Below, piece after piece: positions 1 through 43,426 of a stretch of DNA of 43,426 nucleotides. The DNA lies in contig JAAYFY010000040.1 of the NCBI GenBank assembly GCA_012728015.1, forward strand, positions 1 through 43,426, in the 5' to 3' direction. The DNA comes from Clostridiaceae bacterium (GTDB taxonomy: Bacteria; Bacillota; Clostridia; DSM-8532). The notes beneath the pieces were generated by a model, which worked only from the letters and a program-made list of their open reading frames with translations, did no database searches and was not told the DNA's origin. Every line of letters starts with the position of its first letter. Position 1 is the first letter of the stretch. A program made the translations under genes and the position numbers.

Positions 1-260
1 ATATATTTTGTAAGCAGCAACATACACCACTTACACATCAATATAACTGGTATAAAGTAACTGGAAATTATACCAGTCATATCAAAACATTAAGTTACAA
101 AATCTACACGTCATCTTGGATCATACCGCCCTCATATAGCAAGAGGTTCAGGAGCAACTCCTCGTTAGTGGTTGTAGAAAAAATGCTTTACACCTTTCAT
201 CAGCACTAAGAAAACAGCCTCCTGGGTATATTAATAATATATTTCAGTAGGTTTCAGTAT
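1..260. other. AT-rich non-coding stretch with an inverted repeat
   Basis: No gene is visible here. The one clear structure is a perfect 10-bp inverted repeat, ACTGGTATAA at 46-55 and TTATACCAGT at 68-77, with a 12-nt spacer. A smaller hairpin, AGGAG-caa-CTCCT, lies near 150-162. There is no T-run to make either a terminator. They could be operators or debris of a mobile element; the sequence does not say which. Confidence 0.4.
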
Positions 261-374
261 ATGAAAGATCATATTGATAAGAAAAATAAAAAAGCTAACA
301 GGCTTATAAAACTAAAATCCCCATACCTATTACAGCATGCATATAACCCCGTTGACTGGAAGGACGCAAGGTAA
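261..374 (+). pseudogene. N-terminal remnant of a DUF255/YyaL-type thioredoxin-domain gene
   Basis: An ATG-started reading frame of 37 codons contains [22 protein letters not shown] and then ends in unrelated codons and TAA. The stretch [14 protein letters not shown] is identical to residues 15-28 of the intact 683-residue protein encoded at 5592, and the preceding ANRLI also matches. The DNA has diverged at many third positions, so this is an old relic or a piece of a different homologue rather than a recent duplication. The CxxC-containing thioredoxin region and everything after it is missing. It is too short to encode a functional enzyme. Confidence 0.75.
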
Positions 375-395
375 TAATTCCCCTGCGCCCTTTGA

Positions 396-659
396 CTAAA
401 ACCTGCCGTCTTCTCTTTCAATCCTTAATACCTGTCCTGTTTCGGTGTCGACATGAACTTCGTAGATTCCTGTCGGAGTACGTATATCAACTTCATAAAC
501 CAGTATGCCGTTTTCGTAGTCCAGTTCGACTTTTATTACCTGGCCGGGAACCCGCTGCAGAGCGGTTTGAATAGCTGTTTCGCCGTTTATCCTGTAGCTT
601 CTCCAGTATCCATCCCAAAGGGTGTAATAAGGAACGCTGCTGTAAAACCAATTATGCAT
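396..659 (-). CDS. PepSY-domain protein (87 aa)
   Basis: The C-terminal two thirds (about residues 25-85) follow the PepSY pattern: an Ala-rich helix, a VPG turn, a strand ending in YEVDI, then YEVHVDTETGQVLRIE. PepSY domains occur in protease propeptides and in small secreted or membrane proteins, where they are thought to inhibit or modulate peptidases. No signal peptide or membrane segment is visible, so the location is unclear. The start is supported by AAGGAGGT about 8 nt upstream of the ATG on the minus strand. It stands alone; the neighbouring plsC is transcribed divergently. Confidence 0.7.
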   Translation of the reverse strand: MHNWFYSSVPYYTLWDGYWRSYRINGETAIQTALQRVPGQVIKVELDYENGILVYEVDIRTPTGIYEVHVDTETGQVLRIEREDGRF

Positions 660-993
660 GAACCGGATACCTCCTTGATATTAGTCCACGTTACCATTAT
701 ATTTGTGGCTGTCCAATGTGTTTCCGGAGTGCATATAGCCCGGTTCACGTAAGGGGTGACAAGCCTCTGGCGACGTCATGGCTGTTATTTCTTTTCAAGC
801 CACACTAATGTCTGCCTGGAGTAAACTTCACCCCGGGCTTATTGCGTGTAATTATTCTATAATAACGTATATTTATGTAACAATGGATGATTATCTCGCC
901 GCGCTGCTTCCAATAATCCCAGGTAATTGCTATAATATGATGTTGTATAGATAGCATAATACCAGGAAATATTTGTTCACATATGAGGTTAAA
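660..993. other. Divergent intergenic region between the PepSY gene and plsC
   Basis: About 330 nt without a convincing gene. Near its left end is the ribosome binding site of the minus-strand PepSY gene. Near its right end is the probable plsC promoter, listed separately. Nothing else recognisable was seen. Confidence 0.4.
908..936 (+). promoter_or_regulatory. Sigma-A-like promoter for plsC
   Basis: TTCCAA at 908-913 and TATAAT at 931-936, with a 17-nt spacer, lie about 55 nt upstream of the preferred plsC start. The -10 box is perfect; the -35 box is a partial match. Confidence 0.5.
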
Positions 994-1695
994 ATGAGAT
1001 TAATACAAGTACTGGCGCCTGTTATTAACATACTCCCGGAAAGAGTTGTCCGGTATATTGGCAGAAGAGCGGCCGTAACCATTCTTAATAAATATGCAAA
1101 GATAGAAGTAACAGGAGAGGAAATCCTGTCCGAAAGGATAGGCAAGCCGACAATATTTATCGCGAACCATTTGAGCAACATGGATGGCATTGTTCTCAAC
1201 AAGGTGCTTGAGAAGAATAATGTCACCTTCATGGCAGGTATAAAGCTGAAAGCAAATCCATTTACGTCGATATTTCTGAGAACGGTCAGGCACATTCCCA
1301 TAAACCCGAACTCTGCTGACAGAAAGCCGATCAAAAAGGCCCTGGAAGTCCTGAAAGCGGGAGAGTCGATCCTGATATTCCCTGAAGGGACAAGAAGCAG
1401 GTCCGGTTCAATGATAAAGGCTAAAAAGGGATTTCTCCTGCTGGCAAGGCTTTCCGGGGCAGATATTGTTCCAATAGCCCTTGAGGGAACCGAACGCTTG
1501 ATGCCTATCAACCAGAATGATATGGGCAGGGAGGTTCCGCATCATGCAACAGTGAGAGTAAAAGTAGGACAGCCTTTTCGGATAGAAAAAAAGAACCCTG
1601 GCGGCATATCGGATGAGGAATACCTGCATAACGCAATGAGGAAAATTGCCGAAATGCTTAGCCCCGAATACCAGGGGGTATATAGGATTTATTAA
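994..1695 (+). CDS. plsC: 1-acyl-sn-glycerol-3-phosphate acyltransferase (PlsC family)
   Basis: This membrane-associated enzyme would transfer an acyl chain to lysophosphatidic acid, giving phosphatidic acid for phospholipid synthesis. The family's diagnostic blocks are present: NHLSNMDG (the catalytic HX4D motif) near residue 60 and FPEGTRSRSG near residue 130. The 233-residue length is typical. An in-frame TTG lies at 973, but the ATG at 994 has GAGG about 8 nt upstream and is preferred. The gene is monocistronic; a promoter lies at 908-936. The exact acyl donor and acceptor cannot be read from sequence. Confidence 0.88.
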   Translation: MRLIQVLAPVINILPERVVRYIGRRAAVTILNKYAKIEVTGEEILSERIGKPTIFIANHLSNMDGIVLNKVLEKNNVTFMAGIKLKANPFTSIFLRTVRHIPINPNSADRKPIKKALEVLKAGESILIFPEGTRSRSGSMIKAKKGFLLLARLSGADIVPIALEGTERLMPINQNDMGREVPHHATVRVKVGQPFRIEKKNPGGISDEEYLHNAMRKIAEMLSPEYQGVYRIY

Positions 1696-1894
1696 GTGTG
1701 TCAAAAGAAACGTCCTACTTATAGAGATTATCTCCGCCCAGGAAGACCTGGAGCAAAAAGACTGGCCACCTCCAAGAAGGTGTCCGAAGGAATGTGCACA
1801 AAACTCCTGACACTGCCTAACCTTATAAATACAACTATACTATCTCGAATAAAGGGAGCGACCCCATATCGGTATCAGCGAATAAAATACTGCT
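1696..1894. other. Non-coding stretch after plsC
   Basis: About 200 nt between plsC and the LacI fragment. Short open frames exist in several phases, but none has a ribosome site, a recognisable domain or a sensible start, so none is called. Confidence 0.35.
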
Positions 1895-2338
1895 CTACCA
1901 GTCTTCAAGATTCCATGAGGATGATTGAGCATTTTGATCTGTAGATTGTCTGATTATCAAGTCAATTGGTAGTTCTACTCCGATTGATTTATTATCATTG
2001 GCTTGTGTATTACTATTTTTCTTATTTTCACTTATACGTTTATAAAGCAATGAAAAAGCCTCTTCACCCATACGGAACTTTGGTACATTAACTGTTGTTA
2101 ATTGTGGGTTTATAATTGATGATACAAAAGTATTATCAAAACCGACAATTTTTATATTATCCGGAACATTAAGACCATACTCTTTAGCGGCATAAATTGC
2201 ATCAGTAGCCATTTGATCATTACAAGCAAAAATTGCATCCGGTCTAATACCATTCAGCGATAACCGTTTGAAACTGTCAGGAAGTATGTCGAGAAAGAAG
2301 ACTTTAATCAGATGCTTCGTCCTAAGCAACGGCGGCAA
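1895..2338 (-). pseudogene. C-terminal fragment of a LacI-family transcriptional regulator
   Basis: The 147-codon frame resembles the last third of LacI/GalR regulators. RPDAIFACNDQMATDAIYAAKEYGLNVP is the usual ligand-domain segment (broken here: RPDAIFACNDQMA, then AKEYGLNVP), followed by IVGFDN and a C-terminal helix region. The N-terminal helix-turn-helix and most of the sugar-binding domain are absent, and the first 25 or so codons look unrelated to the family. It cannot bind DNA as it stands. It lies beside a truncated sugar isomerase fragment, as expected of a decayed carbohydrate locus. Base composition is more AT-rich than in the rest of the window. Confidence 0.75.
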
Positions 2339-2423
2339 GGCAAATTATCTCATCAACCATGAAGTCCCAATAATGGGACAGGGGTGCTCGGAAAATTAAG
2401 TTCCGCACCGCTCGAATTTATAC

Positions 2424-2714
2424 TTGCCAAAAACACTGATGTTTGATGTAATGAGTGCAGTTAATAGAAAGCAAGATCCTGTTGACTATATATACATGAT
2501 GGGCAAGGACCTGAAGGCAATTCATGTTTGTGATTATGGAGAACAGGCCCCCGGTACGACAGGTCTTGATTTTAAACAATTATATAAAGCACTCAGGGAA
2601 ATTGGATACGATGGATATATCACTGTAAGAGTTAATGCCTCTCGCAGTGTTCATGCTGATTCAATTGCCCGCAAATCACTTGAGTATTTAAAAAAGCTTG
2701 AAGAGGTGGTTTGA
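2424..2714 (+). pseudogene. C-terminal fragment of a sugar phosphate isomerase/epimerase (TIM barrel)
   Basis: The sequence DPVDYIYMMGKDLKAIHVCDY, then LDFKQLYKALREIGYDGYITV and a terminal SLEYLKKL helix, matches the last strands and helices of xylose-isomerase-like TIM-barrel proteins (AP endonuclease family 2). The metal-binding His of the IHVCDY strand is present, but the N-terminal two thirds of the barrel are missing. The frame is closed by a stop at 2397, and the TTG at 2424 has no ribosome site. It is most likely a remnant rather than a small functional protein. Confidence 0.7.
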
Positions 2715-2835
2715 TACATAAGGCGAAAAATAAGTTTATCGAAGATTTAAAATACTGTTATAGCTGATTTCAGCGAAACATTGAGGATTGTATCTGATCT
2801 ACTAATTGTAAGAAAATATTTAGGAGGTATTTATT

Positions 2836-4008
2836 ATGGTAAATTTTGAATTTCAAAACCCAACAAAAATAATCTTTGGAAAGGACTCGGAGCAGTGCTT
2901 AGGTAAGGAAATTAAGAAGTATGGCAAAAAAGTATTGTTTCATTATGGTGGCGGCAGTATAAAGAAAAATGGTGTATATGACAAAGTAAAAAAAGTTCTT
3001 GATGATGAAAACATAGAGTATATTGAGCTAGGCGGCGTTAAACCCAATCCCAGGTTATCGTTGATTTATGAGGGCATTAAAATATGCAGGGAAAATAGCA
3101 TTGATTTTATCCTTGCAGTTGGTGGCGGCAGTGTAATTGATTCTGCAAAGGGTATTGCGGTTGGAGTTCCTTATGAGGGTGATGTTTGGGATTTTTATAT
3201 GGGAGTTAGTGTACCTGAAACTAAATTACCTGTTGGTGTAGTATTGACTATACCGGCTGCAGGGAGTGAATCCAGCTATAGCAGTGTTGTAACAGAAGAA
3301 AAGAATAAGCTAAAAAGGCCGTTAGATCATGATGTATTATATCCACAATTTGCAATAATGAATCCTGAGTTTACGTTTTCTTTGCCGGCATATCAGACTA
3401 GTTGTGGCATTTCCGACATTATGGCACACCTTATGGAACGTTATTTCACGAATGTAAAAGGTGTTGGCATAACAAGCCGGTTACTTGAAGGAGCCATGAA
3501 AAATATAATAGATAATGCGCATTTAGTTCTTGATGATCCTCATAATTATATAGCACGCAGCGAAATCATGTGGACAGGGAGCATAGCGCATAATAATTTG
3601 CTGAATACAGGTAGAATTGGTGATTGGGCTTCTCACATGATAGAACATGAGCTCAGTGCAATAAATGACGTTGCACACGGGGCTGGATTAGCGATTGTTT
3701 TCCCAGCTTGGATGAAATACGTTTATAAGCATAATATTGATTTATTTGTACAGTTTGCTGTACGAGTGTGGAATGTAGAACAAGATTTTGAAAACAAAGA
3801 GCGTACAGCCTTAGCGGGAATAGAGAGACTGGAATCTTTTTATAAGAGTATAGGATTGCCCGTAAGACTGAGCGAAATAGGTATTGGTGAGGAGCATTAC
3901 CAAGAAATAGCATCTAAGTGCCGTGTTTTCCATGAGGATGATACAGTTGGTAATTTTGTGAAGCTAACAAGAAAAGATATTGTTGAAATTTTACGTTTAG
4001 CAAAATAA
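2836..4008 (+). CDS. Iron-dependent alcohol dehydrogenase (butanol dehydrogenase-like)
   Basis: A 390-residue cytoplasmic oxidoreductase of the group III iron-containing alcohol dehydrogenases, closest in feel to BdhA/YqdH-type NAD(P)H-dependent enzymes that reduce aldehydes to alcohols. The nucleotide-binding GGGSVIDSAK is at residues 97-106. The four metal ligands fall at D194, H198, H267 and H281, the spacing seen in the BdhA/YqhD group. AGGAGGT lies 9 nt before the ATG. The gene is clearly more AT-rich than its right-hand neighbours and sits among truncated sugar genes, which suggests acquired DNA. The physiological substrate is not determinable; a sugar or polyol aldehyde is possible from the context. 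Confidence 0.88.
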   Translation: MVNFEFQNPTKIIFGKDSEQCLGKEIKKYGKKVLFHYGGGSIKKNGVYDKVKKVLDDENIEYIELGGVKPNPRLSLIYEGIKICRENSIDFILAVGGGSVIDSAKGIAVGVPYEGDVWDFYMGVSVPETKLPVGVVLTIPAAGSESSYSSVVTEEKNKLKRPLDHDVLYPQFAIMNPEFTFSLPAYQTSCGISDIMAHLMERYFTNVKGVGITSRLLEGAMKNIIDNAHLVLDDPHNYIARSEIMWTGSIAHNNLLNTGRIGDWASHMIEHELSAINDVAHGAGLAIVFPAWMKYVYKHNIDLFVQFAVRVWNVEQDFENKERTALAGIERLESFYKSIGLPVRLSEIGIGEEHYQEIASKCRVFHEDDTVGNFVKLTRKDIVEILRLAK

Positions 4009-4081
4009 CCGATATATGGAACACGCTTATTAAGGTTGCTAGTTGGTCTTTTTACATCATATTGAAACGGGGGTGGTTTTT

Positions 4082-5152
4082 GTGTCAAAGAAATTTGATA
4101 TACCGGATGTTATGAAAGCGGCGGTCCTGAAAAAGCCAATGGAGGTTGAAATAGAATATAGACCAGTTCCTGTTCCGGGCCCGGGTGAGGTTCTCATAAA
4201 GGTAATGGCTGTGGGTGTTTGCGGTTCCGATGTGCACTACTATGAAAGCGGCAGGATAGGTAGCTTTGTTGTTGAAAAGCCCATAATCCTGGGACATGAA
4301 TGCTCCGGTATTATTGTTGCTGTTGGCGAAAATGTCACCCGTTTTAAAGTTGGGGACAGGGTTGCTGTTGAACCGGGCGTAACCTGTGGCAAATGTAAGT
4401 ACTGCAAGACCGGCAGGTATAACCTATGCCCGGACGTGGTATTCCAGGCTACTCCCCCTTATGACGGGGCGTTTGTTCAATATTTTACTCACAGGCAGGA
4501 TTTTGTTTACCCGATTCCGGATCACTTGACATTTGAAGAAGCTGCATTAATAGAACCGTTTTCTGTAGGCCTTCATGCTGCCAGCAGGGCCGATATAAAA
4601 CCCGGCGCAACGGTAGCAATATTTGGGTTGGGTCCGGTAGGACTTATGGCTGTTGTTGCAGCCAGGGCTTTCGGAGCCAGCAATGTAATAGCAACCGATC
4701 TTGAAGATGTAAGGCTTAATGCCGCAAAAAGCGTAGGCGCATCATTAGTTTTCAACGCAAAGCGGCATGATGTCGTAAAAGAGATAATGGATTATACCAA
4801 CGGCTACGGGGTGGATGTAGCTATAGAAGCTGCCGGGCATCCCACGACACTGCAAAATGCCTTGGCCTCCCTGTGCCGTGGAGGAAAACTGATGATAGTA
4901 GGGCTTCCGGCGCAGGATAATATCCCGCTTAATATTCCTTCAATTGCTGATAAGGAATTGTATATATACGGGATATTCAGATATGCCAACACATATCAGA
5001 GAGCTATTGATATACTTGCATCGGGAATAGCTGATACAAGTGCTCTGATCACCGGTAAGTATTCCCTGGATGAGACGGCCCGTGCTCTTGAGGAAGCCCG
5101 TTCAAACAAAGCAAACAATATAAAGATAATGGTATATCCAAATGAAGAGTAG
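4082..5152 (+). CDS. Zinc-dependent sorbitol/xylitol dehydrogenase-like oxidoreductase
   Basis: A 356-residue medium-chain dehydrogenase of the L-iditol 2-dehydrogenase type, which oxidises polyols to ketoses with NAD. Catalytic zinc ligands are C47, H72, E73 and E158. The structural zinc site is C102, C105, C108 and C116. The Rossmann motif GLGPVG begins near residue 182, and the acidic D206 after the second strand favours NAD over NADP. An upstream in-frame start exists at 4043, but the GTG at 4082 follows GGGGGTGG at suitable spacing and begins the family-like sequence, so it is chosen. It lies 73 nt after the iron alcohol dehydrogenase and may be co-transcribed with it. Confidence 0.85.
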   Translation: MSKKFDIPDVMKAAVLKKPMEVEIEYRPVPVPGPGEVLIKVMAVGVCGSDVHYYESGRIGSFVVEKPIILGHECSGIIVAVGENVTRFKVGDRVAVEPGVTCGKCKYCKTGRYNLCPDVVFQATPPYDGAFVQYFTHRQDFVYPIPDHLTFEEAALIEPFSVGLHAASRADIKPGATVAIFGLGPVGLMAVVAARAFGASNVIATDLEDVRLNAAKSVGASLVFNAKRHDVVKEIMDYTNGYGVDVAIEAAGHPTTLQNALASLCRGGKLMIVGLPAQDNIPLNIPSIADKELYIYGIFRYANTYQRAIDILASGIADTSALITGKYSLDETARALEEARSNKANNIKIMVYPNEE

Positions 5153-5591
5153 TAAATATTATCGTACATGTGTTAACCCCCATATTCGGCCCGGGATTTT
5201 CTGAACACAGTTACAGACTTAGGCCGTGACAGAGTTCAAAAGGGCATCTCTCAGGTGTAAATTGGATTGAAGAAGAAACCAAAAAACACTGAAAGAGATG
5301 CCCTGGTGCCTTATTTTGTACTTTACAAGTCTTTATACTTTACTGTCTTATGCCCAATAAAAAACTAACAATCTTTGCTGCGGGATCATGTATTGAACAT
5401 ATTTGGATGGCGATAATAAACTTTACAACCAAAGCATCAGCTTATAGCAAAAACGGTAATGGCAATAGCCTGGCATGTATTTGAATATATAAAGCCTTTC
5501 TTTCAAATAATAGTCCGGTGGTAAATAAAAGTAATACTATGCTTTTGAAAATCCACCAAACTATAAAGCATGAAAGGAAGGTGATGCCCGG
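5153..5591. other. Intergenic region with a long inverted repeat
   Basis: No supported gene. A perfect 11-bp inverted repeat, AGGGCATCTCT at 5241-5251 and AGAGATGCCCT at 5294-5304, extends imperfectly by six more bases on the inner side (CAGGTG / CACTG). The 42-nt loop and lack of a T-run argue against a simple terminator; a relic of a small mobile element is possible. AAGGAAGGTG near 5575-5584 is the ribosome site of the next gene. Confidence 0.4.
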
Positions 5592-7643
5592 ATGTCAACG
5601 AATAAGCAGGCCAACAGGCTGATCCATGAGGAATCTCCCTACCTGCTTCAGCATGCATATAACCCGGTGGACTGGTTCCCATGGGGTAAGGAAGCTTTTG
5701 CAAAGGCGAAAACGGAGGATAAGCCCATCTTCCTTTCAATAGGCTATTCCACCTGTCACTGGTGCCACGTGATGGAAAGGGAAAGTTTTGAGGATGGGGA
5801 AGTCGCTGATCTTCTCAACCGCCATTTCGTCAGCATAAAGGTAGACCGTGAGGAGAGGCCGGATATCGACAGCATTTATATGTCTGTCTGTCAGGCCATG
5901 ACGGGGCATGGCGGATGGCCGCTGACAGTGTTCATGACCCCTGACGCGAAGCCATTCTATACCGGGACCTACTTCCCAAAAACTGACAGGTTGGGCATGC
6001 CGGGACTTCTGACCATACTGAAAAGAGTGCATACCCTGTGGACGGACCGAAGGAAGGTCCTGACCGGCAGTGCTGAGAAGGTTGTTGAAGCCATGGGGGA
6101 GAGGGTTACCGGCGACACGATTATGGACCATGATGAACTGATCACCAGGGCATACGAGGTCTTTCGCATGAGCTTTGACAATGCTTACGGCGGTTTCGGA
6201 AGCTCGCCGAAGTTCCCGACACCCCATAACCTGGTCTTTCTTTTGCGCTACTGGTATGTATATAAGGACAATGTCGCCCTTTCAATGGCAGAAAAGACGC
6301 TGGATGCCATGTATCGTGGCGGGATCTTTGACCATATCGGCTTTGGGTTTTCCCGCTATTCGACCGACAACAAATGGCTTGTGCCGCACTTTGAAAAGAT
6401 GCTTTACGACAACGCGCTTCTTGCCATGGCATACTTGGAAGTCTACAGGGCTGTTCAAAAAGAAAAATATGCCCATGCGGCAAAGCAGGTTTTCACCTAT
6501 GTTCTCAGGGACATGACTTCCCCTGAGGGGGCATTCTGGCCTGCGGAGGATGCCGATTCGGAAGGTGAAGAGGGCAAGTTCTACCTGTGGACCCTTGACG
6601 AGGTCATAAAGGTTCTTGGCGACAAAGACGGGGAGCGCTTCGCTGGGCTTTTCGACATAACCGAAAGGGGCAATTTTGAGGGGAAGAACATACCCAACAG
6701 GATAAACATACAGGCTTCGGAGTCCGACATGGAGTTCATCGAAAGATGCAGGGAAAGGCTGTTCCGGTACAGGGAGCAAAGGACCCGTCCTTTCAGGGAT
6801 GACAAGGTCATGACCTCATGGAACGGGCTTATGATAGCAGCCATGGCCATGGGCGGAAGGATCCTCGATGACGCGCGGTATACCGAAGCGGCAGAAAAGG
6901 CTTGTCGTTTCATTATGGAGAGGCTGGTGAGGGAGGACGGAAGGCTTATGACCTCCTGGCGGGACGGTTCGGCATCCATCCCCGCCTATGCGGATGATTA
7001 TACCTTCCTGATATGGGGCCTTGTGGAGCTTTATGAAACCACATATAAGCCTGAGTATCTTATAGAAGCGCTGGAATTGAATGACGATTTGCTGAAGCTT
7101 TTCTGGGATGGGCAGGACGGGGGATTGTTCCTGTATGGGGATGATGCCGAAAAACTGATAATGCGTCCGAAGGAAGTATATGACGGGGCCATGCCCTCGG
7201 CAAATTCGGCGGCGGCTTTGAATTTTTTAAGACTCTCCCAACTGACGGGAAGTACCGACCTGTCCGATCTTGCCCAAAGGCTTTTTGACGCGTTCAACCG
7301 GGAGGTTTCCCTTTCGCCCCATTCCCACGCCTTTTTCCTGTCTGCCCTGTTATTCTTTAAGTCAAAGCCCAGGGAGGTTATCATCGCGGCCGATACCGAA
7401 ACAGAAGATGTACCGAGGATGCTTCGGATTATCAACAAAAGCCCCGATCCCTTTGTAAGCAGCATCCTGTATACCGATAAGCACAGGGAATTAGCCGGTG
7501 TCATCCCATCCATCGATGAATATCGTGCTATAGATGGCAGGCCCACGGCCTATATCTGCCGGGATTTTGCCTGCCAGCAGCCGATAACCGATATACAAGA
7601 GTTTGAAAAGTGTTTTACCCAGGGGGCGGACGTAACAGGTTAA
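5592..7643 (+). CDS. YyaL/DUF255 family thioredoxin-domain protein
   Basis: A 683-residue cytoplasmic protein of the family that includes B. subtilis YyaL and animal SPATA20. The N-terminal thioredoxin-like domain (about residues 5-165) carries [14 protein letters not shown] with C55 and C58 as the CxxC pair. The remainder resembles an alpha/alpha-barrel glycosidase or N-acyl-glucosamine epimerase fold, with the conserved [10 protein letters not shown] and [11 protein letters not shown] blocks. No enzymatic activity is established for the family as far as I know. The full expected length is present. A ribosome site AAGGAAGGTG precedes the ATG. A diverged piece of a homologue lies at 261-374. 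Confidence 0.9.
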
Positions 7644-7710
7644 TGGCGTTTGTCTCCTGGCCCTGACACGACAGCCGTTTTAACAGCCGAGGTTATGGAA
7701 CTGTCCCCAA

Positions 7711-7733
7711 GAAAAAAAGAGCCTCCTGGGCTC
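7711..7733 (-). terminator. Intrinsic terminator of the gerQ/cwlJ-like pair
   Basis: Read on the minus strand: GAGCC-caGGa-GGCTC followed by seven T residues. It lies about 55 nt beyond the stop of the minus-strand gene ending at 7787. Confidence 0.7.
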
Positions 7734-7786
7734 CAGCAGTCTGTTTGCAGGCCGAAGAGCTCGTGTCTGGCCCGGCCGGTGAAGGC

Positions 7787-8485
7787 TCAGTAGTAAACCT
7801 TGACAAACTTGATGGAAAAGAAGTCGCATATAAGGATGTCGTCTGTTTCCACTTCGTTTATGACTATGTAATTTGCTCCGACGGCCAGGAGGACACCGGT
7901 CCTGTCGGTGAATGTATTTGTCCCAATAAGGAATTCCACCGTTACTTTCCTGCCTATCATGGTTCTTAAAAACCCATTGATATAGAGGGTGCTTTCGGTT
8001 GTAACCGGTATTGGCTGGTTGAATGGGGTAAGGGGTGCCAGACCGGTTGCCTCTGCGGCCGAAATGCCTGTGGGCATTCCAGGCATGGCTGGTGTCATTG
8101 GCTGCATTGCCGAGGGCATGCCTGCTGCGGCCAAACCAGTTCCTGCCATGCCCGTCATGGGGAGGCCTGTCATTGGTGTTCCCGCGGTGCGATAGCCCAT
8201 TCCCTGCATGCCGGCGGCAGGAAAACCGGCGGTCATGCAGTTTGCATTGGGATACGCATCGGGCATGCCTGCCATACCGGGCATGGAAGGTTCCATGGCA
8301 CCCATAGCTGCTGGATAGCTGCCGACTGATGGCGCGGGGCTATTCTGAGTCTGGTATGGCGCCTGGTTTACCGCTGTTTCCATTGGTGGAGGGGGGAGTT
8401 TTTCGCGTTTCTGTTTCTTCTGGCCTGCCGGAGCATCGTAGGGATTCAAGCGTGGCGTTTTGGCATCAAGGTTACTGTTGTCCAT
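7787..8485 (-). CDS. GerQ-like spore coat protein with Met/Gly/Pro-rich region
   Basis: A 232-residue protein in three parts: a basic Pro-rich N-terminus (KKQKREKLPPPP), a low-complexity stretch of about 90 residues rich in Met, Gly, Ala and Pro with repeated GMP/GMxG motifs (about 60-150), and a C-terminal domain of about 70 residues. The C-terminal domain begins TESTLYINGFLRTMIGRKV and resembles Spore_GerQ. In B. subtilis GerQ is a coat protein needed to place the cortex hydrolase CwlJ. Here the gene directly follows a CwlJ-like gene, 23 nt apart, which supports the call. The GerQ match is from pattern memory and moderate; the closing residues differ from B. subtilis GerQ. Confidence 0.7.
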   Translation of the reverse strand: MDNSNLDAKTPRLNPYDAPAGQKKQKREKLPPPPMETAVNQAPYQTQNSPAPSVGSYPAAMGAMEPSMPGMAGMPDAYPNANCMTAGFPAAGMQGMGYRTAGTPMTGLPMTGMAGTGLAAAGMPSAMQPMTPAMPGMPTGISAAEATGLAPLTPFNQPIPVTTESTLYINGFLRTMIGRKVTVEFLIGTNTFTDRTGVLLAVGANYIVINEVETDDILICDFFSIKFVKVYY

Positions 8486-8508
8486 GCTGGATGTCTCCTT
8501 TCATGAGG

Positions 8509-8952
8509 TTATGTTTGTGCATATCTTTCTGTGGGGATATAGAAGCAGTGCTGTTCTATCCTGTTATGGATTACTCCCGTTCCCGTGGGGGGAAAGTAGT
8601 TTGCGCAGACCGGGCTGAAGGGGTTGTAGTACCAGAGGCAAGTGTCCACGCCGAACAGAATATTGCCTGCCAGTGCCCAGTCCGCTATCTCGTAATGCAG
8701 GTCGTCGGGGCGCATATTTAAGATATTCTGAGGATTATACTGGCCGTAGACTTCCTCCATCACGCATGTAAACTGCCTGGGCTGGAATATCACTCTGCGC
8801 AGGTCGCCCTGGTTGACTCTCTGATATTCGCCATAAGGTACATGGACCCTGTTCATGACAACCGAAGCTACAGCCCGCATACCATTGATTCCTTCACCTT
8901 CAGCCTCGCATTTGATAAGCCGCGCGAAGAGTTCACGGGTGGACAGAGGCAT
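8509..8952 (-). CDS. Spore cortex-lytic cell wall hydrolase, CwlJ/SleB family
   Basis: A 147-residue Hydrolase_2 domain protein. The N-terminal block RELFARLIKCEAEGEG followed by GMRAVASVVMNRV is the hallmark, with the catalytic glutamate near residue 16 or 18. The C-terminal half has the ALAGNILFG and CLWYYNP elements of the family. There is no signal peptide, as in CwlJ and unlike SleB. CwlJ-type enzymes degrade cortex peptidoglycan during germination. A GTG at 8961 is also in frame, but AGGTG at proper distance favours the ATG at 8952. It is first in a two-gene unit with the GerQ-like gene; expression in the mother cell is inferred from the family, not read from a promoter. Confidence 0.85.
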   Translation of the reverse strand: MPLSTRELFARLIKCEAEGEGINGMRAVASVVMNRVHVPYGEYQRVNQGDLRRVIFQPRQFTCVMEEVYGQYNPQNILNMRPDDLHYEIADWALAGNILFGVDTCLWYYNPFSPVCANYFPPTGTGVIHNRIEQHCFYIPTERYAQT

Positions 8953-9034
8953 TTTAATCACCTAATTCCTGGATTTGTTTCATCAGCCTGTCTGAATGTC
9001 ACAGTAGTATTATATTAAGCGAAAAGGTTTTGTG

Positions 9035-9073
9035 TTACGCATGGGAAGGCCGGTCCGGGAAAGGGCATGTCAT
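9035..9073 (-). other. Possible 12-codon mini-ORF with perfect ribosome site
   Basis: Minus strand: TAAGGAGG, 6 nt, then ATG and 11 further codons to TAA, encoding MTCPFPDRPSHA. It lies 83 nt upstream of the cwlJ-like start. The perfect ribosome site is unusual in non-coding DNA, but one chance occurrence in 43 kb is not surprising. It could be a leader peptide. Confidence 0.25.
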
Positions 9074-9117
9074 AAATTCCTCCTTAAGGACAATAGATTA
9101 ATATGTAGGTGGTCATA

Positions 9118-9723
9118 ATGTTCTTCCCATATAACCCCAAAAACGCGACGGCATATGCCAGGGCATACGCCCTGTATGACCGGGTGCCCCGGCAGGAACG
9201 GCTGTTTTTCTACAGTGGAGGAAATGATTGTGCCAATTTCATAAGCCAGTGCGTTTGGGCAGGCTATGGCGGCTGGATAGAAGGAATGGGCCCGCAGACT
9301 GTTGAAGCCAACCGTGCCAGGATAAAAAGCCATATCCGGATGGTACCCTTCGTCTGGTATGGCTCTCCCGATTTCAGCGGCTCCAATAAATGGTGCAGGG
9401 TTACCGAGTTCTATACTTACGCCCTGTCTGACAAGAACTTCGGACCGCGGGCAGCCGGGATAGCCGAAGGAACCTGGGAAAGTGTTCCGCCCGGGATCAT
9501 ACGTGAGGGTGATGTCCTGCAACTGGTTGTGCGGTCCTACATCCCCGGCCAGTATGGTCACAGCCTCTATGTGACAAAATCCGGGCGAACCTGGGACGAT
9601 ATCCTAATCTGCTGCCACAGCTATGACAGGCTGGATGAGCCCTTGAGTTGGTTTGCAATGCAGCCTGGTCAGTACCCCCGTATGCGTGTGCTGCGGTTTT
9701 CCGGAACGAGTTTCAATAAATAA
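9118..9723 (+). CDS. Amidase-domain protein (Amidase_6 family)
   Basis: A 201-residue protein matching the putative amidase domain found in spore-former proteins. It opens with YNPKNATAYARAYALYDRV, then GGNDCANFISQCVWAGY, where the Cys in NDCANF is the likely nucleophile, and near the C-terminus GHSLYVT supplies the likely His. These are NlpC/P60-like cysteine hydrolases, often linked to cell wall or spore peptidoglycan. There is no signal peptide. GTG at 9109 is in frame, but AGGTGG six nt before the ATG at 9118 decides the start. It is divergent from the cwlJ/gerQ-like pair. Confidence 0.8.
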   Translation: MFFPYNPKNATAYARAYALYDRVPRQERLFFYSGGNDCANFISQCVWAGYGGWIEGMGPQTVEANRARIKSHIRMVPFVWYGSPDFSGSNKWCRVTEFYTYALSDKNFGPRAAGIAEGTWESVPPGIIREGDVLQLVVRSYIPGQYGHSLYVTKSGRTWDDILICCHSYDRLDEPLSWFAMQPGQYPRMRVLRFSGTSFNK

Positions 9724-9840
9724 GGTATAATCGGTATGGAAGAACCTGCCGGAGTGTTCGGGAAAAGAATGACGCTATATGGTATAATATGAGAAAAAAG
9801 AAAAACGACCTTTTTATACCGCGGCATTGGAGGTATGGGG

Positions 9841-10113
9841 ATGATTAATGATAAATGGGAAACGGGGTTCGCGCTTATAACTAACTTTGTATTCATTATT
9901 TTCGGGGCGATTTGGACCATAGCTTCAATCTACATGTATTCGGATATTCCCTTTGGCCTTGGTATAATATTTGTTGCCATTGGCGCCGGCTCCATAATTC
10001 TCGGTATTGTCAAAATATTCATAATAGCCCTGGGGTCCTTAAAGACATACCGTTCTTCGCTCAAGGCAAAGAATAAAGAGGACTGGATCAAGGATGAAAC
10101 CCAGGACAACTGA
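9841..10113 (+). CDS. Small hypothetical membrane protein, two membrane segments
   Basis: A 90-residue protein not recognised as a family member. Two hydrophobic segments (about residues 10-33 and 39-65) are followed by a charged, basic-then-acidic tail (SLKAKNKEDWIKDETQDN) that is probably cytoplasmic. GGAGGT ends right before an in-frame ATG at 9835, so the ATG at 9841, at 6 nt, is the better start. A TATAAT box lies at about 9782-9787. Function unknown. Confidence 0.6.
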   Translation: MINDKWETGFALITNFVFIIFGAIWTIASIYMYSDIPFGLGIIFVAIGAGSIILGIVKIFIIALGSLKTYRSSLKAKNKEDWIKDETQDN

Positions 10114-10163
10114 TGGCTGAAAACCTGAGTCCAGCGATGACGGAAAACCAAAGGCTGTTTGGT

Positions 10164-10195
10164 CGCCTGGCCGGCTTATTTGGGGGTGCCAGGCG
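10164..10195 (+). repeat. Inverted repeat just before a small membrane-protein gene
   Basis: CGCCTGGC at 10164-10171 and GCCAGGCG at 10188-10195 form perfect 8-bp arms with a 16-nt loop. The second arm abuts the GGGGAGG ribosome site of the 58-residue protein, so folding could influence its translation. There is no T-run. Confidence 0.45.
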
Positions 10196-10210
10196 GGGAG
10201 GATGCTTAAT

Positions 10211-10387
10211 ATGGGCCTTGCAACCAAAATATTGATTGTTCTGCTTAATATGATTATTTTCAATTCAGCCTGCATGCTAATACATATGTCCAACTTCAGC
10301 AGGGTAGCCAAGGTTCTCCTGCTGATTGCAGGTAATGCTATTATTATTGGAGGAACAATCTATGTATTCCATGTCTTCGGTTTATAA
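10211..10387 (+). CDS. Small hypothetical membrane protein (58 aa)
   Basis: Almost the whole protein is hydrophobic: one segment at about residues 4-25 and another at about 34-56, joined by a short polar link (HMSNFSRVAK). No family is recognised. GGGGAGG at 10195-10201 touches an in-frame ATG at 10202; the ATG at 10211, nine nt away, fits better. It lies between another two-segment membrane protein and folD, with no evident functional tie. Confidence 0.5.
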   Translation: MGLATKILIVLLNMIIFNSACMLIHMSNFSRVAKVLLLIAGNAIIIGGTIYVFHVFGL

Positions 10388-10408
10388 ACCGGTGTGGCAT
10401 TATATAAT
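10378..10408 (+). promoter_or_regulatory. Probable folD promoter with overlapping palindrome
   Basis: TATAAT at 10403-10408 lies 32 nt before folD. The weak -35 position falls at about 10381-10386, inside a perfect 14-bp palindrome, CGGTTTATAAACCG (10378-10391), which also contains the stop codon of the preceding small gene. A repressor site is possible; no known consensus was recognised. Confidence 0.4.
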
Positions 10409-10440
10409 ACATAGTTACAACCCAAAGGAGGATATCATCC

Positions 10441-11304
10441 ATGCAAACCCCTGTGATTCTTGACGGAAAGACGCTGGCTAAAAGCATTGAACAGGAACTC
10501 CATGAAAGGGTCCGGAGGATTAAGGACATAACGGGTTCGGTTCCTGTTCTTGCCACCATCATTGTGGGTAATGACCCTGCCTCGGTTACTTACGTGAGGA
10601 TGAAGGGAAATGCCTGCAACCGGGTGGGAATCCGCCCCCATAAAATCGAGATGCCTGAGGAGAGCACCACCGATGATGTTATAAGGCAGATCCAGACGCT
10701 GAATGAGGACCCGAATGTCCACGGGATACTGCTTCAGCATCCCGTTCCGCGGCATATAGATGAGATGGCCTGTTTTAACAGCATTGACATCACAAAGGAT
10801 GTGGATGGAGTCAATACCCACACTTTCGGGCGGATGACCATGCAGGTGGACGCGTATAAAAGCGCGACACCCCTTGGCATCATTACCCTGCTGAAGCACT
10901 ACAAAATCCCCATTGAAGGGCGGGAGGCGGTGGTGATAGGCAGAAGCCCCATCCTTGGAAAGCCTGTAGCCATGATGCTGCTTAACGAAAACGCAACGGT
11001 GACCATCTGCCATTCCAGGACCAAGAACCTGCCCGAGGTGGTAAGAAGGGCTGACATTGTTGTTGCGGCGGTAGGAAAGCCCGAGTTTGTCCAGGCCGAC
11101 TGGGTTAAAGAGGGCTGTGTCCTGGTGGATGCGGGCTATAATCCCGGAAATATAGGCGATATAGACCTTAAGAATGCTACATCCAAATGCTCGGCCTATA
11201 CCCCGGTCCCCGGCGGAGTTGGACCCATGACCATAAGCAGTTTGATAAGGCAGACCGTGGAATCAGCGGAGAAAAGGTTTGGCCTTGCCACGGCGGAGAA
11301 GTAA
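10441..11304 (+). CDS. folD: Bifunctional methylenetetrahydrofolate dehydrogenase / methenyltetrahydrofolate cyclohydrolase
   Basis: Interconverts 5,10-methylene-, 5,10-methenyl- and 10-formyl-tetrahydrofolate, supplying one-carbon units for purines and, in anaerobes, acetogenesis-type pathways. The 287-residue length is normal. The substrate-site motif [17 protein letters not shown] carries Y51 and K55. The loop LLQHPVP replaces the more usual QLPLP form, a variant I recall from other bacteria. [11 protein letters not shown] is the nucleotide site and PGGVGPMT closes the active site. AAAGGAGG lies about 8 nt before the ATG. A strong two-way terminator follows. No other folate gene is adjacent. 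Confidence 0.95.
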
Positions 11305-11314
11305 AGTAAGCCCG

Positions 11315-11345
11315 GCAAAAAAAGGCCTTGGAGGCCTTTTTTTGC
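11315..11345. terminator. Bidirectional intrinsic terminator between folD and the lipoprotein gene
   Basis: GGCCT-tgg-AGGCC with A7 before and T7 after makes a hairpin effective in both directions, extended by flanking GC...GC pairs. It separates folD (plus) from the convergent gene ending at 11356. Confidence 0.85.
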
Positions 11346-11355
11346 TGGATTCTTA

Positions 11356-12204
11356 TCAATCTTCCTCAAAGTCGTAATAGAATATCCATTCATCCTCTGA
11401 ATACCTTTCGAAAAATCCGCTGAATTCACCGTGTTTTTCTCGGTCAAAACTTACATTATCGATGGAGTAGGACAAGTAGTCCGTCCGTATAAAGCCGGCT
11501 TCCAAAAGGAGTTCTTCGTATGCGAGGACATCATCTTCAGTCATGTCCGCGAAGTATAATTCGCCGAAGAGGGAGTCCTCCCCCTCCTTTATTGTAAAAT
11601 CAACAAGCTTTCCCTTTTCTGGCGGAGGCATGAACTCCAGTTGGTAAGGCCAATCATGGGCCTTAATCCTGTAAGAGCTTATCTGGAGGGTAGTCTTTGA
11701 ATTAAACTGAAATTCTATGGAAAAATCGTCCTTTTTGTAATAATCGGAGCTGCCGGAGAAGCCTCTTGCTTCAAGCTCCTTCCTGTATTCCTCCAGGTCG
11801 TTCTCACCGGTGTCCCTGATTATGATGAAAAGGTTGTACGGGTTTTCGGAACCATATGTGTTCCAGCCGACCATCCTGCCCCATGTATAAACAGGCATAT
11901 CGGGATGCAGATACTCCGCCGGCCAGTCAGTCTTAACGCCCAGGTACTCATTTATCGAATAGCCTCCGGCCCCTGAATCCTCCTGTATTTCCAACGGCTC
12001 AGGATCGGTCAGCGAAACCAGGTACAGCGCTTCTATGTTTTCATCGCTCATGGGATATTCTGTAACGGTGCTGAACTGGCTGGAAAAAACCAGGTCCTCT
12101 TTCAGAGCATCCTTGAGAACCTCGCTTGCAGACTTGCCGCCAACCGCGCCGCAGCCCGTCATGAGAGCAATGGTGAGAATAATTGGAACAACCAGCTTTT
12201 TCAT
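11356..12204 (-). CDS. Hypothetical lipoprotein (282 aa)
   Basis: The N-terminus is a clear lipoprotein signal: MKK, a hydrophobic core, and lipobox LMTGC with the acylated cysteine at residue 18. The mature part is acidic and rich in Tyr, Glu and Asp, with no domain I recognise. It is the last of three minus-strand genes for exported proteins (14361 to 11356) separated by about 30 nt each. This suggests one operon and a shared envelope role. The function is unknown. It shares the terminator at 11315-11345 with folD. Confidence 0.65.
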   Translation of the reverse strand: MKKLVVPIILTIALMTGCGAVGGKSASEVLKDALKEDLVFSSQFSTVTEYPMSDENIEALYLVSLTDPEPLEIQEDSGAGGYSINEYLGVKTDWPAEYLHPDMPVYTWGRMVGWNTYGSENPYNLFIIIRDTGENDLEEYRKELEARGFSGSSDYYKKDDFSIEFQFNSKTTLQISSYRIKAHDWPYQLEFMPPPEKGKLVDFTIKEGEDSLFGELYFADMTEDDVLAYEELLLEAGFIRTDYLSYSIDNVSFDREKHGEFSGFFERYSEDEWIFYYDFEED

Positions 12205-12232
12205 CCTGTATCACCCTTTCAGCCATAAACCG

Positions 12233-13714
12233 TTAATTCCTGTCGGGGAAGAAGTCAGGCTCTTCATACGTTCCGCCGCCTGTGCGCGGCCCGGGCACCA
12301 GGGGCGCTACCGACGGGTAGTCATCCGCGCCGCTGCCGCCGGAGCCACCGTCTTCTCTTGGCACCAGGGGCGCTACCGATGGATAGTCATCCGTGCCGCT
12401 TCCGCTGGAACCACCGTCTTCTCTTGGTACCAGGGGCGGTATGGAGGGGTAGTCATCGGGGGGCTCTGTACCGCCTGATTGATTGTTTCCGACGGGGATA
12501 TCCCCTCCCTGGCCTGTGTCGCCTGAATCATTTTCCAGTTCTTCGCGAAGGTCATCCTGGATGCTTTTCTTTACCTTCCTCCAAAGCTCATTTGCCTTTC
12601 GGCGCAATTCATCGTTCCGCTCCTTCTGGATGCGTTCGCGCTCGGCCTTTTCAATATCACTTAACGGTATTTTTTCCAGCATGGCCGGGAAATCCACATC
12701 TCCGCCGCCCGGCTTCATATTGAGGACGACCAGCCTGTATCCCTCGCCGCTGGGTTCAAGCCTGATATCAAGAGGCATTTTCATTGAACTGCTGAATAAT
12801 TCTCCGCCAATTTCGATTCCCATATAATAATCCCTGATGGTTGGGTCAACCGTACCGGTGGCAATGGTATCGATTGTAAAGATGGCCCTGGTTCCGTCAT
12901 CGGCAGGAGAATCGATGAAAAACCTCGCGTCACCGTTGAACGCATTAAGGTCTATACCCCCGAATCCCTGAAGATGCTCAATGCCCACATGGGATATTGC
13001 TTCACCCATGCTTTGCTTTATGCTGTAAGAAACATAGCCCACATAGGGATTATGATCGCCATCGTTATAGACGGGGAGGGAGCTTGCCGTGTAACCGCCG
13101 AACTTTATGACCATCATGTCGAACTGGACCGTAAACCTGACCTGGCCTTCCTCAAAGTAGAAGTCCTTCTTGCAAGCGCCAGGAGTGCGGATTATCCAGT
13201 CATATTCTGTCAGGTCCTCCACCGGAATGGTAGGCTTGGGGTTTTCGGGCTCTTCCGGTGAATCAGACCCGGGCGGCTCGGTTTCATTACCCTTGGAGGA
13301 CTTCCGACCCGATGCCCCTGGCAGCGGCGGCGGGTTCCCCTGCCTTTTTCCGGGCCTGGTGCGGCCAGTGTCGATTTGGGTGGACTGCATCAGGGATGTG
13401 TCTAAGTCGACATCGCTACGCTTTACATAGCCGTAGAACTCGTACAGATCTGTTTCGCCCTGGCAGGTGATGGCGGTTTCATACCTGGTGAACACCCAGT
13501 CATCATCATACTCGTAGATATCCATTTCACTTCCGGCCCGCAATGTGCCTAAAACGGGGAAAGCCTCGCCTTTGCCCCAATATACATTGGTGGTCCTTTT
13601 TACTTTTCCGCGTGTAACGGGCTCAGTGGTATCAGCCAAAGAACCTGTCGGATATGCCGTCAGCGCCAGGGTAATACAAATCAGCGCGATAACAAGTTTT
13701 TTTATTTCAAGCAT
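12233..13714 (-). CDS. Secreted SH3-like protein with C-terminal tandem repeats
   Basis: A 493-residue exported protein. A signal peptide (about residues 1-28, ending near GSLAD) is followed by an SH3b-like segment (about 35-100) with LGTLRAGSEMDIYEYDDDW, typical of cell-wall-binding modules. Then come a Pro/Gly/Ser linker, a beta-rich central domain (about 170-370) that is not recognised, a charged helix rich in Arg/Glu/Lys, and a tail with repeats of DDYPSVAPLVPREDGG. AAGGAGG at 7 nt favours the ATG at 13714 over the GTG before it. It lies between two lipoprotein genes. An envelope-surface role is inferred. Confidence 0.65.
   Translation of the reverse strand: MLEIKKLVIALICITLALTAYPTGSLADTTEPVTRGKVKRTTNVYWGKGEAFPVLGTLRAGSEMDIYEYDDDWVFTRYETAITCQGETDLYEFYGYVKRSDVDLDTSLMQSTQIDTGRTRPGKRQGNPPPLPGASGRKSSKGNETEPPGSDSPEEPENPKPTIPVEDLTEYDWIIRTPGACKKDFYFEEGQVRFTVQFDMMVIKFGGYTASSLPVYNDGDHNPYVGYVSYSIKQSMGEAISHVGIEHLQGFGGIDLNAFNGDARFFIDSPADDGTRAIFTIDTIATGTVDPTIRDYYMGIEIGGELFSSSMKMPLDIRLEPSGEGYRLVVLNMKPGGGDVDFPAMLEKIPLSDIEKAERERIQKERNDELRRKANELWRKVKKSIQDDLREELENDSGDTGQGGDIPVGNNQSGGTEPPDDYPSIPPLVPREDGGSSGSGTDDYPSVAPLVPREDGGSGGSGADDYPSVAPLVPGPRTGGGTYEEPDFFPDRN
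12294..12458 (-). repeat. 66-bp tandem repeat inside the SH3-like protein gene
   Basis: Two full 66-bp units (12294-12359 and 12360-12425) and a half unit encode 22-residue repeats of DDYPSVAPLVPREDGG plus a Gly/Ser linker. The units differ by several bases. Such repeats tend to change copy number by slippage and usually form flexible, wall-spanning stalks. Confidence 0.7.
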
Positions 13715-13746
13715 CACAAACCCTCCTTGTGCCGGTCCCGTTCAAC

Positions 13747-14361
13747 TTACTTGTCAAATACCAGGTCATCGGGTGTGACAAAGTATTCCTCATCATAGGG
13801 AAGAACCTCAAACTCAGCGGTTTTGACACAGAACAGCGGAGCGTCGCAGAAAAGCACGAATCCTGTTTCATCATCCACATACATGCGGATATTGTCGCTC
13901 TCGTCTTCCCCAAGCAGCATATACGCCGTACAGTTTCTCCCGGCGTATTGATAATGTATGCCGCCGGCAGCCTGCGCCTTTCCGTAATCAGCCAGGTCAG
14001 ACAGGTTCAGGAAGAATATGGCGCTGGCGGGATACTCCATAGCAGTTTTTGACTCCGGATCGTAGCTTAAGTGCTTTGAGCCGGTATCACGATAGATTTG
14101 AATGACTACCCCTCCCATGTCCAGCTCAAACGCCGTTTTTTCCTTAGCTGAAATATACAGTTCGTAATAATAGGGGATGGGGGTTCCCTCTGCGTCATAA
14201 AGCTCCACTACCTGCTTGACATGAAGCATTTTATCGCTGGGAATGGTGAAGGATGGGAGTTTGAGTTCATCTTCCCGGGATGCCTGCCTCTGGCAGGCCG
14301 CCAGGATAACCAGTAATCCGGCGAGCAATAATGCCGATAGCACCCTTAGCTTTTTTCCCAT
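13747..14361 (-). CDS. Hypothetical lipoprotein (204 aa)
   Basis: The lipobox LAAC places the acylated Cys at residue 23 after a hydrophobic leader. The mature region has alternating strands (YYYELYISAKEKTAFELDMGG, YMLLGEDESDNIRMYVDDETG) that resemble outer-membrane-lipoprotein-sorting or sigma-regulatory lipoprotein folds, but I cannot assign it. GTG at 14370 is in frame; AGGTGG five nt before the ATG at 14361 decides for the latter. It is first in the three-gene exported cluster. Confidence 0.6.
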   Translation of the reverse strand: MGKKLRVLSALLLAGLLVILAACQRQASREDELKLPSFTIPSDKMLHVKQVVELYDAEGTPIPYYYELYISAKEKTAFELDMGGVVIQIYRDTGSKHLSYDPESKTAMEYPASAIFFLNLSDLADYGKAQAAGGIHYQYAGRNCTAYMLLGEDESDNIRMYVDDETGFVLFCDAPLFCVKTAEFEVLPYDEEYFVTPDDLVFDK

Positions 14362-14621
14362 AAACACCACCTGGATCGCTTAATAATAAGTATAATAAAA
14401 AATCTGCATGTAATAACAATAATATAGTATTGTAATAAGGTTTAATATATTGTTTATTCGCTTATTAGGTAAATAAATTATCCTGCCGGGAGTAAACCCT
14501 GCCCCCGGGGAGCCGGGTTCTTCCGGATCATGCTTTGTTCGTCACTTGTTTATATGGCTTGCCAAGACAAATAAAAAAAGATAGAATATGCTTAATCTCA
14601 ATCCGGAAGGGGAACAAACCA

Positions 14622-15836
14622 TTGGAAACAAGGGGATATGAAGGTTGTAGAAAAGTGCCTGCCGAAGAACTGAAAAACCGGATGGCCAGGTTCCGGAGAA
14701 TTATGGATCAGAGGCATACCGACTGGCGGCTGGCCATTTTCGCCGGCAGGATTAACATGTACTATTTTACCGGTACCATACAGGATGGCTTCCTTGCAAT
14801 CCCCAGGGATGATGAAGCCGTGTTCTGGGTCAGAAAAAGCCATGATAGGGCGCTGGATGAATCCCTCTTTCCCGTCATCCGTCCCATGAGGAGCTACAGG
14901 GATGCGGCCCAGGCTATGGGAAGTTTCCCCTGCCCCGTGCATATGGAAACCGAACTGGTGCCGCTGGCCATGTACCAGAGGATGCAGAAATACTTCGGGT
15001 TTACGGGTTTTCTGCCTCTCGATGCCGAGATCATGGCTGTCCGGTCTGTAAAAAGCCCGTATGAGATATCGTGCATGCGCCGTTCAGGCGAGATCCACAG
15101 GATCGTCCTGGAGGACAGGGTTCCCCATGTCCTGAGGGAAGGAATGAGCGAGGCCGAGCTTTCAGCCATCCTGTTCAACATCATGATGGAGGAAGGCTAC
15201 CATGGCGTGACCCGGTTCGGTATGTTCAACACCGAGATGGTCCTCGGGCAGATAGGGTTCGGGGAGAGTTCCATATACCCCTCGTATTTCGACGGCCCGG
15301 GAGGGCATATAGGCTTAAGCCCGGCGGTACCCACCCTGGGGAACAGGGAAAGAAGGCTGAATAAGGGCGATCTGGTCTTTGTGGATATCGGCTGCGGTGT
15401 AGACGGATACCATACTGACAAGACCATGATCTATATGTTTGGCCAAAGGCTGCCGGACCATGCCATCGAAATACATGAAAGGTGCGTGGCGATACAGGAT
15501 GAGATCGCTTCCCGCCTTAAACCCGGCGCCATACCTTCCGAGATTTACAATGAGACAATGTCGGGCCTGGAGCCTGACTTCCTCGAGAACTTCATGGGCT
15601 TTGGAAACAGGACCGTTAAGTTCCTCGGCCACGGAATAGGCCTTGCTGTAGACGAACTTCCCGTTATCGCCCGGGGGTTTGACGAGCCCATCCAGGAAGG
15701 GATGGCTTTTGCCCTGGAGCCCAAGAAAGGAATTGCCGGCGTCGGGATGGTGGGCATAGAAAATACCTTCATTGTAACTGCCGATGGTTCGGAATGCATT
15801 ACAGGTGCCGGAAGAGGGCTCATTCCGGTGTATTAG
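14622..15836 (+). CDS. M24 family metallopeptidase (Xaa-Pro peptidase-like)
   Basis: A cytoplasmic 404-residue aminopeptidase P/prolidase-type enzyme that would release N-terminal residues next to proline. The N-terminal creatinase-like domain (about residues 15-160) precedes the pita-bread catalytic domain. The metal ligands are all visible: Asp in FVDIGCG and Asp in GYHTDKT (about 254 and 265), His in GHGIGL (about 337), Glu in ALEPKKG (about 366) and Glu in GIENTF (about 380). TTG at 14622 has GGAAGGGG nine nt upstream and is preferred to an upstream TTG at 14535, which has none. Substrate range is unknown. Confidence 0.85.
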
Positions 15837-15924
15837 GAAACCTGGCATCTGCTTTTTGCTTCTTACTGTTCGTGCAGCATGCAATTACATGCGTCAAATG
15901 GTACTATGTTTGAGAACTTACATC

Positions 15925-15954
15925 TTGACAACACTTGCTTTCATGTTGTATAGT
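15925..15954 (+). promoter_or_regulatory. Promoter of the infC-rpmI-rplT operon
   Basis: TTGACA at 15925-15930 and TATAGT at 15949-15954 with an 18-nt spacer. Transcription would begin near 15961, giving a leader of about 185 nt before infC. Confidence 0.75.
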
Positions 15955-15960
15955 AGACAG

Positions 15961-16134
15961 GTAAATAAAGCAGAAGCAGTGCTTCTCACCTTGTTGACGG
16001 CGGTCGGCGGGTCAATAGCGTGAATCTTATGATGTTTCAATCATAATGGTTCGTGTATTGACTTAAACAGGTGAAGGCAGCTTTGCCTGTTTTGTTTTAT
16101 AATATTAGAGGGGTTTTAAATTTTTCTGTATTTC
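15961..16134 (+). promoter_or_regulatory. Probable L20-type leader RNA of the infC operon
   Basis: The leader contains AGAAGC-agt-GCTTCT, then TTGAC...GTCAA around CGGCGGTCGGCGG, and a third hairpin before a T-rich run. In Bacillus and relatives a leader upstream of infC-rpmI-rplT binds ribosomal protein L20 and causes premature termination when L20 is in excess. Position, operon and the presence of a terminator-like hairpin fit; the exact match to the known leader consensus was not computed. Confidence 0.6.
16065..16100 (+). terminator. Attenuator hairpin in the infC leader
   Basis: AAACAGG at 16065-16071 pairs with CCTGTTT at 16086-16092, with an inner AAG...CTT helix, followed by TGTTTT. 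This is the likely regulated terminator. Confidence 0.55.
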
Positions 16135-16147
16135 GGAGGTGTTTTGT

Positions 16148-16675
16148 ATAAAGAAAAATCAGAGTCATAATCAGGTTCAGATCAACTCAGCAATCCGTGA
16201 CAAGGAAATAAGGCTGATTGATGTCGATGGCTCCATGCTTGGAATCATGTCGGCAAGGGAAGCGCAGTTATTGGCAAACGAGAGAGAATTGGATCTTGTC
16301 AAAATATCCCCCAACGCGAACCCGCCTGTCTGCAAGATCATGGACTATGGCAAGTATTTGTATGAGCGTAACAAGAGGGATAAGGAAGCCAAGAAAAAGC
16401 AAACCATAATCGAGGTGAAGGAAGTAAGGCTTTCTCCCAAGATCGAGGATCATGATTTCAACTTTAAGGCCAAGAATGCCATACGCTTCCTTCAGGATGG
16501 CGATAAAGTCAAGATTTCCATACGCTTCAGGGGCCGTGAAATTGCCTATGCCGACCTTGGACGCGGAGTGCTCAGCAAGTTCGCAGACACCGTAAAGGAA
16601 TACGGAAAGATCGAAAAACCGCCGGTTATGGAAGGCAGAACATTATCGATGATACTGGTTCCGTTAAAGAAGTAA
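16148..16675 (+). CDS. infC: Translation initiation factor IF-3
   Basis: IF-3 binds the 30S subunit, blocks early 50S joining and proofreads the start codon. The N-domain ([21 protein letters not shown]...), the basic linker ([13 protein letters not shown]) and the C-domain ([31 protein letters not shown]) are all present at normal length, 175 residues. The start is unusual: GGAGGT at 16135-16140 is followed at 7 nt by ATA (16148), the only in-frame candidate at proper distance. An in-frame GTG at 16139 overlaps the ribosome site itself. Rare start codons are a known autoregulatory feature of infC. First gene of the operon with L35 and L20. Confidence 0.93.
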
Positions 16676-16700
16676 CTGCTTAATAAGGAGGTTCAGTGAC

Positions 16701-16898
16701 ATGCCAAAGCTTAAGACCCATAAGTCTTCAAAGAAGCGATTCAAGATCACTGGTACAGGCAAGGTCAAGAGGACCAATGCCTATAAGAATCATATTCTTA
16801 CGAAGAAATCATCTAAGCGCAAGAGGAAGCTTCGTAAGGGGGATTACGTTTCTGCAGCCGATGCGGCAACTGTGAAGAAATTGATGCCTTACTCATAA
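16701..16898 (+). CDS. rpmI: 50S ribosomal protein L35
   Basis: A 65-residue basic protein with the standard opening [20 protein letters not shown] and the [19 protein letters not shown] core. It belongs to the large ribosomal subunit. AAGGAGGTT precedes the ATG by about 9 nt. It lies 25 nt after infC and 22 nt before rplT, the usual three-gene operon. Confidence 0.97.
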
Positions 16899-16920
16899 AA
16901 CATGGAAAGAGGTGTGAACA

Positions 16921-17265
16921 ATGGCACGAGTAAAAGGAGCTGTGCGCACTCGCGCAAGACATAAGAAAGTCTTAAAGCTTGCCAAGGGCTATTTCGGCGC
17001 GAAAAGCAAGCTGTACAGAGTGGCTAACCAGGCTGTCATGAAATCCCTGAGCTATGCTTACAGGGATAGAAAGCAAAAGAAGCGTGATTTCAGGAGACTC
17101 TGGATTACCCGCATAAATGCTGCCGCAAGAATCAACGGTCTTTCTTACAGTAAACTGATGCATGGCCTCAAGAAAGCTGGCATAGCACTCAACAGAAAGG
17201 TTCTGGCCGATATGGCCGTTAATGACGCCAAGGGGTTTGCGCAGCTTGTTGAGAAAATAAAATAG
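16921..17265 (+). CDS. rplT: 50S ribosomal protein L20
   Basis: A 114-residue basic protein that binds 23S rRNA early in 50S assembly. It opens with [15 protein letters not shown], then [23 protein letters not shown] and the family end segment [14 protein letters not shown]. In Firmicutes it also represses its own operon through the leader RNA. AGAGGTG precedes the ATG. An intrinsic terminator follows 22 nt after the stop. Confidence 0.97.
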
Positions 17266-17286
17266 CAGATGATGATGCATTAACAG

Positions 17287-17316
17287 GTCCCTCAAACAGG
17301 AATTGAGGGACTTTTT
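17287..17316 (+). terminator. Intrinsic terminator of infC-rpmI-rplT
   Basis: GTCCCTCAA and TTGAGGGAC form perfect 9-bp arms with a 7-nt loop, followed by five T residues. Confidence 0.9.
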
Positions 17317-17360
17317 ACTATAGCCTGACCGGCGCAGGTCATAGCAAAAGCGGTGAGGAG

Positions 17361-18164
17361 ATGGATATTAAGGTTACAAGGATTACCTCAGCATCCAACA
17401 GGATAATAAAGCAGCTGCGGGAATTGGCCGGCAAGAGGGGCCGGGCACAGCAGAACGCGTTTATTATAGAAGGCTTAAAACTGGTGGAGGAGGCTTTAAG
17501 GTATCAGGTTCACATCAGTTTCTTCCTTGTGTCGGACAGCTTTTACCATGGATTTCAATCCATGATTGCCGGAGAAAAGACTGCTCAGGTTTACCTTGTT
17601 CCCGATGATCTCTTTATGAGGGTATCCACCACCGAAACGCCCCAGGGCGTTTTAGCAGTTGCGCCGCTATTAGACCATGAGGACTCCTCCCTGGCAGACC
17701 GTGGAACACGGTTCGTAATACTGGAGCGTCTTCAGGACCCAGGCAATATGGGAACCATCATCCGCACCGCGGACGCCTGCGGGTTTGACGGGGTTCTTCT
17801 TTCCCCGTGCTGTGCGGATCAGTATAATCCCAAGGTTATAAGGTCTGCCATGGGATCTGTTTTTCATATCCCCGTCCTGTCCTGCGCCGATATCTATGAC
17901 GCGTTAAATAAACTCAAAGACAGGGGAATCAGGATAGTTGCCGCCCATACCAGGGATTCGGAGGTTGCCTGGAGTCTGCCTCTGGCAGACATGATCGCCG
18001 TTGTAATCGGCAACGAAGGAAGCGGTCTCTCCCAGCGCATGCTTGATGCCGTCGATATTAGGGTCATGATCCCCATGCCGGGAAAGGCAGAGTCCCTCAA
18101 CGCTGCATCGGCCGCATCCATGATCCTTTATGAAAGCATGCGGCAGCGAATGACCAGCACTTAA
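17361..18164 (+). CDS. TrmH/SpoU family RNA 2'-O-methyltransferase
   Basis: Transfers a methyl group from S-adenosylmethionine to a ribose 2'-hydroxyl in rRNA or tRNA. The N-terminal substrate-binding domain (SASNRIIKQLRELAGKRGR, then FIIEGLKLVEEAL) is followed by the knotted SPOUT domain with its three motifs: LQDPGNMGTIIRTADA (about 127-142), VIGNEGSGLS (about 214) and IPMPGKAESLNAASAASMILYE near the end. The 267-residue length fits the YsgA-like group often found beside infC-rpmI-rplT. GGTGAGGAG abuts the ATG. The target nucleotide cannot be told. Confidence 0.88.
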   Translation: MDIKVTRITSASNRIIKQLRELAGKRGRAQQNAFIIEGLKLVEEALRYQVHISFFLVSDSFYHGFQSMIAGEKTAQVYLVPDDLFMRVSTTETPQGVLAVAPLLDHEDSSLADRGTRFVILERLQDPGNMGTIIRTADACGFDGVLLSPCCADQYNPKVIRSAMGSVFHIPVLSCADIYDALNKLKDRGIRIVAAHTRDSEVAWSLPLADMIAVVIGNEGSGLSQRMLDAVDIRVMIPMPGKAESLNAASAASMILYESMRQRMTST

Positions 18165-18298
18165 TGCCTGCCCGTCCGGACATCGCCTGGACCCTGAGCA
18201 TGGCAGGATAAAACCTGGCCGTTCGGGAAGAATAATTCGGGGTTTACCTATAATATGATAAAGCGCCTGGCCTGGATAATATACCTAAATGAAAACTA

Positions 18299-18335
18299 CC
18301 GGGGTTTTTTGGTCAATTGAAAAGGTAAGTTCCAC
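18299..18335 (+). repeat. Left end of the IS30-family element with direct repeat
   Basis: CCGGGGTTTTTTG (18299-18311) is the flanking direct repeat, repeated at 20014-20026. The terminal inverted repeat runs 18312-18335 and begins GTCAATTGAAAAGG. It matches the right end at 21 of 24 positions. Confidence 0.75.
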
Positions 18336-18581
18336 TTTGAAAAAGTAACTTCCATAGACTACAAAAAGATGGACAGATCAGGGATTATGTAGCGAGAAAT
18401 AGGTCTACATTGTTAGTGATTTTTGCATTTCAGTAGGGTATAATGGAATTAAAGAAGTAAATCCTGCCATTTTTTAGGCATAGCAAACAAGGGTGAAATT
18501 TTAGCTGACTTTTTTGCAAGAGTAAATTCCACCCTGGGTGAAGCTTTATTGAGTGGCAGGTGGTGCCTCTTTGTTTAGTAG
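18336..18581. other. Non-coding left arm of the IS element
   Basis: No gene. It contains a second end-like motif directly after the terminal repeat, a third one containing GTAAATTCCACCC near 18522-18535, and one arm of the 15-bp inverted repeat that flanks the transposase gene. These are probably transposase-binding sites. Confidence 0.4.
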
Positions 18582-19880
18582 TTATTTGAGGAGAGATGGG
18601 TGAAGAGTAACCTCATCCGGTGGGATGGACTCTACACCCATCTTTTTTAGAACATCTTCGCCATAGAGGGAGGTGAAGATATCACAAGGAGATTTATTCC
18701 CCAAATTCGGTCTTCTGTAGGAGTTAATGTGGTTCATCATAAGGGTTATGTCTTCCTGTGTAAAACCGTCAAGTGATGTTCCTTTAGGGATAATACGCCT
18801 GATTAGTGTATGGTTGTTTTCAGCAGCACCTTTCTGGTATGGGGCTTGAGGATCACAGTAGAAAACCCATGCCCTGCGCATTCCTTCTGCATCAAATTCA
18901 ATGGAGTTCGGATTGGAAAACTCGCTGCCGTTATCCCCAAGCAATACTTGAAACAGTTCGCAAAAAACAGCAGGTTGAAGTTCTCTATAGAGCCGGTTGA
19001 ATATGTCAATGACAGATTGAGAAGTATTGGCATCCCGAATAAATGCAAGCATGAGCTGAGGTACGGTAAAATGCAATGTCAACAGCACCTTTCCACCTAC
19101 TCTTCCCTCAAGTGAATCCATTTCCACAACAGGAACCCCTGGGTGTTCTTCCATGAACTTAAGGAAATCCTGATAAGTACGAACGATCCGGCACTTTTTA
19201 TCCACCTTGAACTGGACCTTCTTCTTTTTTCGTTTCCCCATCCGTACAACACGCGGCATATCAATATTTCTTGCCCTAAAGAGGCCCATGTCCACATAAT
19301 TGCACAAGGTAAGTTCATCAACCATGATTTCATCCATATGGTTAACGCATATATGGTGGAGTGACTGGCCCTTCTTAATCAGTGGAGTGATAAGAGCATC
19401 CAGCCCTAAAGCATCTTCTTCAGTGAGTTGTATTCCCTGTCGTGATTCAGAGCGTACTTGTTCGTATTACTTTTGTGCTTTCGCCGCTGAGTAAATCCTC
19501 TTCTCCAGCGTACAGGATGTTTTATCCTCGCATCCATTGCAAACATAGGGAGGTTTTAAAAGTCTTTGGCATATTTCCTTGCGATACAGGGAACATAAGG
19601 TCGTACACGAGCGGGACGAACAAAAGCAACAGTTACGCCTACACGTCCTCCTGCCGCAAAGATACCGAATGGTACAGTCTTTCCGAATCATACAGTCATT
19701 GAAGGCCTGTCCATAACAGCCTGTCTTCCTGAACTGAACATGATTCCTTACTTCCTTTGCAATTGTAGATGGGGCTTTGGCAAGTTTGCGACTAATTCCT
19801 TTAAATGAATCTCTTTCCCCCAATCCTTGTTCAATAATGAGCCTTTCATCATAGGTTAGATGTTTACGTCTGTTTTCCAT
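18582..19880 (-). pseudogene. IS30-family transposase interrupted by an in-frame TAA
   Basis: The N-terminal part (19880 to 19470, 137 codons) has the helix-turn-helix typical of IS30 (HLTYDERLIIEQGLGERDSF, ISRKLAKAPSTIAKEVRNH) and a Cys-rich stretch. A TAA at 19469-19467 stops it. Translation in the same frame continues directly with YEQVRSESRQGIQLTEED and reaches the DDE domain: EMDSLEG, LLGDNGSEF and KGAAENN. No bases are gained or lost, so this is one nonsense change, not a frameshift. The ATG at 19337 could start a 251-residue DDE fragment, but it would lack DNA binding. The intact protein would be about 432 residues. Confidence 0.88.
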
Positions 19881-19885
19881 AATTC

Positions 19886-19900
19886 GCCTCCAAAAGAGGC
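19886..19900 (-). promoter_or_regulatory. Hairpin covering the transposase ribosome site
   Basis: On the minus strand GCCTC-ttttg-GAGGC lies 5 nt before the transposase ATG and buries the GGAGGC ribosome site in its 3' arm. Insertion sequences often block read-through expression of transposase this way. Confidence 0.55.
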
Positions 19901-19987
19901 ACCACCTTAGGCTATCATATCGCTATGTAAAACTTACTTCCACTTTTGTTTTTGAAAATGTTATTTCTACATGATGCTCTGGGAGGG

Positions 19988-20026
19988 GTGGAATTTAACT
20001 TTTCAAATGACGGCCGGGGTTTTTTG
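19988..20026 (+). repeat. Right end of the IS30-family element with direct repeat
   Basis: The inverted repeat at 19988-20011 ends TTTTCAAATGAC and mirrors the left end. Two bases (GG) separate it from the second copy of CCGGGGTTTTTTG at 20014-20026. Confidence 0.75.
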
Positions 20027-20048
20027 TCATAACCCCTGTAATCCGTAC

Positions 20049-21144
<1,096 letters not shown>

Positions 21145-21164
21145 TAAAATAAAAGTGTTCAATA

Positions 21165-21190
21165 AAAAGAGCGGAGAAATCCGCTCTTTT
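21165..21190. terminator. Intrinsic terminator after gap
   Basis: AAAAGAGCGGA-gaaa-TCCGCTCTTTT: 11-bp arms with flanking A and T runs, so it can work in either direction. Confidence 0.9.
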
Positions 21191-21484
21191 GAATTCTATG
21201 CCCCAATTATTGCTTATTCCCAATTACGTTGCAACGATATGTATCAATAGAGTATAACAGTAAAGTATTATGGTATACCGGCAACAATAAGCAATATATA
21301 CCTGAAGGCATATTGAGTATCCTTTGGGCCGGATGAGCATTATTACTAAATCTCTGTATAATGTTTAAAATAAAAAAACCAATCCAATATTCAGCCTGAT
21401 AATTAGGTGAGAAATAAACCAGTCGTTTTATCATGATATTTTAAGATTTCCAATCACCTCCGGGATTCTTTTTCCACAAAACTA
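21191..21484. other. AT-rich intergenic region after gap
   Basis: About 290 nt without a supported gene. An 11-bp inverted repeat, TATTGCTTATT at 21208-21218 and AATAAGCAATA at 21286-21296, is 67 nt apart and may be the ends of an eroded small element. A 75-codon minus-strand frame here has no ribosome site or family likeness. Confidence 0.35.
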
Positions 21485-21513
21485 TTGCAATGGCTTACAG
21501 GTAGTATTATAAT
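21485..21513 (+). promoter_or_regulatory. Promoter of the metal-efflux operon
   Basis: TTGCAA at 21485-21490 and TATAAT at 21508-21513, with a 17-nt spacer. The operator begins 3 nt downstream, so a bound repressor would cover the transcription start. Confidence 0.8.
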
Positions 21514-21515
21514 TA

Positions 21516-21539
21516 ACATGTGAACATGTGTTCATATGT
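21516..21539 (+). promoter_or_regulatory. ArsR/SmtB-type operator
   Basis: A 24-bp imperfect palindrome with core TGAACA-TG-TGTTCA (21521-21534) and outer arms ACAT and ATGT. The 12-2-12 layout is that of SmtB, CzrA and CadC operators. It lies at the start site of the operon whose first gene encodes a repressor of this family. Confidence 0.8.
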
Positions 21540-21566
21540 TCAACCGTAATGCGGAGGGGTGAGACC

Positions 21567-21932
21567 ATGGAGATAGGGAATGAAAGCAGGAACCTGCAGA
21601 ACCAGCCTGTGGTTGATAAAGAGCTCGTGGAGGAAGTAAAGCATAAGATGCCCGATGAAGAACTGCTTTATGACCTTGCAGAATTCTTCAAGGTTTTCGG
21701 TGATTCAACACGTATAAAGATAATCTGGGCTCTCTTTGAAGCGGACATGTGTGTCTGTGACATAGCAAACCTTCTGAACATGAGCCAGTCGGCCATATCC
21801 CATCAATTGAGGGTTCTTAAAAATTCCCGGCTGGTGCGGTATAAGAAATCGGGTAAAACCGTTTATTATTCACTCAACGACGACCATATCAAGAAAATAT
21901 TCGAGCTGGGCATGGAACATATCATGGAATGA
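21567..21932 (+). CDS. ArsR/SmtB-family metal-sensing repressor (CadC/CzrA-like)
   Basis: A 121-residue winged-helix repressor that leaves its operator when metal binds. The DNA-reading helix is in MSQSAISHQLRVLKNSRLV. Two metal sites can be read. C62-x-C64 in the helix before it (DMCVCDIA) is the alpha-3 thiolate site seen in CadC and ArsR. D105-x-H107 with H118-x2-E121 at the C-terminus matches the alpha-5 zinc site of SmtB/CzrA. Having both suggests Zn, Cd or Pb sensing. GGAGGGG precedes the ATG at 21567. It is 36 nt upstream of the efflux ATPase and surely regulates it. Confidence 0.92.
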   Translation: MEIGNESRNLQNQPVVDKELVEEVKHKMPDEELLYDLAEFFKVFGDSTRIKIIWALFEADMCVCDIANLLNMSQSAISHQLRVLKNSRLVRYKKSGKTVYYSLNDDHIKKIFELGMEHIME

Positions 21933-21968
21933 CCCGGCAGCATATTTGGCAGTAACGGAGGAAACAAC

Positions 21969-24074
21969 ATGGAAACTACCAGGCACCAGTGGAACTTGAC
22001 AGGGCTTGGATGCGCCGGTTGCGCAAATAAAATAGAAACAGCCGTTCGAAAGATGGAGGGTGTGGCTTCAGCGCGCCTTGATTTTGCCAACTCAAAATTC
22101 TATGTGGAAATAAACAATGATCAGGATGCCAATGGTATACGGGAACGCATAGAATCCATTATTTCCGACATAGAGCCAGGCTGCTGCATAAATGATACCG
22201 AGGCAGCCGAAAATGACTACCGAATGCTTTTCAGAAGGCGCATAGTCATTTACATAATAGGTCTTGTGATCTTTATAGCCGCGATTATCCTTCCTGAGCA
22301 AAGCTGGCCGGAAACCCTTCTGTTTATAATGGCCTGGCTTATCTTCGGAGGACAGGTTATAGCGAAGTCCTTCCGGAATATCCTCAGGGGCAGGGTGTTT
22401 GACGAGAACTTTTTAATGACCATCGCTACCATAGGGGCCTTTATCCTGGGCGAGTATGCCGAAGGCGCGTCGGTTATGCTGTTCTACCAGGTCGGGGAGA
22501 TGTTCCAGGATTATGCCGTTGACCGGTCAAGAAGATCTATCAGGAAACTATTGGATATCAAGCCCGAGTATGCCAACATAATGACAGAAAGCGGTCCGGA
22601 AAAAGTATCACCGGCCAATGTAAGGCCGGGTGACAGGATCATGGTCTTCCCCGGCGAACGGGTCCCGCTTGACGGCAGGGTGCTGGAGGGATATTCATCG
22701 GTGGACACCTCTCCGCTTACGGGTGAATCCCTGCCAAAAGATGTCCAGGAAGGGGACGAGGTGCTTTCGGGAAGCATCAACCAGTCCGGGGTGTTAACCC
22801 TGGAAGTGGCAAAGAGCTATGAGAACTCCACTGTCAGCAGGATCCTGGAACTGGTGCAGAACGCGTCGGGCAGAAAAGCGGTCACCGAGCGGTTTATAAC
22901 GCGCTTCGCCGCAAAGTACACTCCCGCTGTTGTCGGGCTTGCGGCAATGCTAGCCATACTTCCGCCGCTTTTTACCAATACTCCCTTCAGCCAGTGGGCG
23001 TACAGGGCTCTCGTGTTCCTTGTAATTTCCTGCCCCTGCGCCCTGGTGATCTCCATCCCGCTGGGCTTTTTCGGCGGGATCGGAGCCGCGTCCAGGCGGG
23101 GCATACTGGTTAAGGGAGGCAACTACCTGGAAGCCCTGGCCAGGACCGACACCATGGTGTTCGATAAAACCGGGACGCTGACCACCGGCGTATTCCGGGT
23201 GACAGGCATAGTGCCGCGCCAGGGATTCACAGGGCAGGAGGTGCTTCACTATGCGGCCTGTGCCGAGAGCTATTCCACCCATCCGCTGGCGCGATCGGTC
23301 CTCGAAAGGTACGGTGAAAATCCCGATCCTGCCCGGATGGACGACCACGCTGAGATACCGGGAAAGGGCGTCCGCGCCAGGGTTGACCGAAAACAGGTTC
23401 TCTGCGGCAACAGAAGATTGATGGAGGACCATGGAATTTCGGTGGAAGAAAGAGCTTCGGCCGGAACGTCGCTCTATGTTGCCGTGGACGGGGTTTACGC
23501 AGGGAGAATCGATATGGAAGACACCTTAAAGCCCGACGCTGTATCAGCCATGGAAAGCCTGCGGGCCATGGGGATTCATGATACTGTGCTCCTAACCGGG
23601 GATGTCAGGGAAGCAGCCCATTATGCGGCGGGGCGCCTGGGGATTGGCAGGGTGCATCATCAGCTTCTTCCCCAGGACAAGGTAACGGTGCTGGAGAGTA
23701 TCATCGATGAAAAGAAAGGGTCCGGGCCGGTGGTGTTTGTGGGAGACGGAATCAACGATGCCGCGGTTATCTCCAGGGCCGATATAGGCATAGCCATGGG
23801 CGGCATCGGTTCTGACGCAGCTATAGAAGCGGCGGATATTGTCATCATGAATGACGAGGTCGGAAAACTTTGCGACGCTGTCGCCATTGCCAGGAAAACA
23901 AGACGCATCGTATTCCAGAACATCGTTTTGGCACTGGGGGTCAAGATCCTGTTTCTGGCCATGGCCACAGGCGGGCTGGCCACCCTGTGGGAGGCAGTCT
24001 TCGCCGATGTGGGCGTTGCCCTTCTTGCGGTTCTGAACGCCATGCGCATAATAAAAGCCGGAAGCTCCGGGTGA
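21969..24074 (+). CDS. P1B-type Zn/Cd/Pb-exporting ATPase (CadA/ZntA-like)
   Basis: A 701-residue membrane pump that uses ATP to expel divalent metal ions. The N-terminal metal-binding domain has GCAGC (C15, C18). After several membrane segments comes the actuator loop with SPLTGESLP. The ion-path motif CPC is near residue 354-356, the phosphorylated Asp is in DKTGTLT near 399, then HPLARSV and GDGINDA near 592. The last membrane helices hold the Lys (KILFLA) and Asp (ADVGVA) typical of the Zn/Cd subgroup rather than the copper subgroup. GGAGG lies 9 nt before the ATG. It forms an operon with the ArsR-type repressor. Confidence 0.93.
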   Translation: METTRHQWNLTGLGCAGCANKIETAVRKMEGVASARLDFANSKFYVEINNDQDANGIRERIESIISDIEPGCCINDTEAAENDYRMLFRRRIVIYIIGLVIFIAAIILPEQSWPETLLFIMAWLIFGGQVIAKSFRNILRGRVFDENFLMTIATIGAFILGEYAEGASVMLFYQVGEMFQDYAVDRSRRSIRKLLDIKPEYANIMTESGPEKVSPANVRPGDRIMVFPGERVPLDGRVLEGYSSVDTSPLTGESLPKDVQEGDEVLSGSINQSGVLTLEVAKSYENSTVSRILELVQNASGRKAVTERFITRFAAKYTPAVVGLAAMLAILPPLFTNTPFSQWAYRALVFLVISCPCALVISIPLGFFGGIGAASRRGILVKGGNYLEALARTDTMVFDKTGTLTTGVFRVTGIVPRQGFTGQEVLHYAACAESYSTHPLARSVLERYGENPDPARMDDHAEIPGKGVRARVDRKQVLCGNRRLMEDHGISVEERASAGTSLYVAVDGVYAGRIDMEDTLKPDAVSAMESLRAMGIHDTVLLTGDVREAAHYAAGRLGIGRVHHQLLPQDKVTVLESIIDEKKGSGPVVFVGDGINDAAVISRADIGIAMGGIGSDAAIEAADIVIMNDEVGKLCDAVAIARKTRRIVFQNIVLALGVKILFLAMATGGLATLWEAVFADVGVALLAVLNAMRIIKAGSSG

Positions 24075-24094
24075 AGGCCACTGGGTATAAGCCT

Positions 24095-24122
24095 TTAACA
24101 GCTTCGTCAAATATGGTATAGT
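24095..24122 (+). promoter_or_regulatory. Probable recG promoter
   Basis: TTAACA at 24095-24100 and TATAGT at 24117-24122, spacer 16 nt. Transcription would start at about 24129-24130, at the edge of the long palindrome. Confidence 0.55.
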
Positions 24123-24129
24123 TAGGATA

Positions 24130-24168
24130 TTGAAACAGTGTGAAATCAATGATTTCACACTGTTTCAA
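24130..24168 (+). repeat. Perfect 19-bp-arm palindrome in the recG leader
   Basis: TTGAAACAGTGTGAAATCA (24130-24148), one A, then its exact complement at 24150-24168. No T-run follows on either strand, so it is not an ordinary intrinsic terminator. It begins at the predicted transcription start and ends 26 nt before recG, so it would form a very stable 5' hairpin or a symmetric protein site. Confidence 0.85.
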
Positions 24169-24194
24169 CTTTAGGGTATACGGGAGAATGGTTC

Positions 24195-26267
24195 ATGTCC
24201 GAATATGATAACAGGTATCTTGACTCGCCGCTCAAATACGTGAAGGGTGTTGGTGAAAACCGGGCTAAGCTGTTTTCGAAGCTTGGGCTTTTCACCGTGG
24301 GGGACATCATCCATTACTTTCCCAGGGATTATGAAGACAGGTCGGTGTTCAAGCCCATACTGGAAGCGGCGGACGGTGAGCCCATAACCGTGAGGGTCCG
24401 CTTCGTCACAGGTATCACCGAAACCCGTCCCAGGAGAAACCTGAGCATTCAGAAAGCCATGGTAACCGACGGCGCGTCATTCATGAACGTGACATGGTTC
24501 AACCAGGGCTATGTAAAACAGAACATAGACATATCCCGTGAATATGTTTTTTTCGGTACGGTCAAGCGTGTGGGGTCCCGGGTTGAGATCCACAACCCCG
24601 TATTTGAGGATGCCGAGCAGTCGGGGAACCTAACCGGGCGCATCGTGCCGGTCTATCCCCTGACAAAGGGCATCACCCAGAACATACTCCGCAAAATCCT
24701 GCGCAATGCCCTTAACGCGGTATCGGGTAATATTGTGGACATACTGCCCACAGGTTTCCGCCATCAATACCGGCTGGCCGAAGCGGCCTTCTCCTACGAA
24801 CAGATCCATTTTCCCACCAGCATGGAAAACATGGAGATGGCCAGAAGACGTCTTGTCTTTGAAGAACTGCTGCTGCTCCAACTGGGGCTTTTCTCCATAA
24901 AGGGCACGAACAGCGGCCAAAGCGGTATCGTTATTTCTTCGGTGGATATAAGCCCGCTTTTAAATGCCCTGCCCTTTAGGCTCACTCCCGCCCAGGAAAG
25001 GGTTTTTGAAGAAATACGGGCCGACATGGAATCAGGAAGAAGGATGAACAGGCTCATACAAGGAGATGTGGGCTCGGGCAAGACCATCCTGGCGGTACTG
25101 GCCATGTATATCGCTGCCTCGTCGGGCTACCAGAGCGCGTTCATGGTTCCCACCGAGATCCTTGCCGAGCAGCATTACCGTACTATTGCCCTGCTGTTTG
25201 AAAAGTTCGATATTAAGGTTGGACTCCTTACAGGCGGCCTCAAAAAGAAGGAGAAGGAAGCCATCAAGAAGGAGGCAAGCGAGAACCGGCTGGATGTCCT
25301 TATAGGCACCCATGCGGTCCTGGAGGACAGTACAATTTTCGGTAATCTTGGGCTTGTGATAACAGACGAGCAGCACAGGTTCGGCGTCCGGCAGCGTGCC
25401 AGGCTGTCCCAAAAGGGTGAAAACCCTGATCTCCTTGTAATGACGGCCACACCCATTCCCCGGACGCTTTCCCTGGTGCTTTACGGCGACCTGGACGTTT
25501 CCATTGTGGACAGCCTGCCTCCCGGCAGAAAGCCCGTCAAGACATACGTTGTGGATGAAAGCATGAGGGAGAGGGTTTACCAGTTTATTCGCAAGAATAT
25601 CGCCGAGGGCCGCCAGGCATATATTGTCTGCCCGCTGGTGGAGGAATCCGAGGCTATGGATGTTGAATCGGCCACAGGCCTGGTTGAGAAGATAAGGGAT
25701 GACGCGTTAAAAGGACTTCGTGTAGGGCTGATACACGGCAGGATGAAAAGCGCCGAGAAGGAAGGCATCATGAGGCGGTTTTCCAACGGCGAGCTGGATG
25801 TCCTGGTTTCCACAACTGTCATCGAGGTTGGGGTTAACGTTCCCAACGCCAGTATTATGGTCATAGAAAACGCGGAGCGCTTCGGCCTCGCCCAGCTGCA
25901 CCAGCTAAGGGGCAGGGTGGGAAGAGGACAATACCAGTCCTGGTGTATCCTGATCAACCAGAGCAGTAGCGATATCTCCAGGCAGAGGATGGAGATCATG
26001 GCGATGTCAAACGACGGTTTTGCCATTGCCGAGAAAGACCTTGAACTGAGGGGTCCTGGCGATGTCTTTGGAGTAAGGCAGCACGGCCTTCCCGAGTTCA
26101 GGATTGCCAACCTTTATCGCGATATGGATGTTCTAAAGGATGTGCAGAAGGCTGCCAAACAGATAGTATCCGAAAACCTTCTTGAAAAGGACGAGGCATG
26201 GCGGCCTCTGGCCAGGAGGGTGGAACTTATAGTCAGGAAAAAACTAAAGGATTTGTCCATGAACTAA
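24195..26267 (+). CDS. recG: ATP-dependent DNA helicase RecG
   Basis: Reverses stalled replication forks and migrates branched DNA. The N-terminal wedge/OB domain spans about residues 60-160 (PITVRVRFVTGITETRPRRNL). Helicase motif I GDVGSGKT lies near 289 and the DEQH box near 392, followed by VMTATPIPRTL, TTVIEVGVNVPNA and QLRGRVGRG. The C-terminal LRGPGDVFGVRQHG block is the RecG signature. The 690-residue length is normal. GGGAGA precedes the ATG. It heads a run of housekeeping genes, recG-rsmD-coaD. Confidence 0.96.
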   Translation: MSEYDNRYLDSPLKYVKGVGENRAKLFSKLGLFTVGDIIHYFPRDYEDRSVFKPILEAADGEPITVRVRFVTGITETRPRRNLSIQKAMVTDGASFMNVTWFNQGYVKQNIDISREYVFFGTVKRVGSRVEIHNPVFEDAEQSGNLTGRIVPVYPLTKGITQNILRKILRNALNAVSGNIVDILPTGFRHQYRLAEAAFSYEQIHFPTSMENMEMARRRLVFEELLLLQLGLFSIKGTNSGQSGIVISSVDISPLLNALPFRLTPAQERVFEEIRADMESGRRMNRLIQGDVGSGKTILAVLAMYIAASSGYQSAFMVPTEILAEQHYRTIALLFEKFDIKVGLLTGGLKKKEKEAIKKEASENRLDVLIGTHAVLEDSTIFGNLGLVITDEQHRFGVRQRARLSQKGENPDLLVMTATPIPRTLSLVLYGDLDVSIVDSLPPGRKPVKTYVVDESMRERVYQFIRKNIAEGRQAYIVCPLVEESEAMDVESATGLVEKIRDDALKGLRVGLIHGRMKSAEKEGIMRRFSNGELDVLVSTTVIEVGVNVPNASIMVIENAERFGLAQLHQLRGRVGRGQYQSWCILINQSSSDISRQRMEIMAMSNDGFAIAEKDLELRGPGDVFGVRQHGLPEFRIANLYRDMDVLKDVQKAAKQIVSENLLEKDEAWRPLARRVELIVRKKLKDLSMN

Positions 26268-26299
26268 AATGGACCGATTCTAAAAGAGGCGGCGGAAAC

Positions 26300-26872
26300 A
26301 TGGTCAGGATTATATCTGGAATTGCGGGTGGAATCCCTATAAAGGTCCCTCCCACAAAAAAAACAAAGCCCACGCTGGACCGGGTAAAGGAGTCGGTTTT
26401 CTCCATCCTTCAGCCCTATATCCCGGGTACCCAGGTGCTGGATATGTTCGCGGGTTCAGGAAGCCTGGGGCTTGAAGCACTGAGCCGGGGGGCCGACTTT
26501 GCCGTTTTTGTGGATAACAGCAGAATATGCACCGAGATAATCAAGGAGAATATAGAGAGGACAAGAATGACCGGCAAGGCGCGGGTGATCAGGTCGGACG
26601 CTTGTAAAGCCATCCTGGATCTTGCTTTCCAGGGACGGCAATTCGACATTATATTTCTGGATCCCCCGTATTCACGAAATTTTGTCTGTAAAACACTGCA
26701 AATGATCGTAGAAAATGATATAATAATCGAAAATGGTTTGATTGCAGTGGAGCATATCGAGAGCGAACCCCTGCCCGACAGGATTGGGAGGCTGGGAAAG
26801 GTTCGTTCGAAGCATTACGGAGACACTGTTTTTACCTTTTATGTCATGAATAGCGAGGATGGGGAGGCATAA
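26300..26872 (+). CDS. rsmD: 16S rRNA (guanine(966)-N(2))-methyltransferase
   Basis: Methylates a guanine near the P site of 16S rRNA using S-adenosylmethionine. The sequence opens with MVRIISGIAGG and KTKPTLDRVKESVFSIL, the family hallmark. VLDMFAGSGSLGLEALSRGA is the cofactor site (about 47-65), and DPPY at 121-124 is the N-methylation motif. 190 residues is normal. In-frame codons run back into recG, but the ATG at 26300 begins the conserved domain and is preceded by GAGGCGGCGG. In Bacillus the homologue YlbH sits beside YlbI (CoaD) and YlbJ, as here. Confidence 0.93.
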   Translation: MVRIISGIAGGIPIKVPPTKKTKPTLDRVKESVFSILQPYIPGTQVLDMFAGSGSLGLEALSRGADFAVFVDNSRICTEIIKENIERTRMTGKARVIRSDACKAILDLAFQGRQFDIIFLDPPYSRNFVCKTLQMIVENDIIIENGLIAVEHIESEPLPDRIGRLGKVRSKHYGDTVFTFYVMNSEDGEA

Positions 26873-26875
26873 GAC

Positions 26876-27367
26876 TTGAAACTACTTGTTTACCCCGGCA
26901 GCTTTGACCCGGTAACAAACGGACATATGGATATTATTGAGCGGGCTTCGAAGATATGCGATAAGCTGATTGTGGCCGTGCTTGTGAACCATAGCAAGAC
27001 CTCGACGTTTACCATGGAAGAGCGTATCAGGATGCTGAAAGAGGCTATCGGGGACAGGAAAAACATCGAGGTACACAGCTTTTCCGGTCTCCTGGTCGAT
27101 TTCATGAGGAGCGTCAATGCCAAAACCATTATCAAAGGCCTGCGGGCTGTTTCGGATTTTGAATATGAGATGCAGATGGCCCTGCTGAACCGGAAGCTGG
27201 ACAATGAGATCGATACCCTGTTCATGATGACCAGTATCGACAACTGTTTCTTAAGCTCCAGCGTTGTCAGAGAGCTTGCGAGGATTGGTGCCGGGATAGA
27301 GGATTATGTTCCTCATTCCATTGCTCCTTATATATATGAAAAATTTAAAAGGCGGGTGGCTGAATGA
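26876..27367 (+). CDS. coaD: Phosphopantetheine adenylyltransferase
   Basis: Joins ATP and 4'-phosphopantetheine to form dephospho-CoA, the penultimate step of coenzyme A synthesis. The nucleotidyltransferase motif [16 protein letters not shown] includes T14 and H17. [18 protein letters not shown] and SSVVRELA are the other conserved blocks. The 163-residue length is typical. It starts at TTG, decided by GGGGAGG located 8 nt upstream inside the end of rsmD. Its stop overlaps the next gene's ATG. Confidence 0.96.
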
Positions 27368-27807
27368 TGGAGCTTTTGGAACTCTTAGAACAGATGGAGG
27401 AAATAATCGAGAGCGGGACTGGTATCCCTTTTTCCGGAGGGAAATGCGTTGTCAACCGGGACGAGATGCTTGAGATCATTCAGGAAATCCGCTTAAGGCT
27501 TCCTGATGATATGAAGCAGGCCAAGAGGATAGTGGAGGAAAAGGCGCGCATTATCACCGAAGCCAAGCAGGAAGCCGAAAACATATTGGATAACGCGGAA
27601 AGCCGGATAGCGGCCTTGGTTGATGAGCACGAGATAACAAAGAAGGCTTATGAACAGGCCGAAGTTATCATATCCAACGCGAAGAAGAACGCGCGGGAGA
27701 TACGCCTCGGCACCAGGGAGTATGCCGACAACATACTTGGCAAGGTGGAAGAAATCCTGGACGAAACACTGGACATTATCAAGATGAACAGGCAGGAACT
27801 TAAATAG
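27364..27807 (+). CDS. Coiled-coil protein following coaD (147 aa)
   Basis: Not assigned to a named function. After a helical start ([15 protein letters not shown]) and a short loop, residues about 45-145 are almost all heptad-like helix rich in Glu, Lys, Ala and Ile ([20 protein letters not shown]). This resembles the stalks of V/F-type ATPase E/b subunits or DivIVA-like proteins. Genes of this kind often follow coaD in Clostridia. Its ATG overlaps the coaD stop by 4 nt, so translation is coupled. A terminator follows at 27844. Confidence 0.7.
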
Positions 27808-27827
27808 TACATAGGTATCATCTCTCT

Positions 27828-28994
27828 TTATGATTTATCAGGATGGCGGATTCTTCCGCCATTTTCATATGGGCTTGCCAGAAGAGCCATAATCAGCGTC
27901 ATGATGGTGAATATCCTGAAATCGGGGGGAATACCCGTTATCGCCGGCCTGAAGCCGGATGCCGCAAGGCTTACCGGAAGCAGCTTTAAGACAGCAATGG
28001 TTAGTATGCAGGCAATGATACCGTGGAGGGCTTTTCCAAGCAAAAATACCCCATACCGGCTTTTGGTTCCCTTCATTATCCCCATGACCTGGGTATGTAC
28101 CGAGAACCCCGCGAATCCGCAGATAAAGGAGACCAGGGAAAGCTGCACTATAACCGGCGAATTGACCGTTAAGGCGATGGCGCTGGATCCCGAAGCGATC
28201 TCCATGATTCCCCTAAGCAGGGCTGAGATGGTATTTCCAGCAAGGCTTCCGGGAAGAATCGCCGAAAGCGCGTTGGCCACAAGGCTGAAGAATCCTGTTT
28301 TATGCATGAGTTCGGACAGTACGGCAAACAGTACGATATAGCCTGAAACCTTGAGTGACAAAACGGCGGCATCCTCAATAGCCCCCGGGATGAGGGCAGC
28401 GATGCCCCTATTGTTTTTATTCTCAATTCTGCTGCCCTGGAAGACAACTGTTCCAGCGTTTGCCTGGGATCGCCTTTTTTTCAAAAGAAGGTTCAGCGCC
28501 AATGCGGCCAGGAGCCCGGATACCCAGTGAACAGCCAGCAGGATGAAGCCGATCCGTATGCTCCTGAACAGGCCGGCGCCCACGGTGCCAATAATGAACA
28601 GCGGGCTGCAGTTATTGGCGATGGCAATTACCCTTGAAGCCTGGCTAGAGTCCAGGAACCCTTCATCCAGCATATCCCTGGCAAGCTTAGCGCCAGTAGG
28701 ATAGCCGCTGAGATACCCAAGGACAATAGCGGGCAGCACATAACAGGGAAGGCCTGTAAGACCCTGAATAAGACGCCTCAGGTGCCTGGGGCAGGAAAAG
28801 CTCTTCAAAAAGGGCACGGTAAGGCGCGACAGGACAAAGAATGGGAAGAGTGAGGGTATCACCACGTCCAGGCACAGATAAATGGCATCCCTTGCCGCTT
28901 CCGAAGTTTCCTTCGCATAGAGGGCCAGCATAAGCGCCAATGCCGGGAAAATATAAACAACACATTTTCTGTACAGGCTGCCGTGATCCTTCAT
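27828..28994 (-). CDS. ylbJ: Sporulation integral membrane protein YlbJ
   Basis: A 388-residue protein with about eight to ten membrane segments and the Gate (nucleoside-transporter-like) pattern, e.g. LGYLSGYPTGAKLARDM, IANNCSPLFIIGTVGAGLF and ISALLRGIMEIASGSSAIA. In Bacillus YlbJ is made in the mother cell and is needed for a normal spore cortex. An in-frame TTG at 29045 lacks a ribosome site; the ATG at 28994, after GAGCGG, is preferred. In Bacillus ylbJ follows coaD on the same strand; here it faces it. Confidence 0.85.
   Translation of the reverse strand: MKDHGSLYRKCVVYIFPALALMLALYAKETSEAARDAIYLCLDVVIPSLFPFFVLSRLTVPFLKSFSCPRHLRRLIQGLTGLPCYVLPAIVLGYLSGYPTGAKLARDMLDEGFLDSSQASRVIAIANNCSPLFIIGTVGAGLFRSIRIGFILLAVHWVSGLLAALALNLLLKKRRSQANAGTVVFQGSRIENKNNRGIAALIPGAIEDAAVLSLKVSGYIVLFAVLSELMHKTGFFSLVANALSAILPGSLAGNTISALLRGIMEIASGSSAIALTVNSPVIVQLSLVSFICGFAGFSVHTQVMGIMKGTKSRYGVFLLGKALHGIIACILTIAVLKLLPVSLAASGFRPAITGIPPDFRIFTIMTLIMALLASPYENGGRIRHPDKS
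27844..27866 (+). terminator. Intrinsic terminator of the recG-coaD run inside the ylbJ 3' end
   Basis: TGGCGGA-ttct-TCCGCCA followed by TTTTC. It lies within the last dozen codons of ylbJ on the other strand, so one sequence serves as coding DNA and as terminator. Confidence 0.65.
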
Positions 28995-29047
28995 GTCCGC
29001 TCTGATAAACAGGATTCGGTAATAGATATTCGGGGAGGGGCGCAAAG

Positions 29048-29076
29048 TTGCAATGAAAAATCGGAGAAGGTATAAT
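29048..29076 (+). promoter_or_regulatory. Promoter of the asp23-like gene
   Basis: TTGCAA at 29048-29053 and TATAAT at 29071-29076 with a 17-nt spacer, about 100 nt upstream of the gene. Confidence 0.7.
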
Positions 29077-29176
29077 AATTATAACATGTGGCGCATTGAA
29101 AAATGCCTGAGAGAGTATCATGGTTCTTTCCAGGATGGCGCCATCCGGGGGGATCGGAATGAACGGAGGTACCCGT

Positions 29177-29590
29177 ATGAACGAAAATGAACTCAGCCTG
29201 GATACTTCGCAGGATGTTGGCGAGATCAAGATATCACCCGATGTCATTACGGTTATCGCTCATACGGTGGCAAGTGAAGTAGAGGGTGTGTCAAGCATGA
29301 GTTCCGGTATAGCGGATAATATATCCTCAGTACTGGGACGCAGGACATCATCCAAGGGCGTCAAGGTGGATATTACCGACAAGGGAGTAGTCATAGACTT
29401 CTATATCGTGGTGGATTACGGAGCCAGAATTCCGGATGTGGCCTGGAAGATCCAGGAACGTGTCAAGTCCGCGGTAGAAGGCATGTCAGGCATGCATGTC
29501 AGTGCCATAAACATACATGTGCAGGGCGTCAGCTTTGATAAGAGCGCGAAAGAGGCTCAAAAGACCGATGCTTCCGCGAAGCAGGATTGA
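29177..29590 (+). CDS. Asp23/Gls24 family envelope stress protein
   Basis: A 137-residue member of the Asp23 family. GEIKISPDVITVIAHTVASEVEGV is the opening hallmark, then KGVKVDITDKGVVIDFYIVVDYG and IPDVAWKIQERVKSAVEGMSG. Asp23 proteins are small, abundant cytoplasmic proteins at the membrane face, tied to envelope stress; the YloU/YqhY relatives are linked to cell wall and lipid metabolism. GGAGGT before the ATG at 29177 decides the start over an upstream in-frame ATG at 29120. It is followed 8 nt later by the DUF5685 gene. Confidence 0.88.
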   Translation: MNENELSLDTSQDVGEIKISPDVITVIAHTVASEVEGVSSMSSGIADNISSVLGRRTSSKGVKVDITDKGVVIDFYIVVDYGARIPDVAWKIQERVKSAVEGMSGMHVSAINIHVQGVSFDKSAKEAQKTDASAKQD

Positions 29591-29598
29591 GGTGCTGA

Positions 29599-30483
29599 AT
29601 GTTCGGTTATGTTGAGCCTGACAAGCCCGAATTGAAGATCCGTGATTTCGAGCTTTTCCGGGGCTATTACTGCGGTGTTTGCAAGAGCATGGGCAAAAGG
29701 TACGGCCAGGTGTCCAGGTTGTCTTTAAACTACGACCTGGCATTTCTTGCTGTCCTGCTGGATTCCATAAGTGGTGAAATGCCCGATGGAAAGATTGAAC
29801 GCTGCATCGTCCATCCCATCAGAAAACGCTGTGTCATCAGGCACAATCGATTTATTGACTATGCGGCAGACATGAACATAGTTTTAACGTATTATAATTT
29901 AAGGGATAAATGGACTGATGAGAAAAACCTGTTGGGAGCTTTCGGCTCCGCGGCTTTCAGTGGCGCCTTTAAAAAAGCCGCAAAGCGGTACGGCGAAAAA
30001 ACCGAAAGGATAAAAAGCCTTCTGGGTGAGCTGGACAGGCTGGAGAAAGAAAAATGCCCTTCCCTTGATGAAGCGGCCGAACCCTTTGCCAATATCATGC
30101 GCGAGGTTTTCCAGTGCCCATATGTGGAAAGTGAAGACAGGCGCAAGGTGCTGGGCTGGTTGGGTTACAATATCGGAAAATGGATTTACATACTGGACGC
30201 GTGGGATGATCTGGAAAAGGACATCAAGTCCCGAAGCTATAACCCTATCGTGACGCAGTTTCAATACGATGGCGGAGACCTTGATGAATTCAGGGCAAAA
30301 ATTAAGGAAAGACTGGACTTTAGCCTGACTTACTCTTTAAGCGAGTGTGAAAAAGCCTACGCGCTCCTGGGAGCGGTGAAGAACACAGGAATTCTTGATA
30401 ACATTATATATTCGGGTTTTATTGTGAAGACTGACAAGGTTTTACAGGGGAGATGCAAGAAGCATGAGAAAGAATCCGTATAA
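29599..30483 (+). CDS. DUF5685 family protein
   Basis: A 294-residue protein with the family opening [36 protein letters not shown]. No activity is established to my knowledge. The conserved YYCGVC pair of cysteines and the acidic run [17 protein letters not shown] (about residues 200-216) are noticeable. The latter, with the all-helical character, recalls the Asp-rich metal sites of isoprenoid synthases, but the likeness is weak. A third Cys cluster (GRCKK) is at the C-terminus. Its end overlaps the J-domain gene by 20 nt, so the two are probably translated together. Confidence 0.75.
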
Positions 30484-31156
30484 GGTTCTGGGGGTCAAAG
30501 AGGGAGCCAGTTATGACGAGATAAAAAGGTCATACAGGGAACTGGTAAAGAAATACCATCCCGACAGGTACCGCAACAATCCTCTCGCTGATCTTGCCGA
30601 TGAAAAGATGCGGGAGATCAACGAGGCTTACGAATATCTCATGAAGAACGCGGGGGGAGCTTACCAGTATCAGAGCGAATCATATGGCCATGAAAGCAGC
30701 AATGCTTCCCGGGGCGGATCCTACCGGGCCCAGCATCAAAGCCAGCAGAGCGGCCATTATCAGGCCCGGCAGGAGTACGCGGACGAGTCTGAATTGGAAA
30801 GACAGGTCCGGGCTCATATAAACAGCGGCAATCTCAACGAGGCGCAACGGATCCTGGACAGGATGCGTGTCCGCAATGCAAACTGGTATTACCTCCAGGG
30901 GCTGGTTTTCTTAAGAAGGGGCTGGTATGACAGGGGTTATACCAACATACAAAGGGCAGTGAACATGGACCCCACCAATTACGAGTACAGGAACGCGCTG
31001 AACAGCCTTAACAACCAATACTACGGTTACAGACAGAATCCATACCATCATGGCATGTACCGGAGAGATAACGACATGTGCCAGATATGCGGAGCCTTGT
31101 GGTTTGCCGACTGCTGCTGCGAGTGCATGGGCGGGGACTTGATAAGATGCTGCTAA
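30464..31156 (+). CDS. J-domain protein with TPR-like and Cys-rich C-terminal regions
   Basis: A 230-residue co-chaperone-like protein. The N-terminal J domain (1-62) has the HPD tripeptide at 32-34 in [11 protein letters not shown], which stimulates Hsp70 ATPase activity. A Gln/Ser/Tyr-rich linker follows (65-105). Residues about 108-185 look like helical TPR repeats ([29 protein letters not shown]). The tail contains [19 protein letters not shown] with eight cysteines counting the final CC, suggesting metal binding. It is not full DnaJ: no G/F region or zinc fingers. It is co-translated with the DUF5685 gene. Confidence 0.85.
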
Positions 31157-31202
31157 AGGCCATTGTTAGTTAAACTGATCATTATCATTCGGAGGAATGG
31201 AG

Positions 31203-31733
31203 TTGTCGGCTGAACGCGCATCAGGGAACACAAGGAAGCTGGCATTGACGGGGATTCTGTCGGCCATTGTCATAATCGCGCTGGTTCTTGAGTCCATAGC
31301 GCCGACAGGGCGACTGGGGTTTTATGTTCTAGCCGCGTTCGTGCTGTCGGTGATTAACCTTGAATGCGGCATACAGTTTGGCTGGGCTGGTTATGTTGTA
31401 ACCAGCCTGGCGGGCTTTGTAGCCGTTCCCGAAAAGCTCAGCGTCGTACCCTATATCGCTTTTTTCGGCATCTACACCCTGCTCAAATACCACATAGAAG
31501 GCCTTCGCAAGGTATGGCTCGAGATCCTTCTAAAGCTCTGCGCGTTCAACCTTTTTCTCTGGCCGGCCTGGAGCCTGGCCAAAACATTCCTTCCTGAAAC
31601 ACTTACAAGGGGATGGGGAGTTCCGGCCGCGGGGGCGGTTCTCCAGGTCCTGTTCCTGCTTTACGACTGGATTTTTACCTTGTGGATTGGCTTTTATACT
31701 GAGAAAATAGCGCCCAGGATAAAAAGGCGATAG
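31203..31733 (+). CDS. Conserved membrane protein, five to six membrane segments
   Basis: About 176 residues, mostly hydrophobic, with segments near 13-33, 37-53, 58-76, 81-96, 104-126 and 140-166 and a basic C-terminus. The compact layout resembles ECF transporter S components, but no substrate motif is recognised, so this is only a suggestion. An ATG at 31197 is only one nt from GGAGG; the TTG at 31203, seven nt away, fits better, though either is possible. It lies between the J-domain gene and mutS2. Confidence 0.65.
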   Translation: MSAERASGNTRKLALTGILSAIVIIALVLESIAPTGRLGFYVLAAFVLSVINLECGIQFGWAGYVVTSLAGFVAVPEKLSVVPYIAFFGIYTLLKYHIEGLRKVWLEILLKLCAFNLFLWPAWSLAKTFLPETLTRGWGVPAAGAVLQVLFLLYDWIFTLWIGFYTEKIAPRIKRR

Positions 31734-31850
31734 CCGGTATTCTTGCCTGGCCTGAAATTTAATCAGGAACGGCAATGCCGGCCGCTTTTGCGGGTAGGAT
31801 TGCATGACAGATCTGAAAGCGCGGTCTTTGCGGGAATAAAGGAGATGCTT

Positions 31851-34229
31851 ATGGATAAAAGGGCGCTTAAATTGCTTGAATATGACAAGATCATAAAGAT
31901 GCTGAGCGAAAGGACAGCCTCCGGGTTAGGCCGTTCCCTTTCCGAAGCGCTGATCCCATCGGCGGATCCGCGGGAAGTGGAATACAGGCTAATGGAAACC
32001 AACCATGCCGCCGCATACCTGTGGAGGAAGGGCGAGGCGCCATTCGGAGGGGTCCATGATATCAGACCTTCCATAAAGCGCGTGGAGATCGGCGCCGTGC
32101 TCGGGATACCCGAGCTCTTAAAGATAGGCGACATGCTCAGGTGCTGCCGTATCTTAAAGCAGTACCTTACCAATGATGTGCCCTCCGACTGGGAAGGCAA
32201 CCTTGCGCTGGAGATGGGAAGAATGATCGCGCCTTCCCGGGAAGTGGAGGATGCGATTTCACGGGCAATCGTAAGCGAAGATGAGATTTCGGATCATGCC
32301 AGCCCGTCCCTTGCGTCCATCCGGAGAAGCATAAGGCAGAAGCAGGACAGCATCAAGGACAAGCTTAACGCCATAATCAGGTCGGCGGATTACCGGAAGT
32401 TCATGCAGGATGCCGTTGTGACCATGCGCGGCGACCGGTATGTCATCCCTGTCAGGCAGGAATACAAGTCAATGGTTCCCGGCCTGATCCATGATATGTC
32501 CGCCAGCGGGGCAACTGTGTTCATAGAGCCCCTGTCGGTTGTTGAAACCAATAACGAGATCAAGTCGCTGGTTATCAGGGAGCAGCAGGAGATCGAAAGA
32601 ATTCTGATGGAGCTTACCGGAATGGTAGCCAGGATTGCGGACTTACTGAAAACCAACGTGGAGATCGTATCCAGGCTGGATTTCATGTTCGCCAAGGCGA
32701 AGCTCTCAAGGGATCTCAGCTGCGTATGCCCCAGGATATCCTCTTCAAGGGTAATAAAGATCCTGCAAGGGAGGCACCCGCTCCTTGACAGGAAGACCGT
32801 TGTGCCCATAGATATCGAACTGGGGCACAGGTTTACCACCCTTGTGATCACCGGTCCGAATACCGGCGGGAAAACCGTAACACTGAAAACGGTCGGTTTG
32901 TTTGTGCTGATGCTCCAGGCCGGGCTGCATCTGCCCGTCAAGGAAGGCAGCGAATTCGGAATATTTGGAAATGTGTTTGCCGACATAGGTGATGAACAGA
33001 GCATAGAGCAGTCCCTGAGCACCTTCTCGTCCCACATGAAGAATATTGTCAAGATTCTTGCCGAGGCCGATGAATCAAGCCTTGTCCTGTTCGATGAACT
33101 GGGCGCAGGAACCGACCCCACCGAGGGGGCGGCACTGGCCATATCCATCCTGGACGGCCTGACCGGAAGGGGGATCCGTACCATCGCCACCACCCACTAC
33201 AGCGAGCTTAAGATCTATGCCATGAAGAACCCGGGGGTGGAAAACGCCTGCTGTGAGTTTGATGTGGAGACCTTAAGGCCCACCTACAGGCTGCTGGTGG
33301 GCGTTCCTGGAAAGAGCAACGCGTTTGCCATATCAGAAAGGCTGGGCCTTAAAAGGGATGTAATTGACAGGGCAAAGGAGTTTATGTCCCAGGACAGCAT
33401 CCGCTTTGAGGACGTGCTGTCTGATATAGAGAGAAGCAGGGCCCAGGCCGAGCGTGAAAAGGAAGAGGCCGAAGCCTTAAGGCGAAGAATCGAGGAGATC
33501 AGGCGCGAGGCGGAAAAAGAACAGCAGAAGATAAACAGGGAGCGGGACCGCATAATCGCCAATGCCAGGGAGGAGGCCCGGGCGATCATCAACGAGGCCA
33601 GGTATGAGGCGGAGGAAGTCCTGGAACGCCTAAAAACTCTGGAAAAAGAAGGGTTTGGGCCAAACAGCACGAAAGAGCTCATGGAGGCCAGGGCCGGTGT
33701 GCGAAAGCTCGACAATCTGGAATCGTCCTATATGGATGGAATTGGTACCAGGGCCAGCCATGCCGAGCCGCCCAAGGACCTGAAGCCCGGTGAGACCGTG
33801 ATGCTGCTAAGTCTCAATCAGAAGGCGACCGTACTGGAAGAACCTGACGGGGATGGGCAAGTGCTGGTTCAAGCGGGTATAATGAAGGTCAATGTCCATG
33901 TGACACAGCTGTCCCGGGTGGACGAACAGCAAAAAGCCCTTGTAAAGATGCAGAGGGTCGGTACGGCCGGCGTCAAGGCGTCACCCATCGGGCTGGAACT
34001 CGACCTGAGAGGCCTTAATGTCGAGGAAGCCCTGGACAGGGTGGACAAATATATCGATGATGCAGTAATCGCCGGGCTCCACGAGGTTACGCTGATCCAC
34101 GGCAAGGGCACCGGCACGCTGAGAAAGGCAATCGCCGGGCTTCTTCGCAAACACGGTCAGGTTGAGTCATTCAGGTCCGGAAAATACGGCGAGGGAGAAA
34201 CCGGGGTAACTATTGTGAAGCTTGGCTGA
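31851..34229 (+). CDS. mutS2: Endonuclease MutS2 (full length, with Smr domain)
   Basis: A 792-residue MutS-family ATPase. It lacks the mismatch-reading domain of MutS and has the clamp/lever helices, then the ATPase with Walker A GPNTGGKT (near 334) and Walker B LVLFDELGAGTDP (near 413). A long coiled coil rich in Glu and Arg follows (about 520-600), then a KOW-like segment, and a C-terminal Smr nuclease domain from about 717 with LDLRGLNVEEAL and HGKGTG. MutS2 suppresses recombination in some bacteria and acts on collided ribosomes in B. subtilis. AAAGGAGA at 31839 points to the ATG at 31851. Confidence 0.95.
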   Translation: MDKRALKLLEYDKIIKMLSERTASGLGRSLSEALIPSADPREVEYRLMETNHAAAYLWRKGEAPFGGVHDIRPSIKRVEIGAVLGIPELLKIGDMLRCCRILKQYLTNDVPSDWEGNLALEMGRMIAPSREVEDAISRAIVSEDEISDHASPSLASIRRSIRQKQDSIKDKLNAIIRSADYRKFMQDAVVTMRGDRYVIPVRQEYKSMVPGLIHDMSASGATVFIEPLSVVETNNEIKSLVIREQQEIERILMELTGMVARIADLLKTNVEIVSRLDFMFAKAKLSRDLSCVCPRISSSRVIKILQGRHPLLDRKTVVPIDIELGHRFTTLVITGPNTGGKTVTLKTVGLFVLMLQAGLHLPVKEGSEFGIFGNVFADIGDEQSIEQSLSTFSSHMKNIVKILAEADESSLVLFDELGAGTDPTEGAALAISILDGLTGRGIRTIATTHYSELKIYAMKNPGVENACCEFDVETLRPTYRLLVGVPGKSNAFAISERLGLKRDVIDRAKEFMSQDSIRFEDVLSDIERSRAQAEREKEEAEALRRRIEEIRREAEKEQQKINRERDRIIANAREEARAIINEARYEAEEVLERLKTLEKEGFGPNSTKELMEARAGVRKLDNLESSYMDGIGTRASHAEPPKDLKPGETVMLLSLNQKATVLEEPDGDGQVLVQAGIMKVNVHVTQLSRVDEQQKALVKMQRVGTAGVKASPIGLELDLRGLNVEEALDRVDKYIDDAVIAGLHEVTLIHGKGTGTLRKAIAGLLRKHGQVESFRSGKYGEGETGVTIVKLG

Positions 34230-34264
34230 TGGGAGCGCCTTGCCCGGTTTCCGCAAAAGCACTC

Positions 34265-34292
34265 TTTACAACGCGTAATAATAATGTATAAT
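34265..34292 (+). promoter_or_regulatory. Promoter of the sodium:solute symporter gene
   Basis: TTTACA at 34265-34270 and TATAAT at 34287-34292 with a 16-nt spacer, about 107 nt before the gene. Confidence 0.7.
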
Positions 34293-34305
34293 AGGTAGAG
34301 CAGGA

Positions 34306-34322
34306 ATGCGGAATTTCCGCAT
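34306..34322 (+). promoter_or_regulatory. Palindrome just after the symporter transcription start
   Basis: ATGCGGAA-t-TTCCGCAT has perfect 8-bp arms and lies about 13 nt after the -10 box. The place fits a repressor operator; the sequence matches no consensus I know. Confidence 0.45.
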
Positions 34323-34398
34323 CAAGGCAGTACGGAGGTTTCATTTTTATATGGAATGAACATCTCAATCTTGCAGTATGGAAGGATGGTAGTTTGTC

Positions 34399-35886
34399 AT
34401 GACTGTTAAGATTATTCTTCTTGTGCTTTTTATCCTCGTCACGATTGGTGTCGGCATTTACAGCAGAAAAAGGATTCATGGAGTCAATGATTTCTTTCTG
34501 GGAAGCAGAAGGATGGGAGCGTGGATAACCGCGTTTGCCTATGGTACCTCCTATTTTTCGGCCGTGGTGTTTGTTGGCTACGCCGGGAAGTTTGGATGGA
34601 GCTATGGTTTATCGGCTACCTGGATCGGTATCGGGAATGCCATCATCGGCTGCCTTCTCCCATGGATCATCATGGCCAAAAAGACACGGGTCATGACCCA
34701 TAAGCTGAACGCTTCCACCATGCCGGAGTTTTTCGCGGCCAGGTATGACAGCGTGAGCATGAAGGTGGTCAGCGCTGTTGTGATCTTTGTGTTCCTGGTG
34801 CCCTATACCGCCTCTATTTACAAAGGCTTGGGCTACATGTTCGAGAGTGCCTTCGGGCTTCCTATGAACACTATAATACTTATAATGACCGCCGTCACCG
34901 GCTTGTATCTCATTCTTGGAGGGTATGTTGCCACCGCCCTCAACGATCTGATCCAGGGGGTCATCATGATCGGCGGGTCCATTATGATGGTGGTGTACAT
35001 ACTGACCCATCCCAATGTGGGCGGGCTGACCCAGAGTATCACCAAGCTTTCCTCCATCGACAGCGGCCTGGCCAAAGCCTTTGGCCCTGCGCCCCTGAGC
35101 CTGGCAGCTGTGGTTCTGCTCACCAGCCTCGGTACCTGGGGTCTTCCGCAGATGCTCCATAAGTTTTATACCGTAAAGGACGAAAAAGCCATAAAGCGGG
35201 GGACCGTAATCTCCACGCTTTTCTCGCTGATCATCGGTGGCAGCGCATACTTTACAGGGGCTTTCGGGCGGGTTATGCTTGATAACCAGATGCCTGGCAA
35301 CAACGTGGATATGATCGTTCCGGTAATGCTTGAAAATGCGCTGCCCGATGTGTTGTTGGGAATTATAATCGTACTGATGCTGTCGGCGTCCATGTCCACA
35401 TTGTCATCGCTGGTCCTGGTCTCAAGCTCAGTGATTTCCATAGACCTAGTAAAGGGATTTATAAAGCCGAACATTGAAGAAAAGAAGAATGTGCTGCTGA
35501 TGCGCTTCTTCTGCTTTATCTTCGTGGTTCTGTCATACTTTATGGCCATCTGGCAGAATCCCACCGTTGTCGCGCTTATGGCGCTGTCCTGGGGTGTGAT
35601 TTCGGGAATGTTCATCGCGCCCTACCTGTACGGCCTCTTGTGGAAGGGGACAACGCGAATCGGCGCCTGGTCCGGGTTCTTCACCGGCTTTGCGGCGATG
35701 GCTATCGGCCTTGCAATCGAGCTTCCGAAAGTCGGCTTCGACATGAGCAAGGTGTTCGTACCTGGCCTGGGTGCTATAGCCATGCTGGCATCCCTCGTAG
35801 TGGTGCCCGTTGTCAGCCTTGTGACGAAGAAATACAGCAAGGCGCATATAAGCAAGGTGTTCGATACAGAAAGAACTGCCGCTTGA
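34399..35886 (+). CDS. Sodium:solute symporter family protein
   Basis: A 495-residue membrane transporter of the SSS family, which couples Na+ entry to uptake of sugars, amino acids or carboxylates. It shows about 13 hydrophobic segments. YSRKRIHGVNDFFLGSRRMGAW is the usual first loop, and YFSAVVFVGYAGKFGWSYG and GGYVATALNDLIQGVIM are typical. It looks closer to the proline/pantothenate (PutP/PanF) branch than to sugar carriers, but the substrate cannot be fixed. It is a single-gene unit with its own promoter and a strong terminator. Confidence 0.85.
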   Translation: MTVKIILLVLFILVTIGVGIYSRKRIHGVNDFFLGSRRMGAWITAFAYGTSYFSAVVFVGYAGKFGWSYGLSATWIGIGNAIIGCLLPWIIMAKKTRVMTHKLNASTMPEFFAARYDSVSMKVVSAVVIFVFLVPYTASIYKGLGYMFESAFGLPMNTIILIMTAVTGLYLILGGYVATALNDLIQGVIMIGGSIMMVVYILTHPNVGGLTQSITKLSSIDSGLAKAFGPAPLSLAAVVLLTSLGTWGLPQMLHKFYTVKDEKAIKRGTVISTLFSLIIGGSAYFTGAFGRVMLDNQMPGNNVDMIVPVMLENALPDVLLGIIIVLMLSASMSTLSSLVLVSSSVISIDLVKGFIKPNIEEKKNVLLMRFFCFIFVVLSYFMAIWQNPTVVALMALSWGVISGMFIAPYLYGLLWKGTTRIGAWSGFFTGFAAMAIGLAIELPKVGFDMSKVFVPGLGAIAMLASLVVVPVVSLVTKKYSKAHISKVFDTERTAA

Positions 35887-35907
35887 ATAAAGATCATAAT
35901 GTACTAA

Positions 35908-35954
35908 AGGGGATTTGCCTGGCCCCCCTATCAGGCAAATCCCCTGTTGTTTTT
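35908..35954 (+). terminator. Strong intrinsic terminator after the symporter gene
   Basis: AGGGGATTTGCCTG (35908-35921) pairs perfectly with CAGGCAAATCCCCT (35932-35945), followed by GTTG and six T residues. Confidence 0.92.
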
Positions 35955-36023
35955 TGTATGCTTTCCTTGTATCATCATGCGACTCACTTGTTGGCTTTAT
36001 TATGAAGGCACAGATGTCATTGA

Positions 36024-36055
36024 TAGTTGCGAAGCGGTACGTCATTGCAAGAAGG
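36024..36055. repeat. Possible member of a dispersed GTCATTGC-type repeat
   Basis: TTGCGAAGCGGTACGTCATTGC resembles pieces of the short GTCATTGCGAG...CGAAGC repeats seen in many bacterial genomes. A related piece is at 43218-43255. The match is from memory and partial. Confidence 0.3.
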
Positions 36056-36080
36056 CCCGGCCTTTGCGCCGTTGCGTCTT

Positions 36081-36624
36081 TCATTTAATATACTTTTCAA
36101 GCACTTCATTATAGATCTCAAGCAGAAAATACAAGGGCTCCCCGTCATAATAGCGATCCATGTCCAGTTCGTCCAGCGTATCGATTTTACCTTTCGCTTT
36201 TATCTCGTCGGAGGGTATTTCATATATCCCCTGGTAGTCGCAGACTGCATAATAGACTCGCGTTTGCTCTTGGTATCTCAGGAATAAAAGATATTCATTC
36301 CCCTTAACGGCGGGTTTCACTAAAGAAGGCGTGACAAGCTGTTTTTTACCATCCGGATATGTCCATATGTAGTACGCTTCCGCAAAAACCAGCCTGTCGC
36401 CATAGTGCCGGCTGGTTTAGAGGCAGGAAAATAGATAATCTGTGAAACACGTGCTGTATATTCGGTACTGTACCGGTAGTAGCGGGTTTATAAATTGCCG
36501 CGCTTACGTAATTTCCAGATCCGTAATAGTATTCAACAGCAAATAAATGAGATGTAAATATAAACATCATAATGAGAAGTAATATTATAAATTTTCTCAA
36601 CTGGTCATCAACATCCTGTTGCAA
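36081..36624 (-). pseudogene. Broken gene for a secreted protein of unknown family
   Basis: The 5' part (36624 downwards) encodes a signal peptide (LRKFIILLLIMMFIFTSHLFA) and then VEYYYGSGNYVSAAIYKP, after which the frame drifts into unlikely sequence. The 3' part is open from 36416 to 36081 in a frame shifted by one. It reads HYGDRLVFAEAYYIWTYPDG... and continues to YFLLEIYNEVLEKYIK. Neither half has a proper partner: the 3' part has no start with a ribosome site. A frameshift, perhaps with a small deletion, between about 36400 and 36480 is the simplest reading. No family is recognised. Confidence 0.55.
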
Positions 36625-36701
36625 TAAAAAATATTATTTGGCATAAATAGCATATCCCGTCCTTCCCACATCCATATTGGACATTGCAGCAACAATACTG
36701 C

Positions 36702-36730
36702 TATAATATTTAATATTGTAAAAACAATAT
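36702..36730 (+). promoter_or_regulatory. -10 box and palindrome upstream of iorA
   Basis: TATAAT at 36702-36707 is followed by ATATTGT-aaaa-ACAATAT (36713-36730), perfect 7-bp arms over the expected start site. TTGGAC at about 36677-36682 is a poor -35 (spacer 19). A repressor operator is plausible. It shares TTGT...ACAA with redox-sensing Rex sites but does not match their full consensus. Confidence 0.45.
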
Positions 36731-36795
36731 GATGCTGTCCATGCGGGGAGCGGTTATGCTGCCCGTGCCTGGGAAGACACGTGAGGAGAAGGATA

Positions 36796-38556
36796 ATGAA
36801 AAAGCTTATGCTTGGCAATGAAGCTATTGCCAGAGGAGTATATGAAGCCGGAGCAACTGTGGCAACGGCATATCCCGGGACCCCCAGCACCGAGATAACC
36901 GAGTACATAGCAAAGTATGACGAAATCTATTCTGAGTGGGCCCCAAATGAGAAGGTTGCCCTTGAGGTAGCCATCGGCGCTTCTGTGGGCGGAGCGCGGT
37001 CCACATGCGCCATGAAGCATGTGGGGTTGAATGTGGCGGCAGATCCGCTGTTTACCGCAGCCTATACCGGTGTGAACGGCGGACTGGTGATCTTTGTGGC
37101 AGACGACCCTGGCATGCACAGCTCACAGAACGAGCAGGACACTCGCCTCATCGCACGGGCTGCGAAGGTGCCGGTCCTGGAGCCTTCGGACAGCCAGGAG
37201 TGTAAGGATTTTACCAAGGAAGCCTTTAGGATCAGCGAAGAGTATGATACTCCAGTCATTGTAAGGCTCACCACCCGGGTTGCCCATTCACAGGGGCTGG
37301 TTGAACTGGGCGAGCGGGATAGCATTCCCCTGAAGCCCTATGTAAAGGACCCGGGCAAGTATGTCATGATGCCGGCCATGGCAAGAAAGCGCCATGTCGC
37401 GGTAGAGGAAAGGCTTGCAAGGCTTTCGGAGTTCTCGGACGCCACAACCCTCAACCGCATTGAATGGGGAGATAAAAAGATTGGTGTAATCTCCAGCGGA
37501 ATAGCTTACCAGTACGCAAGGGAGGCATTCGGCAACGCGTCCTTCCTTAAGCTGGGAATGGTTTACCCGCTGCCGGAGAAACTGGTCAGGGAGTTTGCCG
37601 CGCAGGTGGAAACCCTGTATGTCATTGAAGAACTGGAGCCCTTTATTGAAAACAATTGCCTGAGAATGGGCATTGAAGTTAAGGGTAAGGCCTTGCTGCC
37701 TGTGATAGGCGAATACAGCGCCAGCCTGATCCGCGAGCGGGTTCTGGGTCAGAAGCAGGAAAAGCCCAATAGCATAGATGAAGAGATACCTGTCCGCCCG
37801 CCGGTCATGTGCGCGGGGTGCCCCCACCGCGGTATCTTTTATGTGCTTAAAAAACTGAAACTGACAGTGACTGGGGACATAGGGTGCTATACCTTAGGCG
37901 CTCTTTCGCCCCTTGAATCGTTGGATACCTGCGTTTGCATGGGGGCAAGCATAGGTATGGCCCACGGTATGGAAAAGGCCAGGGGGCAGGATGCCGCCCG
38001 GAAGACCGTTGCGGTTATAGGGGATTCCACCTTCATCCATTCCGGCATAACCGGCCTGATCGATATTGTCTACAATAAGGGAACCTCGACGGTTATAATA
38101 CTGGACAACTCCACCACCGGCATGACAGGGCACCAGGATAATCCGGCCACCGGGTTAACCATCAAGGGCGAGCCCACCCGCCAGGTGGATCTTGTGAAGC
38201 TATGCCAGGCGGTGGGTGTGGACAGGGTGCGGGTCTGCGATCCATTCGACCTTGCGGAAGCAGAAAGGGTCATAAAGGAAGAAACCGCGGCTGATGAGCC
38301 CTCTGTGATCATTTTCCAAAGACCATGCGCCTTGCTTAAACATGTTAAGCTCAGCGGGGTATTGAGGATCAACACCGATAAATGTACCAGGTGCAGGATA
38401 TGCATGCGCCTGGGCTGTCCAGCCGTTGTGGACAGGGGTACCCATATTGAAGTGGACCCCGCCCTTTGCGTGGGCTGCGACCTCTGTACAAAAGTATGCC
38501 GTTTTAATGCGTTTGAAAGGCTTGGTGGGGGAAAATGCGTAGTACATCGATCATGA
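36796..38556 (+). CDS. iorA: Indolepyruvate:ferredoxin oxidoreductase, alpha subunit
   Basis: With IorB it oxidatively decarboxylates indolepyruvate and other arylpyruvates to aryl-acetyl-CoA, passing electrons to ferredoxin; oxygen-sensitive and cytoplasmic. The 586-residue chain has the pyruvate-binding start (YPGTPSTEITEYIAKYD), the CAGCPHRG block, the thiamine diphosphate domain with GDSTFIHSGITGLIDIVYN, and a C-terminal ferredoxin domain with CTRCRICMRLGC and CVGCDLCTKVC for two [4Fe-4S] clusters. An in-frame GTG at 36781 is inside GAGGAGAAGG; the ATG at 36796 is the start. iorB overlaps its end by 22 nt. Confidence 0.95.
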   Translation: MKKLMLGNEAIARGVYEAGATVATAYPGTPSTEITEYIAKYDEIYSEWAPNEKVALEVAIGASVGGARSTCAMKHVGLNVAADPLFTAAYTGVNGGLVIFVADDPGMHSSQNEQDTRLIARAAKVPVLEPSDSQECKDFTKEAFRISEEYDTPVIVRLTTRVAHSQGLVELGERDSIPLKPYVKDPGKYVMMPAMARKRHVAVEERLARLSEFSDATTLNRIEWGDKKIGVISSGIAYQYAREAFGNASFLKLGMVYPLPEKLVREFAAQVETLYVIEELEPFIENNCLRMGIEVKGKALLPVIGEYSASLIRERVLGQKQEKPNSIDEEIPVRPPVMCAGCPHRGIFYVLKKLKLTVTGDIGCYTLGALSPLESLDTCVCMGASIGMAHGMEKARGQDAARKTVAVIGDSTFIHSGITGLIDIVYNKGTSTVIILDNSTTGMTGHQDNPATGLTIKGEPTRQVDLVKLCQAVGVDRVRVCDPFDLAEAERVIKEETAADEPSVIIFQRPCALLKHVKLSGVLRINTDKCTRCRICMRLGCPAVVDRGTHIEVDPALCVGCDLCTKVCRFNAFERLGGGKCVVHRS

Positions 38557-39107
38557 TAGTTGGAGTAGGCGGGCAGGGAACCCTCCTGACCAGCAGGATT
38601 CTTGGCAATGTGGGCATCAGCACCGGTACTGATGTGAAGGTGTCGGAAGTCCACGGGATGTCCCAGCGGGGCGGCAGCGTGGTAACCTATGTCAAGATGG
38701 GGGAAAAGGTTCACTCGCCTGTTATAGAGAAAGGTGAAGCCGATATCCTGCTTTGCTTTGAGGAGTTGGAAGCCCTGCGCTGGATTGATTACGCGAAAAA
38801 GGACGCGTCCATCATAATCAACACCCAAAGAATTGATCCCATGCCGGTTATAACAGGGAAGGCGAAGTACCCGGAGAATATCATTGAGAGAATAAAGGCC
38901 GAGTATAAGAACGTGGTGGCTGTTCCCGCCCTTGAGCTGGCCAGAGCCGCCGGCAGCATCAAGGCTGTTAATGTCGTTATGATAGGCGTCCTGGCCAAAA
39001 AGACAGGCATTCCGAAGGAAAAGTGGATTGATTCCATACGGAAAACGGTAAAGCCCCAGTTTGTCGATATGAATATTGAGGCCTTCAGGAGCGGGTATAA
39101 CCTGTAA
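38535..39107 (+). CDS. iorB: Indolepyruvate:ferredoxin oxidoreductase, beta subunit
   Basis: The 190-residue gamma-type domain of 2-oxoacid:ferredoxin oxidoreductases, partner of IorA. The opening IMIVGVGGQGTLLTSRILG and VHGMSQRGGSVVTYVKMG are the family blocks. It begins inside the end of iorA, which gives translational coupling and equal subunit supply. A terminator follows 8 nt after the stop. The aminotransferase gene 147 nt downstream would supply its arylpyruvate substrates. Confidence 0.95.
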   Translation: MRSTSIMIVGVGGQGTLLTSRILGNVGISTGTDVKVSEVHGMSQRGGSVVTYVKMGEKVHSPVIEKGEADILLCFEELEALRWIDYAKKDASIIINTQRIDPMPVITGKAKYPENIIERIKAEYKNVVAVPALELARAAGSIKAVNVVMIGVLAKKTGIPKEKWIDSIRKTVKPQFVDMNIEAFRSGYNL

Positions 39108-39114
39108 GAAAAAT

Positions 39115-39137
39115 GCGGGCATGAAGCCCGCTTCTTT
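39115..39137 (+). terminator. Intrinsic terminator after iorB
   Basis: GCGGGC-atgaa-GCCCGC followed by TTCTTT. Confidence 0.75.
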
Positions 39138-39253
39138 ATTGAAAAGAAAGGCTAAGATGGTGTAAGATAAGCGTATACAGCCGGCTCTTTCTTTTTTCAA
39201 TGACCTTTTAAGTTCTTTGAACGCGGAGTAATTCAATAAAGGAGCAATGCCTT

Positions 39254-40441
39254 ATGTTTAACCAGAAGATAGTTGCGAGCTTGGGTAAATCGTCCATGAT
39301 CCGGGCCATGTTTGAGGCTGGCGCCAAGCTCAAGGCCGAATACGGCGAGGAAAACGTCTTTGATTTCAGCCTGGGTAACCCCGACATAGAACCTCCCATC
39401 CAGGTGCAGGAGTCCATAAAAAAGTATGTAAACAGCCAGATCCCGGGACTTCACCATTATATGAACAATGCCGGATACCAGGACGTCCGGGCGAAGGTTG
39501 CCGAACACCTTCAGAAAAAGAGCGGGGTGCCGCTTACCCATGATAATATCCTCATGGTGTGCGGAGCGGCGGCCGGCATGAATGTCGCCCTCAAGGCCCT
39601 TCTCAACCCGGGCGAGGAGGTAATCGTGCTGTCGCCATTCTTTGTGGAATACCTGTCCTATATAGACAATGCCGGCGGAAAGCCGGTTATCGTAAAGACC
39701 AGGAAGGATACCTTCCAAATCGATGTGGAAGCTCTTGAAAGCAGCATTACCCCGAAGACGAAAGGCCTCATCATGAATTCCCCCAACAACCCTACAGGTG
39801 TGGTTTACTGCAGGGAATCCCTTGAAAGGTTAAGAAGAGTAATTGAGGAGAAGGAAAAAGAATTCGGCACAAGCATATTCATACTTTCGGACGAACCCTA
39901 TGTGAGCATTGTATATGATGGAATTGAACTACCCAATATGCTTTCAATCTTCAAAAACTGCATAGTGATAAACTCCTTCAGCAAATCCCATGCCCTTCCC
40001 GGTGAGAGAATAGGGTATGTGGCCGTAAGCAGCCGCATTGATGACGTAAACACCCTCATGGCCGCCATGATAACCCTGAACAGGACCCTGGGGTTCGTCA
40101 ACGCGCCCGCCCTTTTCCAGAGGGTTGTGGCCGACAACCTGGACGTGGCTGTCGATACTGCGTTCTACCAGGAAAAGAGGGATATCCTGTATAACCATAT
40201 CACCTCGGTTGGCTTTGAGTGCGTAAAGCCTTCAGGGGCATTCTACCTGTTCATGAAATCGCCCATCGAGGACGACGTGGCGTTCTGCGCAGCGGCACAG
40301 AAATACAACCTGCTCATAGTTCCCGGATCAGGATTCGGCTGCCCCGGGTATGTGCGCATAGCCTACTGCTATGACACGGCCATGATAATAAGAAGCCTGC
40401 CGGCCTTTACAAAACTGGCCAGGGAATTCGGGCTTTGCTGA
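39254..40441 (+). CDS. Pyridoxal-phosphate-dependent aminotransferase, class I/II
   Basis: A 395-residue fold-type I transaminase. FSLGNPDIEPP opens the chain, SPNNPTGVVY holds the Asn contacting the cofactor, DEPY the Asp, and SFSKSHALPGERIGY the Schiff-base lysine (about residue 243). The C-terminal Arg that grips the substrate carboxylate is likely in GYVRIAY. The position beside iorAB suggests that it converts Trp, Phe or Tyr to arylpyruvates, but sequence alone does not prove aromatic specificity. GGAG precedes the ATG by about 9 nt. Confidence 0.87.
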   Translation: MFNQKIVASLGKSSMIRAMFEAGAKLKAEYGEENVFDFSLGNPDIEPPIQVQESIKKYVNSQIPGLHHYMNNAGYQDVRAKVAEHLQKKSGVPLTHDNILMVCGAAAGMNVALKALLNPGEEVIVLSPFFVEYLSYIDNAGGKPVIVKTRKDTFQIDVEALESSITPKTKGLIMNSPNNPTGVVYCRESLERLRRVIEEKEKEFGTSIFILSDEPYVSIVYDGIELPNMLSIFKNCIVINSFSKSHALPGERIGYVAVSSRIDDVNTLMAAMITLNRTLGFVNAPALFQRVVADNLDVAVDTAFYQEKRDILYNHITSVGFECVKPSGAFYLFMKSPIEDDVAFCAAAQKYNLLIVPGSGFGCPGYVRIAYCYDTAMIIRSLPAFTKLAREFGLC

Positions 40442-40479
40442 GCGCATTAACATAGGGACACTTCATGCTGCTTATATTG

Positions 40480-40516
40480 GGCAGGGCCTTGCCAGGAGGA
40501 AGACAAGACCCTGCCT
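40480..40516 (+). terminator. Terminator-like hairpin after the aminotransferase gene
   Basis: GGCAGGGCCTTG pairs with CAAGACCCTGCC (one mismatch), followed by TGTTATT. The T-run is poor, so strength is uncertain. Confidence 0.55.
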
Positions 40517-40571
40517 GTTATTATGTGGCAAGATACGTCCCGCTGTTTCGCAATAATATCCTTGCGGCTTC

Positions 40572-40694
40572 TTAAGAAGGCGAAGATGGCGCATGATCTT
40601 CTCCATCAGTTACCCACCCCCTCGTAAACCCTTCCTTCCTGTTTTTTATCCTCTTAAAGACCTTTGTAAGTGACTTCGTTTTAATTACTGCCAT
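40572..40694 (-). CDS. Possible 40-codon ORF downstream of the MutS2-like gene
   Basis: Minus strand: GGGAGGCGA directly before an ATG, then 40 codons starting MAVIKTKSLTKVFKRIKNRK and ending at TAA. It lies 55 nt after the stop of the MutS2-like gene on the same strand. The first residues recall the N-terminus of ABC-transporter ATPases (VKSLTKVFK), so it may be a remnant of such a gene; the rest is not recognisable. A small basic protein is the alternative. Confidence 0.3.
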   Translation of the reverse strand: MAVIKTKSLTKVFKRIKNRKEGFTRGWVTDGEDHAPSSPS

Positions 40695-40748
40695 TCGCCT
40701 CCCGTTCTTATTCGCGCTATGAATCCGGTGACTGTCCGTACCCCGGTA

Positions 40749-42752
40749 CTATTCCGGAAAAGTATCTTCAGAGATCCGGATGGTCATGCCTTCCATATGC
40801 CTCTTGCTCATAATCCTGCGCTTTTTGCGGTTTTCCTTTGAGTCCAGGACTATGGACATATCGTAGTCATCGGGGTACAGGTCCTTGCCGTCTATAAAAG
40901 GGCGCAGCCTTTTCCTGCTGATGAGAAACCGTTTCTTCATGATCAGCACGCCCACCTCGCCCCGTGCGTTTTCGGGTTCGCATACGATACCCGTCCGGTT
41001 CATGCTGCTGACAAACACGCAGTCTCCGACCTTGAAGGGGGATTCTATCCGTTGCTTTTCAGCCTTCTTACGGCCTTCCCGGCGCTGTTCGGCCTTCCGG
41101 GCGCTTTTTTCGCCGTATTCGATCATGTCGGCATTTACAAGGGCGGGGCAGAAAGCTTCCCGGCCGGAATCGCGGTCCACGCCCTGTTCAGGCTGCCTCA
41201 CGGGGACCTGGTAAACCTTCTTCTCCTTATAGGTGATCTCATGGGCCCGGGAAATGATTTCCGGGTCCATACCGAGCCTGAGGGAGATGAGGAAGGCGTT
41301 GCTTTCTCCCGGGATGCCAATGTTCAAAGTATAAAGCGGCATCAGAGTGTCGGGATCAAACAGCATGCACCCGTTCTCAAAGCCCGGGGTCCGGCCGGCA
41401 AAATCCTTGATCTCGCTGTAGTGGGTGGTAGCAAGTATTATGCTGTCCTTTCGCTTCAGTTCTTCCATGACAGCTATTGCAAGCCCCATGCCTTCCGCCG
41501 GATCTGTTCCTGTCCCGAGTTCGTCGATGATCACCAGTGTGTCTGGGCCAGCGCAGCGGATGATGCTGATGATATTTCGGATATGTGCAGAAAAGGTGCT
41601 CAAAGACTGGGTGATGCTCTGGCCATCCCCTATGTCCGCAAGGATATCCCGGAAAACCGGCAGGCTTGTTCCGGCATCGGCAGGCACATGGAGCCCGGAC
41701 TGGGCCATGAGGCAGAAGAGCCCCACAGTCTTCAGGACAACGGTTTTGCCTCCCGTGTTGGGACCTGTAATTATCAGGGCCTGGTAATCCTCGCCGATTT
41801 GGAAATCAAGCGGAACGGCATGATCACCGATGAGGGGGTGCCGGCCTTTTATGATCACTATGCGCCTGTCTTCGTTGATCTCCGGGCAGACGGCCTTCAT
41901 GGTGTTGGACAGCTTTGCCTTGGCAAACAGGAAATCGTAATAGGCCATGGTCTGGACATTTATCATGATCTCCCTTCTGTATCCCTCCGCCATTCCGGTA
42001 AGCCAGGAGAGCAGCCTGAATACCTCCTTCTCCTCTTCAATCCTTAGAAGGTTCAGTTCATTTTTCAAAATCCGTATAGCCTCGGGCTCAATAAACACGG
42101 TGGAACCGCTGGACGAGGTGTCTACCACCGTGCCCTCAATTGAGCGCTTGTGCTCGCGTTTGACCGGTATGACATAGCTTCCGCCGCGGATGCTTACCAC
42201 CTGGTCCTGCAGTTTGTCCTGCCAGGCTGGTGATCGCAGGATGCTTTCCAGCTTGCTTGCAATTCTTGCCTCTACGAGGGCTATCCTTTTTCTTATGCGT
42301 GCCAGCTCAGGGGAAGCCCTGTCATCAACCCTGCCATCCCGGATACAGCGGTCGATCTCGGAAGCCAGGTCTTCCAGCGTAAACATGGAAGCGGCATATG
42401 AGGCCACATGGGGCGCCAGTTCGGTGCGGCTTTTCATGTAGCTTATAATGCGGCCTGCTCCAACCAGTACATTTCGTATAATGGCCAGATCCTCGGGCTG
42501 CAAGGCCGTCACCTTGCCCAGCTTTTCAATAACCTTGCCTATCCCGTTGAGGTTGCTCAACGGGACTGATGCCCCTTTATCCAGGAGCGCCCTGCTTTGG
42601 CTTGTTTCCATCAGCCAGTTCCTGATGATGACGGCATCGGTTTCGGGCTTAAGCGCCCTGACCAGGTTGCGTCCCATCTCCGAAACCGTGAATTCTGCCA
42701 ACATATCAATAATCGTCAGGTATTCAAGTATTTCGAGCGCAGTCTGGTTCAT
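40749..42752 (-). CDS. MutS2-like ATPase lacking the Smr domain
   Basis: A 667-residue paralogue of MutS2. The start (LEILEYLTIIDMLAEFTVSEMGRNL) and the core parallel the full-length MutS2 at 31851. SYVIPVKREHKRSIEGTVVDTSSSGSTVFIEP is shared, Walker A is TGPNTGGKT (near 330), and Walker B is VIIDELGTGTDPAEG (near 410). After IPGESNAFLISLRLG comes a short charged helix and a KOW-like stretch (FKVGDCVFVSSMNRTGIV, about 575). No Smr nuclease follows; the basic tail ends at SEDTFPE. GGAGGTT precedes the ATG. A long structured leader lies upstream. A role on ribosomes or on DNA cannot be told apart from sequence. Confidence 0.9.
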   Translation of the reverse strand: MNQTALEILEYLTIIDMLAEFTVSEMGRNLVRALKPETDAVIIRNWLMETSQSRALLDKGASVPLSNLNGIGKVIEKLGKVTALQPEDLAIIRNVLVGAGRIISYMKSRTELAPHVASYAASMFTLEDLASEIDRCIRDGRVDDRASPELARIRKRIALVEARIASKLESILRSPAWQDKLQDQVVSIRGGSYVIPVKREHKRSIEGTVVDTSSSGSTVFIEPEAIRILKNELNLLRIEEEKEVFRLLSWLTGMAEGYRREIMINVQTMAYYDFLFAKAKLSNTMKAVCPEINEDRRIVIIKGRHPLIGDHAVPLDFQIGEDYQALIITGPNTGGKTVVLKTVGLFCLMAQSGLHVPADAGTSLPVFRDILADIGDGQSITQSLSTFSAHIRNIISIIRCAGPDTLVIIDELGTGTDPAEGMGLAIAVMEELKRKDSIILATTHYSEIKDFAGRTPGFENGCMLFDPDTLMPLYTLNIGIPGESNAFLISLRLGMDPEIISRAHEITYKEKKVYQVPVRQPEQGVDRDSGREAFCPALVNADMIEYGEKSARKAEQRREGRKKAEKQRIESPFKVGDCVFVSSMNRTGIVCEPENARGEVGVLIMKKRFLISRKRLRPFIDGKDLYPDDYDMSIVLDSKENRKKRRIMSKRHMEGMTIRISEDTFPE

Positions 42753-42825
42753 GGTTGATAACCTCCAATAATTCTTTTTCTGCTATGAAACTTGAAAAGG
42801 TATAAACTTCTTCAATGCTCCACAT
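42724..42825 (-). CDS. 33-codon upstream ORF overlapping the MutS2-like start
   Basis: Minus strand: AAAAAGGAG, 7 nt, ATG, then 33 codons (MWSIEEVYTFSSFIAEKELL...) ending at TGA 29 nt inside the MutS2-like gene in another frame. The ribosome site is as good as that of a real gene. It starts just after the second leader terminator and contains the ribosome site of the ATPase gene. Translational coupling or a decoy is likely; a product role is not evident. Confidence 0.45.
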   Translation of the reverse strand: MWSIEEVYTFSSFIAEKELLEVINHEPDCARNT

Positions 42826-42871
42826 AAAACCACTCCTTTTTGTTTGAATTTCCGGGAATTCTTAAGCCAAC

Positions 42872-42909
42872 AAAAAAGGCCGCGCACCGTCAAAGAAACG
42901 GGCGCAGCC
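42872..42909 (-). terminator. Leader terminator 2
   Basis: Minus strand: GGCtGCGCCCGT-ttctttg-ACGGtGCGCgGCC followed by six T residues. One T bulge and one mismatch interrupt the stem. Confidence 0.8.
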
Positions 42910-42957
42910 AAAAGAACTGCCTGAACGAACGCCGGTCCAGTATCCAAAAAGGGGATG

Positions 42958-42986
42958 AAAAAACCGTTCCTGTTAAGTCAGAACGG
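42958..42986 (-). terminator. Leader terminator 1
   Basis: Minus strand: CCGTTC-tgacttaacag-GAACGG followed by six T residues. The loop contains TGACTTAA, exactly complementary to TTAAGTCA at about 43024-43017. Confidence 0.75.
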
Positions 42987-43096
42987 CAAAGTACCTTTAT
43001 GGAAGCCGTTGATCCTTGACTTAAGAATTGATATGAAGCATAGCAATAACAGGGCCATACGACCCGGACGCCAGGCTTCAACTCTTTTCAATTGCA

Positions 43097-43120
43097 TTAA
43101 GCCAAGTAACTAACCGACAT
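43097..43120 (-). other. 7-codon leader ORF (MSVSYLA)
   Basis: Minus strand: AAAAGGTG, 5 nt, ATG TCG GTT AGT TAC TTG GCT TAA. Its last codons and stop lie inside the TTGGCTTAA segment that can pair with TTAAGTCAA downstream, so a ribosome here would mask that segment. It is the first ATG with a good ribosome site in the leader. Confidence 0.45.
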
Positions 43121-43160
43121 TCAAACACCTTTTAATGTGCATGGCACAAATTACAAATCT

Positions 43161-43190
43161 ATAATAAAGCGGGGAATTATACTTTGTCAA
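43161..43190 (-). promoter_or_regulatory. Promoter of the MutS2-like gene leader
   Basis: Minus strand: perfect TTGACA (43190-43185) and TATTAT (43166-43161) with an 18-nt spacer. Transcription would start near 43154. Confidence 0.7.
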
Positions 43191-43426
43191 GGCCTGAACC
43201 TTTTAATTTCATTACAGGCAGCGAAATCAGATTGCCGCGTAATAGAGATTCCGCGCTCGCAATGATATACACAGTGGACGGCAGACTGTACGAAAATATA
43301 GAATCAAAATGTTTGCAGGAATCCCGTAAAGCCCGGCCGCTGTGCTGCACGGCTGCGAAACATCAACCACTCGAATGAGGGTCGGCTGAACTCGCTTCGC
43401 TCAAACAGCAGCCGCCCTTTTCTCAT
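43191..43426. other. Right-end region with repeat-like sequences
   Basis: No supported gene. At about 43218-43255, GATTGCCGCG...GCGCTCGCAATGA resembles a dispersed bacterial repeat (compare 36024). At 43380-43418, CGGCTG...CAGCCG encloses CTCGCTTCGCTCAAACAG and is followed by TTTTCTC. It resembles a recurrent terminator-like repeat and could end a transcript coming from the left. The window stops just after it. Confidence 0.35.

Follow-up and report, generated by a model that had tools for sequence, protein, structure and literature searches.

A palindrome at the predicted transcription start of recG, conserved within a clostridial genus, as a probable 5' stem-loop of the message

The ompA transcript of Escherichia coli carries a 5'-terminal stem-loop that stabilises the message. 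Palindromes that are read as DNA include the CIRCE operator of HrcA, with the consensus TTAGCACTC-N9-GAGTGCTAA and a usual spacer of 9, and the operators of the ArsR/SmtB type, which are of the 12-2-12 type. The recG gene is, to our knowledge, not usually regarded as a regulated gene, and a literature search on recG in combination with stem-loop, inverted repeat, mRNA stability, promoter or start site found no relevant paper. A passage of PMC3997798 describes the 5' hairpin as a known stabiliser of mRNA in Bacillus, and states that RNase E and RppH require single-stranded 5' termini; titles in its reference list name papA of E. coli and the aprE leader of B. subtilis as further cases of stabilising 5' stem-loops. 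For Clostridium cellulolyticum, PMC4423207 reports a correlation between abundance and stem-loops at the termini of processed transcripts, with 3' protection being the stronger.

The window, which is the whole stretch of 43,426 nt that was analysed, contains a palindrome immediately upstream of recG, with a left arm TTGAAACAGTGTGAAATCA (24130-24148), a central A (24149) and a right arm TGATTTCACACTGTTTCAA (24150-24168). The arms are 100% complementary over 19 nt, giving 39 bases in all, and in a list of nine inverted repeats from the window the palindrome ranks first, in agreement with the first-pass annotation, which had described it as the most perfect there. In 287,019 bases of the same genome, comprising the window and 20 further stretches, 26 inverted repeats have arms of at least 10 nt and the recG palindrome is the longest of them. 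First-order Markov simulations of the window (n=200, window length, loop of up to 15) gave a longest arm of 8-12 nt in 199 cases and of 14 nt in the remaining one, so that an arm of 19 nt was reached in 0/200. The recG promoter is of the sigma-70 type with an extended -10, and its spacing predicts transcription from about A24129, which places the palindrome at +2; the first-pass annotation had let it begin at the predicted recG start. Genes for an ArsR-type regulator and a P-type ATPase lie upstream of recG, and rsmD and coaD lie downstream (Table 1). The promoter of the ArsR-type gene (21485-21534) is followed by a palindrome of its own, TGAACATGTGTTCA (21521-21534), a likely metal-sensor operator. 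Elsewhere in the window, an IS30-type transposase is spread over two separate frames (18582-19880, minus strand) and is apparently a broken insertion sequence, one frame matching NF033563 at 77.2 bits, below the cut-off of 80. At 35903-35950, a 19-nt inverted repeat, 89% complementary, is followed by a T-run and is a likely terminator.

Table 1. Features of the recG locus, in coordinates of the window
Feature	Position	Strand	Basis
Heavy-metal P-type ATPase gene (cadA-like), upstream neighbour	21969..24074	+	TIGR01512 530.1 bits, over cut-off
recG promoter TTAACA-16-TATAGT, extended -10 (TG), TATGGTATAGT	24095..24122	+	Promoter scan and conservation
Predicted transcription start, A	24129	+	Inferred from promoter spacing, 7 nt after -10; invariant in 5/5
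Perfect palindrome / RNA hairpin, 19-nt arms, 1-nt centre	24130..24168	+	Repeat listing, RNA folding (z -4.72), simulations
Left core arm GAAAYAGTGTG, conserved	24132..24142	+	Five-genome comparison
Variable apical part and loop	24143..24155	+	2, 4, 4 and 8 of 13 positions differ
Right core arm CACACTRTTTC, conserved	24156..24166	+	Five-genome comparison
Ribosome-binding site GGGAGAA, 13 nt past the end of the hairpin and not part of it	24182..24188	+	Sequence
recG, ATP-dependent DNA helicase	24195..26267	+	NF008165 (890.3 bits) and TIGR00643 (740.7 bits), each above its cut-off

The palindrome is an element under strong selection that is conserved in the genus. The genus was sampled by five genomes, namely that of the window, Clostridiaceae bacterium DTU059 (G001), G002, isolate AS02xzSISU_47 (G003) and Thermoclostridium caenicola DSM 19027 (G004), and in all five the pattern GAAAYAGTGTG-N13/N14-CACACTRTTTC occurs as a single copy, between recG and the same promoter, which it follows directly. 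RecG identity across the genus is 84-92%, and the fourfold-degenerate sites of recG differ from those of the window at 101/308 (G003), 143/283 (G001), 147/286 (G002) and 132/273 (G004) positions, or 33-51%. Over the 22 positions of the core arms, the differences number 0 in G003 and 2 in each of G001, G002 and G004, and 20 of the 22 are invariant across the five species. In the stretch 24110-24129, the other four species show 0, 0, 0 and 1 differences over 20 positions. Ahead of the promoter, the spacer differs between the window and its relatives at 8-10 of 20 positions and the ten bases 3' of the palindrome at 3-5 of 10, and thus the arms and the -10 region have been kept while their surroundings have not. 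The perfection of the repeat has not been kept either, with 14, 11, 11 and 13 exact pairs in the four relatives against 19 in the window. In all five genomes the core arm lies equally far from the -10, whereas the leader, counted from the predicted start to the ATG, ranges in length between 66 and 92 nt; the element is therefore fixed to the promoter and not to the start codon, as would suit a function at the 5' terminus of the mRNA or in the DNA at +1.

The same comparison bears on whether the palindrome is a mobile repeat or arose by chance. Inverted repeats do occur in mobile elements, and the IS30-type remnant is only 4 kb away, but each of the five genomes holds one copy, in the same place and under selection, and neither the whole palindrome nor a single arm has a second copy in the 2.19-Mb genome at up to three mismatches. 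A mobile repeat was rejected on copy number and fixed place, and together with the simulations this leaves the mobile or chance origin next to no probability. The first-pass annotation had held that conservation at the same spot would indicate regulation, and scattered copies a mobile repeat; the former is what was found. It had also named two findings that would speak against a regulatory role, of which presence at many unrelated sites did not occur and absence from relatives was encountered, but only beyond the genus.

A strong stem between cadA and recG, where no other plus-strand terminator is predicted, might alternatively be a terminator or attenuator, acting on the upstream cadA-like transcript or on recG itself. 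The bases after the palindrome, CTTTAGGG, contain no T-run, as had already been remarked, a T-run follows the stem in 0/5 species, the terminator scan does not list the stem, and the recG promoter precedes it in 5/5 species. A terminator was rejected on the lack of the T-run in all five species of the genus, and we consider it very improbable.

The explanation that best fits the data is a 5'-terminal stem-loop of the mRNA that guards the recG message against 5'-end-dependent decay, and we hold it with about even confidence. Transcription would start at about A24129, with 14-19 pairs of stem directly after the first 1-3 nt; a 5' end closed in this way would impede decay that depends on a pyrophosphohydrolase and RNase J; and the recG-rsmD-coaD message would last longer, with the downstream ribosome-binding site staying clear of the stem. 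Read in this way, the palindrome would be a sound though rather ordinary type of control element. RNase J is encoded in the same genome (TIGR00649, 667.4 bits, cut-off 400). When the palindrome and its flanks in the window are folded as RNA, the predicted energy is -27.7 kcal/mol (z -4.72). The genus probably grows near 60 °C. The predicted stems form in 5/5 of its species at 37 °C and at 60 °C, the energies at the higher temperature being -9.6 to -14.4 kcal/mol, and by promoter spacing they would begin approximately 0-4 nt from the start of the mRNA. The predicted pairing of the core stem is approximately 1.0, and the ribosome-binding site is partly open (0.64-0.68 in the window). As in ompA, papA and aprE, the stem would begin a few nucleotides at most from the start, here a predicted one, and leaves the ribosome-binding site outside; what sets it apart from those leaders is its unusual perfection and its conserved sequence. 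Among the three ideas of the first-pass annotation, the stabilising 5' hairpin is thus the best fit, the symmetric operator is kept as a less probable candidate, and a cruciform acted on by RecG found no support.

Changes within the stem are few. One core pair varies, two species having C-G and three U-A, with both arms changed, and two further pairs vary by wobble (U-A/U-G and A-U/G-U) with RNA pairing kept. Ten of the 11 core pairs are invariant. Three species have lost the outermost pair of the repeat and one species the pair next to it, losses that count against the hairpin. Since G001 and G002 share the same hairpin, the five sequences represent four distinct hairpins. The covariation score was matched by 206/500 shuffles and the number of paired cells by 80/500, neither being significant with five sequences, a result that is due to the small number of changes. 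Sliding the partner by 1-3 columns lowered the paired cells from 90.5% to 32-42%, although this control favours any structure derived from one sequence. Rfam matches were at chance level only (E 0.47 and 0.74). The loop between the core arms is 13 or 14 nt long among the five species, a change that RNA tolerates and that supports an RNA hairpin. A 5' stem-loop accounts for the position, the pairing, the wobble changes and the change in loop length. Nevertheless, the invariance of ten of 11 core pairs exceeds what pairing alone needs, which counts against the hairpin and also fits a site that is read as sequence.

With arms conserved as sequence and covariation that is not significant in five sequences, a DNA operator stays a serious rival, possible but clearly the less probable explanation. 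A dimeric or tetrameric repressor at a symmetric site over +1 would keep recG from being transcribed, in the manner of HrcA at CIRCE. Such a role is favoured by arms that remain nearly invariant despite strong divergence, and by their position, +1 being that of many repressor sites. The genome also has a CIRCE-like palindrome just past a -10-like site before groES-groEL. That repeat, TTAGCACTCA-N7-TGAGTGCTAA (L137:9835-9861), follows shortly after a TATAAA. The recG inverted repeat is like CIRCE in being just past the -10, at or near +1, and foldable in the leader RNA; it is unlike CIRCE in having another sequence, which does not match the CIRCE/HrcA operator, a spacer of 13-14 as against 7 in the genome's own copy, and one target only. 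An operator is further disfavoured by the lack of a second site, each genome having a single one, with no other at up to three mismatches or with 8-18 nt between the arms. No further sites were found before other genes, and half-sites in the same genome (up to two mismatches) were hardly more frequent, at 45+36, than the reversed pattern, at 32+42. In addition, the distance between the centres of the half-sites varies (24 or 25 bp) and does not correspond to whole turns, and the paired C-G to T-A change would demand a matched change in both half-sites. The element resembles ArsR/SmtB operators in being palindromic, with an ArsR-type gene two genes upstream, but this gene (21528-21932), the sole adjacent regulator gene, has a palindrome of different sequence at its own promoter. 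Regulation of recG by the neighbouring ArsR-type protein was rejected for that reason. Sites of the CRP/FNR, Rex, NrdR, BirA and LexA types were also considered, but the recG palindrome appears not to fit them in spacing or sequence.

A one-target switch that arose within the genus is an improbable but conceivable variant, in which a dedicated protein would read the GAAAYAGTGTG arms, either as DNA or as an RNA hairpin at +1, and set the level of recG, perhaps on replication stress. In its extreme form, RecG itself would act on the structure. The more specific proposal that RecG or another junction-binding protein recognises an extruded cruciform and thereby feeds back on recG has in its favour the location of the palindrome before recG in 5/5 species. 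Any palindrome would serve this purpose, yet it is the arm sequence and not the perfection that is conserved, and the element is missing from the 27 other genomes of the family; the chance that the proposal is correct appears slight indeed. What was spotted by eye as a palindrome is, from comparative data, a selected and lineage-specific leader element of recG.

The core-arm pattern was present in 0/27 of the other family genomes, and its restriction to the genus, together with low divergence in the core arms and high divergence at fourfold sites, points to a gain at genus level under strong selection. In the sister genus, TATGRTATANT precedes recG in 6/13 loci, and none of these 13 loci has an inverted repeat with arms of more than 8 nt between 150 nt before and 45 nt into recG; the same promoter type without a hairpin was counted in favour of a 5' stem-loop. 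In three sister-genus loci (L007, L012 and L142), the end of a cadA-like frame, as read by eye, precedes recG. The distance from -10 to ATG, counted by eye, is 38 nt in L007 and 72 nt in the window, from which it seems that a hairpin-sized insert was gained in the genus between +1 and the ribosome-binding site. The same promoter type with and without the hairpin offers a natural comparison for the effect of a 5' hairpin, in what is probably a thermophilic clostridial relative, and this comparison includes the three loci with the same kind of upstream neighbour.

A covariance-model search, in which up to 150 candidates were scored per genome, gave matches at E<=1 in at least 20 of 32 family genomes, the strong ones being those at recG in the five genomes of the genus. 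Outside the genus the matches were weak, the best among the candidates scored having an E of 0.0019 in G012. Five weak loci were read (L151-L155); none is at recG, and L151, L153 and L154 resemble terminators with T-runs. More widely, 117 recG loci were compared, some records occurring twice, with 8 genus rows set apart and one locus (L079) dropped as it has no upstream sequence. Outside the genus, 8/108 rows have an inverted repeat within 150 nt of recG whose arms reach 9 nt or more, and on this count the idea that recG is generally preceded by a hairpin was rejected. In an unrelated Clostridia MAG (L060), recG comes directly after an inverted repeat whose arms are 31 nt and whose loop is 3 nt long. 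In seven loci from other genera of the family (L015, L016, L017, L018, L020, L021 and L023), a recG promoter resembling TTGCAT-N17-TAGACT, within 70 nt upstream of the gene, is followed by seven T at the expected start, a run that could give rise to reiterative (slippage) transcription. In three of these (L020, L021 and L023), CAAATGCG and CGCATTG, within the last 40 nt before recG, could pair over the ribosome-binding site and the TTG start codon.
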